Below, one piece after another: positions 1-64,000 of a stretch of DNA of 64,000 nucleotides. Both the position numbers and the translations under genes were made by a program. The stretch covers positions 62,001 through 126,000 of the forward strand of contig NZ_CANSMR010000003.1 in assembly GCF_947648125.1 (NCBI RefSeq), in the 5' to 3' direction. The notes below the pieces were generated by a model that was not told the DNA's origin, ran no database searches, and saw only the letters and a program-made list of their open reading frames with translations. Source of the stretch: an uncultured Bradyrhizobium sp. GTDB lineage: Bacteria > Pseudomonadota > Alphaproteobacteria > Rhizobiales > Xanthobacteraceae. The first letter of the stretch is position 1. Every line of letters starts with the position of its first letter.

Positions 1-970
1 TGACGCCGAGATCGTAGTAATCGGCGAACACTTCGGCGACCTGCTCGGGCGTACCGACCAGCGCGGTGGTGTTACTGTTGGCGCCGGTGAGCTTGGCGAT
101 CTCGGTCCACAGCCGCTTGTCGATCCGCGTGCCCTGATCCGCCAGCGCCAGCAGCCGCTTGGCGCCGTCGGTCGCGTGATTGGGGCGGCGGTAGCCGGTC
201 TGATCCTGCAACGCGGTGGCGCGCTCGAGGATATGCTCCGCCTTCGCCCACGCCTTCTCCTCCGTGTCGGCCAGGATCGGCCGCACCGAGAGGCTGAAGC
301 GCGGCGTCGGGCGGCCGTGCTTGGCCGCGGCGGCGCGCACCCGCGCCGTGACGTCACGCACCTGCGCGTAGGATTCACCCCACAGCGCGAACGTATCGGC
401 GTGCTTGCCCGCGACCTCGACCGCGGCATCCGAGCCGCCGCCGACGAAGGTATAGATGCCGCCCTTCTGCAACGGCTTCACTTGCGAGAAGCCGTTCTCG
501 ACGTTGTAATACTTGCCGCTGTAGTTGAACGGCTTCTCGCTGGTCCATTCCAGCCGTACCACGTCGAGGAATTCGCTGGTGCGGGCGTAGCGCTCGTCCT
601 TGTCGTCGAGCGTGTTGCCGTCCTGGCGCAGCTCGATGGCGTTGCCGCCGGTGATGACGTGAAGCGAGACGCGGCCGCCATAGAACTGATCCAGCGTCGC
701 AAGCTGCCGCGCCAGCAGCGTCGGCGCGGTGAAGCCCGGGCGCTGCGCGATCATCACCTTGAGCTGCTTGGTGATGGTCAGGACATGCTGCGCGACCTGC
801 AATGCGTCCGGCGTGGTCGAGTGGAACGCCAGCAGCGCGCGATCGAAGCCGGCCAGCTCATGGGCCTTGGCGACGGTCTCGATATAGGGCGGGTCGAGCA
901 CCGGGCCGGAGCGGACGATGGTCTCGGAGGCATTGTTGTTGGTGATGAAGCCGATGAACTCGACCGGCAT
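1..970 (-). CDS. LLM-class flavin-dependent monooxygenase, SsuD-like (partial, 3' end outside window)
   Basis: Reading the minus strand from the ATG at 970-968 gives 323 open codons that run off the left edge. The protein starts MPVEFIGFITNNN and contains LARQLATLDQFYGGR, the SLHVITGG segment and TFVGGGSDAA, which fit the FMNH2-dependent luciferase-like fold of alkanesulfonate monooxygenase SsuD and relatives. These enzymes use reduced flavin from a partner reductase to cleave C-S bonds in the cytoplasm. The family is usually about 360-390 residues, so roughly 40-60 C-terminal residues are missing. It starts 33 bp after the acyl-CoA-dehydrogenase-like gene and is the last visible gene of the operon running from 5049. 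The substrate (sulfonate, sulfone or another organosulfur compound) is inferred from the neighbours only. Confidence 0.85.
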   Translation of the reverse strand, partial: MPVEFIGFITNNNASETIVRSGPVLDPPYIETVAKAHELAGFDRALLAFHSTTPDALQVAQHVLTITKQLKVMIAQRPGFTAPTLLARQLATLDQFYGGRVSLHVITGGNAIELRQDGNTLDDKDERYARTSEFLDVVRLEWTSEKPFNYSGKYYNVENGFSQVKPLQKGGIYTFVGGGSDAAVEVAGKHADTFALWGESYAQVRDVTARVRAAAAKHGRPTPRFSLSVRPILADTEEKAWAKAEHILERATALQDQTGYRRPNHATDGAKRLLALADQGTRIDKRLWTEIAKLTGANSNTTALVGTPEQVAEVFADYYDLGV

Positions 971-1003
971 GACTGACAACTCCGTTGTTGTTGGCTGTTG
1001 TTT

Positions 1004-2176
1004 TCAGACGCCCAGCGCGAAGCGTCCGGCGGAGACACGGGTGGCATCGTCTTGCGGGGTATGCACGCGGCCGCACAGCACGTCGCGGTAATGCCGCTCC
1101 AGCGGATTGGTTCGCGACAGGCCGTGATTGCTGGTCAGCGACAAGGCATCCTCCACCACTGCTGCGGCGTTATTGGTCACCGTCAGCTTGATGATGTTAG
1201 ACTCGATCGCGGACAGCGGGAAGCCGTTATCGAAATCGGCGGCGAAGCTGTCGATCAGGCGGGCATTGACGGCGAGCCGCGCTTCGATCCCGCCAACGAC
1301 CTCCTGCATGCGCGGCAGCGTCGCCAGCGGCGCGCCGAGATTGGCGGGCACCCGCTCCTTCAGGAATTTGACCAGCCAGTCGCGGGCCGCGCGGGCGATG
1401 CCGTCATAGATCGCGGCGACGAAGATCGCATGCACGGTCGCCTGGGTGACGTCAGGAACCTTCCAGTCGTCGGGCCTGCGGACGTCGATCTCATAGTCCA
1501 GCGGAAACACCACGTCGTCGAAGATCACGGTGTGGCTGCCGCTGGCGCGCAGGCCGAGATGATCCCAGGTCTCTTCGATCCGCGTTCCCGGCAGACCGGC
1601 CGGAACCAGAAACAAGCCGACACGGGTCTCCAGCTCGTCGGTTTTCGCCCAGACCGAATACCATTTCAGGATCGGCGCGCCGGTCGAATAGATCTTGCGG
1701 CCGGTCAGCCGCCATCCGGTCTCGGTGCGGCGCGCCGTGGTCGCCGGCAGGCCGCCGCGCGCGGGCGAGCCGAGTTCGGGCTCGACGCGCAATGCGTTGA
1801 TCAGCGCCACGCCCTCGACCGTCTCCTTCGCGAGCTTGCGCGAAAGACGTGCAGGCCAGCGCGCGCTGCGCGCCATCACCAGATGCTGGATGTAATGCAT
1901 CGACAGTACCAGCGCGGTCGACGGATCGGCCTTGCCGATGATGCCGAGTACGCGGATGGCATCGCGCGCGCCCGCCCCGCCTCCGCCGAGCGCCACGGGC
2001 ACGGTCAGCGCCAGCAGGCCTTCGCGCGAGAGATCGGCGAAATTGCCAAAGGGAAAGTTGGCGTCGCGATCATGCGCGGGCGCACGCGCGGCGAACAGCT
2101 CGGCGAGCCGCAATGCGCGCGCGATGTACTCGGGCTCGTTGGCCGGCGGCAGCTCCCTCGCCGCTGTCGTCACCAT
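1004..2176 (-). CDS. acyl-CoA dehydrogenase-family monooxygenase (SfnB/DszC-like)
   Basis: The 390-residue protein has the three-part acyl-CoA dehydrogenase layout: a helical N-terminal domain, a central beta domain (GWRLTGRKIYSTGAPI near residues 158-171) and a C-terminal helical bundle. The context, between an SsuB-type ATPase and an SsuD-like monooxygenase, favours the flavin-dependent subgroup (SfnB, DszC) that oxygenates sulfur compounds rather than a beta-oxidation enzyme. Its start overlaps the end of the ATPase gene by 7 bp, so it is translationally coupled in the operon. Sulfur metabolism is an inference from context; a true acyl-CoA dehydrogenase is less likely but cannot be excluded by eye. 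Confidence 0.82.
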   Translation of the reverse strand: MVTTAARELPPANEPEYIARALRLAELFAARAPAHDRDANFPFGNFADLSREGLLALTVPVALGGGGAGARDAIRVLGIIGKADPSTALVLSMHYIQHLVMARSARWPARLSRKLAKETVEGVALINALRVEPELGSPARGGLPATTARRTETGWRLTGRKIYSTGAPILKWYSVWAKTDELETRVGLFLVPAGLPGTRIEETWDHLGLRASGSHTVIFDDVVFPLDYEIDVRRPDDWKVPDVTQATVHAIFVAAIYDGIARAARDWLVKFLKERVPANLGAPLATLPRMQEVVGGIEARLAVNARLIDSFAADFDNGFPLSAIESNIIKLTVTNNAAAVVEDALSLTSNHGLSRTNPLERHYRDVLCGRVHTPQDDATRVSAGRFALGV

Positions 2177-2967
2177 GTCGCCTCCAGCCCGAGCAGGCCG
2201 AGGATCTGCTTGCGCAGATCGGCCAAATAAGGATCGCCGCGATGCCGCGGGTATGGCCGGGCCACGGCAATATCGGCCTTGATCCGCGCCGGCCGATCGG
2301 AGAGCACGATGACGCGGTTGGCGAGCACCAGCGCCTCCTCGACGTCATGGGTGACCAGCAGCGTGGTGAAGCCCTTGCGCTGCCACAGCGCCACGAGCTC
2401 GGCCTGCATCGCGATCCGCGTCAGCGAGTCGAGCTTGCCGAGCGGCTCGTCGAGCACCAGGATCTTCGGATCATTGACCAGCGCGCGCGCCAGCGCCACG
2501 CGCTGCGCCATGCCGCCGGAGAGCTGGTGCGGATAGGCGTTGCGGAACGAGGACAGGCCGACCAGCTCGATCACGGCATCGACCCGGTGCCGCTGTGCCT
2601 TCAGGATGCCCTGTGCTTCCAGTCCGAGCGCGACATTGTCCCAGACCGAGCGCCACGGAAACAGCGTCGGATCCTGGAACACGACGACGCGCGACGGATG
2701 CGGACCGGTGATGCGGACTTCATCCTCGCGCAGCGAACCACTGCGCGGCTTCTCCAGCCCCGCGACCAGCCGCAGCAGGGTCGACTTGCCGCAGCCGGAC
2801 GGGCCGAGCAGTGCGACGAACTCGCCGGGCGCGATCGAGAGGTTGACATTGTCGAGCACCGGCAGCACGGCGCCGTCGATGTCGAAGGCGTGGCTGACGC
2901 CTTCGATGTCGAGCTCGGCGCCGACCGCGGGATAGGTGATCGCTTCGGCGACGGATTGCACTACCAT
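2170..2967 (-). CDS. ABC transporter ATP-binding protein, SsuB/TauB type
   Basis: The 265-residue protein is a single nucleotide-binding domain with Walker A GPSGCGKST, the signature LSGGMAQRVALARAL, Walker B ILVLDEP followed by LGKLD, and the switch histidine in LLVTHDVEEAL. It energises the adjacent permease and belongs to the nitrate/sulfonate/taurine importer family. It overlaps the permease gene by 7 bp upstream and the dehydrogenase-like gene by 7 bp downstream, so all are in one operon. Confidence 0.93.
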   Translation of the reverse strand: MVVQSVAEAITYPAVGAELDIEGVSHAFDIDGAVLPVLDNVNLSIAPGEFVALLGPSGCGKSTLLRLVAGLEKPRSGSLREDEVRITGPHPSRVVVFQDPTLFPWRSVWDNVALGLEAQGILKAQRHRVDAVIELVGLSSFRNAYPHQLSGGMAQRVALARALVNDPKILVLDEPLGKLDSLTRIAMQAELVALWQRKGFTTLLVTHDVEEALVLANRVIVLSDRPARIKADIAVARPYPRHRGDPYLADLRKQILGLLGLEATW

Positions 2968-3977
2968 TTGACGACACCCTTCTGCCAGACCAGCAGACGA
3001 TCACGCGTCCGGAACAGCAGCGTGATCGCGCCGGAGCACAGCAGCGACATCACGATCAGCGCCGCATACATGTTGGCATAGGCCGCCCAGCCCTGCGCCC
3101 ATTGCAGGTACCAGCCGAGCCCGGCCTTGACGCCGATCATCTCGGCGACCACGAGCACGGCAAAGGACGAGCCGAGCCCCATGAACAGGCCGACGAACAC
3201 GTGCGGCAGCGCGGCGGGAATTGCGACCTTGAGCACCAGGAACGACGGCTTTGCGCCAAGCGTGCGCGCGACGTCGTAATAGGCGCTGCTGACGCTCGCC
3301 ACGCCCGACCAGGTCAAGACCGTCACCGGAAAGCCGGTGGCGAGCGCGATCAGGAAGGTCGACGCGCTCCAGCTCGACGGGAAGGTGAAGAAGGCAATCG
3401 GCAGCCAGGCCGTGGCGGGCAACGGACCGATGAAGCGCAACACCGGATGCACCCAATAGCCGATCTTCTGCGACCAGCCGATCGAGACGCCGGTGATGAA
3501 GCCGATGGTCGCGCCGATGATATAGCCGCCGAGCTGCAGCTTGATCGAGGCCAACACGCTGTCGAGCAGCTTTGGCAGATCGTCGGTATAGACCTCGAGG
3601 ATCGATTGCGGCGGCGGGAAGAACGGCAGCGGCAGCCAGGCGAATTTCGCGGTGGCGACCTCCCACAGCGTCACGAAGGCGCCGAACGCCGCCAGCCATG
3701 GCGCCCGCTTGCGCAGCGCCTGCCCGGCGCTGCCGAGATAATCCGCGCTGAATGTACCGAACAGGATAAAGGCCGCGATCACGATCGCGCCGATGCCGAG
3801 CGACTCTGTCCGCGACCAGTCGCCGACATCGGGCCAATAGAGGCATGACAGCCCGAACGCGAGCCAAACGAGGCTCGCGGCGAGGCCAACGCCATAACTG
3901 CCGGAGAGGTTCGCGAACGTGACCGCGGCGCGCGGCGCCGCTGCGGCCGTCGTGTCAGACACTGAATACGTCGACAT
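2961..3977 (-). CDS. ABC transporter permease, SsuC/TauC type
   Basis: The 338-residue membrane protein starts with several hydrophobic segments before the canonical permease core. The conserved permease loop is visible as DVARTLGAKPSFLVLKVAIPAALPH. Family members are usually about 250-270 residues, so there is an N-terminal extension of about 70 residues with two extra predicted membrane helices. It overlaps the binding-protein gene by 23 bp. A GTG near 3962 is an alternative start that would reduce the overlap to 8 bp, but the protein reads well from 3977. Confidence 0.9.
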   Translation of the reverse strand: MSTYSVSDTTAAAAPRAAVTFANLSGSYGVGLAASLVWLAFGLSCLYWPDVGDWSRTESLGIGAIVIAAFILFGTFSADYLGSAGQALRKRAPWLAAFGAFVTLWEVATAKFAWLPLPFFPPPQSILEVYTDDLPKLLDSVLASIKLQLGGYIIGATIGFITGVSIGWSQKIGYWVHPVLRFIGPLPATAWLPIAFFTFPSSWSASTFLIALATGFPVTVLTWSGVASVSSAYYDVARTLGAKPSFLVLKVAIPAALPHVFVGLFMGLGSSFAVLVVAEMIGVKAGLGWYLQWAQGWAAYANMYAALIVMSLLCSGAITLLFRTRDRLLVWQKGVVKW

Positions 3978-5049
3978 AGATCCGCTCCGCGAATTTGGCC
4001 GTGTCGGTGCTCTGCTTGAACACCTGCACCGATTTCAGGTCGTCGGCGTAGCCCTTGAGCTCGCGCTTGAGCACCTCGCCGGTGGGATGATGGTGATGGG
4101 TGTGGTAGCGCGCCATCGCCTCGAGATCGGCGAGGCTCGCCGCCTTCGGCGCATAGGGCTGGAACGACTTCGCCGCCTTGTCCGGATTCTGCGAGGTGAA
4201 CATCGCGGCATCGAGCAACGCCTGGGTAATGGCGCGCGCCACATGCGGCTCCTCGCGCACAAGGCTGCCGCGCAGGCCGACGATGCAGCAGCTCTTGTCG
4301 CGGTATTCGCCATCTAGATTGGAGGCGACCTCCTTGTACTGCGCGTCCTTCAGCCAGAGATAGGCCAGCGGATCCGACGACAGGAAGGCCTGCACCTCAC
4401 CCTTCTCGACCGCGACGTTCAAGAGGTTGCCGGGATAGGCGCGCCAGTCGACATCCCTGACCGGGTCGATGCCGAGCTTGGAGAGCTGGATCGAGAAGAA
4501 ATTCTTGTCGGGACCGGCGAGATCGCCGACCGCGACGATCTTGCCCTTGAGATCGGCGAGCTTGTCGACGCCGGAATTGGTGCGGGTCAAGACGCGCATG
4601 CAGCCGCCATGGGTGCCGGCGGCGATCTTGACGTCAAAGCCCTGTTCGAGCGGCTTCAGCCAGCGCAGCGCCATGCCGAGCCCGGCATCGCTCTTGCCGG
4701 TGGCGATCGCCTCGAGCAGCTGGTCGGTCGAGCCGGAATAGTTGACGAGCTCGACGTCGAGATTCTGCTTCTGGAAGAAGCCATGGTCGATGGCGACCGG
4801 CAGCGGTGCGAGGCAGACCGCGCCGGCGTTCCAGGACAGTTTCAGCTTGCGCGGCGCGCCCGTCAGCGGCGGCGCATCGGACGCGGCCTTGCAGATCGGG
4901 AATTCGGAGAAGTCGATCGCCGATGCGACCGGGCGCGGCGCGAACGCCTGCGCGCTATAGGCGCCGATCGGCGCGGCGAGCGCTGCGACGGCCCCCGCGC
5001 GCAGCAAGGTGCGGCGATCCATCACCGTCTTCTTGTTGTCGACAGACAT
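3955..5049 (-). CDS. ABC transporter substrate-binding protein, sulfonate/nitrate type (Tat signal)
   Basis: The 364-residue protein begins MSVDNKKTVMDRRTLLRAG followed by an alanine-rich hydrophobic stretch, a twin-arginine export signal. The body (VELVNYSGSTDQLLEAIATGKSDAGLGMALRW) matches the SsuA/TauA/NrtA-type periplasmic binding fold. ATG 5049 is preferred over GTG 5055 because GGAG lies five bases upstream. Two internal HHHH residues near the C-terminal part (RYHTHHHHPTGEV) are unusual and could be a metal-binding loop. It is the first gene of the organosulfur-type operon 5049 to 1. Confidence 0.9.
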   Translation of the reverse strand: MSVDNKKTVMDRRTLLRAGAVAALAAPIGAYSAQAFAPRPVASAIDFSEFPICKAASDAPPLTGAPRKLKLSWNAGAVCLAPLPVAIDHGFFQKQNLDVELVNYSGSTDQLLEAIATGKSDAGLGMALRWLKPLEQGFDVKIAAGTHGGCMRVLTRTNSGVDKLADLKGKIVAVGDLAGPDKNFFSIQLSKLGIDPVRDVDWRAYPGNLLNVAVEKGEVQAFLSSDPLAYLWLKDAQYKEVASNLDGEYRDKSCCIVGLRGSLVREEPHVARAITQALLDAAMFTSQNPDKAAKSFQPYAPKAASLADLEAMARYHTHHHHPTGEVLKRELKGYADDLKSVQVFKQSTDTAKFAERIYVDVFSV

Positions 5050-5518
5050 TCTCACTCCTGCATTTCGGCAAGGCTCCGCCCCACGCGCAAAACGTCTCCG
5101 TCTGCGCGCCCCGTCGTTCGAAGCTCATGGTTTAGAAAAAAGCGGATTTCTCCGGCGCTATTGCCCTCAAAGCAACGCGCAAATGATGCGGCGCGACAAG
5201 TTCACCGTCAATGAAATGGAATTTCGAATGTGGCCAGTGCGGCAGCTGATCTCTCCACGATCGCAGCGCGCGACGATGAAAGGATTTTCGCTGCTGTCAC
5301 GGCGCAGACGTGCAACAGAACAGCATCGATTGCACCAAATTTGAGCGAACGACCGCCGCTTGCGCGAAGTCTTCTACGCATGACGGCTCGGCGAGATCAT
5401 CCTTGCTGCGCGCGGGCTGATTTCAGTTTTCCGTTTCGTTGACGGCGAACGGCTTGCTCATAGACTTGATCAAACGCTGCCGCGCTTTCCGACGAGCAGC
5501 GAATGAATCAGAAAGAAA
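5050..5518. promoter_or_regulatory. divergent intergenic region between two sulfonate-type binding-protein genes
   Basis: This 469-bp gap separates two divergently transcribed binding-protein genes and must hold both promoters. I could not assign clear -35/-10 boxes. It contains one candidate leader peptide on the plus strand (5380-5442), listed separately. No tRNA, repeat or further gene is visible. Confidence 0.6.
5380..5442 (+). CDS. candidate Cys-Cys leader peptide upstream of sulfonate-type binding protein
   Basis: An ATG at 5380 opens a 20-codon frame ending with TGA at 5440-5442. Residues 9 and 10 are adjacent cysteines (context HPCCARAD). The frame ends 76 bp before the downstream sulfur-type binding-protein start at 5519. 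Short peptides with adjacent cysteine codons ahead of sulfur genes are known in other bacteria as cysteine-sensing uORFs. I see only a weak GAAG upstream and no strong terminator hairpin in the spacer, so coding status is uncertain. Confidence 0.35.
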   Translation: MTARRDHPCCARADFSFPFR

Positions 5519-6511
5519 ATGCATATGCGCAGACTGACCCGCTCGGGTTCTCCCTATACATTCACACGCCGCACCGCAGCCGCGCTGATCACGGCAGCGA
5601 TCACGCTGTCGACATCGGCCGCGGCGTTCGCGGCTGATGCGATCGTGCTGCGTGTCGGCGACCAGAAGGGCGGCAACCGCTCGCTGCTGGATATCTCCGG
5701 CCTCGCCAAGGACCTGCCCTACAAGATCGAGTGGTCGGAATTTCCGGCCGCGGCGCCGATCCTGGAGGCGATCAATGCCGGCGCGCTCGATGTCGGCTAC
5801 ACCGGCGACCTGTCCTTCCTCACGGTCTATGCGTCGGGCGCGCCGATCAAGGCGATCGGCGGCACGCGCTCCGACGCGCGGACCCAGGCGATCCTGGTGC
5901 GCGGGGATTCGCCGATCAGGACGGCGGCCGATCTGAAGGGCAAGCGCCTCGCCGGCACGCGGGGCGGCTGGGGCCAATTCCTGATCAATGCGACTTTGGA
6001 GAAGGCTGGCAGCAGGATCGAGGACGCGACCTTCGCCCCGCTCGGCCCGGTCGACGCCAAGGTCGCGCTGCTCGCCGGCTCGATCGACGCCTGGGCGGTG
6101 TGGGAGCCCTACATCTCCTATGCCAAGCTGAAGGACAATGCGCGCGTCGTCGCCGATGGCGAGGGCCTGACGCCGACCATCACCTTCATCGTCGCCTCCG
6201 ACAACGCGATCGCGACCAAGCGCGCCGCGGTGCAGGATCTGGTGCAGCGGTTGAACAAGGCGCGGCTGTGGTCGCTCGACCATCTCGCGGAGTATGCCAA
6301 GAACACGGCCGAGCTGACCAAGCTACCCGAAGACGTGCTGCTCGCCGCCTACACCGCGCAGAAGACGAGCCCGATCGCAATCGACGAGGCCGTGGTGAAG
6401 GAGGTGCAGGCCGCCTCCGACCGCGCCACGCGCTACGGCATCCTCGGCAAGACGCTGGACGTCGGCAAGGCCGTCGACCGCAGTTTCACGGCAAGCGCGA
6501 GCTTGAACTAG
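5519..6511 (+). CDS. ABC transporter substrate-binding protein, aliphatic sulfonate type
   Basis: The 330-residue protein has an N-terminal signal peptide (basic start, then an alanine/threonine-rich hydrophobic run to about residue 39, AAAFAADAI). The mature part (VGDQKGGNRSLLDISG, LEAINAGALDVGYTGD, AGTRGGWGQFLINATL) is typical of SsuA-family sulfonate binding proteins. It stands alone on the plus strand, with no permease or ATPase following. It may feed the divergent transporter at 2170-3977 or be an orphan receptor. The start ATG 5519 has an alternative two codons later at 5525. Confidence 0.88.
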   Translation: MHMRRLTRSGSPYTFTRRTAAALITAAITLSTSAAAFAADAIVLRVGDQKGGNRSLLDISGLAKDLPYKIEWSEFPAAAPILEAINAGALDVGYTGDLSFLTVYASGAPIKAIGGTRSDARTQAILVRGDSPIRTAADLKGKRLAGTRGGWGQFLINATLEKAGSRIEDATFAPLGPVDAKVALLAGSIDAWAVWEPYISYAKLKDNARVVADGEGLTPTITFIVASDNAIATKRAAVQDLVQRLNKARLWSLDHLAEYAKNTAELTKLPEDVLLAAYTAQKTSPIAIDEAVVKEVQAASDRATRYGILGKTLDVGKAVDRSFTASASLN

Positions 6512-6519
6512 CGATTCTC

Positions 6520-6640
6520 ACCTCCCCTTGAAAAGGGGAGGTCGGTTTGCGCAGCAAACCGGGTGGGGATCCTGCCTCCGCAGACGCCCGCGTCCGCGGA
6601 GAGCAACCCCCACCCCGCCCTCCCCCTTATAGGGGGAGGG
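6520..6640. repeat. composite palindromic intergenic repeat
   Basis: Three perfect hairpins lie in this 121-bp stretch. They are a 10-bp stem 6520-6529/6533-6542 (ACCTCCCCTT), an 8-bp stem 6543-6550/6554-6561 (CGGTTTGC), and a 10-bp stem 6618-6627/6631-6640 (CCCTCCCCCT). An outer pairing of GGGTGGGG near 6560 with CCCCACCC near 6608-6616 can close the whole element. It is a REP-like intergenic repeat that may also stop transcription from the binding-protein gene. The 308-bp gap around it (6512-6819) shows no other feature. Confidence 0.8.
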
Positions 6641-6819
6641 AGACAGACGGCGGTGCTCACCTGACGGAGCATCAAGCCGCGCACCCCATGGAGACCTCCG
6701 ATGTCCGGCCCGCTCCATCTCGCGATAATCGTCACAGCACACCTGCTCTGCATGACCTTGTTGGTCGCGCTGTCGGTTTGATAGCGTTCTCTCAGGGCCA
6801 GCCCCCAGGGAGAACAACA

Positions 6820-7599
6820 ATGAACCTATCAATGAAGGACCGCGTCGCGGTGGTTACCGGCGGCAGCAAGGGCATCGGGATCGCAGTGGCGCGGCGGTTT
6901 GCGGAATCCGGCGCCAAGGTCGCGATCCTCGCCCGCGGCGCGGCCGACCTCGCGGCGGCGCGCGAGGCGCTCGCCAAGGACGGCCTCGAGGTGCGCGATT
7001 ACGTCTGCGACGTCGCGAAGGCCGCCGACATATCCAGGGCCCACGACCAGATCGTCGCGGATCTCGGCAAGGTCGACGTGCTGGTCAACAACGCGGGCAC
7101 CGCGCGCACGCTGGCCTTCGAGAACATCAGCGACGAGGCCTGGCAGGAGGACCTCGACCTGAAACTGTTTGCCGCGATCCGCTTCAGCCGGCTGGTCTGG
7201 CCGGGCATGAAGCAGCGCAGATGGGGCCGCATCATCAACGTGCTCAACACCTTTGCCAAGGCCCCGGCCGGCAATTCCGCGCCGACCTCGGTGTCGCGCG
7301 CCGCCGGCATGGCGCTGACCAAGGTGATGGCCAATGAAGGCGGCGAGCACAACATCCTGGTGAATGCGCTGCTGGTCGGCCTGATCATGAGCGATCAATG
7401 GGTCAAGCGGCACGCTGCCCAGGCGCCGAACACGGATTTCGGGGAATTCGCCAAGGGCCTTGCCAAGGGCACGCCGCTCGGCCGGATCGGCACGGCGGAG
7501 GAGTTCGCCAACCTCGCCTGCTTCCTGGCCTCGGAGCAAGGCTCCTACATCACCGGCACCGCCATCAATGTCGATGGTGGCCGGTCGCCGGTGGTCTAG
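6820..7599 (+). CDS. SDR-family protein with degenerate catalytic tetrad
   Basis: ATG 6820 gives 259 residues. The NAD(P)-binding motif VTGGSKGIG (residues 12-20) and the structural NNAG (90-93) are intact. The frame is open upstream to 6547, but those codons lie in repeat DNA, and AGGGAG 9 bases before 6820 supports the later start. The catalytic Tyr and Lys of YxxxK are replaced: the aligned segment is TSVSR at 156-160. The usual serine about 13 residues earlier is also replaced (VLNTFAK near 141-147). It may be a non-catalytic or altered-mechanism SDR. It is flanked by the repeat at 6520 and an inverted repeat after its stop, so it is probably monocistronic. Confidence 0.85.
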   Translation: MNLSMKDRVAVVTGGSKGIGIAVARRFAESGAKVAILARGAADLAAAREALAKDGLEVRDYVCDVAKAADISRAHDQIVADLGKVDVLVNNAGTARTLAFENISDEAWQEDLDLKLFAAIRFSRLVWPGMKQRRWGRIINVLNTFAKAPAGNSAPTSVSRAAGMALTKVMANEGGEHNILVNALLVGLIMSDQWVKRHAAQAPNTDFGEFAKGLAKGTPLGRIGTAEEFANLACFLASEQGSYITGTAINVDGGRSPVV

Positions 7600-7601
7600 C
7601 A

Positions 7602-7630
7602 CTTCGGCTTCGATCCAGTCGAAGCCGAAG
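7602..7630 (+). terminator. 12-bp inverted repeat after SDR gene (possible terminator)
   Basis: Arms CTTCGGCTTCGA (7602-7613) and TCGAAGCCGAAG (7619-7630) are perfectly complementary around a 5-base loop. The hairpin starts 3 bp after the SDR stop codon. No T-run follows, so intrinsic termination on the plus strand is only probable. Confidence 0.55.
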
Positions 7631-7678
7631 CGCCAGGGTCTTGCTTTGGCAGGCAGCAACCTACGGCAGGAAGCGACG

Positions 7679-7714
7679 GCTCAAAAGCAAAAGGCCTCCG
7701 TCACCGGAGGCCTT
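7679..7714 (-). terminator. intrinsic terminator of the HU gene
   Basis: On the minus strand a 10-bp stem (7714-7705 with 7700-7691, AAGGCCTCCG) with a GTGA loop is followed by TTTTGCTTTTGA. It begins 7 bp after the HU stop codon. Confidence 0.85.
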
Positions 7715-7720
7715 CTATTC

Positions 7721-8020
7721 TTAAACCGCGTCCTTGGCGGCCTTGACCGGCCGTGCGCGGACGATCTTCCGGGCCGGCTTGGCCTTGAACATCATCTCTT
7801 CGCCGGTGAAGGGGTTGGTGCCCTTGCGCGCCTTGGTCGCCGGCTTCTTGACCACAACGAACTTGGCGAAGCCGGGGACGAGGAACACCCCGGCCTTCTT
7901 CAGCTCCTTGTGGCCGACATCGACGAGCGAGTCCAAAACGTTCTTGACGTCGCGCTTGGAGAGTTCGGTGGTGGTCGCGATCTTCTCGATCACTTGCGAC
8001 TTCGACAGTTGGGTAGCCAT
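7721..8020 (-). CDS. HU-family DNA-binding protein
   Basis: The 99-residue protein has the HU/IHF fold: a helical dimerisation part (LSKSQVIEKIATTTELSKRDVKNVLDSL) and the DNA-bending arm region (GFAKFVVVKKPATKARKGTNPFTGEE). HU homodimers bend and compact DNA in the nucleoid. The C-terminal extension, rich in Lys, Arg and Pro (PARKIVRARPVKAAKDAV), is common in rhizobial HU paralogues. It is transcribed alone and has its own terminator. Confidence 0.94.
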   Translation of the reverse strand: MATQLSKSQVIEKIATTTELSKRDVKNVLDSLVDVGHKELKKAGVFLVPGFAKFVVVKKPATKARKGTNPFTGEEMMFKAKPARKIVRARPVKAAKDAV

Positions 8021-8454
8021 GGTTGCTCCATTGATTCTGGAGTGGGCACGATATGGCGGAAAACGCCGAGAAAAACAGTGTTTTCTGCACTCACCACAGC
8101 AATATCGCTGTGGACAGCCCCCGAATCAGGGTTTTTTCCAGTGTTTTTTCCAGTCAAGTCGCTTCCGACCCCTAAAATTACAGCGTTTGCGCTGCTTCGG
8201 GGCTCCCGAAACACCCCTTCAAGAGAATCACCCGACGCGTCTCGCGCCGCCGGCGTGCGCCAGTGTGGCGCGCAATTCGGGTTGCGATGCGCTGCGGCGC
8301 GCCACTTCAGGTTTCGGAAACGATCCTCCAAAAGGCCGAGGCATTAGAAAATGACTCGGGTTCCCATTCCATCGTAACATCGCAAAGGGGCGCCACGGCC
8401 GATCGGCTGGCCGCCCCGATGCAAGCCTTTATGTATGTTCCGGAGACCCCGCGT
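8021..8454. other. intergenic region between HU and oligopeptide-binding protein genes
   Basis: These 434 bp hold the HU promoter (minus) and the leader of the ABC operon (plus). A small hairpin, CCACAGC 8094-8100 with GCTGTGG 8107-8113, is visible. It is followed by a short G/C stem and a T-run near 8131-8136 that could be a weak plus-strand terminator. No protein gene is supported. Confidence 0.5.
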
Positions 8455-10068
8455 ATGGATTTGTCCCGCCTTGAGATCAACCGCCGCACGGCCCTTCTGA
8501 CCTCGGCCGCGATTGCGGCCAACGTCATCAATCCGATGCGGGCATTCGCGCAGGAAACCCCGCGCAAGGGCGGCGTGTTCAACGTCCATTACGGCGCCGA
8601 GCAGCGCCAGCTCAACCCGAGCATCCAGGCCTCGACCGGCGTCTACATCATCGGCGGCAAGATCCAGGAGAATCTGGTCGACCTCGACGCCAACGGCCAG
8701 CCGGTCGGCGTGCTCGCCGAGAGCTGGGAAGCGACGCCGGACGGCAAGACCGTCACCTTCAAGCTGCGCAAGGGCGTCACCTGGCACGACGGCAAGCCGT
8801 TCACCTCGGAGGACGTCGCCTTCACCGCGATGAACATGTGGAAGAAGATCCTCAACTACGGATCGACGCTGCAGCTGTTCCTCACATCGGTCGATACGCC
8901 CGATCCGCAGACCGCGATCTTCCGCTACGAGCGGCCGATGCCGCTGAATCTCTTGCTCCGCGCCCTGCCCGACCTCGGCTATATCTCGGCCAAGCATCTC
9001 TATGAGAGCGGCGACATCAGGCAGAACCCGACCAATCTGGCGCCGGTCGGCACCGGCCCGTTCACATTCGTCAAATACGAGCGCGGCCAGTACATCATCG
9101 CCGACCGCAATCCGGATTACTGGCGGCCGAACGCGCCCTATCTCGACCGCATCGTCTGGAAGGTGATCACCGATCGCGCCGCGGCGGCCGCGCAGATGGA
9201 GGCCGGCGAGCTGCACTACAGCCCGTTCTCGGGGCTGACGATCTCGGACATGGCCCGGCTCGGCAAGGACAAGCGCTTCATCGTCCAGACCAAGGGCAAT
9301 GAGGGCAACGCCCGCACCAACACCATCGAGTTCAACTTCCGCCGCAAGGAACTGTCCGACATCCGCGTCCGCCGCGCCATCGCGCATGCGATCAACGTGC
9401 CGTTCTTCATCGACAATTTTTTGGGCGATTTCGCCAAGCTCGGCACCGGCCCGATCCCCTCGACCTCGACCGACTTCTATCCCGGGCCGAACACGCCGCA
9501 ATACGCTTACGACAAGGCCAAGGCGATCGCGCTGCTGGACGAGGCCGGCTTCAAGGCCTCCGGCGGTAACCGCTTCTCGCTGAAGCTGCTGCCGGCGCCG
9601 TGGGGCGAGGACATCTCGCTGTGGTCGACCTTCATCCAGCAGTCGCTGGGCGAAGTCGGCATCCAGGTCGATATCGTGCGCAATGACGGCGGCGGCTTCC
9701 TCAAGCAGGTCTATGACGACCACGCCTTCGATCTCGCGACCGGCTGGCACCAGTACCGCAACGACCCCGCGGTCTCGACCACGGTGTGGTACCGCTCCGG
9801 CCAGCCCAAGGGCGCGCCGTGGACCAACCAGTGGGGCTGGGAAGACAAGACCGTCGACAAGACCATCGACGATGCCGCGACCGAAGTCGATCCGGCCAAG
9901 CGCAAGGCGCTCTATGCCGACTTCGTCAAGGAGGTGAACACCGAGCTGCCGGTCTGGATGCCGATCGAGCAGATCTTCGTCACCGTGATCACCGCCAAGG
10001 CGCGCAACCACTCCAACACGCCGCGCTGGGGCTCGGCGAGCTGGCACGATCTTTGGCTGAGCGCATGA
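8455..10068 (+). CDS. ABC transporter substrate-binding protein, family 5 (dipeptide/oligopeptide type)
   Basis: Start ATG 8455 is chosen because GGAG lies nine bases upstream and the protein then opens with a twin-arginine signal (MDLSRLEINRRTALLTSA...AFA). The 537-residue protein has the SBP_bac_5 landmarks: LAESWEATPDGKTVTFKLRKGVTWHDGKPFTSEDV and, later, FNFRRKELSDIRVRRAIAHAIN. Such proteins capture peptides, opines or nickel complexes in the periplasm and deliver them to DppBC-type permeases. The next gene starts 223 bp downstream behind a repeat. Confidence 0.93.
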   Translation: MDLSRLEINRRTALLTSAAIAANVINPMRAFAQETPRKGGVFNVHYGAEQRQLNPSIQASTGVYIIGGKIQENLVDLDANGQPVGVLAESWEATPDGKTVTFKLRKGVTWHDGKPFTSEDVAFTAMNMWKKILNYGSTLQLFLTSVDTPDPQTAIFRYERPMPLNLLLRALPDLGYISAKHLYESGDIRQNPTNLAPVGTGPFTFVKYERGQYIIADRNPDYWRPNAPYLDRIVWKVITDRAAAAAQMEAGELHYSPFSGLTISDMARLGKDKRFIVQTKGNEGNARTNTIEFNFRRKELSDIRVRRAIAHAINVPFFIDNFLGDFAKLGTGPIPSTSTDFYPGPNTPQYAYDKAKAIALLDEAGFKASGGNRFSLKLLPAPWGEDISLWSTFIQQSLGEVGIQVDIVRNDGGGFLKQVYDDHAFDLATGWHQYRNDPAVSTTVWYRSGQPKGAPWTNQWGWEDKTVDKTIDDAATEVDPAKRKALYADFVKEVNTELPVWMPIEQIFVTVITAKARNHSNTPRWGSASWHDLWLSA

Positions 10069-10078
10069 GGCGGCAAGC

Positions 10079-10285
10079 CTTGCTTCTCCCTCGCCCCGCT
10101 CTTGCGGGGTCGAGACGAGCGAAGCTCGCTCTTAGAGGGCTGGGGTGAGGGGCTCTCTCCACCAATATTGCTCTATCGATGGACCTGTACCCCCTCACCC
10201 GGACTGCTGCGCAGTCCGACCTCTCCCCGCAAGCGGGGCGAGGTAAGAAGAGGCCGGTGTCCACTTCGTCTGAACACGCTATAGA
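10079..10285. repeat. intergenic palindromic repeats inside the dpp-like operon
   Basis: The gap between binding protein and first permease is filled with inverted G/C-rich segments: CCCCGC/GCGGGG hairpins near 10096-10110 and 10226-10240, and GGACTGC/GCAGTCC near 10200-10219. The gap ends with TGTCCACTTCGTCTGAACACGC near 10258, which resembles part of the repeat at 26150. It resembles the element at 6520 in composition. Confidence 0.65.
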
Positions 10286-10291
10286 TAACCG

Positions 10292-11269
10292 ATGCGTATC
10301 CTGAGCCTTGCGGGGCGGCGGCTGGCCGCCTCGATCCCGACCCTGTTCCTGATCCTGATCGGCGTGTTCCTGCTGTTGCAGCTCGCGTCGGGCGACACCG
10401 TCGATGCGCTGATGGCGCAGATGGGCGGCGGCGATGCCGCGACCGCGCAACAGCTGCGCAAGTTCTACGGGCTCGACCTCTCGGTTCCGGCGCAACTCGG
10501 CAACTACCTGTGGCACCTGGTGCGGCTCGACCTCGGCTTCTCCTCGATCTACGGCAAGCCGGTGGCGACCGTGATCCTGGAGCGGCTGCCGCCGACCATC
10601 CTTCTGATGACCGCATCGCTGTCGTTCGCATTCTTCTTTGGGCTCGTGTTCGGCGTGATCGCCGCGCGCGGCGTCAACCGCTGGCCGGACACGTTGATCT
10701 CGACGCTTGGCCTAGTCTTCTACGCCACCCCTTCGTTCTGGTTCGGGCTGATGGCGATCGTGGTGTTCTCGGTCTATCTGCAATGGCTGCCATCCGGCGG
10801 CTTCCAGGACATCGGCACCGTGCAGACCGGCATCCGGGGCGTGCTCGACATCGCGGCCCACCTCGTGCTGCCGACGCTGACGCTCGGGCTGATCTTCCTT
10901 GCGATCTATCTGCGCATCATGCGCGCCTCGATGCTCGAAGTTCTGAACCTCGATTTCGTCCGGACCGCCCGCGCCAAGGGGCTGGACGAGACCCACGTCA
11001 TCACCCGCCACGTGCTGCGCAACGCGCTGCTGCCGATGGTGACGCTGATCGGCTTGCAGGCCGGCACCATGCTCGGCGGCTCGGTCGTGGTCGAGAGCGT
11101 GTTCTCCCTGCCTGGCCTCGGCCGCCTTGCCTATGAATCGGTGGTGCAGCGCGACCTCAACACCCTGCTCGGCATCGTCTTCGTGTCCGCGCTCCTTGTC
11201 ATTGTCGTGAATTTCGTCGTCGACCTGCTCTACGCGCGGCTCGATCCGCGCATCGCGGCGGAGGGCTGA
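10292..11269 (+). CDS. ABC transporter permease, DppB type
   Basis: The 325-residue integral membrane protein has about six predicted helices. Its cytoplasmic EAA loop (RASMLEVLNLDFVRTARAKGLDET then HVLRNALLPMVT) identifies the DppB/OppB half of a peptide-type importer. It starts 223 bp after the binding-protein gene and ends 2 bp before the second permease. Confidence 0.94.
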   Translation: MRILSLAGRRLAASIPTLFLILIGVFLLLQLASGDTVDALMAQMGGGDAATAQQLRKFYGLDLSVPAQLGNYLWHLVRLDLGFSSIYGKPVATVILERLPPTILLMTASLSFAFFFGLVFGVIAARGVNRWPDTLISTLGLVFYATPSFWFGLMAIVVFSVYLQWLPSGGFQDIGTVQTGIRGVLDIAAHLVLPTLTLGLIFLAIYLRIMRASMLEVLNLDFVRTARAKGLDETHVITRHVLRNALLPMVTLIGLQAGTMLGGSVVVESVFSLPGLGRLAYESVVQRDLNTLLGIVFVSALLVIVVNFVVDLLYARLDPRIAAEG

Positions 11270-11271
11270 CG

Positions 11272-12102
11272 ATGGATGCGGTGAAACGTTACTTCCGCAG
11301 CCCGGCCGCGGTGATCGGCCTGATCTTGCTGCTGCTGGTGATCGCGATGGCGATCAGCGCGGGTTTCCTCTATCCGCGCGATCCGCTCGCGCTGGCCGGC
11401 CGGCCGCTGGTTTGGCCGTTTTCCAACCCGCGCTTCCTGCTCGGCACCGACAATTCCGGCCGCGACATCGCCGCCCAGATCTTCTATGGCGCGCGGATCT
11501 CGCTCCTGATCGGCGGCGTCGCCACCGTGATCGCGATCCTGATCGGCATCCTGGTCGGCGCCTTCGCCGGCTATTATGGCGGCTGGGTCGACAATGTGCT
11601 GATGCGGATCACCGAGGCATTCCAGACCCTACCGAACTTCGTGCTGCTGCTGGTCTTGGTCGCGGTGTTCGGCTCGACGCTGACGACGGTGACGATTGCG
11701 GTCGGCGTGGTGTCGTGGCCGGCGCCGGCGCGGCTGACGCGGGCCGAGTTCCTGTCGCTGCGCAACCGCGAATTCGTGCAGGCGGGCAAGACGCTCGGCA
11801 TGAAGGACCTCCAGCTGATTCTCGGCGAGATCCTGCCGAACGCGCTGCCGCCCGTGATCGTCTATGCCAGCGTGGTGATGGCGGTCGCGATCCTGCTGGA
11901 AAGCGCGCTGGCGTTCCTGAGGCTGTCCGACCCCAACGTCGCTTCCTGGGGCAATCTGATCGGGCTCGGCCGCGACGTGCTCCGGGTGCAATGGTACGTC
12001 TCGGCGATCCCCGGCATCGCGATCCTCGTCACCGTGCTCGCGGTGTCGCTGGTCGGCCAGGGCCTCAACGACGCGCTCAATCCGAGGCTGAAGAGCCGAT
12101 GA
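11272..12102 (+). CDS. ABC transporter permease, DppC type
   Basis: The 276-residue protein is the second permease half. It carries the N-terminal DppC region, the LLGTDNSGRDIAAQIFYGARISL segment typical of OppC_N/DppC proteins, and the EAA loop FVQAGKTLGMKDLQLILGEILPNALP. The gene follows the first permease by 2 bp, and its stop overlaps the start of the ATPase gene (ATGA). Confidence 0.94.
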   Translation: MDAVKRYFRSPAAVIGLILLLLVIAMAISAGFLYPRDPLALAGRPLVWPFSNPRFLLGTDNSGRDIAAQIFYGARISLLIGGVATVIAILIGILVGAFAGYYGGWVDNVLMRITEAFQTLPNFVLLLVLVAVFGSTLTTVTIAVGVVSWPAPARLTRAEFLSLRNREFVQAGKTLGMKDLQLILGEILPNALPPVIVYASVVMAVAILLESALAFLRLSDPNVASWGNLIGLGRDVLRVQWYVSAIPGIAILVTVLAVSLVGQGLNDALNPRLKSR

Positions 12103-13724
12103 GCGACGCAGTTCTTTCGCTCGACGGGTTGACCGTGCGCCTGCCCAAGGGCGCCGACCGGCCGCACGCGCTGTCCAACGTTTCCCTGTCGGTCGCCTCC
12201 AACGAAATCCTCTGCGTGGTCGGCGAATCCGGCTCCGGCAAATCGATGATGGCGAACGCCATCATGCGGCTGCTGCCGAACGAGGTGACGATCGAGCAGG
12301 GCCGGATGCTGTTCGACGGCCGCGACCTCTGCGCCGCCGATCCGGCCGAAATGCGCGAGGTGCGCGGCGCCGGCATCGCGATGATCTTCCAGGAGCCGAT
12401 GACGGCGCTCAATCCGCTGCGCACCATCGGCGACCAGATCGGCGAGATGTTTGCGATCCACACCGCTCTCTCGAAGGCGGAGATCAACGCCCGGGTGCTG
12501 GCGCTGCTCGAGGACGTCCGCATCCCCGACCCCAAGGCGGCGGCAAAGGCCTATCCGCACGAACTCTCCGGCGGCCAACGCCAGCGCGCCATGATCGCGA
12601 TGGCGCTCGCGCTTGACCCGAAGCTTCTGATCGCCGACGAGCCGACCACCGCGCTCGACGTCACAACACAGGCGCAGATCCTGAAGCTGATCCGCGATTT
12701 GCAGCAGCGCAAGAAGACCGCAGTGCTGTTCATCACCCATGATTTCGGCGTGGTCGCCGAGATCGCCGACCGCGTCGTGGTGATGCAGCACGGCGCGATC
12801 GTCGAGCAAGGTACGGCCGACAAGGTGCTGAACGACCCGCAGCACGCCTATACCAGGCAGCTGATCGCGGCGGTCCCGCCGCTGAAAGCGCCGCCGCCGC
12901 GCATCCTCTCCGGCAAGGACATCCTGACCATTGACGGCGTCTCCAAGACCTACCGCACCGGCGGCTTCCTAGGCCGCGGCGCGCGAGTGACGGAGGCGGT
13001 CAAGAACGTCTCGCTGCACCTGCCGCGCGGCGCGACGCTCGGCATCGTCGGCGAATCCGGTTCGGGCAAATCGACGCTCGCGCGCTGCATCGTCCGGCTG
13101 ATCGATCCCGACAGCGGATCGATCGTGCTCGACGGCAAGGACTGGGCGAAGCTCGGCCGCGAGGATATCAGGCGCGAGACCCGCCACATCCAGATGGTGT
13201 TCCAGGATCCCTTCGCCTCGCTCAATCCGCGCCGCAAGGCGGCCGAGCTGGTGGCGCAGGGACCGATCGTGCACGGCACCGACCGCGCCACTGCGATTGC
13301 GGAAGCGCGAAAACTGTTCGAACTGGTCGGGCTCGATCCATCCGCCGGCGATCGCTTCCCGCACGAATTCTCCGGCGGCCAGCGGCAGCGCATCGGGCTC
13401 GCGCGTGCGCTGGCGCTCAAGCCGGACGTGCTGGTGGCGGACGAACCGGTCTCGGCGCTCGACGTCTCGGTGCAGGCGCAAGTCCTGAAGCTGCTCGCCG
13501 GGCTGCGCCAGCAACTCGGCCTCTCCATCATCTTCATCACCCACGATCTGCGGGTTGCCGCACAGATCTGCGACCTCGTCGCCGTGATGAAAGATGGCGC
13601 AGTGGTCGAGCAAGGGCTGTCTGCCGAAGTGTTCGGCAAGCCGCAGCATCCGTATACGCAGGCGCTGCTCGCAGCGATCCCCGGCGGCGCATTCGCGCGC
13701 GAGCACGACATCGCAACCGTGTAG
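12099..13724 (+). CDS. ABC transporter ATP-binding protein, fused DppD-DppF double ATPase
   Basis: Two complete ATPase domains are fused in 541 residues. The first has Walker A GESGSGKSM at 42-50, signature LSGGQRQRAMIAMAL and Walker B LLIADEPTTALD. The second has GESGSGKST, FSGGQRQRIGLARAL and VLVADEPVSALD. In many peptide importers these are two proteins (DppD and DppF). The unusual Met for Thr/Ser at the end of the first Walker A is conservative. ATG 12099 overlaps the preceding TGA. Confidence 0.94.
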   Translation: MSDAVLSLDGLTVRLPKGADRPHALSNVSLSVASNEILCVVGESGSGKSMMANAIMRLLPNEVTIEQGRMLFDGRDLCAADPAEMREVRGAGIAMIFQEPMTALNPLRTIGDQIGEMFAIHTALSKAEINARVLALLEDVRIPDPKAAAKAYPHELSGGQRQRAMIAMALALDPKLLIADEPTTALDVTTQAQILKLIRDLQQRKKTAVLFITHDFGVVAEIADRVVVMQHGAIVEQGTADKVLNDPQHAYTRQLIAAVPPLKAPPPRILSGKDILTIDGVSKTYRTGGFLGRGARVTEAVKNVSLHLPRGATLGIVGESGSGKSTLARCIVRLIDPDSGSIVLDGKDWAKLGREDIRRETRHIQMVFQDPFASLNPRRKAAELVAQGPIVHGTDRATAIAEARKLFELVGLDPSAGDRFPHEFSGGQRQRIGLARALALKPDVLVADEPVSALDVSVQAQVLKLLAGLRQQLGLSIIFITHDLRVAAQICDLVAVMKDGAVVEQGLSAEVFGKPQHPYTQALLAAIPGGAFAREHDIATV

Positions 13725-13740
13725 CCGGGCATGCGCGGCC

Positions 13741-14886
13741 CTACTCCGCCGCTTGTGGCTTGGATTCCTCACGCAGCTGGAAGCGCTTCAGCAATCCGGA
13801 TACCGTGTCGCGGAAGCCGCCATATTCCAACTCGGAATAGGGTAGCATCGCAGCGCCGGACCAACCCTGGCTGCGCATCTCGATTGCCTTGCGCTGGGCG
13901 CGCTGGCGGACCTCGTCCCACGCAAGGTTGTCAAAGAAATCGGTATAGGACTCTGAAAACTTCCCGTCCCGGTCGATCGAGAAGCCGACGCAGGAAACGA
14001 TCGGCAGGCAGTACATCCCCGTCACCGGGGTGTTGAGCGGCACCGGCATGAGCGGCATCACATGCGAGCCGCGCGCATCGCCGCCCACGAAGTGCGCCTT
14101 GGCGAAGGGCGAGATGATTTCTTCGGGCGCCGCGAAAATGCCCTGGTTCCTGACGATCGCGACCGGATCATCCTTGCCGGTGTACTTGCCTGCGATGGAG
14201 TGAAGGCGCTGCGCCGAAACGGCGACGGCGACCTCGCCATAGGTTTTCGAGACGATGCGATCAATGCCGAAGCGCTCGTTGTCGCGAAGCAGCGCCGCAA
14301 TGTGGTAGCCGTCCGCGGGCGCATCGAGTTCGATCACGCTGTCGCCGGCCGTGTTGTCCATATCGATGATATGGAAACGGAAGCCCTTGATCATCGGGGG
14401 CAGCATCAGCCCGGCGCAATACATGGGATCGGCAAAGGCCAGATAGAGCGGCAGATTGTAGGCGCCGGGACCGCATTTGTCGGCGGCGAACACCATGAAG
14501 GACTCCGCGGGTCTCGCGCCCGAGAGGCTGTGGTCGAAGCTGAGTTCGGCGACGGCCGGACCCGCGCCGCGAACGTTTCCGGAAGGGGCGTCGACGAGAA
14601 GATCCTGGCCGGCGCCGTAGAGCCCGGAGGTCTTCGCAACCGCGGTGGCCGCCAGAAACGTCTTCCAGGCGAATTGGTGGACCTCGGAGCTCCCTTCGCC
14701 CCGCGTGTGCGTCATGATGATCGCAATATCGTCGCCCGTATGGCGGACGAAACCGTCGATCAGGAGACCATTGTCGATCGCTTTCGCAACCTCCCCTTCG
14801 ACAGCCGCCATCATGCGCGCAGATGGTTTCGTATGGCCCCCAACGGAACCAATGTCAGCCTTGATGACCGAAATAGTGAGTTTCAT
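13741..14886 (-). CDS. fructose-1,6-bisphosphate aldolase/phosphatase (class V FBPase)
   Basis: The 381-residue protein starts MKLTISVIKADIGSVGGH and contains IIMTHTRGEGSSEVH, GQDLLVDAPSGNVRGAGP, AYNLPLYLAFADP and SIAGKYTGKDDPV. These are hallmarks of the bifunctional FBP aldolase/phosphatase best known from Archaea and deep-branching thermophilic bacteria. It condenses triose phosphates to FBP and dephosphorylates it to F6P, making gluconeogenesis one-way. The AGKYxGKDD lysine and a C-terminal tyrosine (ELEYGG) match catalytic regions of the family. ATG 14886 is preferred over 14892 because GGAGG then has a 6-base spacing. It lies 206 bp downstream of the phosphofructokinase on the same strand. 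Confidence 0.92.
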   Translation of the reverse strand: MKLTISVIKADIGSVGGHTKPSARMMAAVEGEVAKAIDNGLLIDGFVRHTGDDIAIIMTHTRGEGSSEVHQFAWKTFLAATAVAKTSGLYGAGQDLLVDAPSGNVRGAGPAVAELSFDHSLSGARPAESFMVFAADKCGPGAYNLPLYLAFADPMYCAGLMLPPMIKGFRFHIIDMDNTAGDSVIELDAPADGYHIAALLRDNERFGIDRIVSKTYGEVAVAVSAQRLHSIAGKYTGKDDPVAIVRNQGIFAAPEEIISPFAKAHFVGGDARGSHVMPLMPVPLNTPVTGMYCLPIVSCVGFSIDRDGKFSESYTDFFDNLAWDEVRQRAQRKAIEMRSQGWSGAAMLPYSELEYGGFRDTVSGLLKRFQLREESKPQAAE

Positions 14887-15027
14887 GAGCATCCTCCGAC
14901 CGCAGCTCAGCGCCGTCGCCTTGGCGCTCGCTGCACCGGGGCCACGGCGCTGCTCAAAAGGAACGTTGTGGTTGCGGCAGGTTCCCTGCGCAAGTTCCTC
15001 ACGGAATTATGGCCCCTCCGTCACCGC

Positions 15028-15050
15028 GTGTCGATACGGGCTATCGACAC
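15028..15050. other. perfect 9-bp inverted repeat between pfk and fbp genes
   Basis: GTGTCGATA (15028-15036) and TATCGACAC (15042-15050) flank a 5-base spacer in the 206-bp gap between the two sugar-phosphate genes. There is no T-run. It could be an operator or an attenuating hairpin for the downstream aldolase/phosphatase. Confidence 0.5.
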
Positions 15051-15092
15051 ATCCGGCATAGCCCGTCATGCTCGATGGGGTTACCACCTGCC

Positions 15093-16280
15093 CTATGAAG
15101 CGCGGTTGAGAAAGATCGGCAAGCCCCGCTTGTTGGAATAGAGAGGTCGGTAGCGCTCGGTGTTGTACGCGCTTGCGACGTCCAATTTGCGCGGCCCGAG
15201 CTTGGCGTCGGGGATCGGCACGAGATCGTAGCGGCCCTCGACCAGCGCCGACATCAGACCGGTTTTGCCTTCCAGGATTGCATCGTAGGCCAAGTTGCCG
15301 AACGTCAACGCCACAAGCTTGTCGATGAAGTCCGGATCGCCTGACCGCAGGTCGTAGGTGAGGTCAGAGACGATGGTCTCCTCGCCGGTGCGCCGCTTGA
15401 TCTCGTCCGCGAACGCTTCGGCTACGCTCGCCTTCCTGCGGTGACCGTAGGCATCAGGCTCGCCGAATTCCTGCACCGTGTAGCCCTCCCACTCGGCGCC
15501 CTCGCTGAGCACAATCAGCGCGTAGTTGCTTGGGTTGCCGTACTTATCATCAAGGAGAAGCTGGATCAGTTTGTCGAGATTGACCTTGTACTCCGGTATG
15601 GCGCATCGGATCGAGGTTGCGTATGCGGTATAGAGTGCCGTAAAGCCGGCATCGCGACCAAAGACGCGGAAAATGCCAATTCGCTCATGCGAGCCGACGG
15701 TAGTGCGCTGGCGCTGGATGGCATCGCTGGCGCGGGTGATCGCGGTCGAGAAACCGATGCAGTATTCGGTGTTGCGAACGTCGTTGTCCATCGTCTTCGG
15801 GATGGCAATGATCTTGACGCCTCGCCGGTTGAGCTCGTCCGCGTAGCTGAGAGTATCGTCGCCGCCGATGGCGATCAGATGTTCGATACCGAGCCCCGCG
15901 AGGTTCGCCAGCACCTCGCTGGTGAGGTCCCACGTCGTGGTTGCGATGCCACCCTTGGTGCTCTGGGAAACCGGAAAGTCGTGGCCCGCGAGATGATCGG
16001 GCAACTTCTTCATTTTGGAGGGATTGGTGCGGCTCGAGTGCAGCACGGTGCCGCCGCGCCGGTCGATGACGCGCGTGTTTTCGCGGTTCAGCGGGATGAT
16101 GTAGTGGGACTTGCTGGCCGGGTCGTCGAGGTTCAGGTGAGTGAGGGCCTCCCAGCCGCGGCGGAGACCGACAACCTCGATGTCGTCCTCGCTGCCGCGA
16201 TAAGTCACGCTCTTGATCACCGCATTAAGGCCGGGGACGTCACCGCCGCCCGTGAGAATACCAATGCGCTTCCTCGCCAT
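15093..16280 (-). CDS. 6-phosphofructokinase, pyrophosphate-dependent type by motif
   Basis: Start ATG 16280 is used because GGGAG stands 8 bases upstream; the product is 395 residues. It has the PFK landmarks GILTGGGDVPGLNA (residues 7-20), IGGDDTLS (138-145) and PKTMDND (161-167). In the PFK superfamily GGDG plus PGTIDND marks ATP enzymes, while Asp in GGDD plus Lys in PKTxDND marks pyrophosphate enzymes, so this one should use PPi and be reversible. Many rhizobia lack an ATP-PFK and degrade sugars by the Entner-Doudoroff route. It precedes the FBP aldolase/phosphatase gene, and both act at F6P/FBP. Confidence 0.92.
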   Translation of the reverse strand: MARKRIGILTGGGDVPGLNAVIKSVTYRGSEDDIEVVGLRRGWEALTHLNLDDPASKSHYIIPLNRENTRVIDRRGGTVLHSSRTNPSKMKKLPDHLAGHDFPVSQSTKGGIATTTWDLTSEVLANLAGLGIEHLIAIGGDDTLSYADELNRRGVKIIAIPKTMDNDVRNTEYCIGFSTAITRASDAIQRQRTTVGSHERIGIFRVFGRDAGFTALYTAYATSIRCAIPEYKVNLDKLIQLLLDDKYGNPSNYALIVLSEGAEWEGYTVQEFGEPDAYGHRRKASVAEAFADEIKRRTGEETIVSDLTYDLRSGDPDFIDKLVALTFGNLAYDAILEGKTGLMSALVEGRYDLVPIPDAKLGPRKLDVASAYNTERYRPLYSNKRGLPIFLNRAS

Positions 16281-16503
16281 GCCTATCTCCCAGGAATCGG
16301 TATGTGGCAATAACGCCTGCGTCGCGTCAGGGTTTCCACAACGCTATCCGCCAACGGCGGAATCCGCGTGATTGCGGCGTTCCACCGGTCCAGTTTGGGC
16401 TCCCATTCTTCGGAGCACAATGTTGCCTGACCAGTCCTCACCTCGGGCGGCTGGCACCTCCATGCTCTATATCTCGCGCGCGTGGCGCGGCGCCGCTCCA
16501 CGT

Positions 16504-17871
16504 TCACCGCGACCGGCGCGAGGCGAGGAAATACTCCGCCCAACGCAGCAACTCGAAGCGATCGCCCCTGACCAACTCCTGTGCATCGCGGCGCCGATAG
16601 AGCACCAGCATCCACGGCGCGAGCTTGCGCAACAATCCATGCGCCATGTACTGCACCGGCTCCGTGAACGGCAGCGCCAGCTCGCTTTCCGGCACGCCCT
16701 GGACGGCTCGCGCCAATTCGCGCCCGAGCGGGATGGTCAGCGCGACGGCGCGGCCGTTGCAGCCGGTCCAGCCATAGGCGTTCGGTCCGAGGCGATGCAT
16801 GCGCGGCAGGAAATCCGCCGTCATCCCGACATAGCCGTTCCAGACATAGTCGAAGGAGACGTCACCGATCTGCGGCCACAGGCGCTGCAACCGCTCGGTT
16901 ACCCGCGCCTTCAGCCGCCCGGTCTTGTCGCCCGCGCCGAGCACGGCGCCGCCGGTGACGAGGCGATTGCGGGCATCGTAGCGCGCGAAATACAGCTCGC
17001 CATGGGTGTCCGACATCGCCTGCCGGCCGGGGATGATGGTCTTGCGGACATTGTCTGACAGCGGCTGCGTCGCCATCTGCCACGACAGCACCGGCATCAC
17101 CTCGGTCGCGATCTCAGGCACCAGCGTTTTCGCGAACTCGCCGCTATAGGCATTGGTCGCGACCACCAGCGCGCGGCCGGAGATTTCACCCCTTTCGGTC
17201 TTCACCACCCAACGATCGCCGCGGCGCTCGAAGCTCAGCGCGGGCGAACGGGCGTAGATCCGCGCGCCGAGGCCGAGCACGGTGCGTGCAAGACCCCGCG
17301 CCAGCGCCAGCGGATTGACGTGACCGCCGGTCCTGTTCCAGAAGCCGCCATACCACGCATCCGAGCCGAGCATGTCCCTGGTCTGGTCGCGCGACAGCAA
17401 TTCGACCGGCGCGCCGAATTTCGACCATTGCTGCACTCGCCGCTCCGCAATCTTGATCCGGCCCGGCGAATGCACCGGCTGCACCCAGCCGGCCTGCTCC
17501 TGCTCGGCCTCGATGTTGTAGCGCTTGACGACGTCGAACAGCATTGCCGCGCTGTCGCGCAGCATCGCGACGAAGCGCTCGCCGGCCGCGCCGTGCCTCT
17601 TGATGATGTCCTCGGGATCGGGGCGCGACAGCGTCGGGATCACCTGGCCGTTGTTGCGGCCCGAGGCGCCCCAGCCCGGCTCGGCGGCCTCGACGATCGC
17701 GACGTCGACATTGGCCTCTCGCAGATGCAGCGCGGTCGACAGACCGGTGAAGCCGCCGCCGATGATGACGACATCGGCCTGCTGCGCGCCCGTCAATTCG
17801 GGACAATCGGGGCCGGTTGGCGTCACTGCTGCCCAGAGCGAATTGGGCCAACGCACGGCATTGCTGCTCAT
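16504..17871 (-). CDS. FAD-dependent oxidoreductase, DAO family (PuuB/glycine-oxidase-like)
   Basis: The 455-residue protein has the dinucleotide-binding motif VVIIGGGFTGLSTALHLREA near residue 35 and the downstream EPGWGASGRNNGQ segment found in gamma-glutamylputrescine oxidase-type and D-amino-acid oxidase-type enzymes. The C-terminal GYTGxNGR-like flavin motif appears as YGWTGCNGRAVAL. It probably oxidises an amine or amino acid with FAD in the cytoplasm. ATG 17871 is favoured over 17874 because AAGGA is then at a normal distance. It is divergent from the VOC gene with a 73-bp shared promoter gap. Confidence 0.88.
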   Translation of the reverse strand: MSSNAVRWPNSLWAAVTPTGPDCPELTGAQQADVVIIGGGFTGLSTALHLREANVDVAIVEAAEPGWGASGRNNGQVIPTLSRPDPEDIIKRHGAAGERFVAMLRDSAAMLFDVVKRYNIEAEQEQAGWVQPVHSPGRIKIAERRVQQWSKFGAPVELLSRDQTRDMLGSDAWYGGFWNRTGGHVNPLALARGLARTVLGLGARIYARSPALSFERRGDRWVVKTERGEISGRALVVATNAYSGEFAKTLVPEIATEVMPVLSWQMATQPLSDNVRKTIIPGRQAMSDTHGELYFARYDARNRLVTGGAVLGAGDKTGRLKARVTERLQRLWPQIGDVSFDYVWNGYVGMTADFLPRMHRLGPNAYGWTGCNGRAVALTIPLGRELARAVQGVPESELALPFTEPVQYMAHGLLRKLAPWMLVLYRRRDAQELVRGDRFELLRWAEYFLASRRSR

Positions 17872-17944
17872 CATGATCCTTTCTTGCGGGCGCCAGATCA
17901 TTCTGGTTAGCTTTACTCTCCTATTCCAGCCGGGAAGACAACAA

Positions 17945-18799
17945 GTGACACTCAAGAACGTCATCGGAATCGATCACGCCGTGGTCATGGTGAAAGACCT
18001 CGACAAGGCCGCCGAGAATTACAAGCGGCTCGGCTTCACCGTATCGCCGCGCGGCACCCACAGCGCGCATATGGGATCGGGCAACTACACCATCATGTTC
18101 GACCCCGACTACATGGAATTGCTCGGCGTGCTGACGCCGACGGAACACAATGCTCCGGCGCGCGCCTTCCTGGAGAAGCGCGGCGAGGGCATCGAACGCA
18201 TCGCGTTCACCGCGGTGGATTCGGCGCTAGGTGCCGAGGAGATTCGCGCGCGCGGCTATGCGCCGATCGGGCCGACCGATTTCGAACGCCCGGTGACGTT
18301 GCCGAACGGCACGGTCTCAGCCGCGAAATTCCGCACCTTCCAGTGGCCGACCGCCGAGGCGCCCGGCGGCGTCCGCATCTTCGCCTGCCAGCACAAGACC
18401 CGCGATACGGTGTGGATCCCCGAATTGATGACGCACGCCAATGGGGCAAAACGCCTCAAGCAGGTGCTGATCGTCTCGCCCGATCCCGCAACCGACGCCG
18501 CGCATCTCTCCAAGATGATCGATATCGCCGCGAGGCACGATCCTGACGGTGCGGTTGCGGTGCCGTCCGGCGGCGATCGTGCCGACTTCGTGTTCCTGAC
18601 CAGGGACCAGGTCGGCAAACGCTACCCCGGCGTATCGCTGGATGGCCTGTCCGAGCGCGGCGGCGCGGGCCTCGTGATCGCGGCCGACCTCGCCGCAACC
18701 GAGAAGGCGCTCGGTACAACCGGCGTGAAGAGCAATGGCGGCATCACCGTGCCGCCGGCGGCTGCAAACGGCACCCTGCTCGCCTTCGTCAAGGCATAA
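17945..18799 (+). CDS. VOC-superfamily (glyoxalase-like) protein
   Basis: The likely start is GTG 17945, with GGGAAG seven bases upstream, giving 284 residues. Earlier in-frame codons lie inside the divergent oxidase gene. The sequence IGIDHAVVMVKDLDKAAENYKRLGFTVSPRGTHS is a typical first beta-alpha-beta-beta-beta unit with a metal-ligand His. YMELLGVL and GIERIAF supply other conserved positions. VOC proteins are metal-dependent dioxygenases, lyases or isomerases; the substrate cannot be told. Its divergent pairing with the FAD oxidase suggests a shared pathway. Confidence 0.85.
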   Translation: MTLKNVIGIDHAVVMVKDLDKAAENYKRLGFTVSPRGTHSAHMGSGNYTIMFDPDYMELLGVLTPTEHNAPARAFLEKRGEGIERIAFTAVDSALGAEEIRARGYAPIGPTDFERPVTLPNGTVSAAKFRTFQWPTAEAPGGVRIFACQHKTRDTVWIPELMTHANGAKRLKQVLIVSPDPATDAAHLSKMIDIAARHDPDGAVAVPSGGDRADFVFLTRDQVGKRYPGVSLDGLSERGGAGLVIAADLAATEKALGTTGVKSNGGITVPPAAANGTLLAFVKA

Positions 18800-18927
18800 T
18801 TGCCATACCGTGCTCGGCGCGGCGTTATGCAACGGCGCCGGGCATCTGGGGGCTAGGCATGGAAAGTTGAGACGCTCAGACATTGATGCGATCGCAAATC
18901 GCATCAATGTTCTCGCTCAATTTCTAG

Positions 18928-19003
18928 AGCATGATCTCCGCTCAAACGCTTTTGCGTTTGTCGCGAGGGAAAACCGGTTTCCACTTTTCCGGATCATGCT
19001 CTA
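18928..19003. repeat. Bradyrhizobiaceae-type intergenic palindrome (GAGCATGATC family)
   Basis: Outer arms AGAGCATGATC (near 18926) and GATCATGCTCT (near 18993) are inverted. The inner segment carries GCGTTTG and AACCGGTTTCCAC. A related element lies at 38483-38529. Both sit between genes and have no coding content. Confidence 0.75.
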
Positions 19004-19041
19004 CTATCTCTCCCAAACAAGAACCGTCCAGGGAGAGAAAC

Positions 19042-20364
19042 ATGTCGCATCACCTGATCTCGCGCCGGCAAATGCTGGCCGGCACCGCTGCCGCAGGCGC
19101 CGTTGGATTGACCGGATTTCCGGCCCGTGCCGAGGTCAACTGGAAGAAATATTCCGGCACCACGCTCGAAGTCAGCCTCGCCAAGGGGCCGCGTGGCGAC
19201 AACCTGCAGAAATACATCAAGGAATTCACCGAGCTCACCGGCATCAAGGTCGAATCGGAGCAGGTCCCCGAGCAGCAGCAGCGCCAGAAATGCGTGATCG
19301 AGCTGTCCTCGGGCAAGCCGAGCTTCGACGTCGTCCACCTCAGCTATCACGTGCAGAAGCGGCAGTTCGAGAAAGCCGGCTGGCTCGCCGACATGTCGGG
19401 CTATCTCAAGGATCCGAGCATGACGCTGCCGGACCTCGTCGAGAGCGATTTCTCCGCCGCCGGCCTGCAATATGCGCGCAACGACAAGGGTCAGATGCTG
19501 TCGCTGCCGTGGTCGGTCGACTATTTCATCCTCTACTACAACAAGGAGTTGTTCCAGAAGAAGGGCGTCGAGGTCCCGAGGACGCTGGACGAGATGGCGG
19601 TCGCCGCCGAGAAGCTGACCGATCCGAAGGAAGGCATCTACGGCTTCGTCGGCCGCGGCCTGCGCAACGCCAACATGGCGATGTGGACCAACTTCTATCT
19701 GAACTATGGCGGCGAATTCCTCGACGCGAAGGGCAACATCCTGACCGACGGCCCCGAGGCGATTGAGGCCACCAAGCTCTATCAGCGGCTGCTGACGAAA
19801 TGTGCGCCTCCCGGCGTCGCCGGCTTCAACTGGATGGAGTCGATGGCCTCGTTCACGCAAGGCCGATCCGCGATGTGGATCGATGCCGACGGCTGGGCAC
19901 CGCCGCTGGAAGACCCCAACGCCTCGCGCGTGGTGGGCAAGGTCGGCTACACGCTGGTGCCCGCCGGACCCAAGGGCAAGTTCTCGTCGACCTATGGCGA
20001 TGGCGTCGGCATCGCCGCGGCAAGCAAGAACAAGGAGGCCGCGTACCTGCTCTGCCAATGGGTGGTCTCGCGCGGTCAGGGCGCACGCCTGCTGCAGGCC
20101 GGCGGCGGCGTGCCGTTCCGCAACTCCGTCGTCGACGACCCCGAGGTCGCCAAGGGCGTCAAGACCAAGGAATGGCTGCAGTCGGTGGTCGATTCCGCCA
20201 AGATCTCGAAGCTCGGCCTGCCCGTCATCATCCCGGTCGCCGAATTCCGCGACATCGTCGGGGCGGCGCTGACCGCGACGCTGTCGGGTGCCGATCCCGC
20301 CACCGAGTTGAAGAAGGCGCACGAGCAATTCCGCCCCATCCTGGAGCGTAGTGAAAAAGCGTGA
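19042..20364 (+). CDS. ABC transporter substrate-binding protein, family 1 (sugar/polyol type, Tat signal)
   Basis: ATG 19042 is preceded by AGGGAGAG and opens a 440-residue protein. It has a twin-arginine signal (LISRRQMLAGTAAAGAVG) and the SBP_bac_1 body (PSFDVVHLSYHVQKRQ, SLPWSVDYFILYYNKELFQKKGVEVPRTLDEM). Family members bind sugars, glycerol-3-phosphate or polyols. It begins a three-gene operon with two permeases, and its TGA overlaps the first permease start. Confidence 0.92.
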   Translation: MSHHLISRRQMLAGTAAAGAVGLTGFPARAEVNWKKYSGTTLEVSLAKGPRGDNLQKYIKEFTELTGIKVESEQVPEQQQRQKCVIELSSGKPSFDVVHLSYHVQKRQFEKAGWLADMSGYLKDPSMTLPDLVESDFSAAGLQYARNDKGQMLSLPWSVDYFILYYNKELFQKKGVEVPRTLDEMAVAAEKLTDPKEGIYGFVGRGLRNANMAMWTNFYLNYGGEFLDAKGNILTDGPEAIEATKLYQRLLTKCAPPGVAGFNWMESMASFTQGRSAMWIDADGWAPPLEDPNASRVVGKVGYTLVPAGPKGKFSSTYGDGVGIAAASKNKEAAYLLCQWVVSRGQGARLLQAGGGVPFRNSVVDDPEVAKGVKTKEWLQSVVDSAKISKLGLPVIIPVAEFRDIVGAALTATLSGADPATELKKAHEQFRPILERSEKA

Positions 20365-21302
20365 GCGTGGTGACACAGGCTGAGCCGGCGGCGACCGAGA
20401 ACAACGCCGCGCCGGCGCGTGAATGGCGTCCGCCGTCCTACTGGCCATTCGTGATCCCGGCGCTCGTCGTGGTGCTGGCGGTGATCATCTTTCCATGGGT
20501 ATTCACGATCTGGATGAGCCTACGGGAATGGAAGGTCGGCTCGCCCACCACCTTCGTCGGGCTCGCCAACTATCTGCGGCTGCCGACCGATCCGCGCTTC
20601 GTCGAGGCGGTCGGACACACGCTGTCCTACACCGCCCTGTCGGTGGTGCTGCCGCTGGTGTTCGGCACGCTGGCGGCGGTGGTGTTTCACCAGAAATTCG
20701 CCGCGCGCGGCTTCTGGCGCGGCATCTTCATCATGCCGATGATGGCGACCCCGGTGGCGATCGCGCTGGTGTGGACCATGATGTTCCACCCGCAACTTGG
20801 CGTCTTGAACTATCTGCTGTCGCTGGTCGGCCTGCCGCCGCAGCTCTGGGTGTTCAACCCGACGACGGTGATCCCCTCGCTGGTGCTGGTCGAGACCTGG
20901 CAATGGACGCCGCTGGTGATGCTGATCGTGCTTGGCGGCCTCGCCGCGATCCCGACCGAGCCTTACGAGAGCGCGCAGATCGACGGCGCCAATTTCTGGC
21001 AGGTGTTCCGCTTCATCACGCTACCCCTGATCATGCCGTTCCTGTTCATCGCCGGGATGATCCGCATGATCGACGCGGTGAAAAGCTTCGACATCATCTT
21101 CGCGATCACGCAAGGCGGGCCGGGCTCGGCATCGGAGACCATCAACGTCTATCTCTACAGCGTCGCGTTCGTCTATTACGATCTCGGCTACGGCTCGGCG
21201 ATCGCGGTGGTGTTCTTCCTCCTGATCGTGGCGCTGGCAGCGCTGCTGCTCTACTTACGCAAGCGCCTGCTGTGGTCGTCAGAGCTCGGAGACGACGCAT
21301 GA
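20361..21302 (+). CDS. ABC transporter permease, MalF/UgpA type
   Basis: The 313-residue permease has six predicted helices and the EAA loop ESAQIDGANFWQVFRFITLPLIMP. GTG 20361 overlaps the preceding stop (GTGA). It forms the MalF-like half of the importer. Confidence 0.93.
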   Translation: MSVVTQAEPAATENNAAPAREWRPPSYWPFVIPALVVVLAVIIFPWVFTIWMSLREWKVGSPTTFVGLANYLRLPTDPRFVEAVGHTLSYTALSVVLPLVFGTLAAVVFHQKFAARGFWRGIFIMPMMATPVAIALVWTMMFHPQLGVLNYLLSLVGLPPQLWVFNPTTVIPSLVLVETWQWTPLVMLIVLGGLAAIPTEPYESAQIDGANFWQVFRFITLPLIMPFLFIAGMIRMIDAVKSFDIIFAITQGGPGSASETINVYLYSVAFVYYDLGYGSAIAVVFFLLIVALAALLLYLRKRLLWSSELGDDA

Positions 21303-22123
21303 ACCCGCGCTATATCCTCGGCCGGATCGGATTGTGGCTGTCGGTGTTCGTCATCGTCTCGCCGGCGATCCTGTTCTTCCTCTGGATGGCCTCGCTGTCG
21401 CTCAAGTTCGAGATCGACAACGCCTCCTATCCGCCGGTGTTCTTCCCGGAGCATATCGCCTGGAAGAACTATGCCGACGTGTTCGCTTCCAACCGCTTCC
21501 TGACCTATTTCAGCAACAGCCTGATCGTCACCGGCTGCGCCACGGGCCTCGCGATGCTGGTCGGCGTGCCCGCCGGTTACGGCATTGCCCGGATGGCCGC
21601 GCATAAATCGGCGATCGTGATCCTGATCGCGCGCATCACGCCGGGCCTGTCGTATCTGATCCCGCTGTTCCTGCTATTCCAGTGGCTCGGCCTGCTCGGC
21701 ACGCTGGTGCCGCAGATCATCATCCACCTCGTGGTCACGGTGCCGATCGTAATCTGGATCATGATCGGCTATTTCGAGACCACGCCGCTGGAGCTGGAGG
21801 AGGCCGCGCTGATCGACGGTGCCACGCGCTGGCAGGTGTTCCGCCATGTCGCGCTGCCGATCGCCAAGCCCGGGCTCGCGGTCGCCTTCATCCTCGCGGT
21901 GATCTTCTCCTGGAACAACTTCGTGTTCGGCATCGTGCTGGCCGGGCGCGAGACGCGCACACTGCCGGTCGCGGTCTACAACATGATCTCGTTCGACCAG
22001 CTGAGCTGGGGCCCGCTCGCCGCCGCCGCGCTGATCGTGACGGCGCCGGTGCTGCTGCTCACCGTGGTCGCGCAGCGGCAGATCGTGGCGGGGCTCACCG
22101 CGGGTGCGGTGAAGGGTGGTTAG
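21299..22123 (+). CDS. ABC transporter permease, MalG/UgpE type
   Basis: ATG 21299 overlaps the TGA of the previous gene and gives 274 residues. The EAA loop is LEEAALIDGATRWQVFRHVALPIAKPG, and the C-terminal helices are typical of MalG-type permeases. No ATP-binding protein follows, so this system must borrow an ATPase encoded elsewhere, as is common for MsmK/UgpC-type multitask ATPases. Confidence 0.93.
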   Translation: MNPRYILGRIGLWLSVFVIVSPAILFFLWMASLSLKFEIDNASYPPVFFPEHIAWKNYADVFASNRFLTYFSNSLIVTGCATGLAMLVGVPAGYGIARMAAHKSAIVILIARITPGLSYLIPLFLLFQWLGLLGTLVPQIIIHLVVTVPIVIWIMIGYFETTPLELEEAALIDGATRWQVFRHVALPIAKPGLAVAFILAVIFSWNNFVFGIVLAGRETRTLPVAVYNMISFDQLSWGPLAAAALIVTAPVLLLTVVAQRQIVAGLTAGAVKGG

Positions 22124-22751
22124 AGCACTGTGAAGTGATGGGGCCGTCGCGGGGGGCGCTGCCAAAATATCGAAAACAACCCCATGCAAAGTAGGCGGCG
22201 TCGTCCGGCGTTCGGCCAGCAACTTGACACGTCGGGCAATTCAGAGATATTCTTCTAATATTCCGAAATTGTGCAAACGTCCCCTCAACCCCAAAGCTAT
22301 CGCGTATGGCATTTGCGGGCTTCTGCAACTGACGCTTCCACGTCGCAGGCGAGAGGGGGGGGAGCGCGCCTTGTTCACGGCCGCAGCCCTCTACCCCCTA
22401 AAACCGGACATCGCCGGGTGACCACGGCATGTCGGTTTGGAGGTCAATCACGTCGGCTTGACGATATCTGAGCCACTTTCGCTTGTCCCCTAATAGTGGG
22501 CGTATAGCGGGACATCGTGACCGCGATGCCTCTTCCGACATCCTTGCCACTGATGTATGTTCTACCCATTGCCTTTTGGGAGCTGCCAGCGGGACGTGCC
22601 GAGGTCCCGATTTTTTTAGCGGCAGCGTCGAAGCCGTCGGCGGGCATCGCACCTAGATAGACCGACGTATTTTTTTGCCGGTGCTACCAGCACTCGCCCT
22701 GCCGCGTGCGTCAGCGCGCGGTGAATCCTGCAATATTCAGAGGGGAAAGTC
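22124..22751. other. 628-bp intergenic region with decayed sequence
   Basis: No gene is supported here. Short frames in several phases lack ribosome binding sites and conserved content. Stretches such as the one near 22390-22520 look like common non-coding fragments of Bradyrhizobium genomes. The final part carries the ribosome binding site (AGGGGAAAG) of the DUF1330 gene. Confidence 0.5.
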
Positions 22752-23138
22752 ATGAGAACCCAATACAGCGTCACGTTGGCAGTGCTCGCGGGCTTCGGAC
22801 TTGGCGCGGTCGCGGTTCAGGGGCTTCACGCCCAGGCCAAGCCACCCGTCTACCAGGTCGTTGAAATCGACCCCGGGAACATGGAGTCCTATTTGAAGGA
22901 CTACGTCCCGAAAGCTCAGGCCGCGATCAAAGCAGCCGGTGGTAAATTCCTTGCCGCCGGAGGCAAGACCACCACGCTCGAAGGAGAACCGCCGAAACCG
23001 CGCATCGTCATTCAACAGTGGGATAGCCTCGAACAAGTCCAGGCCTACCGCAATTCAGCGGCCTTCAAGGATCTCCTGCCGCTCCGCGACAAGATGGCGA
23101 AATTCCGCAGTTTCGTCGTCGAGGGCGTTCCGCAATAG
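22752..23138 (+). CDS. DUF1330-domain protein with signal peptide
   Basis: The 128-residue protein starts with a hydrophobic export signal (about residues 5-28, ending HAQA) followed by a DUF1330 domain (YQVVEIDPGNMESYLKDYVPKAQAAIKAAGGKFLAAGGKTTTLEG and RIVIQQWDSLEQVQAYRNSAAFKDLLPLRDK). DUF1330 has a dimeric alpha-beta-barrel (ferredoxin-like) fold without an established reaction. Export to the periplasm is inferred from the signal. A strong AGGGGAA precedes ATG 22752. Confidence 0.88.
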   Translation: MRTQYSVTLAVLAGFGLGAVAVQGLHAQAKPPVYQVVEIDPGNMESYLKDYVPKAQAAIKAAGGKFLAAGGKTTTLEGEPPKPRIVIQQWDSLEQVQAYRNSAAFKDLLPLRDKMAKFRSFVVEGVPQ

Positions 23139-23159
23139 CCGATGGATTTTTGCAAAACC

Positions 23160-23183
23160 GAGGCCGCCTGAATTGGCGGCCTC
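23160..23183. terminator. hairpin after DUF1330 gene
   Basis: GAGGCCGCC (23160-23168) and GGCGGCCTC (23175-23183) form a perfect 9-bp stem with a 6-base loop, 21 bp past the stop codon. The T-run is weak, so it may be a bidirectional or Rho-assisted terminator between converging genes. Confidence 0.6.
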
Positions 23184-23404
23184 GTCACTATTCCGAGCGT
23201 CCTGGCGGGTCCGCTCCGCCCGGTCGATGAGGTCGGCTCCGAGTCAAAAGCGCCGTTTTTGACAGTCGGCCGTTCACTTCCGGTCTAACCCATTAATCGG
23301 ACGAACTCGGTGTCGGCCGCCACTTCGCAAAAGGGCCAGGAGCCGACATTTGATTGCGCGCTGCCGGCATACACCAGCAGCCGCAGATTACGATGGGCTA
23401 TCGT

Positions 23405-25174
23405 TTATTCGGGTAACCCGGCGAGGCGCAATGGCGTAACGAATGAATCGAGATCCTTCTGGTGCCGATAAGGCAATCGCTGCCCCCAGCGACTGGCGGT
23501 CAGATTGGGGTGGTTGGCCAGCATTTTGCTTACCATGACGCGCGACTCATCCTCATTGCCGAGGTTCCAGAGCGCCGCCACAAGAATCGATTGCGCAGTC
23601 AGCCAGCGTGGCTTCTCGGTTAAGACACGGGAGGCAATGTCTCGTGCGGCGACAAGATCACCGAGGTGAAACTTCGCCCGCGCCGCGTCGACCATCGATT
23701 CGTTGCGACGGAGCGGGCTGAGCCGCTGCGCCTGCTCTTCATACTGGGCGGCTTTTCGGAAATTGCCATCATAGCTGTGAAACAGAGCTGCCATATGGTA
23801 GGCGCCCGCGTTGTTGGGGGAGAGGGCAATCGCTTTCTCTCCGGCAGCCAAGGCATCGTCGTGGCGACGTTGATAGAGGCGCGTGTAACCCAACGCCACG
23901 TATGCGTCAGGGCTGTCGGGGTCGATTTTCAGAGCACGAGCCGCGCAGTCCAGTGCCGCTTCGTAGGTTGTCGCCTCGTCCTTTTCCCAACCAAAGCGAG
24001 CCTGGTCGGTCAATGTGAACCCCAACAGACCAAGCGCCGGCGTAAAGACGGGGTTGATCTCCAACGCTCGTTCGAACTCGCTGCGTGCTTGTGCGTGAGT
24101 GTGCTTGGCAAAGTTGACGTACAGGGTTCGACCCTTGTGGAAATGCTCGTAAACCAACGGGCTACCCGAGCGTTTGCGCCATACCCGCACCTGTTCGCCA
24201 AACGTCAACCGAACCTCGAGCGCGGCGACGATGTCCTGCGTGATCCGATCCTGAAGCTCGAACACGTCGTCGAGGTCGCCCTCGAAACGGTCGGCCCACA
24301 CATGGGCGCCGTTCAGGCTGTCAATCAACTGTGCCGCCAATCTCACTCGCTTGCCGGCCTTGCGCACGCTCCCTTCCAGCACATAGCGAGCGCCGAGTAT
24401 TCGCCCGATTTCGCGGATGTCCCGCACCTGTCCCTTGAACACAAAACTCGAATTGCGGGCTATGACCATCAGCTCTTGGATCTTCGATAAAGTGGTCAGC
24501 ACGTCTTCAGCGATACCATCGGCGAAGTACTCCTGTTCCGGGTCCCCGCTCATGTTGTGGAATGGCAGCACCGCGATCGACGGTTTGTCGGGAAGCGGCA
24601 AGGGTTTGGTTTCGGCGGGCGAATTGGCGCTGGACACGGCTGATAAGTCGACCGAATGCGCCGCATAAAGCCGCACTGGTTGCTCGATGTTCTTCAGCGA
24701 TCTCTCACCGAGATCCTCAAACGAAAAACCGGTCTTACCTCGGACCTGCTCGAAAGCGGTGCTGGACAGGCACACGCCGCCCGGCTCGCACTCATTCTCG
24801 ACCCGTGCTGCGATATTGACCCCCTCCCCAAAAATATCGTCGCCATCAATGATGATGTCGCCAATATTTATTCCGACCCGGAACTGGATACGCGGCCCAT
24901 TCCCTTCGGCCGCCCGTTGCGCCATTTTCCTCTGAACCTCGACCGCGCAGGTGACGGCATCGACAGCACTGGCGAACTCAACCAGCATGCCGTCGCCGGT
25001 GGTCTTGACGATCCGGCCGTGATGCTGGGCGATCGCATGATCGACGACTTCGCGGCGATGCGTCTTCAAGGCGCTCAGCGTGCCGACTTCATCAGCACCC
25101 ATCAGGCGCGAGTAGCCCGCGACATCGGCTGCGAAGATGGCAGCAAGCCTGCGTTCGACCCGCGTCTCGGCCAT
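23405..25174 (-). CDS. class III adenylate/guanylate cyclase with TolB-like and TPR regions
   Basis: The 589-residue protein starts with a class III cyclase domain. The metal aspartates are Asp17 in FAADVAGYS and Asp61 in KTTGDGMLVEF, and the transition-state pair Asn120/Arg124 is in GVNIAARVE. A linker leads to a TolB-like segment (PSIAVLPFHNMSGDPEQEYFADGIAEDVLTTLSK, about 195-230) and then several TPR repeats to the C-terminus. This domain order is very common in Bradyrhizobium, which carries many cyclases. No membrane helix is visible, so it is probably cytoplasmic and activated through its TPR region. Confidence 0.93.
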   Translation of the reverse strand: MAETRVERRLAAIFAADVAGYSRLMGADEVGTLSALKTHRREVVDHAIAQHHGRIVKTTGDGMLVEFASAVDAVTCAVEVQRKMAQRAAEGNGPRIQFRVGINIGDIIIDGDDIFGEGVNIAARVENECEPGGVCLSSTAFEQVRGKTGFSFEDLGERSLKNIEQPVRLYAAHSVDLSAVSSANSPAETKPLPLPDKPSIAVLPFHNMSGDPEQEYFADGIAEDVLTTLSKIQELMVIARNSSFVFKGQVRDIREIGRILGARYVLEGSVRKAGKRVRLAAQLIDSLNGAHVWADRFEGDLDDVFELQDRITQDIVAALEVRLTFGEQVRVWRKRSGSPLVYEHFHKGRTLYVNFAKHTHAQARSEFERALEINPVFTPALGLLGFTLTDQARFGWEKDEATTYEAALDCAARALKIDPDSPDAYVALGYTRLYQRRHDDALAAGEKAIALSPNNAGAYHMAALFHSYDGNFRKAAQYEEQAQRLSPLRRNESMVDAARAKFHLGDLVAARDIASRVLTEKPRWLTAQSILVAALWNLGNEDESRVMVSKMLANHPNLTASRWGQRLPYRHQKDLDSFVTPLRLAGLPE

Positions 25175-25442
25175 GTGGAACGCTCCGACCCAGCGTAGTA
25201 GTCGGTCAAGTCTATGCGTCGGAACCGGGGTGTGTCCATCGGGTTCGCGAAGTCGGCTCAGGGTCAGGAGCGTCGGTTTGGCTCTGGAGCTACGACTTCC
25301 GGTCAGCCCGAGTGAGCAGACGTCTTTAGGACCGACCGGCAGGTCTCAAACTAATCGGAGGTCCTGCCAACCATTCTCGCCAAGTTTCTCTGTTGTTATA
25401 AGGTCGCTGTGTTTTAACCCGGATGCATGTGGAGGAACCACA

Positions 25443-26017
25443 ATGCAACGGCCACTGATTGTTTTTGCTCTATTCAGTCTCGTACTGACGGCGCCAGCAT
25501 TTGCACAAGATGCCATCGCCGGCGCAAAAGCGGCTTGCGAAAACTTCAGCGTGCTGGGAGCAACGGGGGATGCTGCAAAGTTGGCGGAGGGTTTCTATTC
25601 CGAGAGGGATATGTTCATCGGTCCCGCGCCAGTTGCGGGCATACTCATCGGGCGTGAAGCCATTCAGAAAAAAGCTACGCGGAAGGTTTTAAGACGTCTA
25701 AGACCATTTCCGGTACCTGCGAAAACTTCGCGCTACTCAATTCTACAACCGTCGCCGTGAGCGGTCATTGGATGATGACCCCTATTGACCCTAATGGGCG
25801 GATCGCCAAAGGGAGCTACGGGATAACCTTCGTGAATGAGGACGGCAAATGGTGGCTGCCGTTGATAGCTGGAACATCGATCTGCCACCTGCCAAGACGC
25901 AATAGGCTGGGGTCCCTGCGGGGCCAAGGGCCAACTTCCATATTGGGTCACTCGCGGAAGTCGAGCCGCGTGAACAGCATGTCCCTTCGATGGATATCGG
26001 ACCGCTGGCGTTTATGA
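25443..26017 (+). pseudogene. SnoaL/NTF2-like (DUF4440-type) secreted protein, frameshifted at an A6 run
   Basis: ATG 25443 follows a clear GGAGG and opens a signal peptide (MQRPLIVFALFSLVLTAPAFA) and the first half of an NTF2-like domain. The frame is good to the six A residues at 25668-25673. After that the plausible protein continues in the -1 frame (SYAEGFKTSKTISGTC, then SGHWMMTPIDPNGR and EDGKWWLP). Read straight, the gene ends at 25760 with 105 residues. One lost A would explain the break. It may be a pseudogene, a slippage site or a sequence error. Confidence 0.7.
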
Positions 26018-26036
26018 GTACGCGCCCTACTACCCT

Positions 26037-26096
26037 TGCTTCCGAAGTTCGTGTGAGCGGGAGCCGCAGATGCCGACGGACTTCGGAATCGGAGCA
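26037..26096. repeat. palindromic element copy 1 (TTCCGAAGT family)
   Basis: Arms TGCTTCCGAAGTTCGT (26037-26052) and the inverse of ACGGACTTCGGAATCGGAGCA (26076-26096) flank a core containing GTGAGC and GAGCCGCA. A related element in opposite orientation is at 30178-30243, beyond the autotransporter and AraC genes. Confidence 0.6.
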
Positions 26097-26206
26097 CTAG
26101 AGCCTTTTCCGTTCCGATGGAATCGGAACGGGGCTCTAGATTCTTGTTTGACGCGTTTTCTTCACGCGAACCGGTGTCCACTTCGCTCGAAAACGCTCTA
26201 GAATTT
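26097..26206. repeat. intergenic repeat block ending inside the autotransporter 3' end
   Basis: CTAGAGCC (26097-26104) pairs with GGCTCTAG (26132-26139), and inside it CCGTTCCGAT (26109-26118) pairs with ATCGGAACGG (26122-26131). The following 26150-26206 (GACGCGTTTTCTTCACGCGAACCGGTGTCCACTTCG...CTCTAG) is closely similar to 52365-52417. The block abuts the stop codon of the autotransporter gene. Confidence 0.7.
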
Positions 26207-28960
26207 CCAGTTGATCTCGCCCTTGGCGGTGTGATCGTGCGAATCGCGCGCAAGCTGTCCCGAATAGATCAGGCCAACGCTGGCGTTGCGCGCCAGGTTG
26301 AAGCCGAGACCCGCTTCGACCAGCAACGCATCGCGCGCGATCGGTATGCCGGCAACCGTGAACGGTGTCCCGCCGCCGGAAAACGCCAGCAGCGTTTCCG
26401 GCCTCACATCGCCGAAGGCATGCCGCCAGCTGAGCGTGCCGCGCACCGTCAGCGGCTTGCCGTCAGCCAGCGCTACCGCGCCCTCGCCGCGCAGCCCGAG
26501 CGTGGTGAAGGCGGTAGCCAAGGCATCGCCGCCGCCGCTGAGCGCCGCGCTGCCGGTCTCGGCAAAATGGCCGGTGTCGAGATGCACGTAGGCAAGCCCC
26601 GCGAACGGTTCGAGCGCGACAGGGCCGAGTGCGAAACCGCGGCCGATCTCGCCGAACACCTGGGCGGTGTGGCCGTCGTAGCTCGCCTTGGCGGCGTCGA
26701 AGAAGCCGGGAAACACGATCGCGCGATCGGTATCGATGCTGTGCGCGGTGAAGGCGGCGCCGCCGCGCAGAGCCCAGGCGTCGAGCTGACCACCGCCATA
26801 GAGCGCGAGGTGATAATTGTTGATGGCGGCGCCGGAGCGGCGGTCATCGACATGCAGCAAGGACTGGGTGTAGCCGCCGGTCTCGCGCCTGAGCGCGGCG
26901 GCATTGCCGTCGCTGCCCGTGTGTCCCCAATCGCCGACGGCTTGCGCCCAGGCGGTCATCACCCGCTCCTGCGGCAGAAATTTCGGCGCGGCCTTGAAGG
27001 CCGGTTCGGCCGCGTAGGCCGAAGCGCCGCTGCCGTCGATCGCGACGGCCTGAGGACCGATGCCGGCGAGCGCCGCAGACGGTCCGTCCGCGCTGCCGAA
27101 AGGCTGCCGCAGCCGGCCGATCACGGCGTCACGGACGTCACGCGACTCATCGAGCATTGCGCCCGCCGCGCTCGCGTGCAGCTCGCCGGAGAGCTGGTCG
27201 AACGCAAAACGCGCCTGCGCCGGCGTCGTACTGAAGGCGAGCGCGTTGAACGCCGGCCCGCGGCCGAGGCCGTCCAACCCGGTCCCCGTCGCGATCTGAT
27301 TGCGCGTTTGCGCTGCGGTCGCAAAGCGCACATTGTTGCGCGCAAACGTCAGGAATACGTCGTTGGCATCATAGGTCAGACTGGGCGCGATGAAGGCGAA
27401 GCTGCTGGTGCCGGACATTAAGCCCGAGAATGTGCCGGTCCTTCCTCCCGCTGCGGTCAGAATCGTGTAGGGCGTGTTGAAGAGGAAACCGTTCACCGAC
27501 GTCAACCGCACGGTTCCGCCGGAAAGATTAGCTGCTCCACTCGCAGCGATCCTGTCGCTCCGTCCGGCCGCGCTGAGGTCGAGGGCGTAGATGGCGCCCG
27601 GCAGCATAGCCATGCTGCCGGCAATATGGAGCGTGCCGATCGCGCCAATCGCGCCACCGCCAGGCGAGACCGTGCCGCCGCCGGCGATCGTGGTCGCGCC
27701 GACGGTGCCGATGCCGGCGAGCGCGCCGCCGCCGTTGACGCTCACCGCCGATTGCGCGATCGAGCCGTTGACGGCGAGCGTTCCGGCATTGATCGTGGTG
27801 GCGCCCGTGTAGGTGTTAGCACCTGACAGCGTCAGCGTGCCGGTGCCGACCTTGACCAGGCGGCCGCCGGTGCCGCTGATGACGCCGGACACCTCGGTGC
27901 TGAGATTGTTGGAGCCGACCGTCAGAGTCTTGCTACCGAGAACATAGGACCCCGCCCCCTCGATCGAGCCCGCCGTCGTGCCGGCGCTTGCCAAGTTCGA
28001 CATGTCGAACACGCCACCGGCGTTGTTGATGAAACGCGCATTGCCGCCAGTAGCTTGAGCATTAAAGAATGTCTGCCCACCGGCGTTGTTGATGATCGTC
28101 GCATTGCCGGCGCTGCTGGCATCACCAAAAAAGAGCCTGCTGTTGCCGAAGTTCGTGATGCTGGCATTGGCGGCGGTACTGGAAAATTCAAAATTCACAA
28201 TACTGTTGTTCGTGATGCTTGCGTTAGCAGCCGTGCTGCTGGCGGCAAAAATCACGTCACCGCCGCGAGGGTTGGCAACGACGGCGTTGGCCGCCGTGCT
28301 TTTGTCGTCAAAGGTCAGAGAGAAGCCGTTGCTGATATGGGCGTTGCCAGCCGAGCTGGTGTTGAAAAAATGTATCTCGGAAATAACAGAATTGAGACTG
28401 TTGATGGCAGCGTTGCCGGCCGAGCTGCTGTCCGCAAAGTGAACGGTGCTGCCGTTGTTGATCGTGGCATTGGCCGCGGTGCTGGTGTTGTTGAAAAATG
28501 CCCCGCCAGAAGTCGTGTTGATGATGGCGTTGCCGGCCGAACTGGCGTTACTAAAACTAACCCCGCTATCGAAAACCGGAGCAAAGTTTGAATTGTTGAC
28601 GATTCCCCGGTCGGTAAAATTCAAGCCCACGCTGAACCTGTAGGCCGGCGCATCGCTGTTCAACACAATCGTCCCGACCGAGACTATTTGCGGAGCCGTG
28701 ATCGCGGTTTGGCTGGAGGCGCCGAAAGTCGCGGTTCCCGTCGGCGGGAAGTTGGAACTCCAGTTGGCGGGGTCGTTCCAGTCATTCGAGACAGGATGGG
28801 CACTCCATGTCGCGTCCTGCGCCTCGCCCGTCCGCGGCATCAGGATTGTGCCGAGCAGCAACGCCCAGACCGTGACGCGCGCCATCGAAGGCGCGCGCAC
28901 GCCGAACCGGCGTGGAACAGCCGCGCCGGTCGGCGCCCTGTCCTGTTCCGAGACCTGCAT
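26198..28960 (-). CDS. autotransporter with repeat-rich passenger
   Basis: The 920-residue protein has a long basic N-terminus and a hydrophobic signal at about 26-48. Residues about 140-311 form nine degenerate units of about 20 residues with the core SSAGNAxIxN or STAANAxIxN, suggesting a beta-helix or solenoid. A PATR-type segment ([24 protein letters not shown]) lies near residue 360-385. The C-terminal ~260 residues have the alternating pattern of an autotransporter barrel and end in Phe (KGEINWKF), the outer-membrane assembly signal. The function is probably surface display or adhesion. GAGGGAG precedes ATG 28960. The divergent AraC gene starts 165 bp away. Confidence 0.9.
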
Positions 28961-29125
28961 CCCAAACTCCCTCGTCGACTCCTAGGGATACGACGTGTAG
29001 GGATCGCCGGATGAGCCCGCTTGGGCTGCCGCGTCACGGACTTGGGACTGAGACGCCAGCCTTGATTTTTGAACCTAGTGCTACAATGCGGCCACACAGA
29101 TCAGAGCGCATACGCCGACGAGCCC

Positions 29126-30100
29126 ATGATGTCAGAGTCCCCAGAGCCCACGACGCTCCGTTTTTCGACCGCCGAATGGCCGGCGCAGAACCGGCTCGCG
29201 ATATGGCGCGAAGCGATCGGACGCCGCGTCTTTCAATTCGACACGATGCCGTTGCATGACGGGCCCTTCCACGCCGAGACGACGGCGCAGGCGCTGCCCG
29301 AGCTGTGCTTTGGATCCTGGAGCCTCGGCAATCTACGCACTGCCGTGACGCACGACCTGCTCGACGGCACCGACCACCTCATGCTCCGCATCTCGCTGAG
29401 CGGCACGCCCGTCCTATCGCACCGGGGTCGCGAGGTCACCGGCGCTGCCGGCGATGCCATCCTGATGTCGACCACGGAGCCGTGGGTGAGCATCTCTCCG
29501 TCGCTGACGCGATTCCTCAGCTTGCGGCTGCGGCGCAACGCGCTTACGCCGCTCGTGTCGTATCCCGAAGATGCGCTCATGCGCCCGGTGCCGCGCGATA
29601 CCGAAGCCGTAAAACTGCTTACCTTCTATCTGCAAAAGCTGATCCGCATGGATCCGATGTCGACGCCCGAACTGCGGCAAGTCGTCGTCACCCATATCTA
29701 CGACCTCGCGGCGTTGGTGATCGGCGCCACCCGCGACGGGGCGGCTGTGGCAAAGGACCGGGGCTTGCGCGCCGCGCGGCTTGCCGCCGCCAAAGCCGAT
29801 ATCCATGCGCATTTCTCTGATCCCGACCTCACGCTGATCACCGTCGCGGCGCGTCGGAATCTCTCTCCGCGCAGTCTTCAGCGCCTGTTCGCCGACGAGG
29901 GAACGAGCTTCACCGAATTCGTCCTCAACGCCCGCCTGACGCGGAGCCATCGGCTGCTGACCGATCCGCGCTGGCGCGATCGCAACATCAGCAGCATCGC
30001 GTTCGAAGCCGGCTTCGGCGACCTGTCCTATTTCAACCGCACGTTCCGCCGGCGCTACGGCGCGACGCCCGCCGACGTCCGCGCCGCGATGCGGCGTTGA
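29126..30100 (+). CDS. AraC-family transcriptional regulator
   Basis: Start ATG 29126 gives 324 residues. The N-terminal half resembles the AraC_binding_2 ligand region, and the C-terminal 100 residues hold two HTH motifs (LITVAARRNLSPRSLQRLFADEGTSFTEFVLNARL and ISSIAFEAGFGDLSYFNRTFRRRYGATPADVR). It is divergent from the autotransporter gene and is the likely regulator of it and of itself. A TTG start further upstream (29069) is possible but less likely. Confidence 0.92.
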   Translation: MMSESPEPTTLRFSTAEWPAQNRLAIWREAIGRRVFQFDTMPLHDGPFHAETTAQALPELCFGSWSLGNLRTAVTHDLLDGTDHLMLRISLSGTPVLSHRGREVTGAAGDAILMSTTEPWVSISPSLTRFLSLRLRRNALTPLVSYPEDALMRPVPRDTEAVKLLTFYLQKLIRMDPMSTPELRQVVVTHIYDLAALVIGATRDGAAVAKDRGLRAARLAAAKADIHAHFSDPDLTLITVAARRNLSPRSLQRLFADEGTSFTEFVLNARLTRSHRLLTDPRWRDRNISSIAFEAGFGDLSYFNRTFRRRYGATPADVRAAMRR

Positions 30101-30454
30101 GCGCGCCAAAGCGCGATAGATACGGATCGAATCGTTATCGCGCCTTGGCTCTTCGTTTTCGTTGCGCAGTGGCTGGCGCTCCGATTCCGACGTTCGCAAG
30201 CACATGCGGCTCACTCTTATACGAACTTCGGAATCAAGGAGCACTAACTAGGCCGTGTACCTATAAACCCGGCGGCGTCATGTGACTGGTGACTACGTCC
30301 GCTTTGCTCCTATAGCGACCAAGTTCGTGCGGCAGCGCGGTATATTGCGATGGGCCAACGGGCGACCTCAATCATGCGGTCGCGACTGGCGCAAAGTGAC
30401 CGTCGACGAATTCAAGGCGCGTGGAAAACCCGTTGAACAGAGGGCTCGCTCAGA
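30101..30454. other. 354-bp intergenic region with palindromic element copy 2
   Basis: Arms GCTCCGATTCCGACGTTCG (30178-30196) and CGAACTTCGGAATCAAGGAGC (30222-30242) form an imperfect palindrome around a core with GCGGCTCAC, the reverse of the core at 26055-26068. The rest (30280-30450) resembles widely dispersed non-coding fragments of Bradyrhizobium and has no supported gene. Confidence 0.55.
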
Positions 30455-31393
30455 TCACGTCGACAACGATTTTGCCACAGCTCTCGCATGTTCAATGAAC
30501 AATTTCGCCAACGGACCCGGGGTGCGGTTTTTCACAGTGAGAATGGCGATCGCATCAAGGGTAGCCGGAATCTTTGCAGGCAGGATTTTCAATCCCACGC
30601 GTCGGGAACTGAACTGAGCAACGGAGTTTGGCAGAACGCCAACGAATTTGCTGGTCGCGATCAGTGTGGTGGTCAGTTGAATCGACAGCGTGGCAATCTC
30701 TGGCCGCGGCGATCTCAATCCGCTGGCGACGAAGATTCCCGAGATGATTCTGCCAGGCGTGCTGTCAAGCGGCGGAAGCACCCAGGATTCCTCCATCAAA
30801 TCGGCAAGCTCGACGCGACGCCGGCGCGCCCACGGGCTGTTCACGCCGGCGACCGCGACAAACGGCTCCTGCAGCAATAGCTCGACCGCCAGGTCATCCT
30901 CGACAAAAGGATCCGGCAGTCGCCCTACCAAGAGTTCGACCTTGCGCTCACGTAACGGATTGAACTGCAACAGCGCCACGTCGGCGTGGATCACCTGCAA
31001 CTGCACGCCCGGATGCTGCTGCAGCAGGCGCTCACAGATCGCCGGCATGATGCCGGCATTCATGATTTCGGAGCAACCAACCGCCAGTTCGCCCGACGTC
31101 GGGTCGGTGAGGAATTCGATCTGCTTCAGCCCCTGCCGCATCTCGTCGAAGACATTGACGCCGCATTTGAGCAGGGCTGCCCCGCAGTTGGTTACTTCCA
31201 CCCCCTGCGAGGTGCGATCGAACAGCTTTACCCCAAGCGTTTGCTCGAGATCGGAAATTGTCTTGGACACGACGGGATGGGAGATCGCCAGCTTCTGCGA
31301 TGCCTTCGCCATGCTGCCCGATTCCGCCACGGCGAGCATCACGTGAAGGTCGCGCAGCTTGATGCGGCGGCCGATGCGGTCCGACCAGTCCAT
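30455..31393 (-). CDS. LysR-family transcriptional regulator
   Basis: ATG 31393, with GGGGG six bases upstream, gives 312 residues. The N-terminal winged HTH reads KLRDLHVMLAVAESGSMAKASQKLAISHPVVSKTISDLEQTLGVKLFDRTSQGVE. A LysR substrate-binding domain follows. It is divergent from the binding-protein gene at 31537 (143-bp gap) and probably controls that operon. LysR regulators of this subgroup (GRRIKLRDLH start) often act on aromatic or organic-acid pathways. Confidence 0.93.
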   Translation of the reverse strand: MDWSDRIGRRIKLRDLHVMLAVAESGSMAKASQKLAISHPVVSKTISDLEQTLGVKLFDRTSQGVEVTNCGAALLKCGVNVFDEMRQGLKQIEFLTDPTSGELAVGCSEIMNAGIMPAICERLLQQHPGVQLQVIHADVALLQFNPLRERKVELLVGRLPDPFVEDDLAVELLLQEPFVAVAGVNSPWARRRRVELADLMEESWVLPPLDSTPGRIISGIFVASGLRSPRPEIATLSIQLTTTLIATSKFVGVLPNSVAQFSSRRVGLKILPAKIPATLDAIAILTVKNRTPGPLAKLFIEHARAVAKSLST

Positions 31394-31536
31394 TTCTGCC
31401 CCCTTAGTCCAGAGGCTACAGGGATGTCTCAAAATCCGACTTTCAAACTACAGCGGCGAGAGCCAGTATTTCAACCCGCAGTCGGCGCTCCAATCCCCAT
31501 CGGGAGGTGCGCCGGCTCCGACAGAGGAGGCCAGCT

Positions 31537-32706
31537 ATGCCAAGGAATTCAATCCTTTCGGCTGCCGTTCTCGCAGCCTCGATCGCCACAGCCGGCAGCG
31601 CCGGCGCGCAAGGGACCGTCAAGATCGGGATGGTCATGCCAATGACCGGCGCGTTGGCGGGGGCAGGACAACAAGTGCTTGCGGGTGCTCGCCTTTATAT
31701 CAAGCAGCACGGCGAGATCGTGGCCGGCAAGCGGATCGAACTGATCGTCCGCGACGACGCCTCGTCCGGCGAAACCGGCCAGCGCCTGATCCAGGAACTC
31801 GTCGTCAACGACCAGGTCGACGTGATCGGCGGGAGCCTGACGGCCGACCTTATGCCCAGCGCATCGTTTGTCACCAAGGCGCAGAAGCCGACGGTGATCA
31901 TGATTTCAAGCACGACGGCAGTGATCGACAAGTCGCCGTTCTTCGTCCGCACGAGCTGCACGCTAGCGCAATCCTCGGCCATCCTTGCAGACTGGGCGGC
32001 GAAGAAAGGGCTCGGCAAGGCGGTGACGCTGGTCACCGAATTCGCGCCGGGGCTCGAGGCAGAAGAAACCTTTACCAGCAGCTACAGGGCGGCCGGTGGC
32101 CGGGTCGTCGAGGCGATCCGCGTACCGGTCCGCAGTCCAGACTTCGCGCCGTTCCTGCAGCGCGTCAGAGACGCTGCCCCGCAGGCGCTGTTCGTGTTCA
32201 TTCCTTCGACGCAGGCCGCGGTTTTCGCCAGACAGTTCGTCGAGCGTGGCCTCGACAAGGCGGGCATTGCGTTGATCGGTCCCGGCGACCTCACCGACGA
32301 CGAAGCGCTGCAGAACATGGGGGACTCCATGCTAGGAACTGTCACTGCGCATTTCTATTCCGCGGCCCACGCGTCCGCATTGAACGATGTATTCACCGAG
32401 GCCTATCGCAAGGAAGCGAAGATGCGCGCGAACTTCATGGCGGTTTCCGGCTATGACGGCATGCACCTGGTCTATGAAGCGCTGAAGAAGACGGCCGGTT
32501 CGACTGATGGCAAGACCCTTGTTGCCGCGATGAAGGGCATGGCCTGGGAAAGCCCGCGTGGACCGATCTCGATCGACCGCAACAGCGGCGAGGTCGTGCA
32601 CAATATCTACATCCGTAAGGTCGAGAAGGTGGATGGTGAACTGCGCAATGCCGAGTTCGAAACCTTTAATAATGTCAGGGACCCTCGCGAGGCCGTCGCG
32701 AAATGA
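31537..32706 (+). CDS. ABC transporter substrate-binding protein, branched-chain amino acid type (Peripla_BP_6)
   Basis: ATG 31537, with GGAGG six bases upstream, gives 389 residues with a cleavable signal ending near GSAGAQG. The body (VKIGMVMPMTGALAGAGQQVLAGARLYIKQHG, VDVIGGSLTADLMPSASFVTKAQKP) is a LivJ/UrtA-like binding protein, a group that in alphaproteobacteria often binds aromatic acids. No permease or ATPase is adjacent. Its stop overlaps the start of the monooxygenase gene, suggesting a receptor for the substrate of that enzyme. Confidence 0.92.
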   Translation: MPRNSILSAAVLAASIATAGSAGAQGTVKIGMVMPMTGALAGAGQQVLAGARLYIKQHGEIVAGKRIELIVRDDASSGETGQRLIQELVVNDQVDVIGGSLTADLMPSASFVTKAQKPTVIMISSTTAVIDKSPFFVRTSCTLAQSSAILADWAAKKGLGKAVTLVTEFAPGLEAEETFTSSYRAAGGRVVEAIRVPVRSPDFAPFLQRVRDAAPQALFVFIPSTQAAVFARQFVERGLDKAGIALIGPGDLTDDEALQNMGDSMLGTVTAHFYSAAHASALNDVFTEAYRKEAKMRANFMAVSGYDGMHLVYEALKKTAGSTDGKTLVAAMKGMAWESPRGPISIDRNSGEVVHNIYIRKVEKVDGELRNAEFETFNNVRDPREAVAK

Positions 32707-33959
32707 GGGATGCGCATGTCATCATCGCCGGAGGTGGCGTTGGCGGGCTGAGCCTCGCGCTCAGCCTGCATCAGGCCGGAATACGCGTCCGCGTCTACGA
32801 AGCGGTGCGCAATCCTCTCCCGCTCGGTGTCGGCATCAACCTGCAGCCAACGGCGGTACGCGAGTTGACGGAGCTTGGGTTCGGCTCTGCTCTTGCAGAG
32901 ACCGGGATCGCCACGCAGCGCTTGAAACTCTGCAACAAGTTTGGGCAATTGATCCATGATGAGCCGAGGGGGGTGGCAGCGGGATATCGCTGGCCGCAAA
33001 TTTCCATCCATCGCGGAGAACTGCAACTTTTGCTGCTTCGCGCGGCGCGCGAGCGGATCGGCGACAGAAATGTCCGAACGGGAATGAGGCTTAGAGGCTT
33101 CGAGCAGCGCGGTGGGCGTGTGCGGGCTCGCTTCAGCGATGAGGACTCCGGTTCAGACCTGTTTGAAGAAGCCGATATCCTCGTCGGCGCCGATGGCATT
33201 CATTCCGCTGTGCGGCGTCAGGTTTATCCTGACGAAGGAGCGCCACGCTTCGCTCACCAGATCCTGTGGCGTGCGGCGATCGAGGCTGAACCGTTCCTCG
33301 ATGGGCAGACGATGGTCATCGCCGGGCATTTCGATCAGCGAATTGTCGTCTACCCGATCGGCAGGACTGCAGGAGGCAAATTGCTGACGAACTGGATTTG
33401 TCAGATGACGGTGCCCGATCAGGCGCCATTCCCAGAACACTGGAATCGACGCGTCGGGAAGGAAGAGGTGCTTTTGGCATTTGAACGCTGGCGATTTCCC
33501 TGGCTCGACCTGCCGACACTGATCGAACGATCGCAAGACATCTACGAGTTTCCACTCGTCGATCGCGACCCGGTTCCGGCCTGGTCATTCGGCTGCGTCA
33601 CTCTCCTCGGCGATGCGGCACATCCCATGCAGCCGATCGGTAGCCAAGCCGGTTCGCAGGCGATCCTGGACGCCCGCACCCTCACCCGCGCTCTGGCTGA
33701 GACTGATGATCCCGTCGCCGCGCTGGAACGCTACGACGCAGAGCGTCGGCCGGTAATGAACGACGTCATCCTACGAAATCGGAATCTCGGACCTGAAGCT
33801 GCGATGCAGCTTGCAGAAGAGCGAGCGCCGAACGGCTTTGCCCGCGTCGAAGACGTGATCGCGCAACATGAGCTTGACATTATCGCGAAATCCTTTGCCA
33901 CGGCCGCTGGTCTTGATGTCGAAACAGTCAATCAGAGGCCGCCGTATCTGTCTCCGTAG
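32703..33959 (+). CDS. FAD-dependent aromatic monooxygenase (PhzS/salicylate hydroxylase-like)
   Basis: The 418-residue protein has the class A flavoprotein monooxygenase motifs: GGGVGGLSLALSL near residue 10, ADILVGADGIHSAVR near 158, and TLLGDAAHPMQPIGSQAGSQAI near 299. Such enzymes hydroxylate aromatic rings using NAD(P)H and O2. The ATGA overlap with the binding-protein gene and the divergent LysR gene suggest a small aromatic-compound operon. The exact substrate is unknown. Confidence 0.92.
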   Translation: MRDAHVIIAGGGVGGLSLALSLHQAGIRVRVYEAVRNPLPLGVGINLQPTAVRELTELGFGSALAETGIATQRLKLCNKFGQLIHDEPRGVAAGYRWPQISIHRGELQLLLLRAARERIGDRNVRTGMRLRGFEQRGGRVRARFSDEDSGSDLFEEADILVGADGIHSAVRRQVYPDEGAPRFAHQILWRAAIEAEPFLDGQTMVIAGHFDQRIVVYPIGRTAGGKLLTNWICQMTVPDQAPFPEHWNRRVGKEEVLLAFERWRFPWLDLPTLIERSQDIYEFPLVDRDPVPAWSFGCVTLLGDAAHPMQPIGSQAGSQAILDARTLTRALAETDDPVAALERYDAERRPVMNDVILRNRNLGPEAAMQLAEERAPNGFARVEDVIAQHELDIIAKSFATAAGLDVETVNQRPPYLSP

Positions 33960-34023
33960 CAGAACCACTTGCGAGAGTTTGCTATGGCGTGAAACGGAGT
34001 CCTACGAAAAGTCAATCCACGCC

Positions 34024-34701
34024 CTACGCAGCGAGCGCCTCCAGCACCGCGGCTGAATCGGTGACCCAACCGAAAATGCCGCCCTGGGCCTTGATCATCT
34101 TCAGGCCCATCTCGTGGAATTCCGGGAAATACGACGCGCAGCCGTCGGAGATCACGACGCAGCGGTAGCCGCGGTCGTTGGCCTCGCGCACCGTGGTGTT
34201 GACGCAGACTTCGGTGGTGACGCCGCAGACCAGGAGATTCTCGATGCCGTATTTCTGCAGGATGTCGCCGAATTCGGTGGCGTAGAATGCGCCCTTGCCG
34301 GGCTTGTCGATCACGATCTCGCTGCCCTGCGGATAGAGCTCGGGGATGATGTCGTGGCCGGCTTCGCCTCGGATCAGGATCCGCCCCATCGGCCCGGGAT
34401 CGCCGATCCGCAAGGACGGCGCACCGCGCTCGAGCTTCGCCGGCGGCGCGTCGGAGAGATCGGGCAGATGGCCCTCGCGGGTATGGACCACAAGCAAACC
34501 GGCATCGCGCACCGCGGCGAGGACGGCGGCGATCGGCTGCACCGCGCGGGCGAGCTGGCTGACGTCATTGCCGAGCGTCTCGCCGAAGCCCCCTCGCTCC
34601 ATGAAATCGCGCTGCATGTCGATGATGACGAGCGCGGTCTTGCTCCAGTCGAGCGTGATCGGTGCCGGCTCCGCCGCGATTGTCCCGCTTGAATTCGCCA
34701 T
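34024..34701 (-). CDS. cysteine hydrolase, biuret amidohydrolase-like (isochorismatase superfamily)
   Basis: The 225-residue protein has the cysteine-hydrolase triad: Asp28 in [10 protein letters not shown], Lys133 in [12 protein letters not shown] and Cys166 in [11 protein letters not shown]. The segment [17 protein letters not shown] is shared with biuret hydrolases of Rhizobium, which release ammonia from biuret to give allophanate. A sigma-54-type promoter lies upstream (34742-34756, minus), pointing to nitrogen control. A related paralogue (44743-45426) sits in the nucleoside ABC operon. Biuret as substrate is an inference; ureidoacrylate or another carbamoyl compound is possible. Confidence 0.88.
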
Positions 34702-34741
34702 GACGCACGCCTCGAATGCGAGAAGACCCGCATATGATTAA

Positions 34742-34756
34742 GCAAACCGCGTGCCA
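34742..34756 (-). promoter_or_regulatory. sigma-54 promoter for biuret-hydrolase-like gene
   Basis: Read on the minus strand the sequence is TGGCACG-CGGT-TTGC followed by T, an exact match to the -24/-12 consensus TGGCACG-N4-TTGC. The -12 end lies 41 bp before the start codon at 34701. Confidence 0.8.
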
Positions 34757-34896
34757 TTGCGCAATGATGCGGCTCGCGCCCTCAAACGCCCGAAACGTCC
34801 GGCATCTCAATCTGTTGCGGCACGCGCTCGGCCGTTCTCCGGGCCATCCTCCCAGGTTCTCACCGGCACCTGATTTGCCGGTCGTTCGATCCTGCT

Positions 34897-34912
34897 GGCA
34901 TGATCGTTGCTA
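34897..34912 (+). promoter_or_regulatory. sigma-54-type promoter for formamidase gene
   Basis: TGGCATG-ATCG-TTGCT matches the -24/-12 consensus with one change, 74 bp before the formamidase ATG. A second weaker match, CGGCACC-TGAT-TTGC, lies at 34865-34879 inside an inverted repeat CCGGCA/TGCCGG. Confidence 0.65.
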
Positions 34913-34985
34913 GCTCAGAGTCCGACCGAACGAGGATCATCGTTCGCGAAACGACAGCCCATTTCAAACAGGCGGGAGGACAGGC

Positions 34986-35999
34986 ATGAACGGACTTGGC
35001 GGTCTCAACAAGTCACCCAACGGCGTGGTGATCGGACTGGTGCAGCTGCAGCTGCCCGTGGTTGCGACCAAGGCCGATCTGGCGCGGCAGACCGAGCGCA
35101 TCGTCTGGATGGTCGGCAAGGCGCGGCGCAATCTCGCCACCATGGATCTGGTCGTATTCCCGGAATACTCGCTGCATGGTCTGTCGATGGACACCAACCC
35201 CGAGATCATGTGCCGGCTCGACGGGCCCGAAGTCGCGGCCTTCAGGCAGGCCTGCATCGACAACAAGATCTGGGGCTGCTTCTCCATCATGGAGTTCAAC
35301 CCACACGGCAATCCCTACAATTCCGGACTGATCATCGACGATCACGGCGAGATCAAGCTCTATTACCGCAAATTCCATCCCTGGATTCCGGTCGAGCCGT
35401 GGGAGCCGGGCGACATCGGCATTCCCGTGATCGACGGACCGAAAGGCGCGAAGATCGCGCTGATCATCTGCCATGACGGCATGTTCCCGGAAATGGCGCG
35501 CGAATGTGCCTACAAGGGCGCGGAGATCATGATCCGCACCGCAGGCTACACCGCGCCGATCCGCGACAGCTGGCGCTTCACCAACCAGGCCAACGCGTTC
35601 CAGAACCTGATGGTGACGGCCAATGTCTGCATGTGCGGCTCGGATGGGTCGTTCGACTCGATGGGCGAAGGCATGATCGTCAATTTCGACGGCAGCATCA
35701 TCGCGCACGGGACCACGGGACGCACTGATGAGATCATCACCGCCGAGGTGCGGCCCGACCTCGTGCGCGAGGCGCGGATCAACTGGGGCGTCGAGAACAA
35801 CATCTATCAGCTTTGGCACCGCGGCTATGTCGCGGTGAAGGGCGGCGCGATGGATTGCCCCTACACCTTCATGCAGGACATGGTGTCGGGCCGCTTCCGC
35901 CTGCCCTGGGAAGATCAGGTCAAGATCACCGACGGCACGTCCTGCGGCTTTCCAGCACCGACACGGCTGTTCGGCAAGACCGCGAAGGCCGCCGAGTAG
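34986..35999 (+). CDS. amiF: formamidase (nitrilase superfamily)
   Basis: The 337-residue protein has the nitrilase triad: Glu60 in VVFPEYSLHG, Lys129 in YYRKFHPW and Cys162 in LIICHDGMFPE. Its length and the MNGLGGLNKSPNGVVIGLVQLQ start fit AmiF formamidase (about 334 residues), which hydrolyses formamide to formate and ammonia. Aliphatic amidase AmiE is the alternative but usually differs at the N-terminus and is slightly longer. A GGCGGGAGG ribosome binding site and an upstream sigma-54-type promoter support nitrogen-limited expression. It is divergent from the biuret-hydrolase-like gene. Confidence 0.9.
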   Translation: MNGLGGLNKSPNGVVIGLVQLQLPVVATKADLARQTERIVWMVGKARRNLATMDLVVFPEYSLHGLSMDTNPEIMCRLDGPEVAAFRQACIDNKIWGCFSIMEFNPHGNPYNSGLIIDDHGEIKLYYRKFHPWIPVEPWEPGDIGIPVIDGPKGAKIALIICHDGMFPEMARECAYKGAEIMIRTAGYTAPIRDSWRFTNQANAFQNLMVTANVCMCGSDGSFDSMGEGMIVNFDGSIIAHGTTGRTDEIITAEVRPDLVREARINWGVENNIYQLWHRGYVAVKGGAMDCPYTFMQDMVSGRFRLPWEDQVKITDGTSCGFPAPTRLFGKTAKAAE

Positions 36000-36016
36000 C
36001 GACCCCTCGCGGCTGG

Positions 36017-37087
36017 CTACTTGAAGAAGTGCACGAGGCCGATGCTGAGGCCCAGCAGCAGCATCAGCGACAGCGTGACCGCGGCCGTCACCCGGCCGCC
36101 GACCGTCGAGAGCACGCGGACATCGACGCCGAGCCCAAGTGCGGCCATCGACACGACGGTGAGGATCGCCGCTGTCTTCGTCACCGGCGCGATCGCGATG
36201 TCAGGCACGAGCTGGAACGAGCGCAGCGCGGCCAGCACCAGGAAGCCGATGATGAACCAGGGCACCAGCTTGAACGGGCTGATCGAGGCGGCCTTTGCGG
36301 CACCTTCCTCGGCCGTTCCCGTCTTGCGCTGCCGCGCGACAAACAACGAGAGGGCGACCACGATCGGGCCCAGCATCAGGACGCGCACCAGCTTCACCAG
36401 CGTACCGATCTGGGTCGAGACGATGCCGGCGGGCACGGTCGCCGCCAGCACCTGCGGCACGGCGTAGACCGTCAGCCCGGCGAGGATGCCGTATTGCGTC
36501 GCGGTCAGCTTCAGCAGCGGAATCAGCAGCGGCAGGCCGAGCACCATCAGTACGCCGAGAATGGCGGTGAACGAGATCGACGAGGCGATGTCGTCGCCAT
36601 CGGCCTCGATCACGGGCGCCACCGCCGCAATCGCGGAGTTGCCGCAGATCGAATTGCCGCAGGCGATCAGGATCGCGAGTTTGGCCTTGAGCCCGAGTAG
36701 GCGGGCGAGGCCATAGCTCACCGCCAGCATGATCACGACGGTCGCGGCGATGGCGCCGATCAGGAGATAGCCCGAGGCCAGGATCGCGGCGAAGCTGATG
36801 GACGCACCGAGCAGCATCACGGCGACCTCGAGCAGCTGCTTGGCGCTGAAGGCAATGCCCGAGCGCCAGCGCTCCGAGGGCTCCCAGGCGGTGCGCACCG
36901 CCATCCCGAGCAGGATCGCGACGACCAGGGCCTCGATATAGGGGTGGTCGAAAACCCGCTCTTCGGCGGCCTGGACGCCGAGCGAGATGATCGTGACCAC
37001 CCCGCAGAGCAGAATGCCCGGAATGAGCAGGAATGTGCGCTTCAGCGCCCCCTGCTTCTGCCCCTGATCTTGTTCTTGTTGCGGCAC
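36017..37087 (-). CDS. YeiH-family putative sulfate exporter
   Basis: The 356-residue membrane protein has about ten hydrophobic helices and the family landmarks AKQLLEVAVMLLGASISF, LIACGNSICGNSAIAAVAPVI and TQIGTLVKLVRVLMLGP. YeiH proteins are poorly characterised; a role in sulfite/sulfate efflux has been proposed from context in other bacteria. The divergent LysR gene at 37174 is the usual partner. It ends 17 bp from the convergent formamidase gene. Confidence 0.9.
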   Translation of the reverse strand: MPQQEQDQGQKQGALKRTFLLIPGILLCGVVTIISLGVQAAEERVFDHPYIEALVVAILLGMAVRTAWEPSERWRSGIAFSAKQLLEVAVMLLGASISFAAILASGYLLIGAIAATVVIMLAVSYGLARLLGLKAKLAILIACGNSICGNSAIAAVAPVIEADGDDIASSISFTAILGVLMVLGLPLLIPLLKLTATQYGILAGLTVYAVPQVLAATVPAGIVSTQIGTLVKLVRVLMLGPIVVALSLFVARQRKTGTAEEGAAKAASISPFKLVPWFIIGFLVLAALRSFQLVPDIAIAPVTKTAAILTVVSMAALGLGVDVRVLSTVGGRVTAAVTLSLMLLLGLSIGLVHFFK

Positions 37088-37089
37088 GA

Positions 37090-37111
37090 AATCCTCTTTT
37101 CAGAGAAGATT
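37090..37111. promoter_or_regulatory. imperfect dyad between yeiH and lysR (possible LysR box)
   Basis: AATCCTCTTTTC followed by AGAGAAGATT is an imperfect palindrome including a T-N11-A arrangement (T37092, A37104). It lies just before the yeiH start in the 86-bp divergent gap. It is a plausible site for the adjacent LysR regulator. Confidence 0.4.
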
Positions 37112-37173
37112 TTATGCGCCCGGACGCGCCTCTTGGCTAATATCTTTTCGAACTGCCCCGATAGAGAGAAGTT

Positions 37174-38145
37174 ATGTCCCTCAACCTGCATCTGCTCCGC
37201 CTGTTCGCGGCCGTGGCGAGAACCGGAAGTTTCTCCCGCGCTGCCGATCTCCTGCACATCAGCCAGCCGGCGATCTCCAAGGGCGTGCGGGATTTCGAGT
37301 TGCAGGTCGGCTGCCGGCTGCTCGATCGCACGTCGAAGGGGGTGCGGCCGACCCGGGAGGGCGCGGCGCTGGCCCGGCATGCCGAGATACTGTTCGCAGC
37401 CGAGCGTGCCGCCGAGGACGAATTGCAGGCGCTGCGCAACCTCGACAGCGGCTCGCTGCGCATCGGCGCCAGCACCACGATCGCGACCTACATGATCCCG
37501 GAATATCTCGGCGTGTTTCACCGCGCCTTTCCCGGCATCGACCTGCATGTGGTGAGCGCCAACACCAGCGACGTCGCCGCGCTGATGCTGGGCCACGAGA
37601 TCGAAATCGCGCTGGTCGAGGGGCCGGTCGAGGACGAGAACCTGATCAGCGAAGCCTGGCGCACCGACGTGATGGCGCTGATCGCGGCTCCGGATCACCG
37701 CTTCGCAACTGCCGCGGGAGCGATCGACGTCCGCCTGCTGAACGACGAGATCCTGATTGTGCGCGAGCCCGGCTCGGGCACGCGCGAGGTGGTCGCGCAG
37801 GCGCTCGCCGCCCACCGCGTCGAGCCGCAGCGCACGCTCGAGATCGGCAGCACCGAGGCGATCAAGCAGGCGGTTGCCGCGGGCGTCGGCGTCGCCATCG
37901 TGTCGGTCGCGACGATCGACGATCAGGTGAGGCTCGGAAAGCTCAAGGTGATCCCGATCAAGGGCGTCCGTATCGAGCGCACGCTATGGCAATTGAGATC
38001 GCCCGGCCGACTGGACGTACCGGCGGCGGTCGCGTTCGAGGGGATCATTCGGGAGACCCAGGGCGCGAAGGCAGCGCCGCACACGCCGTCAGCTAAAGCG
38101 CGGCGAACAGACCCTGCACCCACGCAACGGCATGCCCGAAGCTGA
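37174..38145 (+). CDS. LysR-family regulator, YeiE/CysB-like partner of yeiH
   Basis: The 323-residue protein starts MSLNLHLLRLFAAVARTGSFSRAADLLHISQPAISKGVRDFELQVGCRLLDRTSKGVRPT, a canonical LysR HTH. The effector domain follows. It is divergent from yeiH, the standard arrangement for a regulator of that transporter. The last 53 bp overlap the small membrane-protein gene on the opposite strand. Confidence 0.93.
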   Translation: MSLNLHLLRLFAAVARTGSFSRAADLLHISQPAISKGVRDFELQVGCRLLDRTSKGVRPTREGAALARHAEILFAAERAAEDELQALRNLDSGSLRIGASTTIATYMIPEYLGVFHRAFPGIDLHVVSANTSDVAALMLGHEIEIALVEGPVEDENLISEAWRTDVMALIAAPDHRFATAAGAIDVRLLNDEILIVREPGSGTREVVAQALAAHRVEPQRTLEIGSTEAIKQAVAAGVGVAIVSVATIDDQVRLGKLKVIPIKGVRIERTLWQLRSPGRLDVPAAVAFEGIIRETQGAKAAPHTPSAKARRTDPAPTQRHARS

Positions 38146-38314
38146 ACACGCCGGGCTCGAAATAGACCGCGCGTGCCAGGACGATGCCGATCACCAGCAC
38201 CCAGAACACGCTGGTGCCTGCGGTCTTCAGCCATTTCGACACGCCCTCGCTCGCGGCCGAGGAATCGACCGCGGGAACCGGCTCGCCGAAGGGATCGAAT
38301 GCGGATTGGCTCAT
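38093..38314 (-). CDS. small membrane protein, unknown function
   Basis: ATG 38314 gives 73 residues. The N-terminal half is polar (MSQSAFDPFGEPVPAVDSS) and the C-terminal half has a hydrophobic helix (TSVFWVLVIGIVLARAVYF) and a second weakly hydrophobic stretch. It overlaps the end of the LysR gene on the other strand by 53 bp. An ATG four codons earlier (38326) is possible; neither has a strong ribosome binding site. Codon use and a clean membrane segment support a real gene, but I recognise no family. Confidence 0.6.
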   Translation of the reverse strand: MSQSAFDPFGEPVPAVDSSAASEGVSKWLKTAGTSVFWVLVIGIVLARAVYFEPGVFSFGHAVAWVQGLFAAL

Positions 38315-38482
38315 CGTCTTGACCATCTGGAATGTCAGCACAATGTCGCAACGGCGGGGGCGGAAGCAAGGGTAGTTGAATGCCTTTTGCGCCGGTTCCT
38401 TGGAAGGACGTTTTCCAGCCCGAATGCCGGGGAGTATTTCCTTCTGAGCGCCGAAAGCGCGAGGCGCTTTAGGTCTTTGTCT

Positions 38483-38529
38483 GAGCATGATCTTTTCGGA
38501 AAATCGCTTCGCACTTTTCCGGATCATGC
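38483..38529. repeat. GAGCATGATC-family palindrome
   Basis: AGCATGATC near 38485 and GATCATGCT near 38521 are inverted arms around a core containing GGAAAA and TTTTCC. It is related to the repeat at 18928-19003. It lies between the small membrane-protein gene and the histidine kinase. Confidence 0.7.
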
Positions 38530-38539
38530 TGATCCGGCA

Positions 38540-39778
38540 TCAACCATCGGTTCCGCGCCGCGGCGCCACCCGCGGCAGCGTGATCCGCACACTCGTCCCG
38601 ATGCCCGGGGCACTGTCCAGATGGAGCTCTCCGCCCAGCCGGTTCGTGACGATGTTGTGAACGATGTGCAGGCCGAGCCCGATACGGCCGATGTCGCGGC
38701 GCGTGGTGAAGAACGGATCGAAGGCTTGCCGCAACACGTCGCGGCTCATCCCGCAGCCATCGTCGGCGAACAGGATCTCCACCCGATCTGCGCCCAACGC
38801 GCGCAGCCGGATCGTGATGGTGCCGCCCTTGCCGTCCGGAAAGGCATGCGCGACCGAATTGACGAACAAATTGGTCAGCGCCTGGCCGTAGGGACCGGGA
38901 TAGCTGTTCATCGCAAGACCGGCCGGGCAATCGACCTCGAGCGTCAGATTGTTCTTCGGCAACGCCGGACGCAGGTTCGAGAGCACCTGCTCGGTCACCT
39001 CGCCGAGATCGAACTGGCTGCGGTCGAAATAGCTGCGATCGACGGCCACCTGCTTGAACGATTGCACCAGATCCGCGGCGCGCTTGAGGTTGCCGACCAG
39101 CAGCGAGGACGCGCTCTCAACCACCTCGATGAAATCGCTGAGGCTCGAGCGCTTCAGCTTGCCGCGCGCAGCCTCGGCAGCGAAGTCGGCGCATTTCTGC
39201 TCCAGCACCGAGGCGACCGTAAGGCTGGTGCCGACCGGACTGTTGATCTCATGCGCGACGCCGGCCACCAGCCGGCCCAGCGCCGCAAGCTTTTCCGCCT
39301 CGATCAACGACGCCTGGGTTTCCTGCAAATGATGCAAGGCCTTCTCGGCCGCATCGCGGGCGGCGCGGATCTCGCGTTCGCTGCGCTTGCGATCGGTGAT
39401 CTCTTCGGCCGCGACATTGACGCCGACGATGCTGCCGTTCGGTTCGCGCTGCGGGTGCCAATGCGTGATCCAGCATCGCTCGTCATTGTGACCCGGGCGC
39501 TGGCCGTAGACCTCCACGCCGGTGACGGGCTCTCCGGTCTCCATGATCGAGCGGACGATGCCTTCGACCGCCGTGGCGAGCGCGGGCACGCAATCATGCA
39601 CCGTGCGTCCGAGATGACCCTCGACCGAAATGCCGCAGATCTCGGTGAGCCGCTGGTTGATCTGGAGGTAACGGCAATCGGGAGAAAGGTAGGCAAGACC
39701 GATCGGTGCAGTGTCATAGATCAGCTGCAGCGCCGGTTGTTTTGGGAACTGAACGTCCTGGACGACGGACGAGCGCAT
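38540..39778 (-). CDS. PAS-domain sensor histidine kinase (orphan)
   Basis: The 412-residue protein has a PAS domain (about 15-130, YDTAPIGLAYLSPDCRYLQINQRL), a coiled linker, the phospho-acceptor His176 in LVAGVAHEINSPVG and a HATPase domain (FVNSVAHAFPDGKGG, FADDGCGMSRD, GLGLHIVHNIV). No membrane segment is visible, so it is cytoplasmic. There is no response-regulator gene nearby. The stop codon lies beside a repeat. Confidence 0.93.
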   Translation of the reverse strand: MRSSVVQDVQFPKQPALQLIYDTAPIGLAYLSPDCRYLQINQRLTEICGISVEGHLGRTVHDCVPALATAVEGIVRSIMETGEPVTGVEVYGQRPGHNDERCWITHWHPQREPNGSIVGVNVAAEEITDRKRSEREIRAARDAAEKALHHLQETQASLIEAEKLAALGRLVAGVAHEINSPVGTSLTVASVLEQKCADFAAEAARGKLKRSSLSDFIEVVESASSLLVGNLKRAADLVQSFKQVAVDRSYFDRSQFDLGEVTEQVLSNLRPALPKNNLTLEVDCPAGLAMNSYPGPYGQALTNLFVNSVAHAFPDGKGGTITIRLRALGADRVEILFADDGCGMSRDVLRQAFDPFFTTRRDIGRIGLGLHIVHNIVTNRLGGELHLDSAPGIGTSVRITLPRVAPRRGTDG

Positions 39779-39937
39779 GTCCTTCCCCCCCGTTCGGACA
39801 AGTCTAGCGCTTCATGGCCGGGCCGCAAATAGCCCCAACCTATGCAGAAAATGCCAATCAAATCTGTCCGGATTCGGCACGGACGGACGACGGCGGAGCC
39901 AGGACTGGTGCTACGTAGGCCGCCAGGCGCGGCAGCT

Positions 39938-41209
39938 TCAGCTATTCACTGCACCGTGCGGACGGAAATTCTCGATGAAACGCAGCAGCACTCGCGCGCC
40001 GGTGTCGGCGTCGGCGAGCTCGACATGCTCGGCCGGATTGTGGCTGATCCCGCCGCGGCAGCGCACGAAGATCATGCCGATATCGGCGACGTCGACCATC
40101 GCCATGCCGTCATGCCCGGCCCCGCTCGGCAGCTCGAACACGGCATGGCCCTCGGCCGCGACCGCCTCGGCGATTTGCGTCTTCAGCCACGGCGCGCAGG
40201 GCACGCTGCGGTTCTCGTGGGTAACGTCGATCTGCAAGGTGAGCTCGCGGCGCTTTGCGATCACCTCGATCTGCCGCACGATGTCGGCGACGGCGCGCTT
40301 GCGATGCATGTCGCTCTGCGAGCGGATGTCCATCGTGAAGGACACCTTGCCCGGGATCACGTTGGTGGCGCCGGGCATGGCGCTGATATAGCCGACGGTG
40401 CCGACGAGGCCGGCTTCATCGATCCTGCAGAATTGCTCGATCGCGACGATGCATTCGGCGGCGCCGGTCAGCGCGTCGCGCCGCAGCTTCATCGGCACGG
40501 TGCCGGCATGGCCGGCGACGCCGGTGAGATTGGCGGCGAGCCGCGTCGCACCTGAAATCGCGGTGACGACGCCGACCGGCAACGCCTTCTGTTCCAGCAC
40601 CGGGCCCTGCTCGATGTGCAGCTCGACATAGGCGAGCAGCTCGCGCCGGGCGCGCGCCGCCTTGCCGATATGATCGGGATCGAGCCCGAAGGCGACCAGC
40701 GCATCGCGCATCGACGTGCCGGCGCGATCGCGCGTGTTGAGCACGCTCTCGTCGAACGTGCCGGCCACCGCGCGGCTGCCGAGCAGGGTCGACGCAAAGC
40801 GCACGCCCTCCTCGTCCGCGAAGCCCACGATCTCGATCGCGAATGGCAGCCGCTTGCCGCGCAGGTTCAGATCGGCAACGCAGGCGATCGCGGTGATGAC
40901 GCCGAGCGGGCCGTCCCATCTGCCGGCGTCGCGCACGGTGTCGTAATGCGAGCCGAGCATCAGGGCCGGCAGGCCCGGCCGCTCGCCCTCGTAGCGGCCG
41001 CAGACATTGCCGATCGCATCGAGATGCGCACTCATGCCGGCCTCGCGCATCCAGGACAGGATGAGATCAGCCGCCTTGCGATGCTCATTAGTGAGGAAGA
41101 CGCGCGCCAGATGCTCCGGCGTCTCCGAGATCGCCGCGAGCTGATCGATCCGCGCCACGATCTCGTCGCCAAGAGAAGACGGACTCGCGGACGGTTTCTT
41201 CTCGCTCAT
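39938..41209 (-). CDS. M20-family amidohydrolase (allantoate amidohydrolase / N-carbamoyl-L-amino acid hydrolase)
   Basis: The protein has the metal-site motifs of the M20 AllC/HyuC group: ALMLGSHYDTVRDAGRWDG, VGFADEEGVRF, YVELHIEQGPVLE and the C-terminal SGAGHDGMAM and ISHNPAEH. It hydrolyses a carbamoyl or ureido group with release of CO2 and ammonia. GGGA six bases before ATG 41209 favours that start (423 residues); 41221 is the alternative. The neighbourhood (nucleoside ABC operon, PuuE allantoinase) argues for allantoate as substrate. Confidence 0.9.
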   Translation of the reverse strand: MSEKKPSASPSSLGDEIVARIDQLAAISETPEHLARVFLTNEHRKAADLILSWMREAGMSAHLDAIGNVCGRYEGERPGLPALMLGSHYDTVRDAGRWDGPLGVITAIACVADLNLRGKRLPFAIEIVGFADEEGVRFASTLLGSRAVAGTFDESVLNTRDRAGTSMRDALVAFGLDPDHIGKAARARRELLAYVELHIEQGPVLEQKALPVGVVTAISGATRLAANLTGVAGHAGTVPMKLRRDALTGAAECIVAIEQFCRIDEAGLVGTVGYISAMPGATNVIPGKVSFTMDIRSQSDMHRKRAVADIVRQIEVIAKRRELTLQIDVTHENRSVPCAPWLKTQIAEAVAAEGHAVFELPSGAGHDGMAMVDVADIGMIFVRCRGGISHNPAEHVELADADTGARVLLRFIENFRPHGAVNS

Positions 41210-41581
41210 GTTGTTTCCCATCAGTCCGACCCGGCACCCGCGCCCGCTTCACTCGTAGCAGGCCCGTTCCGATTGACCAGCCGGCAAATCACGCCTTGGT
41301 CGCCGCCCCTGACCGGGCTCGCGCCAGCCGTCCGGCGGTTAGCGACTGCTTAACGGCATTGCATACAACAGCGATCGATCGCTCATAAAATGGGCAACTA
41401 GATCCGATCCAGCTTCCGAATCCTGTCATGATGATAATCAATCGCATTCATATTCAAATACTTAAGGAACAGTGATCGACAAACGTGCTCTGGCACGAAG
41501 CTTGCGACACTCCGTCAAGCGCCGCCGTTACGGCGGCTGCGACAAGGACAGGCGGGCCGGGCCCGCCGGAGGGAGCAGGCG
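41210..41581. promoter_or_regulatory. divergent intergenic region with sigma-54 promoter for the BMP operon
   Basis: This 372-bp gap lies between the divergent amidohydrolase and the BMP operon. Its AT-rich centre (41340-41470) is unusual for this genome and is a likely activator region. The promoter itself is at 41491-41505. No further gene is supported; a 15-codon AT-rich frame near 41429 is not convincing. Confidence 0.7.
41491..41505 (+). promoter_or_regulatory. sigma-54 promoter for BMP/nucleoside ABC operon
   Basis: TGGCACG-AAGC-TTGC is an exact -24/-12 consensus match with correct spacing, 76 bp before the ATG at 41582. It predicts RpoN- and NtrC-type control of the transport operon. 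Confidence 0.85.
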
Positions 41582-42691
41582 ATGGATTTTGGCAGAATTT
41601 CAAGAAGGCATTTATTGCAGGGAAGCGCGGCATTGGCGCTCGGCAGCACGCTCGGCGTTCGCGGCGCGGCGGCAGCGGAAACCACGGTCGGCTTCATCTA
41701 TGTCGGGTCGCGCGACGACTACGGCTACAACCAGGCCCACGCCCAGGGCGCGGCGGCGGTGAAGAAGCTTCCCGGCATCAAGGTGGTCGAGGAAGAGAAG
41801 GTGCCGGAGACCGACGCGGTCGAGAAGACCATCGAGTCCATGATCAATCTCGACGGCGCGACGCTGCTGTTTCCGACCTCGTTCGGCTACTACAACCCGC
41901 ACGTCGTCAAGATGGCGGGCAAGTTTCCCAAGCTGCACTTCGAGCATTGCGGCGGCCTGTGGACCGACAAGGACCCGAAGAACGCCGGCAGCTATTTCGG
42001 CTACATCGACGAGGCGCAATACATCTCCGGCATCGTCGCCGGCTATTCGACCAAGAGCGGCAAGCTCGGCTTCGTCGCGGCCAAGCCGATCCCGCAGGTG
42101 CTGCGCAACATCAATGCATTCACGCTCGGCGCCCGGCTCGCCAATCCAAAGGCGACCACGCAGGTGATCTTCACCGGCGACTGGTCGATGCCGGTCAAGG
42201 AAGCCGAGGCGACCAACAGCCTGATCGACCAGGGTGTCGACGTGCTGACCTGCCATGTCGACGGACCGAAGACGATGGTCGAGAACGCCGCGCGCCGCGG
42301 CGCGATGGTGTGCGGCTATCACGTCAACCAGTCGCCGCTGGCGCCGAAGGCCTACCTCACCGGCGCCGAGTGGAACTGGGAAGCGCTCTATCCGAAGTTC
42401 GTCAAGATGATCACCGCGGGCGAAGCGATCCCGAACTTCTATCGCGGCGGCCTGAAAGAAGAGATCGTCAAGGTCTCGCCCTATGGCGAGATGGTCTCGG
42501 CCGAAGCCCGCAAGCATGCCGATGACGTCAAGGCCAAGTTCATGTCCGGCGAGTACGCCATCTTCAAGGGCCCGCTGGTCGACAACAAGGGCAAGACGGT
42601 GATCGCTTCCGGCACCGACCGCGGTCAGCAGGATCCCGAACTCGAGAAGATGGACTATCTCGTCGAGGGCGTGATCGGAGCCACCGCGTGA
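41582..42691 (+). CDS. BMP-family ABC transporter substrate-binding protein (nucleoside/purine type)
   Basis: The 369-residue protein has a twin-arginine signal (GRISRRHLLQGSAALALG) and the BMP/PnrA body (VGFIYVGSRDDYGYNQAHAQGAAAVKK, GYIDEAQYISGIVAGYSTKSGKLGFVAAKPIP). BMP proteins bind nucleosides or purine derivatives in the periplasm. It is the first gene of an operon continuing to 46955, and its TGA overlaps the next start (GTGA). GGAGGGAG precedes the ATG. Confidence 0.92.
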   Translation: MDFGRISRRHLLQGSAALALGSTLGVRGAAAAETTVGFIYVGSRDDYGYNQAHAQGAAAVKKLPGIKVVEEEKVPETDAVEKTIESMINLDGATLLFPTSFGYYNPHVVKMAGKFPKLHFEHCGGLWTDKDPKNAGSYFGYIDEAQYISGIVAGYSTKSGKLGFVAAKPIPQVLRNINAFTLGARLANPKATTQVIFTGDWSMPVKEAEATNSLIDQGVDVLTCHVDGPKTMVENAARRGAMVCGYHVNQSPLAPKAYLTGAEWNWEALYPKFVKMITAGEAIPNFYRGGLKEEIVKVSPYGEMVSAEARKHADDVKAKFMSGEYAIFKGPLVDNKGKTVIASGTDRGQQDPELEKMDYLVEGVIGATA

Positions 42692-43797
42692 CGACGGAGG
42701 CGGCGGAATCGGTGGAGGCGGCCGGCGTTGCTCCGGCCGCCGATCCCGGATTCCTCCAGCGCTACGGCGCGAGCATCGAATACATCCTAATCCCGGGCGC
42801 GGCGCTGATCGGCGCGCTCGCGGTGTTCGGCGGCTTCATCGCGCTCTACGGCAAGAACCCGCTGGACCTCTATTTCTACATGTATTACGGCGCATTCGGC
42901 ACCTGGTTCTCCTGGCAGAACACGCTGACCCGCGCCGCGCCCTTGATCCTGACCGCGCTGTGCACGGCGCTGCCGGCGCAGCTCGGCATGGTGATCATCG
43001 GCGGCGAAGGCGCACTTCTGATCGGCGCGCTGTCGGCAACGTCAGCGGCGCTGGCGTTGCAGGGCGCAGCACCAATCGTCGTGCAGATCGCGATGGTGAT
43101 CGCGGGCATGATCGGCGGCGGCCTCTGGATCACGCTGTCCGGCGGCTTGCGGCAGTATCGCGGGGTCAACGAGACGATCTCGAGCCTGCTGCTGGTCTAT
43201 ATCGCGCTTGCGATTCTGAACCATCTGGTCGAGGGCCCGATGCGCGATCCGGCGAGCCTCAACAAGCCGTCGACACGCGAGATCGGCGCCGCCAACATGA
43301 TCGGCAGCATTCCCGGCACCGACGTGCATTGGGGCCTGGTGTTCGGCCTCGTGGCGGCCGTTGCCGCCTACATCCTGATCTATCACACCACCTTCGGCTT
43401 CGCTGCGCGGGTCGCCGGCGGCAACATCCGCGCCGCCAAGATCGTTGGGCTTTCCGTCGGCAAGCTGATCCTGACCGTCTGCTTCCTCGCCGGCAGCAGC
43501 GCCGGGCTCGCCGGCATGATCGAGGTCGCGGCCGTGCAGGGCCGCACCAACGCCAACCTCGCCGCGGGCTACGGCTTCACCGGCATCCTCGTCGCGTTCC
43601 TGGCGCGGCAGAATCCGCTCGCGATCATTCCGGTGGCGATCCTGCTCGGCGGCATCTCGGCCTCCGGCGGCCTGCTGCAGCGGCGGCTCGGCCTGCCCGA
43701 TGCGTCGGTGCTGGTGTTGCAAGGGATCATCTTCGTGTTCGTGCTGGCGAGCGACGCGCTCTACGGGCGGATCGGCTTCCTGAAGGGAAAGTCCTGA
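42688..43797 (+). CDS. ABC transporter permease 1, nucleoside type (BPD_transp_2)
   Basis: The 369-residue permease begins at GTG 42688 overlapping the preceding stop. It has eight to ten helices and the branched-chain/nucleoside permease pattern (MVIIGGEGALLIGALSA, RVAGGNIRAAKIVGLSVGKLILTVCFLAGSSAGLAG). It is the YufP/NupB-type half of the importer. Confidence 0.92.
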   Translation: MTTEAAESVEAAGVAPAADPGFLQRYGASIEYILIPGAALIGALAVFGGFIALYGKNPLDLYFYMYYGAFGTWFSWQNTLTRAAPLILTALCTALPAQLGMVIIGGEGALLIGALSATSAALALQGAAPIVVQIAMVIAGMIGGGLWITLSGGLRQYRGVNETISSLLLVYIALAILNHLVEGPMRDPASLNKPSTREIGAANMIGSIPGTDVHWGLVFGLVAAVAAYILIYHTTFGFAARVAGGNIRAAKIVGLSVGKLILTVCFLAGSSAGLAGMIEVAAVQGRTNANLAAGYGFTGILVAFLARQNPLAIIPVAILLGGISASGGLLQRRLGLPDASVLVLQGIIFVFVLASDALYGRIGFLKGKS

Positions 43798-43798
43798 C

Positions 43799-44725
43799 AT
43801 GGCAGATAGCTCGCTCGGGCTCTGGACCGTTCCGCTCGCCGTGTTCGGCGGCGCCATCCGCGTCTCGACGCCGTTCCTGTTCGTCAGCCTCGGCGAGTGC
43901 ATCACCGAACGAAGTGGCCGCATCAATCTCGGCCTCGAAGGCACGCTGGTGATGGGCGCGATGAGCGCCTACGGCATCTCCTATCTCTCCGGCTCGCCGT
44001 GGCTTGGCGTGCTCGCGGCCGGGATCACCGGCGCGTTGTTCGGCGCGCTGCATGCCGGCATCTGCTCGCTGCCGCGGGTCAACGACATCGCGGTCGGCAT
44101 CGCGCTGATGCTGCTCGGAACTGGTTTGGCCTTCTTCCTCGGCAAGCCGCTGATCGAGCCGACGGCGGCACGATTGCCGGCGATCGATTTCGGCTGGTGG
44201 AGCGACGTGCCGCAGGTGCGCGCGGCGCTGCGCATCAACGTGCTGTTCCTGATCGGCGTCGCGATCGCGCCGCTGCTCTACTGGGCCTTCAGGACCACGC
44301 GCTGGGGCCTGTTGATCCGCACCGCCGGCGAAAGCGCGGACGCGGCGCGCGCGATGGGTCATTCCGTGCTGCTGATCCGGTTGCGCGCCACCATGGTCGG
44401 CGGCTTCCTTGCCGGCATCGGCGGCTCGTTCCTGTCGCTGTTCTATCCCGGCAGCTGGAACGAAGGCCTCTCCTCGGGACAGGGCATCACCGCAGTGGCG
44501 CTGGTGATCTTCGCGCGCTGGGACCCGATGCTGTGCCTGTGGGCCTCGCTCGCCTTCGGCGGCGCCGCCGCGCTCGGACCCGCACTGCAATCGGTCGGCA
44601 TCACCTCCGGCTATCACCTGTTCAACGCCGCGCCCTACATCCTGACGCTTGCGATCATGATCATCACCTGCTCGCCGAAGCGCACACTGACCGGCGCGCC
44701 CGCCGAATTGTCCATCACCCGATAG
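43799..44725 (+). CDS. ABC transporter permease 2, nucleoside type
   Basis: The 308-residue permease shows ITERSGRINLGLEGTLVMGAMSAYG at its start and RTAGESADAARAMGHSVLLIRLRATMVGGFLAGIGG in the cytoplasmic loop, typical of YufQ/NupC-type permeases. It starts 1 bp after the first permease stop. The next gene is a hydrolase placed between permease and ATPase. Confidence 0.92.
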   Translation: MADSSLGLWTVPLAVFGGAIRVSTPFLFVSLGECITERSGRINLGLEGTLVMGAMSAYGISYLSGSPWLGVLAAGITGALFGALHAGICSLPRVNDIAVGIALMLLGTGLAFFLGKPLIEPTAARLPAIDFGWWSDVPQVRAALRINVLFLIGVAIAPLLYWAFRTTRWGLLIRTAGESADAARAMGHSVLLIRLRATMVGGFLAGIGGSFLSLFYPGSWNEGLSSGQGITAVALVIFARWDPMLCLWASLAFGGAAALGPALQSVGITSGYHLFNAAPYILTLAIMIITCSPKRTLTGAPAELSITR

Positions 44726-44742
44726 ACGAGTGAGATCATTCC

Positions 44743-45426
44743 ATGCCCGAGCGCTTCATCAAATCCGAGCCTTACGCCTGGCCTTACAATGGCGACCTGC
44801 GCCCGCAAAACACCGCGCTCATCATCATCGACATGCAGACCGATTTCTGTGGCGTCGGCGGCTATGTCGACAAGATGGGTTACGACCTCTCGCTGACCCG
44901 GGCGCCAATCGAACCGATCAAGAAGCTGCTGGCGGTGATGCGCGCGCAGGGCTTTCACATCATCCACACCCGCGAAGGCCACCGCCCTGACCTTGCCGAC
45001 CTGCCCGCCAACAAGCGCTGGCGCTCGCGCCAGATCGGCGCCGGCATCGGCGATCCCGGCCCCTGCGGCCGCATCCTGGTGCGCGGCGAGCCGGGCTGGG
45101 AGATCATCCCCGATCTCGCGCCGCTGCCCGGCGAGCCCATCATCGACAAGCCGGGAAAAGGCTCGTTCTGCGCCACCGACCTCGAGCTGATGCTGCGGCT
45201 GCGCGGCATCGAGAACATCGTGCTGACAGGCATCACCACCGACGTCTGTGTCCACACCACGATGCGCGAGGCCAACGACCGCGGCTTCGAATGCGTGCTG
45301 GTCGAGGATTGCTGCGGCGCGACCGACCGGAGCAACCACGACCACGCGCTGAAGATGATCAAGATGCAAGGCGGCGTGTTCGGCGCGGTAACCAAATCCG
45401 CCGACCTGATCGGGGCGCTGTCGTGA
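44743..45426 (+). CDS. cysteine hydrolase, biuret amidohydrolase-like (in transport operon)
   Basis: The 227-residue isochorismatase-superfamily protein has Asp30 in [11 protein letters not shown], Lys136 in [12 protein letters not shown] and Cys169 in [11 protein letters not shown]. Its [17 protein letters not shown] segment matches the biuret-hydrolase group and the paralogue at 34024-34701. It sits between the permease and ATPase genes, and its TGA overlaps the GTG of the ATPase gene. It probably hydrolyses a compound imported by the same system, such as a ureide, biuret or carbamoyl intermediate. Confidence 0.9.
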
Positions 45427-46955
45427 TCATCGGCGAACCGCCCGCACCCTCAGGCGCGTTCGGCGTCGACGCCATCGCCATGACCATGCGGTTCGGCGAC
45501 TTCACAGCGCTCGACAATGTCGAGCTCAAGGTACGGCCCGGCTCGTTCCACGCCTTGCTTGGCGAGAACGGCGCGGGCAAGAGCACGCTCGTGAAATGCA
45601 TCATGGGCTATTACCACGCGACCGAAGGCGACATCCTCGTCGGCGGCCGCCAGCAGACCATCGCCAACCCCAAGAACGCACATGCGCTCGGGCTCGGCAT
45701 GGTTTACCAGCACTTTACCCTCGTGCCGGCGATGACGGTCGCCGAGAACCTGGTACTGGCGCGCGATGATGTGCCGGCCGTGGTCGACTGGCGCAAGGAG
45801 AAGAAAGAACTCGAGGCTTTCCTGGCGCGGATGCCGTTCAAGGTGCCGCTCGACGCAAAGGTCTCCGACATCTCCGCCGGCGAGCGGCAGAAATGCGAGA
45901 TCCTCAAGCAGCTTTATCTGAAGCGCCGCTTCCTGATCCTGGACGAGCCGACCTCGGTGCTGACGCCGGGCGAGGCCGACGAGGTGCTCGGCATGCTGCG
46001 CGCGATGGTGGTCGCGGGCGAACTCACCATCCTGATGATCACGCACAAGTTCCGCGAGGTGATGGCGTTTGCCGACGACGTCACGATCCTGCGCCGCGGC
46101 AAGCTTGCCGGCACCGGCCGGGTCGCCGATCTCACGCCGGACGAGATGGCCCGCACCATGATCGGCGCCGAGCAGTTGACCGTGCAGCCGCCGCGCACCG
46201 GTGAGACCGGCGCACCCCGGCTCGAGCTCGACAGGCTCACCGCGCTCGACGATGCCGGCGCCATTGCCGTGCACGGCGTGTCGCTGACGGTGAAGAGCGG
46301 CGAGATCGTCGGCATCGCCGGCGTCTCCGGTAATGGCCAGCGCCAGCTCGTCGAGGTGCTGGCCGGCCAGCGCGAAGCGGAGGGCGGGGTGATCCGCGTC
46401 CAGGGCGAGGCCTACGCGGCGAGCAGCGAGGAGATGCGCCGCCACAAGATGTCGCTGCTGCCTGAAGAGCCGCTGAAGAACGCCTGCGTCGGCGGCATGA
46501 GCGTCGCCGACAACATCGCGTTCCGCGAGTTCGACCGCGCCCCGTTCGCGCGCGGCGGCTGGTGGCTAAATCGGTCGGCCTTCCGCCAGGATGCCGAGCG
46601 CAAGATCAACCGCTACAAGATCAAGACCCGCACGCCGGAGACGCCGATTGCGGCGCTGTCGGGCGGCAATGTGCAACGCGCGGTGCTGGCGCGCGAGCTC
46701 TCGGGCGACGTCGAGGTGCTGATTGCCGCCAACCCGTGCTTCGGGCTCGACTTCGCGGCGGTGGCGCAGATCCACGCCGAGATCATGGCCGCCCGCAATC
46801 GCGGCGCCGCGGTGCTGCTGGTCAGCGAAGACCTCGACGAGCTGCTGGAGCTGTCGGACCGGCTGGTCGTGATGTTCCACGGCGCGTTCGTTCATGAGGC
46901 CCGTGCCAGCGAGGCCGACCTCACGGAAATCGGCCGGCATATGGCCGGGCACTAG
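45423..46955 (+). CDS. ABC transporter ATP-binding protein, nucleoside type (double ATPase)
   Basis: GTG 45423 gives 510 residues with two ATPase domains. The first is canonical ([35 protein letters not shown]). The second has GVSGNGQRQ in place of Walker A and [15 protein letters not shown] with [11 protein letters not shown] in place of Walker B, the usual degenerate second half of the nucleoside/ribose-type ATPases. It completes the BMP importer and ends 4 bp from the convergent allantoinase gene. Confidence 0.92.
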
Positions 46956-46959
46956 CCCG

Positions 46960-47898
46960 CTAGCCGATCTCGAATGCTTCAGTGGCGAGATGCTTCAGAT
47001 TGGTGTGCCAATGCTCGGCGATCGCGAGCCGGGTCGGCACCCAGACACGTTCGTGCTTCTGGATGTAATCGAGGAAGCGCATCAGCGCAGCGGCGCGGCC
47101 GGGACGGCCGACGACGCGGCAATGCAGGCCGATCGACATCATCTTAGGGAACGTCGCGCCCTCGGCATAGAGTACGTCAAAGCTGTCCTTCAGGTAGGTG
47201 TAGAACTCGTCGCCGCCGCCAAAACCCTGCGGGTTGATGAAGCGCATGTCGTTGGCATCGAGCGTATACGGGATCACGAGATGCGGCTCGGTTCCGGCTG
47301 CCTTGATCCAGTACGGCAGATCGTCGGCGTAGGAATCGCAGAGATAGCGCAGGCCGCCCGCCTCCATCAGAAGCCGCAGCGTGTTGATCGAGGAGCGGCC
47401 GGTGTACCAGCCGAGCGGCCGCGCGCCGGTCGCTTCGGTATGCACGGCGATGGCGCGCGCGATCTCCTCGCGCTCTTCGTCCTCCGACATGTCTTTGTGC
47501 TCGACCCAGCGCAGGCTGTGGCTCGCGATGTCCCAGCCTGCTTCCTGCATCGCCGCGACCACATCCGGATTGCGCTTCAGCGCCATCGCGACGCCGAACA
47601 CCGTGGCCGGCAGCTTCCGCTCGGTGAACATCCGCCACAGCCGCCAGAAGCCGGCGCGCGAGCCATATTCGAACATGGTCTCGATATTGGCGTGACGCTG
47701 GCCGACCCAGGGCTGCGCGCCCAGCACATCGGACAGGAACGCTTCCGAGGCACGATCTCCGTGCAGGATGTTGTTCTCGCCGCCCTCCTCGAAATTGACC
47801 ACGAACTGCACGGCAACGCGCGCAGCGTCGGGCCATTTCGGATCCGGCGGGTTACGGCCGTAGCCGCGGAGATCGCGCGGATAGCGGGCCTCGGTCAC
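46960..47898 (-). CDS. puuE: allantoinase, PuuE type (polysaccharide-deacetylase fold)
   Basis: The sequence VTEARYPRDLRGYGRNPPDPKWPDAARVAVQFVVNFEEGGE is a signature of cofactor-independent PuuE allantoinases. The NodB-like barrel follows (ETMFEYGSRAGFWRL, HSLRWVEHKDMSEDEE). It opens allantoin to allantoate in purine breakdown. GTG 47898 is preferred (312 residues) because it sits 1 bp after the DUF3830 stop; an in-frame ATG at 47931 would lie inside that gene. It is convergent with the nucleoside ABC operon. Confidence 0.92.
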   Translation of the reverse strand: MTEARYPRDLRGYGRNPPDPKWPDAARVAVQFVVNFEEGGENNILHGDRASEAFLSDVLGAQPWVGQRHANIETMFEYGSRAGFWRLWRMFTERKLPATVFGVAMALKRNPDVVAAMQEAGWDIASHSLRWVEHKDMSEDEEREEIARAIAVHTEATGARPLGWYTGRSSINTLRLLMEAGGLRYLCDSYADDLPYWIKAAGTEPHLVIPYTLDANDMRFINPQGFGGGDEFYTYLKDSFDVLYAEGATFPKMMSIGLHCRVVGRPGRAAALMRFLDYIQKHERVWVPTRLAIAEHWHTNLKHLATEAFEIG

Positions 47899-47899
47899 A

Positions 47900-48313
47900 T
47901 CAGATTTCCTCGAAGCGGATCTGCTGCGCACCCTTCCACAACACGGTCTTGCCGAACGCGGTGAGGTTCTCGAGCCCCGAGGTCAGCGTGATGAAATGAT
48001 TGCCGGCGAGCTGGCCCATCTTGCTGGCGAAGTGCACGCCGCCATAGGCGAGCAGGATCTCTGTCTCGCTGATGCCGCCCGGGTAGAGGATGATCTGGCC
48101 CGGCGCCGGATAGCTGGTGTGGTTCTCGTAGGAGACGCCGAAATCGAGATCGCCGAGCGGCATCCAGACGCCCTCGCCGCTCCAGCGCACATGGATCGCC
48201 TGGCTCTCGAACGGCATCGCCTTGCGGAACGCGGCGACCGTCTTCGGCGCGAGCTGCTCCTCGAAACGGGCGTCAAAGGTGAACTCGCCGGCGCGGACAA
48301 TCAGTTTGCTCAT
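47900..48313 (-). CDS. DUF3830 protein, cyclophilin-like fold
   Basis: ATG 48313, with GAGAG upstream, gives 137 residues. The pattern GEFTFDARFEEQLAPKTVAAFRKAMPFESQAIHVRWSGEGVWMPLGD and ENHTSYPAPGQIILYPGG is typical of DUF3830/cyclophilin-like proteins. No reaction is established for the family. It is immediately upstream of and co-transcribed with the allantoinase, so a role in ureide metabolism is inferred. Confidence 0.85.
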   Translation of the reverse strand: MSKLIVRAGEFTFDARFEEQLAPKTVAAFRKAMPFESQAIHVRWSGEGVWMPLGDLDFGVSYENHTSYPAPGQIILYPGGISETEILLAYGGVHFASKMGQLAGNHFITLTSGLENLTAFGKTVLWKGAQQIRFEEI

Positions 48314-48474
48314 CGAACTCTCGTGGGTGGGCTGGACAGAATGATGCCCCAACCTTTGACGCCGGCCCGCGCCGGACGCAAGGCCGATTCCGGCGCCAGA
48401 TGCCGGTTTTTTGCCGCAACGCCGCCCGCGGCAACGCAGATTTGAGCAGGGTTGCGTTGCACCCCGGCTCCCCG

Positions 48475-48500
48475 TTTGCGAACCTCTCCGCATTCGCAAA
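48475..48500. promoter_or_regulatory. inverted repeat overlapping the SDR ribosome binding site
   Basis: TTTGCGAA (48475-48482) and TTCGCAAA (48493-48500) are perfect inverted arms with a 10-bp spacer. The right arm runs into AAAGGAGG, the ribosome binding site of the SDR gene. It could be an operator or an RNA hairpin that hides the ribosome site. Confidence 0.45.
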
Positions 48501-48512
48501 GGAGGACGGCCG

Positions 48513-49247
48513 ATGACGACAAACAGTCAGCACGGACATGTGGCGCTGGTGACCGGCGGCTCGCGCGGCATTGGTGCTGCCATCGTCAAGATGCTGGCGG
48601 ACGCTGGCGCTGCCGTCGCCATCAATTACCGCGAGCGGTCGGCTGAAGCGGAAACGCTGGCAAAGGGCATCATCGCTGCCGGCGGCCGCGCCGTCGCGAT
48701 TGGCGCTGACGTCTCGGAAGCGGCCGCCGTCGCCGGGCTGGTCGACCGCGCCAACTCCGAGCTCGGCCCGGTCGACATCCTCGTCAACAATGCGGGGATC
48801 GCGATCGTCAGGGGCGTCGACGACCTCACCGAAGAGGATTTCGACCGCACCATCGCGGTCAACCTCAAATCGGCGTTTCTCTGCACGCAAGCTGTGCTGC
48901 CGATGATGCGCACCCGGAAATGGGGCCGCATCGTCAACATCTCCTCCGGCGCGGCGCGCGGTGCCGGCGCGATCGGGCCGCATTACAACGCGTCGAAGGC
49001 GGCGATGGAGGGCCTGACCCGCGGCTATGCCGCGCGCCTCGTCAAGGAAGGCATCACCGTCAACGCCGTTGCGCCCTCGCTGATCGAGACCGACATGATG
49101 AAGGGACAGAGCGGTCTGGTCAGCCGAATCCCGATCGGCCGCTTCGGCACCGCCGAGGAAGTCGCGCAGGCCGTGATGCTGCTGGTCAATAATCCTTACA
49201 TGACCGGGCAGACCATCGCGATGAGCGGCGGCATGGCGTTCAACTAG
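48513..49247 (+). CDS. SDR-family oxidoreductase (FabG-like)
   Basis: The 244-residue protein has the complete SDR active site: VTGGSRGIG (residues 13-21), NNAG (92-95), Ser145 region NISSGA, Tyr158 and Lys162 in HYNASKAA. It is an NAD(P)(H)-dependent keto-reductase or alcohol dehydrogenase. ATG 48513 follows AAAGGAGG. It stands alone before the trp attenuator. Confidence 0.92.
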   Translation: MTTNSQHGHVALVTGGSRGIGAAIVKMLADAGAAVAINYRERSAEAETLAKGIIAAGGRAVAIGADVSEAAAVAGLVDRANSELGPVDILVNNAGIAIVRGVDDLTEEDFDRTIAVNLKSAFLCTQAVLPMMRTRKWGRIVNISSGAARGAGAIGPHYNASKAAMEGLTRGYAARLVKEGITVNAVAPSLIETDMMKGQSGLVSRIPIGRFGTAEEVAQAVMLLVNNPYMTGQTIAMSGGMAFN

Positions 49248-49257
49248 GCATGCTGGC

Positions 49258-49286
49258 TTGACCGCATCGCAGGTTTGCCCTACCGC
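49258..49286 (+). promoter_or_regulatory. candidate promoter of the trpL-trpS transcript
   Basis: TTGACC (49258-49263) and TACCGC (49281-49286) are separated by 17 bp. The predicted start of transcription falls at or beside the leader ATG 49294, which would make the leader mRNA leaderless, as described for the rhizobial trpE leader. The -10 match is weak. Confidence 0.45.
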
Positions 49287-49293
49287 TTGCGGC

Positions 49294-49341
49294 ATGAACC
49301 GATCGAACCTCATCGCCAATCTCTGGTGGCTCGCCGACTGA
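49294..49341 (+). CDS. trpL: trp leader peptide (attenuator), Trp-Trp
   Basis: ATG 49294 opens a 15-codon frame MNRSNLIANLWWLAD ending at TGA 49339-49341, with two adjacent UGG codons at 49324-49329. No ribosome binding site is visible, which fits initiation at a transcript 5' end. The tandem Trp codons, the following competing hairpins and the downstream trpS gene make this a ribosome-sensing leader peptide. Confidence 0.8.
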   Translation: MNRSNLIANLWWLAD

Positions 49342-49398
49342 AAGGCGGGCCGAACGCGTTCATGCATTTTCGGGGCCGCCGCATTGGGCGGCCTTTTT
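49328..49398 (+). ncRNA. trpS attenuator RNA (competing hairpins with intrinsic terminator)
   Basis: Segment 1 (GGCTCGCC, 49328-49335) can pair with segment 2 (GGCGGGCC, 49344-49351) with one G-U pair. Segment 2 can instead pair with segment 3 (GGGGCCGCC, 49372-49380) as the antiterminator. Segment 3 pairs with segment 4 (GGCGGCC, 49387-49393) as a 7-bp terminator stem followed by TTTTT (49394-49398). Stalling at the Trp codons would cover segment 1 and free the 2:3 antiterminator. Confidence 0.78.
49374..49398 (+). terminator. intrinsic terminator of the trpS attenuator
   Basis: GGCCGCC (49374-49380), loop GCATTG, GGCGGCC (49387-49393), then five T. It lies 32 bp after the leader stop and 57 bp before the trpS ATG. 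Confidence 0.85.
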
Positions 49399-49454
49399 GT
49401 TTGGCATCATCCAGCCCGCATGCGGTGTCCCCATTCAACCGAATGGAGATACAA

Positions 49455-50456
49455 ATGACCAAACCGATCATCCTCACCGGCGACCGCACCACCGGGCCGC
49501 TGCATCTCGGCCATTACGCCGGCTCGCTCCGAAGCCGCCTGACGTATCAGGACAGCCACGAGCAGTTCCTGCTGCTCGCCGACATGCAGGCGCTGACCGA
49601 CAATGCGCACGACATCGGCAAAGTCCGCAGCAACGTCATCGAGGTCGCACTGGATTATCTTGCCGTCGGGATCGATCCCGGCCGCACCTCGATCTGCCTG
49701 CAATCGCAGCTCCCGGCGTTGGCGGAACTGTCGATGCTCTATCTCAACCTCGTCACCGTCGCGCGGCTGGAACGCAACCCCACCATCAAGGACGAGATCC
49801 GCGCACGCGGTTTCGGACGCGACATCCCGGCGGGCTTCCTGTGCTACCCCGTGGCGCAGGCCGCCGATATCACCGCGTTTCGCGCCACAATCGTGCCGGT
49901 CGGCGAGGACCAAGCGCCCCTGATCGAGCAGACCAACGAGATCGTCCGCCGCGTCAACGCGCTCGCCGGCCGCACGTTGCTGCAGGAAGCCGAAGCCATC
50001 ATCCCGCGCGCGGGACGGCTGCCCGGTGTCGACGGACGCGCGAAGATGAGCAAGTCCGCAGGCAACGCGATTCCGCTCTCGGCTTCACCTGATGACATCT
50101 CGGCTGCCGTGCGTGCGATGTTCACCGATCCCGATCATCTGTGTGTCGCCGATCCCGGCAAGGTCGAGGGCAATGTCGTCTTCACCTATCTCGACGCGTT
50201 CGACGACGATCGCGACGCCGTCGAGGAACTGAAGGCGCGCTATCGGCGCGGCGGTCTCGGCGATACGACCGTCAAGCGGCGGCTGGAGGATATCCTGCAA
50301 GCCCTGATCGCGCCGATCCGGACACGACGCGCCGAGCTGGCCAACGATCGCGGCCATGTCACTGAGGTGATCAGGCGCGGAACCCTGAAGGCGCGGGAGG
50401 TTACGGAGCGCACCAGGCGCGACATCATGGCGGGGCTCGGCTTGTTCCAGCTCTGA
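49455..50456 (+). CDS. trpS: tryptophanyl-tRNA synthetase, Firmicutes-type variant
   Basis: ATG 49455, with GGAG six bases upstream, gives 333 residues. The start MTKPIILTGDRTTGPLHLGHYAGSL carries the class I HIGH-type motif (HLGH), and the KMSKS loop appears as GRAKMSKSAGN. In most proteobacterial TrpRS the first motif is SGxQPSG...GN. The GDRxTGxLHxGHYVGSL form, and long stretches such as ALAELSMLYLNLVTVARLERNPT, are what I know from streptococcal and clostridial TrpRS. This suggests an acquired second enzyme. It charges tRNA-Trp. The upstream attenuator should raise expression when charged tRNA-Trp falls. Confidence 0.93.
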   Translation: MTKPIILTGDRTTGPLHLGHYAGSLRSRLTYQDSHEQFLLLADMQALTDNAHDIGKVRSNVIEVALDYLAVGIDPGRTSICLQSQLPALAELSMLYLNLVTVARLERNPTIKDEIRARGFGRDIPAGFLCYPVAQAADITAFRATIVPVGEDQAPLIEQTNEIVRRVNALAGRTLLQEAEAIIPRAGRLPGVDGRAKMSKSAGNAIPLSASPDDISAAVRAMFTDPDHLCVADPGKVEGNVVFTYLDAFDDDRDAVEELKARYRRGGLGDTTVKRRLEDILQALIAPIRTRRAELANDRGHVTEVIRRGTLKAREVTERTRRDIMAGLGLFQL

Positions 50457-50568
50457 ACGCGCCGTCATCAAAGCGTGGCAGGAATCTGGCCGCGCATGAG
50501 GCCTGGGCGCATGAACATCCGCCATCGCTAGGCGCGCTCAGCCCCCGCGCGCATTGAGCCGGTCGTCG

Positions 50569-51459
50569 TCAGCTCACGCGAATGCGATAGCCCAGCGACT
50601 GACGTGCGCCCGGCGCGATGTGCATCAAGCCAGGCTTGTCGGCGAACTCGCCATCAAACTCCGCGGGGCTGGCAAAACCGTGCCACGGCTCGATGCAGAG
50701 GAACGGTGCGCCGCCGACCTTCGACCAGATGCCGAGTTCGCGGAAGCCGCGCCAGGAAATTTCGATCGCCGGGCCTTGCGTGGCTGCTGCCGGGCCTAGT
50801 GTCGCCGTGAAGAGCACCGATGTACTTGCGACCTGATCGAAGATCATCGCGTCGTCATCGAACAGCTCCTCCGACAGCGCAAGCGTTCTGCCCTTGACCG
50901 GATTGGGTTCAGGCTGCGGCCGCATCAATCCATCCTTCAACCGCCGGATCGGCGCAGGTTCAGTCTTGCCGAAGGCCAGCGTGTAAGCCTCCTTCGGCAG
51001 CCCCGGCACCAGCGGCCAGTTGAAAGCGGGATGACCGCCGAGCGAGGCCGGCAGCATCTCGTCGCCGATGTTGATGATATCGAAGGCCACGTCGAGATCG
51101 GCGTCGCCGACGGTGTAGGTAATCTCCAGCCTGAACGCGAACGGATAGCGCGCACGTGTGTCGGCATCGTCGGTCAGCGCGAGCTTGCAGGATCGCGGCC
51201 CCTGCTCGACCCATTCAAAACGCCGGTCCCGCGCAAAGCCGTGCTGCGTCATCGGATAGGTTTTGCCGTGGTGGCGCAGCGTGTCGTTCTTCAGCCGGCC
51301 GACGATCGGGAACAGGATCGGCGCGTGGCGCGGCCATTGCGGGCCGGCCTGCCACAGCAATTCGGTTCCTTCGGCATTCCTGAGCGACGACAATTCGGCG
51401 CCCTGCGCCTGAATGGTTGCTGCGATTCCGTTGCCGCGCAGCGTGTGACTGTCGCTCAT
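50569..51459 (-). CDS. aldose 1-epimerase family protein (LacX-like)
   Basis: ATG 51459 gives 296 residues. The galactose-mutarotase beta-sandwich pattern is visible: GAELSSLRNAEGTELLWQAGPQWPRHAPILFPIVGRLKNDTLRHHGKTYPMTQHGFARD, then GGHPAFNWPL and the C-terminal FLCIEPWHGFASP. The His in QHGFARD, His in GHPAFNWP and Glu in CIEPW match the catalytic set. It probably interconverts sugar anomers or phosphosugars. It is downstream of the enoyl-CoA hydratase on the same strand. Confidence 0.9.
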   Translation of the reverse strand: MSDSHTLRGNGIAATIQAQGAELSSLRNAEGTELLWQAGPQWPRHAPILFPIVGRLKNDTLRHHGKTYPMTQHGFARDRRFEWVEQGPRSCKLALTDDADTRARYPFAFRLEITYTVGDADLDVAFDIINIGDEMLPASLGGHPAFNWPLVPGLPKEAYTLAFGKTEPAPIRRLKDGLMRPQPEPNPVKGRTLALSEELFDDDAMIFDQVASTSVLFTATLGPAAATQGPAIEISWRGFRELGIWSKVGGAPFLCIEPWHGFASPAEFDGEFADKPGLMHIAPGARQSLGYRIRVS

Positions 51460-51571
51460 GCCTCGCCTCGCCGGTTGCGTCATGCCCCGACACGAGATGT
51501 TCGATGCTGGCGATGCCGTCAACCCCAAAGCGATGGGGCCGCCCGCGTGTGGCGGCCCCCTAGCCTCAAAC

Positions 51572-52339
51572 CTAACCGGTGATCTTGGAGAAGTCAGGCT
51601 GCCGCCGTTCGGCAAAGGCGGCAAAGGCCTCGCGCGCTTCCGCACTCATCAGCCGCTGCTGGAAGATTTCGCCCTCGCGCGCCATTTGCGCGCTGATCCC
51701 AGCGGGATCGCGCATCAGCGCCTTGGTATGCTGGAGCGAGCCGAACGGCCGCTTTGCGAGCGCATCCGCCGCGGCGCGTGCCATGGCGCGGAGATCTGCA
51801 AGCGGCACCACGGCATTGGCAAGGCCGATGGAGACCGCGGTTTCGGCCTCGACCGGCTCGCCGAGCGCGAACATCGCATAGGCCCGGGCATAGCCGATGC
51901 GCTGCGGCAGCAGATAGGTCGACGCCGCCTCCGGCACCAGCGCAAGATTGACGAACGGCGTGATCAGCCGCGCAGTCGGCGCGAGGTAAACGAGGTCGCA
52001 ATGCAGCAGCATGGTGGTGCCGATGCCGACCGCATTGCCCTGCACGGCGGCAACCAGTGGCCGCGTCGCCCTGGCAAGCCCGGCGAGGAAGCGCGACACG
52101 TGACGCTCGCCCTGCACGCCGCGCGACACCGCCGCGAAATCCGCGAGATCGTTGCCCGCGGTAAAGCTGTCGCCGTCGCCCTGGAGCAGCACGGCGCGGA
52201 TCGCGGGATCGCCTTCCGCGCGTTCGAGCGCGTCGGCCATCGCACCATACATCGCGTTGGTGATCGCGTTCTTCTTGTCCGGACGCGCCATCGTCACGGT
52301 GAGAACGCCACCGTCCAGCGTTACGATCACTTCACTCAT
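51572..52339 (-). CDS. enoyl-CoA hydratase/isomerase family protein
   Basis: The 255-residue protein shows the crotonase pattern: VTMARPDKKNAITNAMY, LLQGDGDSFTAGNDLADF and VAAVQGNAVGIGTTMLLHCDLVYLAPTARLITPFVNLALVPEAASTYLLP. The second catalytic position has Glu in LVPEA; the first oxyanion loop has GNDL rather than G-x-D-L of some members. The role may be fatty acid or aromatic acid CoA degradation. MarR regulator upstream (78-bp gap containing a repeat) is its probable regulator. Confidence 0.92.
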   Translation of the reverse strand: MSEVIVTLDGGVLTVTMARPDKKNAITNAMYGAMADALERAEGDPAIRAVLLQGDGDSFTAGNDLADFAAVSRGVQGERHVSRFLAGLARATRPLVAAVQGNAVGIGTTMLLHCDLVYLAPTARLITPFVNLALVPEAASTYLLPQRIGYARAYAMFALGEPVEAETAVSIGLANAVVPLADLRAMARAAADALAKRPFGSLQHTKALMRDPAGISAQMAREGEIFQQRLMSAEAREAFAAFAERRQPDFSKITG

Positions 52340-52364
52340 GTCTCACTCCTGTTGCTTGCTTCCC

Positions 52365-52417
52365 GTTTGGCGCGTTTTCTTGACGCGAACCGGTACCCAC
52401 TTCGCTTGAAAACGCTC
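52365..52417. repeat. intergenic repeat (CGCGTTTTCTTGACGCGAACCGG family)
   Basis: This segment between the MarR and enoyl-CoA hydratase genes closely matches 26150-26206. Both share GCGTTTTCTT, ACGCGAACCGGT, CCACTTCGCT and GAAAACGCTCTAG. It touches the MarR stop codon. Confidence 0.75.
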
Positions 52418-52851
52418 TAGCCGTCTCTGTCCTTCGGAAACTTCTCTTGCAGGCTGGTCAGCCAGCGCGACACCACGTCGATCTCCGCTTCCGAAAATCC
52501 GTCCATCAGGCGGTTGTTGATCACCCTGGTCCGCGTTGCAGCGCGCTTGCCGAGCTCCTGCCCCGCCACGGTCAGATGGAGCCGCTGGCTGCGCCCGTCC
52601 TCACCGTCGCGCCGGCGCTTCACGAGGCCCGCACGCTCCATCCGGTCGGCGAGCCCGGACATCGCCGACGGCACGATGTCGAGCGCCTGCGAGACGTCGC
52701 CGATCAGCGCGCCGTCATTGCGCCCAAGGAAGAACAGCACGCCAGCCTGCGCCGAGGACAGATCGTGCGCGGCCGTCTCCTGCTCGACGGCGCGTTGCAG
52801 CCGCCGATAGGCCACGGTCAGAAGAAAGATCAGCCGGTGTTCCGGTTTCAT
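52417..52851 (-). CDS. MarR-family transcriptional regulator
   Basis: The 144-residue protein has the winged HTH of MarR: ALIGDVSQALDIVPSAMSGLADRMERAGLVKRRRDGEDGRSQRLHLTVAGQEL. Dimerisation helices flank it. The start ATG 52851 lies 11 bp from a very large operator palindrome (52863-52912), which predicts autoregulation. The enoyl-CoA hydratase downstream is a likely target, and the effector may be an acyl- or aryl-CoA. Confidence 0.93.
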   Translation of the reverse strand: MKPEHRLIFLLTVAYRRLQRAVEQETAAHDLSSAQAGVLFFLGRNDGALIGDVSQALDIVPSAMSGLADRMERAGLVKRRRDGEDGRSQRLHLTVAGQELGKRAATRTRVINNRLMDGFSEAEIDVVSRWLTSLQEKFPKDRDG

Positions 52852-52862
52852 GCCGTCGTTAT

Positions 52863-52912
52863 ATATTTCGCATGCGAAATATCAAGATATTTCGCGCACG
52901 AAATATCTTGAT
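52863..52912. promoter_or_regulatory. tandem MarR operator palindromes
   Basis: The first is a perfect 20-bp palindrome at 52863-52882, with half-site ATATTTCGCA. The second has 14-bp perfect arms, 52881-52894 and 52899-52912, around CGCA, with half-site ATATTTCG. All four half-sites share ATTTCG. Together they span 50 bp directly upstream of the MarR gene. Confidence 0.82.
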
Positions 52913-53118
52913 AATTGACGCGTTCCGACGGGGCGAGCCTCGCCAATTGACTGGAATGAGCCCCCGCGACCCGTTCGATTGCGACTTTTTTGATCGCGTC
53001 GCCGGATCCCTGCACTGCGCTCCAGCAGAAAACCCTTGATCGACAACGATCAAACGGGAAATCTTGCATCCGGGGGCCGTGGTTTGCCATGCGGCTCCGG
53101 CGGCGCCACGGGAGTGTC

Positions 53119-54018
53119 ATGACGTCAGCGGCAAGTTCGGACAGGGAGCGCGTTGTCCGCCCAAAGCGGCTGCGCCATCTCAGCGAAGCCATGCGTTGTG
53201 AGACCGCGTTTCGCCTGATCCTCTCCGAATGCCTCGAGGAAGTCGCAACCAACCACGAGGCCCTGAGCTCCGGCAATCCGGCCGCGCTCCACCAGACCCG
53301 CATCGCATTGACGCGGCTGAAGGCGGCGATCGCCTTCTACGGCCCGATGGTGGCGGACACCGAGTGGACGCGACTGAAATCCGAGCTGAAATGGCTGAGC
53401 GCCCATCTCGGCGCAACGCGCGACCTCGACGTCGCGATCGAGAACAGCAAGGGCCTGCCCGAGGAGCGCATGCTCCAGACCGCGCGAACCGACGCGTTCG
53501 AGGCGCTCAGGGACGCGTTGCAAAGCGACCGTTACTGGCAATGGTTCGACGGCATGTGGGACTGGGTCGGCAGCGGCCCCTGGGCCACGCGGCAGGGCCC
53601 CCGCGCCGCGCAACGGCGGGCCGTGCCGGTCGCGGTGTTTCACGCGCGGCGGCTGGCGCGGTGGCATGGGAAACTGTGCCAGAAGAGCCGCGGGCTGCAG
53701 GGCATGGGCAAGAACAAGCGCCACCGCGTCCGGCTCGCCAGCAAGCGACTGCGCTACGCCATCGAGTTCTCGGAAGGCGGATTGCCCCCCGACGAATACG
53801 CGTCATGGCGGATCGTCCTGAAGCATCTGCGCAAGGGACAGCAGCTGCTCGGCGAATTGAACGATGACGAGGTCCGTCGCACGCTGCTTGAGAGTGCCGA
53901 TGCCCTCGCGCGACGCGACGACGAGCGCAAGGCCAAGCATCAGCGCGTGCATGAGCGCAAGCGCAAGAGCCAGTTGCTGCGCCGCGCCGCGGCGGTCTAT
54001 CGAAAAATTTCCGACTAA
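53119..54018 (+). CDS. CHAD-domain protein
   Basis: ATG 53119, with GGGAG six bases upstream, gives 299 residues; the frame is open to 52990. The CHAD helical-bundle pattern with conserved basic and His positions is seen (LHQTRIALTRLKAAIAFYGP, HLGATRDLDVAIE, KNKRHRVRLASKRLRYAIEFSEG). CHAD domains bind polyphosphate through their basic surface. This copy stands alone without a CYTH domain. It lies between the MarR operator and the XRE/hyf operon. Confidence 0.9.
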   Translation: MTSAASSDRERVVRPKRLRHLSEAMRCETAFRLILSECLEEVATNHEALSSGNPAALHQTRIALTRLKAAIAFYGPMVADTEWTRLKSELKWLSAHLGATRDLDVAIENSKGLPEERMLQTARTDAFEALRDALQSDRYWQWFDGMWDWVGSGPWATRQGPRAAQRRAVPVAVFHARRLARWHGKLCQKSRGLQGMGKNKRHRVRLASKRLRYAIEFSEGGLPPDEYASWRIVLKHLRKGQQLLGELNDDEVRRTLLESADALARRDDERKAKHQRVHERKRKSQLLRRAAAVYRKISD

Positions 54019-54075
54019 ATCGCGCCAGCGCGTCGGCGGCGGCGCGGATCCGACCCGCGTCGATGGTCGCGCAGA

Positions 54076-54098
54076 AAATGATGTATAAAACATCATTT
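54076..54098. promoter_or_regulatory. 9-bp inverted repeat upstream of the XRE/hyf operon
   Basis: AAATGATGT (54076-54084) and ACATCATTT (54090-54098) are perfect arms around ATAAA. The site is 79 bp before the XRE start and is AT-rich compared with its surroundings. It could be the operator of the XRE regulator. Confidence 0.5.
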
Positions 54099-54177
54099 AT
54101 TGGCCTTGTACCATCATTACTTGGTGTGCATAAATGACACTCAAATAGACTCGACTCTCAATCGACGGCATCAATCG

Positions 54178-54450
54178 ATGATCACCGCGGCGCAGCTCCG
54201 GGCTGCCAGAGCCTTGCTTGGCATCGACCAACGGCAGCTCGCCGAGCTGTCCGGACTTTCGGTGCCGACCATCCAGCGCATGGAGGCGAGCGAAGGCACC
54301 ATTCGCGGCAATGTCGACTCGCTTGTGAAATTGATCGACGCGCTCGGCACGGCCGGGGTCGAAGTCATCAACGAGGGTACCGTCAGCAACGGCGGCGGCC
54401 GCGGCGTGCGATTGAAGGCCGGATCCAGCTCGCCGAAGGTGCAGACATGA
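54178..54450 (+). CDS. XRE-family HTH regulator, first gene of the hyf-like operon
   Basis: ATG 54178 gives 90 residues with one HTH (ITAAQLRAARALLGIDQRQLAELSGLSVPTIQRMEASEG). The open frame runs back to 54100 but without a ribosome binding site. The stop TGA overlaps the ATG of the following HyfB gene. It is likely to be an autoregulator of the membrane-complex operon. Confidence 0.85.
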   Translation: MITAAQLRAARALLGIDQRQLAELSGLSVPTIQRMEASEGTIRGNVDSLVKLIDALGTAGVEVINEGTVSNGGGRGVRLKAGSSSPKVQT

Positions 54451-56462
54451 TCCCGGCGGTCACTCAGCAGGTCTGGTGTGTTGCCGCACTGCTGGGAACG
54501 ACCGCTCTCGCGATCGCAACGAGCCGATCGCGCCGATCGACAGTCATTGTCTACGGCGCGACCTTTGCGATTTCGTTGGTCGCATTGGCCGGAGCCCTGT
54601 TCGCGCTCATCTCCCACACCAGCGCGACCACACTGACGTTACCGGTCGGCTTGCCGTGGCTGGGATCGCATTTCCGCCTCGACGCGCTCGCCGCATTCTT
54701 TCTCGCCGTGGTCAATCTCGGCGGTGCGGCCGCAAGTCTTTATGGCCTCGGCTATGGCAATCACGAGTCCGCGCCTCAGCGCATCCTGCCCTTCTTTCCG
54801 GCGTTCCTGGCCGGGATGAATCTCGTCGTGCTGGCCGACGATGCGTTCACCTATCTCTTGTGCTGGGAATTCATGTCGCTCGCGTCCTGGGCGCTCGTCA
54901 TGTCGCATCACCGTGAGGCAGACAACGCGCGCGCGGGCTACGTCTATCTCTTGATGGCAAGCTTCGGGACGCTGGCTCTGTTGCTCGCTTTCGGCCTGCT
55001 GGCGGGAGCGGGCGGCAGCTACAGTTTTGCGGCCATCCGCGGCGCCCAGCACACCCCGCGCGAGGCCGCACTGGTGCTTGCGCTGATGCTGCTCGGCGCC
55101 GGATCGAAAGCCGGCCTGGTTCCGCTGCACGTATGGCTGCCGCTGGCCCATCCCGCCGCACCGAGCCATGTCTCGGCCCTGATGAGCGGAGTGATGACGA
55201 AGGTCGCGATCTACGGATTCATCCGCGTCGTGTTCGATCTGCTCGGGCCGCCAAGCTGGTCGGCCGGTGTCGTCGTGCTCATCCTCGGCGGCGCGACTGC
55301 CGTCATGGGGATCCTCTATGCACTGATGGAGAAGGATCTCAAGCGCCTGCTGGCCTACAGCACGATCGAGAACATCGGCGTTGTCTTCGCAAGTCTCGGC
55401 CTGGCGTTGGCATTTCAGGCGAACGGCCTCGGCCTGGCAGCAGCCCTCGCCTTCACGGCGGCATTGTTCCATGTCCTCAACCATTCGTTCTTCAAGAGCC
55501 TGCTGTTCTTCGGCGCCGGCGCCGTGCTGACGTCGACCGGCGAACGCGACATGGAGAAGCTGGGCGGCCTGATTCACCGCATGCCGCTCACCAGCTTCGT
55601 CTTTCTCGTCGGCTGCGTTGCGATCTCGGCGCTTCCGCCGTTCAACGGGTTCGTCTCCGAATGGCTGATGTTTCAAGCCGTCCTGCAGAGCCCCGATCTG
55701 CCGCAATGGCTACTGAAGATCATGGTGCCCGCGGTCGGCGCATTGCTGGCGCTGGCGGCGGCGCTCGCGGCCGCGTGCTTCGTCAAGGCCTTCGGAATCA
55801 CGTTTCTCGGCCGCGCGCGGAGCCGGGCCGCGGAAGCCGCCGGCGAGGTCGATCGCTATTCGCTTGCCGCGATGTTCAGCCTCGCCGTGCTCTGCTTCCT
55901 CTCCGGCGTTCTGCCGGGCGTTGTGATCGACGCGCTCTCGCCGGTCGCGATGGCCATTATCGGCCACCAGATGCCGCTCCAGGCGAACGACCCCTGGTTC
56001 TCGATCGTGCCGATCGAGGAGAGCCGCAGTTCCTACAACGGATTGCTCGTCTTTGTTTTCATCACGGCCGCGGCGTCGCTTGCGGTGTATTTCATCCATC
56101 GCTTTGCCTCGCGCGCGATCCGGCGCGGACCGGCCTGGGGTTGTGGCTTCACCGATCCGACACCGGCCGCACAGTATTCGGGAGCGAGCTTCGTCCAACC
56201 GATCCGCCGCGTGTTCGGCACCCTGGTTTTCCAGGCCCGCGAGCATGTCGACATGCCTTCGCCGGGCGAACTGCGGCCGGCCCGCTTCAGGGTCGATATG
56301 CACGATCTGGTCTGGGAGCGGCTGTATACGCCAGTGACTGAAGTCGTCTGGTTTTTCGCCGATCGGCTGAACCAGCTCCAGTTCCTGACCATCCGCCGCT
56401 ACCTCAGTTTGGTCTTCGTAACCCTCATCACATTGCTGCTGGTCGTCGCGATATGGTCGTGA
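54447..56462 (+). CDS. hyfB: hydrogenase-4-like complex subunit B (antiporter-like)
   Basis: The 671-residue protein has the NuoL/Mrp antiporter pattern, with about 16 hydrophobic helices and motifs GAGSKAGLVPLHVWLPLAHPAAPSHVSALMSGVMTKVAIYG and LMEKDLKRLLAYSTIENIGVVF. The length is that of E. coli HyfB (672). The conserved Lys and His residues of proton-pumping helices are in these segments. It forms a proton or sodium channel in the inner membrane. It overlaps the XRE gene and the HyfC gene. Confidence 0.94.
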   Translation: MIPAVTQQVWCVAALLGTTALAIATSRSRRSTVIVYGATFAISLVALAGALFALISHTSATTLTLPVGLPWLGSHFRLDALAAFFLAVVNLGGAAASLYGLGYGNHESAPQRILPFFPAFLAGMNLVVLADDAFTYLLCWEFMSLASWALVMSHHREADNARAGYVYLLMASFGTLALLLAFGLLAGAGGSYSFAAIRGAQHTPREAALVLALMLLGAGSKAGLVPLHVWLPLAHPAAPSHVSALMSGVMTKVAIYGFIRVVFDLLGPPSWSAGVVVLILGGATAVMGILYALMEKDLKRLLAYSTIENIGVVFASLGLALAFQANGLGLAAALAFTAALFHVLNHSFFKSLLFFGAGAVLTSTGERDMEKLGGLIHRMPLTSFVFLVGCVAISALPPFNGFVSEWLMFQAVLQSPDLPQWLLKIMVPAVGALLALAAALAAACFVKAFGITFLGRARSRAAEAAGEVDRYSLAAMFSLAVLCFLSGVLPGVVIDALSPVAMAIIGHQMPLQANDPWFSIVPIEESRSSYNGLLVFVFITAAASLAVYFIHRFASRAIRRGPAWGCGFTDPTPAAQYSGASFVQPIRRVFGTLVFQAREHVDMPSPGELRPARFRVDMHDLVWERLYTPVTEVVWFFADRLNQLQFLTIRRYLSLVFVTLITLLLVVAIWS

Positions 56463-57409
56463 TCTCGGACATCCTCGTTCAGTTGGGCCAGATGACGCTC
56501 GTGCTGTTGCTCGCGCCGCTCCTGACCGGCGTCGTACGCAAGGTCAAGGCCCGCCTGTTGCGCCGGAGGGGACCGTCGGTCTTCCAGCCCTATCGCGACC
56601 TGCTGCGGCTGCTACGCAAGGAGGTCGTGCTCGCCGAAAACGCGTCCTGGCTGTTCCGCGTCACACCCTATGTGACGTTCGCGGCGATCTGGGTCGCTGC
56701 GGCGCTGGTCCCGACATTTGCAACCGGCCTGGAGTTCAACTGGAGCGCCGACCTGATCGCGATCGTCGCCCTGCTCGGCAGCGCGCGCTTCTTCCTCGCA
56801 CTTGCCGGCATGGATGTCGGCACCAGCTTTGGCGGCATCGGCTCCAGCCGCGAGGTGATGATCGCTGCACTGGCCGAGCCAGCCATGTTGTTGATGGTGT
56901 TCTGCGTCGCGCTGATTGCCGGCTCGACCCAGCTGTCGACGGTCGCGACCTTCATGGCGTCGTCCGAAGTGGGACTCCGCGTCTCGCTCGGCATGGCGAT
57001 GATCGCCCTCATCATGGTGGCGCTTGCCGAAAACGCGCGCATCCCGGTCGACAACCCGGCGACCCATCTGGAGCTGACCATGGTGCACGAGGCGATGATC
57101 CTCGAGTATTCCGGGCGTCACCTCGCCATGATCGAGTTCGGCGCCTTTCTCAAGCTGCTGCTCTACATCTCCCTGATCATCTGCGTGTTCTTCCCCTGGC
57201 AGATCACCACGGAAGGCGCAGGTCCGCTGTCCTACCTGGTGAGCGTCGCCGCCTACATCGTCAAGCTTACGATCGCAAGCTTGCTCCTTGCCGTGTTCGA
57301 GACCGCGACGGCGAAGGTGCGGGTTTTCCGTGTCCCCGAGTTCCTCGGCGCCGCGCTCATGCTCGGGCTGCTCGGCACGCTGCTTCGGTTCGTGTCACGG
57401 GGCTTCTGA
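56453..57409 (+). CDS. hyfC: hydrogenase-4-like complex subunit C (NuoH-like)
   Basis: The 318-residue protein matches HyfC/HycD, the NuoH-type anchor: LLRRRGPSVFQPYRDLLRLLRKEVVLAENASW near residue 35 and AENARIPVDNPATHLELTMVHEAMILEYSG near 195. It links the antiporter arm to the peripheral hydrogenase-like arm. It overlaps hyfB by 10 bp and hyfE by 1 bp. Confidence 0.94.
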   Translation: MVVISDILVQLGQMTLVLLLAPLLTGVVRKVKARLLRRRGPSVFQPYRDLLRLLRKEVVLAENASWLFRVTPYVTFAAIWVAAALVPTFATGLEFNWSADLIAIVALLGSARFFLALAGMDVGTSFGGIGSSREVMIAALAEPAMLLMVFCVALIAGSTQLSTVATFMASSEVGLRVSLGMAMIALIMVALAENARIPVDNPATHLELTMVHEAMILEYSGRHLAMIEFGAFLKLLLYISLIICVFFPWQITTEGAGPLSYLVSVAAYIVKLTIASLLLAVFETATAKVRVFRVPEFLGAALMLGLLGTLLRFVSRGF

Positions 57410-58071
57410 TGCACAACCTCGCCTTCGACATCGCCCATCTGCTCGCCGGCGGCCTCGTGCTGATCAGCTTCATGATGCTGTACCAGGACCGCCTGTATGC
57501 GCTGCTGAACATCTTCGCGCTTCATGCAGTGGTGCTCGCGGCTTCCGTCGCCTGGCAGGCATTCGTCCAGAACGCGCCGCATCTTTACGTGACGGCGGTG
57601 ATCGCGCTGGTCTTCAAGGCGACCATCATCCCGGTGGCGCTGCACCGGATCGTCAAGCAGCTCGGCATTCATCGCGATATCGAGACCTCGGTAGGTATCG
57701 GCCTGACCATGCTGGCGGGCATGGGGCTCGTCGCCCTCTCCATGATGGTGATGCTGCGCGTGACCGGCGCCGCCGATCCGCTGGCGCGGGAAGACCTCGC
57801 CTTCGCGCTGTCGGTGGTGCTGCTGGGATTGCTCGTCATGGTGACGCGGCGCAACGCCGTCAGCCAGGTCGTCGGCTTCATGTCGCTGGAGAACGGCCTG
57901 GTGCTGGCCGCGACCGGCGCCAAGGGCATGCCGCTCGTGGTGGAGATCAGCGTTGCGTTCTCGATCCTGATCGCATTCATCGTCATCGGCGTGTTCCTGT
58001 TCCGGATCCGGGAGCGGTTCGACACCGTCGACGTCGGCGCGCTCGATGAATTCAGGGGAGAGCGTCGATGA
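57409..58071 (+). CDS. hyfE: hydrogenase-4-like complex subunit E (NuoK-like)
   Basis: The 220-residue membrane protein has about six helices and a NuoK-like tail (GLLVMVTRRNAVSQVVGFMSLENGLVLAA). The length is close to E. coli HyfE (216). Start and stop overlap the flanking hyf genes by 1 and 4 bp. Confidence 0.92.
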   Translation: MHNLAFDIAHLLAGGLVLISFMMLYQDRLYALLNIFALHAVVLAASVAWQAFVQNAPHLYVTAVIALVFKATIIPVALHRIVKQLGIHRDIETSVGIGLTMLAGMGLVALSMMVMLRVTGAADPLAREDLAFALSVVLLGLLVMVTRRNAVSQVVGFMSLENGLVLAATGAKGMPLVVEISVAFSILIAFIVIGVFLFRIRERFDTVDVGALDEFRGERR

Positions 58072-59516
58072 CTGCGGCGTCGGATGCCGTCGCCTGGGTT
58101 CTGCTGATACCGATCTGTGCCGCGGCGGTGCTTGCGGTGCTGCCCGGCTACCGGCTGACCGCGGGGATCAATATCCTGGCCAGTCTCGGCACCTTGCTGG
58201 CCGCGCTTTCGCTGCTCGTCATCGAGCGCCCGCAGCCTGGCCAATACCTGCTGATCGACGATCTCAACATCGTCTTCATCGTGCTCAACACCTTCGTGGG
58301 ATTCACGACCAGCGTGTTCAGCGCGAGCTATATCGCCCACGAACTCGAAACCGGACGGCTGACGCCGGGCTATCTGCGATTCTACCATGCCATGTATCAG
58401 GTCATGATGTTCGGCATGAACCTCGCATTCGTGTCGAACAATATCGGCCTGATGTGGGTCGCGGTCGAGATCGCCACGCTGACCACCGTCCTGATGGTCG
58501 GCATCTACCGAACCCATGCGGCGCTGGAAGCAGCCTGGAAGTATTTCATCCTCGGCAGCGTCGGCATCGCGCTCGCGCTGTTCGGCACGATCCTGGTGTA
58601 CATGGCCGCGCTGCCGATCATCGGCGAGGGCCAGGACGCCATGGTCTGGACGGTGTTGATCAGCCGCGCCGCAACCTTCGATCCGGCACTGCTCAACGTC
58701 GCCTTCATCTTCCTGCTGCTCGGATACGGCACCAAGGTTGGCCTGGCGCCACTGCACGCCTGGCTTCCGGATGCGCACGCAGAAGGCCCGACGCCGATCT
58801 CCGCCGTGCTGTCCGGCCTGCTGCTCAACGTCGCGCTCTATGCGGTGCTTCGTTTCAAGATCCTGCTCGCCGCCAATCCTGACGCGATATCGCCGGGCCC
58901 GCTGATGGTGACGATGGGACTGACCTCGCTCCTGTTCGCGGCCTTCATGCTTTACCGCCGCCGCGACATCAAACGGCTGTTTGCCTATTCCTCGATCGAG
59001 CACATGGGCATCATCGTGTTTGCGTTCGGTATGGGCGGGCCGCTCGCCAACTTTGCCGGCCTGCTGCACATGGTGATGCACAGCCTCACCAAATCGGGAA
59101 TCTTCTACGCGGTCGGCCACATCGCGCAGGTCAAAGGCACGCAGCGGATCGCCAACATTCGCGGCCTGACTGAGACCCATCCAGCGCTCGGCTGGAGCCT
59201 CGTGATCGGCGTGGTCGCGATCGCCGGCCTGCCGCCGCTCGGCATCTTCATGAGCGAATTTCTGATCGTCAGCTCCACCTTTGCGCGCCAGCCGCTGCTC
59301 GCCATCCCGCTGGTCTTCGGCCTGCTGCTCGCCTTCGGCGCGCTGATCCTGCGCCTGACCAGCCTTGCTTTCGGCGAGCCGCGCGGCAATGTCGCACCGG
59401 CGGATGCGTCCTACTTGCCGATGTTCGCGCATTTCGCGCTGGTGCTGACTGCGGGCATCTACCTTCCGGGACCGCTGGTCGTCTGGTTCCAGCACGTCGC
59501 CAACCTTCTGGGGTAG
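58068..59516 (+). CDS. hyfF: hydrogenase-4-like complex subunit F (antiporter-like)
   Basis: The 482-residue protein is a second antiporter-like subunit: YGTKVGLAPLHAWLPDAHAEGPTPISAVLSGLLLNVALYAVLRF and RRRDIKRLFAYSSIEHMGIIVFAFGMGGP. It is slightly shorter than E. coli HyfF (526). No HyfD lies between it and HyfE. Hyf complexes normally carry B, D and F antiporter subunits; here D is missing. Confidence 0.93.
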   Translation: MTAASDAVAWVLLIPICAAAVLAVLPGYRLTAGINILASLGTLLAALSLLVIERPQPGQYLLIDDLNIVFIVLNTFVGFTTSVFSASYIAHELETGRLTPGYLRFYHAMYQVMMFGMNLAFVSNNIGLMWVAVEIATLTTVLMVGIYRTHAALEAAWKYFILGSVGIALALFGTILVYMAALPIIGEGQDAMVWTVLISRAATFDPALLNVAFIFLLLGYGTKVGLAPLHAWLPDAHAEGPTPISAVLSGLLLNVALYAVLRFKILLAANPDAISPGPLMVTMGLTSLLFAAFMLYRRRDIKRLFAYSSIEHMGIIVFAFGMGGPLANFAGLLHMVMHSLTKSGIFYAVGHIAQVKGTQRIANIRGLTETHPALGWSLVIGVVAIAGLPPLGIFMSEFLIVSSTFARQPLLAIPLVFGLLLAFGALILRLTSLAFGEPRGNVAPADASYLPMFAHFALVLTAGIYLPGPLVVWFQHVANLLG

Positions 59517-59532
59517 CGAGGGAGAACGGGAC

Positions 59533-61044
59533 ATGCCGACGTTGATCGATCTGATCCAGGCAGGCCGCGCTGTCCAACGGCACCATCCATGGCCGCGCGC
59601 GGTGGTGGATGGCGATGCCTGGCGCTCCGCCGCTGGTGCCCTCGCCGATGGCGGCTTGAGCCTGCTCGGGCTATGGGGCGAACCATCATGCGTGCATATG
59701 GCCATCCTCGACGACCGCACCTCCAACATCGGCGTGATCAGCCTGGATTGTCCCGATCGCCGATTCCCGTCGGTCGCGGCCTATCATCCTCCGGCGCTTC
59801 GATTGGAGCGCACCACCCACGACCTGTTCGGGCTTCAGGCCGCCGGCACGCCGGACCCCCGCCCCTGGCTCGATCACGGCCGATGGCAAATGCGTTTCCC
59901 GCTGGGTGAGCGTCTTGATGCATCGCCAGATCCGGCGCTGTATCAATTCCTTCCGGCCGAAGGCGACGGCCTGCATCAGATCGCGGTCGGCCCCGTGCAT
60001 GCCGGCATCATCGAGCCCGGACACTTCCGCTTTACGGCGAACGGCGAGACCGTGGTCCGCCTGGAGCAACGGCTCGGCTACACCCATAAGGGCGTCGAAG
60101 GATTGATGACGGGGAGCACCATCGAGCAGGCCGCGCGGCTCGCCGGCCGGGTCTCCGGCGACAGCACGGTCGCCTATGGGCTGGCCTTCGCGCAAGCCGT
60201 CGAGGCCGCGCAGCAGATTGCGGTGCCGCCCCGCGCGCTCTTGCTGCGCGCGCTGATGGCCGAGCTCGAGCGCCTGGCCAATCACCTCGGTGACATCGGT
60301 GCGATCTGCAATGATGCATCATTTGCGCTGATGCAGGCGCATTGCGCCGTGCTGCGCGAATGCGTGCTGCGCGCGGCCGACGCTGCATTCGGCCACCGCC
60401 TGATGCGCGACCTTGTCGTTCCCGGCGGCGTCGCGCGCGACATCGCCAGCGATGGACCCAATGCCATCCGGGCTGCGCTCGACCAGATTCGCCAGCATTT
60501 CCCCGCGCTGGTCGAACTCTATGACAACACCGCCTCGTTGCAGGATCGTACCGTCAGCACCGGCATCGTGACCCCGGCGCTCGCCCGGCAGTTCGCCGCC
60601 GGTGGCTATGTCGGGCGTGCGAGCGGCCGCGACCATGACGCCCGACGCCGGCCCGGCTATCTCCCCTATGATGGCCTGCATTTCGAAGTCCCCGTTCTCA
60701 GCGACGGCGACGTCAACGCCCGGGTCTGGATCCGGGTCCGCGAGGTTGAGCAGAGCCTTGCGCTGGCGTACCAGATCCTCGCCGGCCTCGAGGCCGGCCC
60801 GGTCAGGGTGTCGCTGCAAGCTGCGACGGAACCGTGCGAAGGCATGGCGCTCGTCGAGGGTTTCCGCGGCGACATCCTGGCCTGGCTGCGCCTGAGCGGC
60901 GACCGGATCGAGCGATGTCATCTGCGCGATCCGTCGTGGTTTCAGTGGCCCCTGCTCGAGGCCGCCATCGAAGGCAACATCGTGGCCGACTTTCCACTCT
61001 GCAACAAGTCATTCAACTGCTCCTATTCAGGGCAGGACCTCTGA
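59533..61044 (+). CDS. hyfG: hydrogenase-4-like large subunit lacking NiFe ligands (HyfG-like)
   Basis: The 503-residue protein fuses a NuoC-like N-terminal domain (about 1-125, ending LERTTHDLFGLQAAGTPDPRPW) to a NuoD/HycE-like domain (GHFRFTANGETVVRLEQRLGYTHKGVEGLM). True HycE/HyfG bind NiFe through CxxC motifs near the middle and C-terminus. Here the first region reads LAGRVSGDSTVAY with no cysteine, and the end is PLCNKSFNCSYSG without a CxxC. It therefore should not be a hydrogenase but an Ehr-type subunit. It starts 16 bp after hyfF behind GAGGGAGA. Confidence 0.92.
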   Translation: MPTLIDLIQAGRAVQRHHPWPRAVVDGDAWRSAAGALADGGLSLLGLWGEPSCVHMAILDDRTSNIGVISLDCPDRRFPSVAAYHPPALRLERTTHDLFGLQAAGTPDPRPWLDHGRWQMRFPLGERLDASPDPALYQFLPAEGDGLHQIAVGPVHAGIIEPGHFRFTANGETVVRLEQRLGYTHKGVEGLMTGSTIEQAARLAGRVSGDSTVAYGLAFAQAVEAAQQIAVPPRALLLRALMAELERLANHLGDIGAICNDASFALMQAHCAVLRECVLRAADAAFGHRLMRDLVVPGGVARDIASDGPNAIRAALDQIRQHFPALVELYDNTASLQDRTVSTGIVTPALARQFAAGGYVGRASGRDHDARRRPGYLPYDGLHFEVPVLSDGDVNARVWIRVREVEQSLALAYQILAGLEAGPVRVSLQAATEPCEGMALVEGFRGDILAWLRLSGDRIERCHLRDPSWFQWPLLEAAIEGNIVADFPLCNKSFNCSYSGQDL

Positions 61045-61056
61045 GGACTGGAAGCG

Positions 61057-61590
61057 ATGCGCAAACTGCTATTCCAGAGCCTGTTTCGCCAACCATTGAC
61101 CGAGCAAGCGCCGCGGCCGGACGATGCTGCGCTTGCGGAGCTCGCGGCCATGGTCGGCCACACCGCAAGACGACGCCTCGGCCGCAGCCTCTCGATCCGC
61201 GAGGTCGATGCAGGCTCGTGCAACGGATGCGAGCTGGAAATTCACGCATTGAGCAATGCGTATTACGACGTCGAACGGTTCGGAATCCGATTCGTCGCCT
61301 CGCCGCGTCACGCCGATGTCCTGCTCGTCACAGGTCCGGTCACGCAGAACATGCGCGAGGCGCTGGAGCGCACATACCGCGCGACCCCCGATCCCAAATG
61401 GGTCGTCGCTGTGGGCGATTGCGCCAGGGATGGCGGATGCTTTGCCGGCAGCTATGCGGTGGTTGGCGGGGTCTCGGCGGTTGTCCCCGTCGATCTCCAT
61501 ATTCCGGGTTGCCCTCCTTCGCCGATGGCCATTCTGCGTGGCCTCGTCACCCTACTCGAGGCGGTAGACTCCGACGTCGCGGCAAGGTGA
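61057..61590 (+). CDS. hyfI: hydrogenase-4-like small subunit, 4Fe-4S (HyfI/HycG/NuoB-like)
   Basis: The 177-residue protein has the N2-type 4Fe-4S cluster cysteines: SCNGCELE near residues 52-59, GDCARDGGCF near 124-133 and IPGCPPSPM near 150. It would pass electrons to or from the HyfG-like subunit. No ferredoxin-type HyfA/HyfH gene follows, so the electron partner is unknown. It is the last gene of the operon; a convergent LacI gene begins 49 bp later. Confidence 0.93.
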   Translation: MRKLLFQSLFRQPLTEQAPRPDDAALAELAAMVGHTARRRLGRSLSIREVDAGSCNGCELEIHALSNAYYDVERFGIRFVASPRHADVLLVTGPVTQNMREALERTYRATPDPKWVVAVGDCARDGGCFAGSYAVVGGVSAVVPVDLHIPGCPPSPMAILRGLVTLLEAVDSDVAAR

Positions 61591-61639
61591 GAGCAGAGAC
61601 GCGTTAGCGACCTGCGCCCGCCTGTGGCGGCGGCGATCG

Positions 61640-62650
61640 CTAGCCGCTATTGCGCAGCACCAGTTCGAAGCCGAGATCGATGCGGCGCTCGCCGCCACGC
61701 TCCAGCGTCAGCGTTGCGGCGGTACGGCCGATCGCGTCGCCATGCACGCTGATCGTGCTCAGGGTCGGCGAGATCAGCTGGCCCATCTCGAGATCGCCAA
61801 GCCCGATCACGGCGACCGGCTGCGCCGATGCAGGCCCGTCGCGCAACAGCCCGGCCTTGCGCAGCCCCGACATGAAGCCGATCGCATGGGCATCGTTGGC
61901 GGCGAACACGGCGTCGACATCTTGCAGGCGCGCATGCGCCGCCACGCTGCCGGAGTCCTTGCGGTCGAGGATCAGCCGTCGCGGCTCGGATAGACCGCTT
62001 GCCAGCGCCTCGTCCCTGAAGCCGAACCAGCGGCGGGTGCCGCGCGGATCATCGCCGCCGATGAAGGCGAGCTGCCTGCGCCCTTGCGCAACCAGATGCT
62101 TCGCGACAGCGACACCGGCCTTGTAATTGTCGAAGCCCGCGACCGCATCGATCGGGTTGGCCGGCAGGTCCCAGGTCTCGACGATCGGGATCCGCGCATT
62201 GCGCAGCAGGCGGCTGCCCTCTTCCGTTGCCGGCGAGCCGACCATGATGATCGCCTCCGGCCGCCGCGACAGCAGCGCCGCCAGCACGCGGTCCTCGCGT
62301 ACCGCATCATAGCGCGACTGCGCCAGGATCACGGAGAAGCCGAGCGGCTCGAGCTTGTCGGACAGGCCCTGCACCGTGTCGGCGAAGATCGAGTTGGCGA
62401 TGGTCGGCACCAGCACGCCGACCGAATTGGTCCGCGCACTCGCCAGCGCGCCAGCCACCAGGTTCGGGACATAGCCGAGGTCGCGCATCGCCCGCTCGAC
62501 CCGCGCCCGGGTCTCCGGGGCAACCAGATCGGGCATCCGGACCACCCGGCTCACCGTGATCGAGGAGACGCCGGCGCGCTTGGCCACCTCTGAAAGGGTG
62601 GGCGCGGCACCGGTCGGGCCGGTCCCGGATTCGGTCAGGTCGGAGCTCAT
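61640..62650 (-). CDS. LacI-family transcriptional regulator
   Basis: ATG 62650 gives 336 residues: an HTH (PTLSEVAKRAGVSSITVSRVVRMPDLVAPETRARVERAMRDLGYVPNLVAGALASARTNSVGVLVP) with the usual hinge and a periplasmic-binding-like effector domain (AIIMVGSP, FDNYKAGVAVAKHL, AVFAANDAHAIGFM). It resembles gluconate-operon GntR-type LacI regulators. Its operators lie in the gap to the divergent dioxygenase (62687-62725). Confidence 0.93.
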   Translation of the reverse strand: MSSDLTESGTGPTGAAPTLSEVAKRAGVSSITVSRVVRMPDLVAPETRARVERAMRDLGYVPNLVAGALASARTNSVGVLVPTIANSIFADTVQGLSDKLEPLGFSVILAQSRYDAVREDRVLAALLSRRPEAIIMVGSPATEEGSRLLRNARIPIVETWDLPANPIDAVAGFDNYKAGVAVAKHLVAQGRRQLAFIGGDDPRGTRRWFGFRDEALASGLSEPRRLILDRKDSGSVAAHARLQDVDAVFAANDAHAIGFMSGLRKAGLLRDGPASAQPVAVIGLGDLEMGQLISPTLSTISVHGDAIGRTAATLTLERGGERRIDLGFELVLRNSG

Positions 62651-62686
62651 GGCCCGACCCTGCACGATTCCGGGTTGCCAAGCCAC

Positions 62687-62725
62687 GATGTTAGCGCTAG
62701 CATCGCTCAATGTTAGCGCTAACAT
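62687..62725. promoter_or_regulatory. two tandem LacI-type operators
   Basis: ATGTTAGCGCTAACAT (62710-62725) is a perfect 16-bp palindrome. GATGTTAGCGCTAGCATC (62687-62704) is a near-perfect copy. Their centres are 22 bp apart, two helical turns, between the LacI start and the dioxygenase start. A central CG dinucleotide fits LacI/GalR-family sites. Confidence 0.85.
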
Positions 62726-62747
62726 GGAGCAGAAAGGGAGAAACGGC

Positions 62748-63620
62748 ATGATTTCGGACGAGCAGGCCCAGGCCTACAAGCGCGACGGGGTGATCGTGGT
62801 CCCCGAGGTGCTCAACCAGGAGACCCTGGGCAAGGTCCGCACGGTACTCGCCGAGCTGGTGGCAGGCGCCGCCGCGGTCAGCGAACACACTGATGTCTAC
62901 GACCTCGAGCCGGGCCATACGCCGGAGACCCCGCGCGTCCGCCGCATCAAGGCGCCGCACAAGGTGCACCCGATCTTCGACGAGATCGTCCGCAGCCCCG
63001 CCGTGATCTCGATCCTGACCAAGCTGATCGGTCCCGGCCTCCGGCTGCACGGCTCAAAACTCAATATGAAGTCGGCGCAATACGGCTCGCCGGTCGAGTG
63101 GCATCAGGACTGGGCGTTCTATCCGCACACCAATGACGACATCCTCGCGATCGGCGTGCTGCTTGACGATTGCGATATCGAGAACGGCCCGATGCTGGTG
63201 ACGCCGGGATCGCACACCGGCCGCACGATGTGGGATCATCACGGCGAGGACGGCTGCTTCGCGGGCCTGATCGATCCGGACCAGATCCAGGACGACATCA
63301 AGTGCGCGGTGCCCTGCATGGGCAAGGCCGGCAGCATGTCGTTCCACCACGTGCGCGCGCTGCACGGCTCGGCGACCAACACATCGGACCGGCCGCGCAA
63401 TCTGCTGCTCTATGAAGTGGCCGCCAGCGACGCCTGGCCGCTGGTGGGCGTGAAGGATTTTGACGAGTTCAACAGCCGCCTGCTGGCGGGGCCGCCGGTG
63501 GTTACCCCACGGCTGACCGACGTACCGGTACGGATGCCGTTGCCGCCGGCCAAGCGACAAGGATCGATCTACGAGACCCAGTCGGCGTCGAAGAAATCCT
63601 ACTTCACGCGCGCCGCCTGA
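62748..63620 (+). CDS. phytanoyl-CoA dioxygenase (PhyH) family protein
   Basis: ATG 62748, behind AAAGGGAG, gives 290 residues. The Fe(II)/2-oxoglutarate motif is seen as HQD in VEWHQDWAFYPHT and the distal His in HHVRALHGSA, with the Arg of SDRPRNLLLYEV. The GSH segment (VTPGSHTG) is typical of PhyH. It hydroxylates an unknown small molecule with O2 and 2-oxoglutarate. The divergent LacI repressor and the following MFS gene suggest an inducible uptake-and-oxidation unit. Confidence 0.9.
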   Translation: MISDEQAQAYKRDGVIVVPEVLNQETLGKVRTVLAELVAGAAAVSEHTDVYDLEPGHTPETPRVRRIKAPHKVHPIFDEIVRSPAVISILTKLIGPGLRLHGSKLNMKSAQYGSPVEWHQDWAFYPHTNDDILAIGVLLDDCDIENGPMLVTPGSHTGRTMWDHHGEDGCFAGLIDPDQIQDDIKCAVPCMGKAGSMSFHHVRALHGSATNTSDRPRNLLLYEVAASDAWPLVGVKDFDEFNSRLLAGPPVVTPRLTDVPVRMPLPPAKRQGSIYETQSASKKSYFTRAA

Positions 63621-63630
63621 CACTGACGAC

Positions 63631-63656
63631 AATGCCCGCGGCAAGCCGCGGGCATT
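63631..63656. terminator. 12-bp hairpin after the dioxygenase gene
   Basis: AATGCCCGCGGC (63631-63642) and GCCGCGGGCATT (63645-63656) are perfect arms around AA. It lies 10 bp past the stop; a weak T-rich stretch follows. It may terminate or attenuate read-through into the MFS gene. Confidence 0.6.
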
Positions 63657-63697
63657 GCTGCTTTCAAGACATAAAAACCAAAACAACGGGGAAACGA

Positions 63698-64000
63698 ATG
63701 ACCGAGATGGCAACAGATGGCGCTCGCACATCGCGCCTGCGTGTGATCCTGGCCGCAAGCATCGGCTCCGCGCTCGAATGGTACGATTTCTTCCTCTACG
63801 GCACCGCGGCCGCGCTGGTGTTCGGCGAGCTGTTCTTTCCGAAGAGCGATCCGGTGGTCGGCACGCTGCTGTCGTTCCTGACCTTCGGCGTCGGCTTCGT
63901 GGTGCGGCCGTTCGGCGGCCTGCTGTTCGGTATCCTCGGCGATCGCTATGGCCGCAAGCCGGTGCTGGTCGCGACGCTGTTGATGATCGGCATCGGCACC
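63698..64000 (+). CDS. MFS transporter, MHS (metabolite:H+ symporter) type (partial, 5' part)
   Basis: ATG 63698, behind GGGGAAACG, opens 101 codons to the edge. The start SRLRVILAASIGSALEWYDFFLYGTAAALVFGELFFP and the loop GDRYGRKPVLVATLLM identify the MHS family (citrate/alpha-ketoglutarate/shikimate/proline transporters). Helices 1-3 are visible. It may import the substrate of the PhyH-type dioxygenase. Confidence 0.92.
   Translation, partial: MTEMATDGARTSRLRVILAASIGSALEWYDFFLYGTAAALVFGELFFPKSDPVVGTLLSFLTFGVGFVVRPFGGLLFGILGDRYGRKPVLVATLLMIGIGT

Follow-up and report, generated by a model that had tools for sequence, protein, structure and literature searches.

A Trp-Trp leader with predicted attenuator function precedes an auxiliary tryptophanyl-tRNA synthetase gene in Bradyrhizobium and other Proteobacteria

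Introduction

Why should a Bradyrhizobium carry a tryptophanyl-tRNA synthetase (TrpRS) gene behind a very short reading frame with two adjacent Trp codons? The question is raised by a locus in the 64,000-nt stretch of DNA analyzed here (hereafter, the window; contig NZ_CANSMR010000003.1 of an uncultured Bradyrhizobium sp., positions 62,001 to 126,000). TrpRS is a proposed antibacterial target, according to excerpts from PMC10201369. A sequence-only reading of the window had described the gene, here called trpS2, as an auxiliary TrpRS gene with a leader attenuator, acquired by its host and induced by starvation or inhibitors. This reading was largely right, as the anatomy, the tree, the conservation of the leader, and the presence of a second trpS agree with it, and trpS2 is very probably an acquired auxiliary TrpRS gene of the TrpRS II type under ribosome-mediated attenuation. 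The anatomy, conservation, and folding switch of the trpS2 leader were established computationally and are described below, followed by the enzyme, its predicted role, and the relation of the leader to known attenuators.

Anatomy of the leader RNA

The 15-codon frame with two adjacent UGG codons, the hairpins, the terminator with a 7-bp stem and five T, and the trpS gene reported earlier are all present in the sequence, and further elements were identified as follows.

49258-49286, + strand: promoter-like sequence TTGACC-17-TACCGC, with the -10 end 7 nt 5' of the leader ATG (leader comparison)
49294-49341, + strand: leader ORF MNRSNLIANLWWLAD, 15 codons plus stop (sequence; conserved Trp-Trp)
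49292-49299 with 49358-49365, + strand: helix of the leader start region GCATGAAC with the spacer between elements 2 and 3, GTTCATGC (p 0.005)
49328-49335 with 49344-49351, + strand: hairpin 1:2, overlapping the second Trp codon (fold and covariation)
49344-49380, + strand: antiterminator 2:3, 49344-49348 with 49376-49380 and 49350-49354 with 49369-49373 (co-transcriptional folding)
49372-49398, + strand: intrinsic terminator 3:4a, loop GCATTG, five T at 49394-49398 (terminator scan)
49420-49427, + strand: element 4b ATGCGGTG, complementary to CGCCGCAT of the terminator arm and loop at 49377-49384 (shuffles, p 0.018)
49425-49452, + strand: hairpin closing the Shine-Dalgarno (SD) sequence, GTGTC-CCATTC / GAATGG-GATAC (-14.1 kcal/mol, p 0.015)
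49445-49448, + strand: SD sequence GGAG of trpS2 (sequence)
49455 (start) to 50456 (stop), + strand: trpS2, auxiliary TrpRS of the TrpRS II type, 333 aa, Gln45 (sequence, tree, and alignment)

The two UGG codons are codons 11 and 12 of the leader ORF (49324-49329). The core of the terminator is a 7-bp GC helix (49374-49380 with 49387-49393), or 9 bp when G-U pairs are counted, and two overlapping terminator-like sites were found within 49100-49600, where 0.3 were expected. The leader of the window folded better than all 200 of its dinucleotide shuffles (z -4.1). No family of Rfam 15 reached its gathering score on this leader, and four gathering-level matches over 14 related loci included no trpS2 leader RNA. 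As side observations, Rfam matches were recorded for a Guanidine-II riboswitch 3' of the Silicibacter trpS2 (L046:6281-6328, - strand) and for a group II intron (L107:1999-2075) near the trpS2 of a MAG filed as Deltaproteobacteria/Myxococcota.

The helix between the leader start region and the 2-3 spacer was found with the same pairing and different letters in L020 and L176, and it was weak or absent in L042 and L045-L048 (p 0.12-0.99). Such a helix could limit re-initiation on the leader.

Conservation of the leader across TrpRS-II loci

Leaders were called by a strict rule, i.e., an ATG-initiated ORF of 8-34 codons with Trp-Trp near its end, located not more than 330 nt upstream. By this rule, a Trp-Trp leader was present at 81 of 134 TrpRS-II loci, compared with 0.24 expected from dinucleotide shuffles, and at 80 of 133 distinct loci when a repeated locus was counted once. 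The repeated locus is L023 of the same-genus set, which is identical over 3996 bases to L054 (Bradyrhizobium murdochi) and was entered twice in the Trp-Trp (134), promoter (86), terminator (37/86), and 3:4b (85) counts. The broken copies G110 and G452 were left out of the leader table, as were the duplicates L003, L122, and L123 from the counts. All 30 Bradyrhizobium loci read had the Trp-Trp leader, and four further loci (L058, L095, L096, and L100) had Trp-Trp with a longer tail. Seven loci (L072, L098, L101, L102, L108, L121, and L126) carried a single-Trp leader, accepted by eye on a WRR/WRS-like context together with a hairpin; a bare single-Trp rule would add ten matches that look like chance. 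The single-Trp leader of L072 has TGC as its second codon. Among the other 42 TrpRS-II loci, which had no leader, 27 belonged to Acinetobacter or Cupriavidus. The N-terminal half of the leader peptide differs between clades.

The pairing of the stems was compared over 19 aligned class-A leaders. Helices 1:2 and 3:4a were paired in 95.8% of cells versus 92.2% after shuffling, and cells changed on both sides numbered 10 versus 5.0, a value reached in none of 500 shuffles; these changes involved two pairs, a number not above shuffles. The covariation came mainly from one column pair of hairpin 1:2, which was C-G in nine rows and G-C or G-U in nine rows. The core helix of the terminator was paired in 100% of the cells of the 19 rows and nearly invariant. 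No compensatory change was seen in the antiterminator 2:3 across the aligned leaders because arm 3 is nearly invariant. The conservation of the Trp codons and stems in related loci, proposed earlier as a check, was thus found, with compensatory changes in hairpin 1:2. A hairpin with a T-rich tail was detected by a loose rule in 37 of the 86 loci with Trp-Trp leaders and was absent from 49.

These data also bear on the simplest alternative, in which the terminator simply serves the dehydrogenase gene upstream, the short ORF arose by chance, and trpS is unregulated. The dehydrogenase gene does end at 49247 on the same strand, as this alternative would have it. However, the excess of Trp-Trp leaders over shuffles and the compensatory changes speak against it, and in L013, L014, L015, and L017, which have approximately 100-240 nt more between the dehydrogenase gene and trpS2, the leader is still kept. 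We therefore rejected this explanation, which is extremely improbable, on the conservation of the leader.

A generic promoter scan of the window region returned no sites. In the comparison of 86 leaders, a TTG-type -35 element was present in 76 and a -10-like element ended 7-8 nt before the leader ATG in 70 (the scan had a floor of 7 nt), with a mean promoter-like score of 7.67 versus 6.24 for shuffled sequences. An SD-like motif 5' of the leader ATG was found in only five of these 86 leaders. The predicted transcript start lies almost at the leader ATG. Since most leader ORFs have no SD and a -10-like element 7-8 nt before the ATG, the leader ORF is probably translated from a leaderless 5' end.

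Folding switch and predicted attenuation

Co-transcriptional folding was modeled with the 3' end set just before element 4a and with the position of the ribosome varied, using E. coli trpL as a positive control. In the window, the probability of the antiterminator 2:3 was 0.78 with the ribosome stalled at either Trp codon, 0.13 with the ribosome at the stop codon, and 0.01 with no ribosome. The corresponding values were 0.73, 0.29, and 0.10 over 37 terminator-bearing loci and 0.71, 0.01, and 0.08 for E. coli trpL folded in the same way. Stalling brought 2:3 to at least 0.5 in 35 of the 37 loci, and 2:3 was still at least 0.5 with the ribosome at the stop codon in eight of them. The competing hairpins noted earlier were thus recovered as mutually exclusive forms, with 2:3 formed while the ribosome is stalled at the Trp codons, in computations whose 3' end lay before 4a. 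In equilibrium folding, the terminator won at any ribosome position in 35 of the 37 loci, including the window (L044 and L047 differed). The switch must therefore be kinetic, because at equilibrium the terminator wins regardless of the ribosome. The choice made by the E. coli trp attenuator is likewise kinetic.

From these structures we infer stalling, read-through, and induction at the trpS2 leader as follows. With enough charged tRNA-Trp, the lead ribosome would reach the leader stop codon and cover element 2, the terminator 3:4a would form, and the transcript would end after approximately 105 nt. A fall in charged tRNA-Trp, whether through tryptophan shortage or through inhibition of the housekeeping TrpRS, would make the ribosome stall at UGG-UGG and cover element 1; element 2 would then pair with element 3, no terminator would form, and trpS2 would be transcribed.

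Element 4b, a third partner of arm 3

At p<=0.05, 80 of 85 loci exceeded shuffles in the complementarity of element 4b to the 5' arm and loop of the terminator, and 59 did so at p<=0.01 (L058 was missed by this count); the five loci not above shuffles were L021, L032, L095, L103, and L134. Among 49 distinct cases, 46 carried the element 13-29 nt upstream of the start. The letters of arm 3 and 4b co-vary between loci, as CGCCGCAT/ATGCGGTG in the window and as CCGCCGTTC/GAACGGCGG, GCCGCCGTGAT/ATCGCGGCGGC, GCCGCTGCT/AGCAGCGGC, GCTGCTGGA/TCCAGTAGC, and GCCGAAAGG/CCTTTCGGC elsewhere. Own partners gave -20.4 versus -15.0 for swapped ones. The own 4b was the best of 49 partners in only eight cases, because the GCCGCC core is common, and it was within the best tenth in 24. 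The 3:4b helix was also present in L193 (p 0.018), a trpS2 locus found later by an RNA model. Neither E. coli trpL (p 0.21) nor three alphaproteobacterial trpE leaders (p 0.054, 0.456, and 0.108) showed it clearly, and the trpE leader of the own genome showed it weakly (p 0.036).

Element 4b is also part of the hairpin that closes the SD sequence, which puts arm 3 and the SD in competition for it. At least 75% of the SD was paired in 54 of 70 loci, and the SD hairpin was better than shuffles (p<=0.05) in 31 of 70. In equilibrium folding, the accessibility of the SD changed by almost nothing between the stalled and stop states (mean +0.014), and the accessibility of SD and AUG together was up in 37 and down in eight of 82 loci. 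These results suggest, with less certainty than for the transcriptional switch and as a matter of pairing logic rather than of energy, that a freed arm 3 captures 4b and exposes the SD on starvation, acting as a second, translational lock.

Taken together, a double-lock attenuator can be proposed tentatively, jointly with the loss of locks by lineage, an origin from a trp-operon-type leader, and carriage by a mobile gene; the combination may hold, but we rate it somewhat short of probable. The arm and loop of the terminator (element 3) would be a hub with three exclusive partners: pairing with 4a would end transcription, pairing with 2 would permit it, and a freed element 3 would capture 4b and release the SD or the start codon. 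Both locks would be kept in the window, Ruegeria, and Massilia, and loss of the T-run would leave the translational lock only in Bradyrhizobium class B (e.g., L023), Rhizobium L057, and the AT-rich L137/L140. The starting point would be a leader of the trp-operon type that probably traveled with a mobile synthetase gene, and this leader would have been lost where TrpRS II became the sole TrpRS (Acinetobacter and several Cupriavidus). Such a predicted RNA device, in which one arm controls both termination and the start of translation, suggests a route by which an operon attenuator comes to serve a mobile gene and disappears once the gene becomes essential.

The enzyme: type, descent, and neighbors

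The trpS2 protein matched the NCBIfam trpS model with 219.5 bits (cut-off, 176.75) and Pfam PF00579. Three PF00579 proteins were found in the own genome, of which TIGR00233 identified two as TrpRS, namely trpS2 and one on contig C10. The housekeeping trpS that the earlier reading had advised seeking is therefore present; its product is approximately 30% identical to the trpS2 protein, and its gene had no Trp-Trp leader.

The tree had 69 rows, and the enzyme of the window fell among 41 proteobacterial rows forming one clade (100/99), a Myxococcota MAG included. This clade lies in a larger one of 47 rows (100/92), together with the Deinococcus TrpRS II and with plasmid-borne copies from Staphylococcus, Enterococcus, Lactobacillus, and Bacteroides. 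Two actinobacterial copies (L177/L178) fell just outside the latter clade, and the 16 other TrpRS of these genomes were elsewhere, so the tree sets this TrpRS apart from ordinary alphaproteobacterial enzymes. The closest solved relative was Deinococcus TrpRS II (379 bits; next, 221). The TrpRS had earlier been assigned a Firmicutes form. This stands insofar as the TrpRS II type includes Firmicutes plasmid copies; it does not describe the window copy itself, which lies within the proteobacterial clade. An alphaproteobacterial origin of the enzyme was rejected on the tree. A specifically Firmicutes origin is not supported either, as the nearest relatives are proteobacterial, with the Firmicutes/Bacteroidota plasmid copies and the Deinococcus TrpRS II outside.

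Because four Bradyrhizobium lineages (L012, L022, L026, and L038) occupy separate places in the tree, several acquisitions within the genus are suggested. Among the matches listed, the trpS2 type was present in 33 of 146 Bradyrhizobium-genus genomes, and some match, weaker housekeeping-type rows included, in 143 of 146. The copies of G110, G077, and G039 were in pieces or partial. This patchy presence, with some copies broken, and the four branches support the earlier claim of an acquired gene.

The trpS2 gene is adjoined by genes for a dehydrogenase (upstream, + strand), an aldose epimerase, and a DUF3830 protein. Over 29 other Bradyrhizobium loci and L042, eight shared the upstream dehydrogenase gene of the window and nine the downstream aldose epimerase gene. 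In a plasmid collection, 90 records matched at E 1e-60, a few of them chromosome-sized. By genus, the plasmid records of TrpRS II comprised 24 from Staphylococcus and 21-22 from Klebsiella, along with others from Enterococcus, Lactobacillus, and Bacteroides; in at least ten of the Klebsiella-type records, the match began only at residue 79. Of these plasmid copies, the leaders of L175 and L176 were read. The 9,295-base Streptomyces 'plasmid' NZ_CP107771 (H72) encodes a TrpRS that matches that of the window no less closely than the Staphylococcus copies do (52%), and contamination is suspected.

Predicted role of trpS2

The leader and a second TrpRS tend to occur together. In 72 genomes, we counted 50 with a leader and a second TrpRS, three with a leader and a sole TrpRS, three with a second TrpRS and no leader, and 16 with neither (Fisher p 2e-10, which is a guide only, given the non-independence of related genomes and the draft state of some). 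Two genomes with broken copies were left out of this count, which covered 49 of the 80 named loci and not L042. TrpRS II was the sole TrpRS found behind a leader in G433, L100, and L110, and the leader was missing despite a second TrpRS in G312, L052, and L114. Sole TrpRS II without a leader was observed in all four Acinetobacter genomes tested and in three of five Cupriavidus genomes (L061, L063, L067, L071, L074, L077, L082, and others).

S. coelicolor TrpRS has Gln at the position that contacts indolmycin. In Bacillus stearothermophilus, the contact is made by His43, and replacement of His by Asn gives resistance, as described in excerpts from PMC4899734; the contact is also mentioned in parts of PMC9071491. 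Of 140 TrpRS-II rows, 137 were readable at this position and all had Gln (the remaining three, two with a gap and one a misaligned piece, were broken copies); the 20 other TrpRS in the same genomes, given as 21 rows with the own enzyme repeated, all had His. His was also present in Thermus, Thermotoga, 6ncr, and two proteobacterial rows, and Gln in two actinobacterial rows. This circumstantial evidence supports a predicted insensitivity of trpS2 to indolmycin. Since Gln replaces the indolmycin-contact His of sensitive enzymes, the trpS2 enzyme probably restores Trp-tRNA once the housekeeping TrpRS is poisoned. If true, Proteobacteria would hold a widespread, inducible spare TrpRS that answers the failure of an essential enzyme and is predicted to be insensitive to indolmycin-type inhibitors.

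A starvation back-up, in which the same attenuator serves an enzyme for scarce tryptophan (e.g., of higher affinity) and Gln is an unselected family trait, is a real possibility, albeit a rather doubtful one. With charged tRNA-Trp as its signal, the sensor cannot distinguish scarcity from inhibition, trpE of the own genome likewise has a Trp-Trp leader, and Gln is found clade-wide, including genomes with TrpRS II as the only TrpRS found. However, a second synthetase makes no tryptophan, and a resistant isoenzyme would better explain a spare, patchily distributed copy.

A partnership with NO synthase in the nitration of tryptophan, as reported for Deinococcus, is very improbable. It is suggested by the relationship to Deinococcus TrpRS II, whose link with NO synthase is described in excerpts from a review of duplicated synthetases (PMC9437257). 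The NO synthase domain PF02898 was nevertheless found in only one of 48 trpS2-bearing genomes (G309) and was missing from the other 47, including the own genome, and the partnership was rejected on this ground; in the set of 14 controls, the PF02898 signal came from Bacillus subtilis and Deinobacterium. By these profile searches, trpS2 is a TrpRS II by descent only, not by NO-synthase function.

Relation to trpE leaders and known attenuators

A covariance model was built from the 19 class-A trpS2 leaders and searched over 289 alphaproteobacterial genomes. Matches were obtained in 14, and the best six consisted of three trpS2 leaders (own, G219, and G814) and three leaders of anthranilate synthase genes (G742, G830, and G387), the genes after the latter encoding the Pfam domains Chorismate_bind and Anth_synt_I_N. 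The trpE leader peptide of G830, MNRSIMIARRWWWRS, resembles MNRSILIANFWWLAD of L017, and its start is identical over 18 nt to that of L017 and over 14 nt to that of the window. A common origin of the trpS2 and trpE leaders is likely from these matches. No Trp-Trp leader was seen at the weaker matches L195-L202 (E 0.001-0.008), several of which were plain terminators, and a match within the window at 23055-23189 (+ strand; 14.1 bits, E 0.065) is probably due to chance. Scans of the own genome for UGG patterns returned 14 and 59 sites, none usable. The trpE gene of the own genome (G000:C3 near 478,600, L188) has the Trp-Trp leader MSTVASPSRRWWPTFS, after which no long T-run was seen.

The rhizobial trpE leader RNA rnTrpL acts in trans. 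The terminated RNA or leader peptide of trpS2 might do the same, given that the trpS2 model finds trpE leaders (E 2.4e-7 to 3.1e-5 per genome), which are probably related, and that the leader RNA seems to begin at its AUG. This additional action is improbable, as no target is known and the N-terminal half of the peptide varies between clades.

The trpS2 leader is similar to trp attenuators (E. coli trpL and alphaproteobacterial trpE) in its WW/WWW leader peptide, its 1:2 / 2:3 / 3:4 logic, and its folding behavior; it differs in governing a synthetase and in its clear 3:4b helix. Streptomyces TrpRS1 is reportedly indolmycin-resistant and attenuated (Vecchione and Sello). As far as the partial texts go, an attenuator was proposed for trpS2 of S. 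avermitilis (PMC1262725), and S. lividans trpL2-trpS has a leader ORF with a Trp codon and a proposed attenuator (PMC8079986). Both resemble the present system in a short Trp-codon leader ORF and a proposed attenuator before a TrpRS gene, but both are actinobacterial, the S. lividans leader MMTRTCTQLWRAA has one Trp, and a third helix that involves an SD element is not mentioned in the excerpts. Deinococcus radiodurans TrpRS II shares the clade and the Gln with trpS2 and differs in that the own genome has no NO synthase. For Caulobacter, a small leader ORF on the trpS mRNA is noted in part of PMC4117421. Streptomyces trpS attenuators are therefore already published, and the proteobacterial trpS2 leader family and the third partner of arm 3 appear new here; the family was not found in a full-text literature search, outside whose scope many subscription papers lay, and priority is thus not proven.

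An auxiliary TrpRS has also been described in Salmonella, where, in excerpts from PMC3487940, trpS2 (STM4508) is 28% identical to trpS, which tolerates insertions, perhaps owing to trpS2; these excerpts report no attenuator. Salmonella trpS2 is 2-fold up in biofilm, according to part of PMC2805695, and the string 'attenuat' is absent from the main text of that paper and of PMC9437257. Trp-Trp leaders were found in L136, L138, L139, and L142, which are putative orthologues of Salmonella trpS2, and in the tree L138 clusters with a plasmid copy from E. coli.
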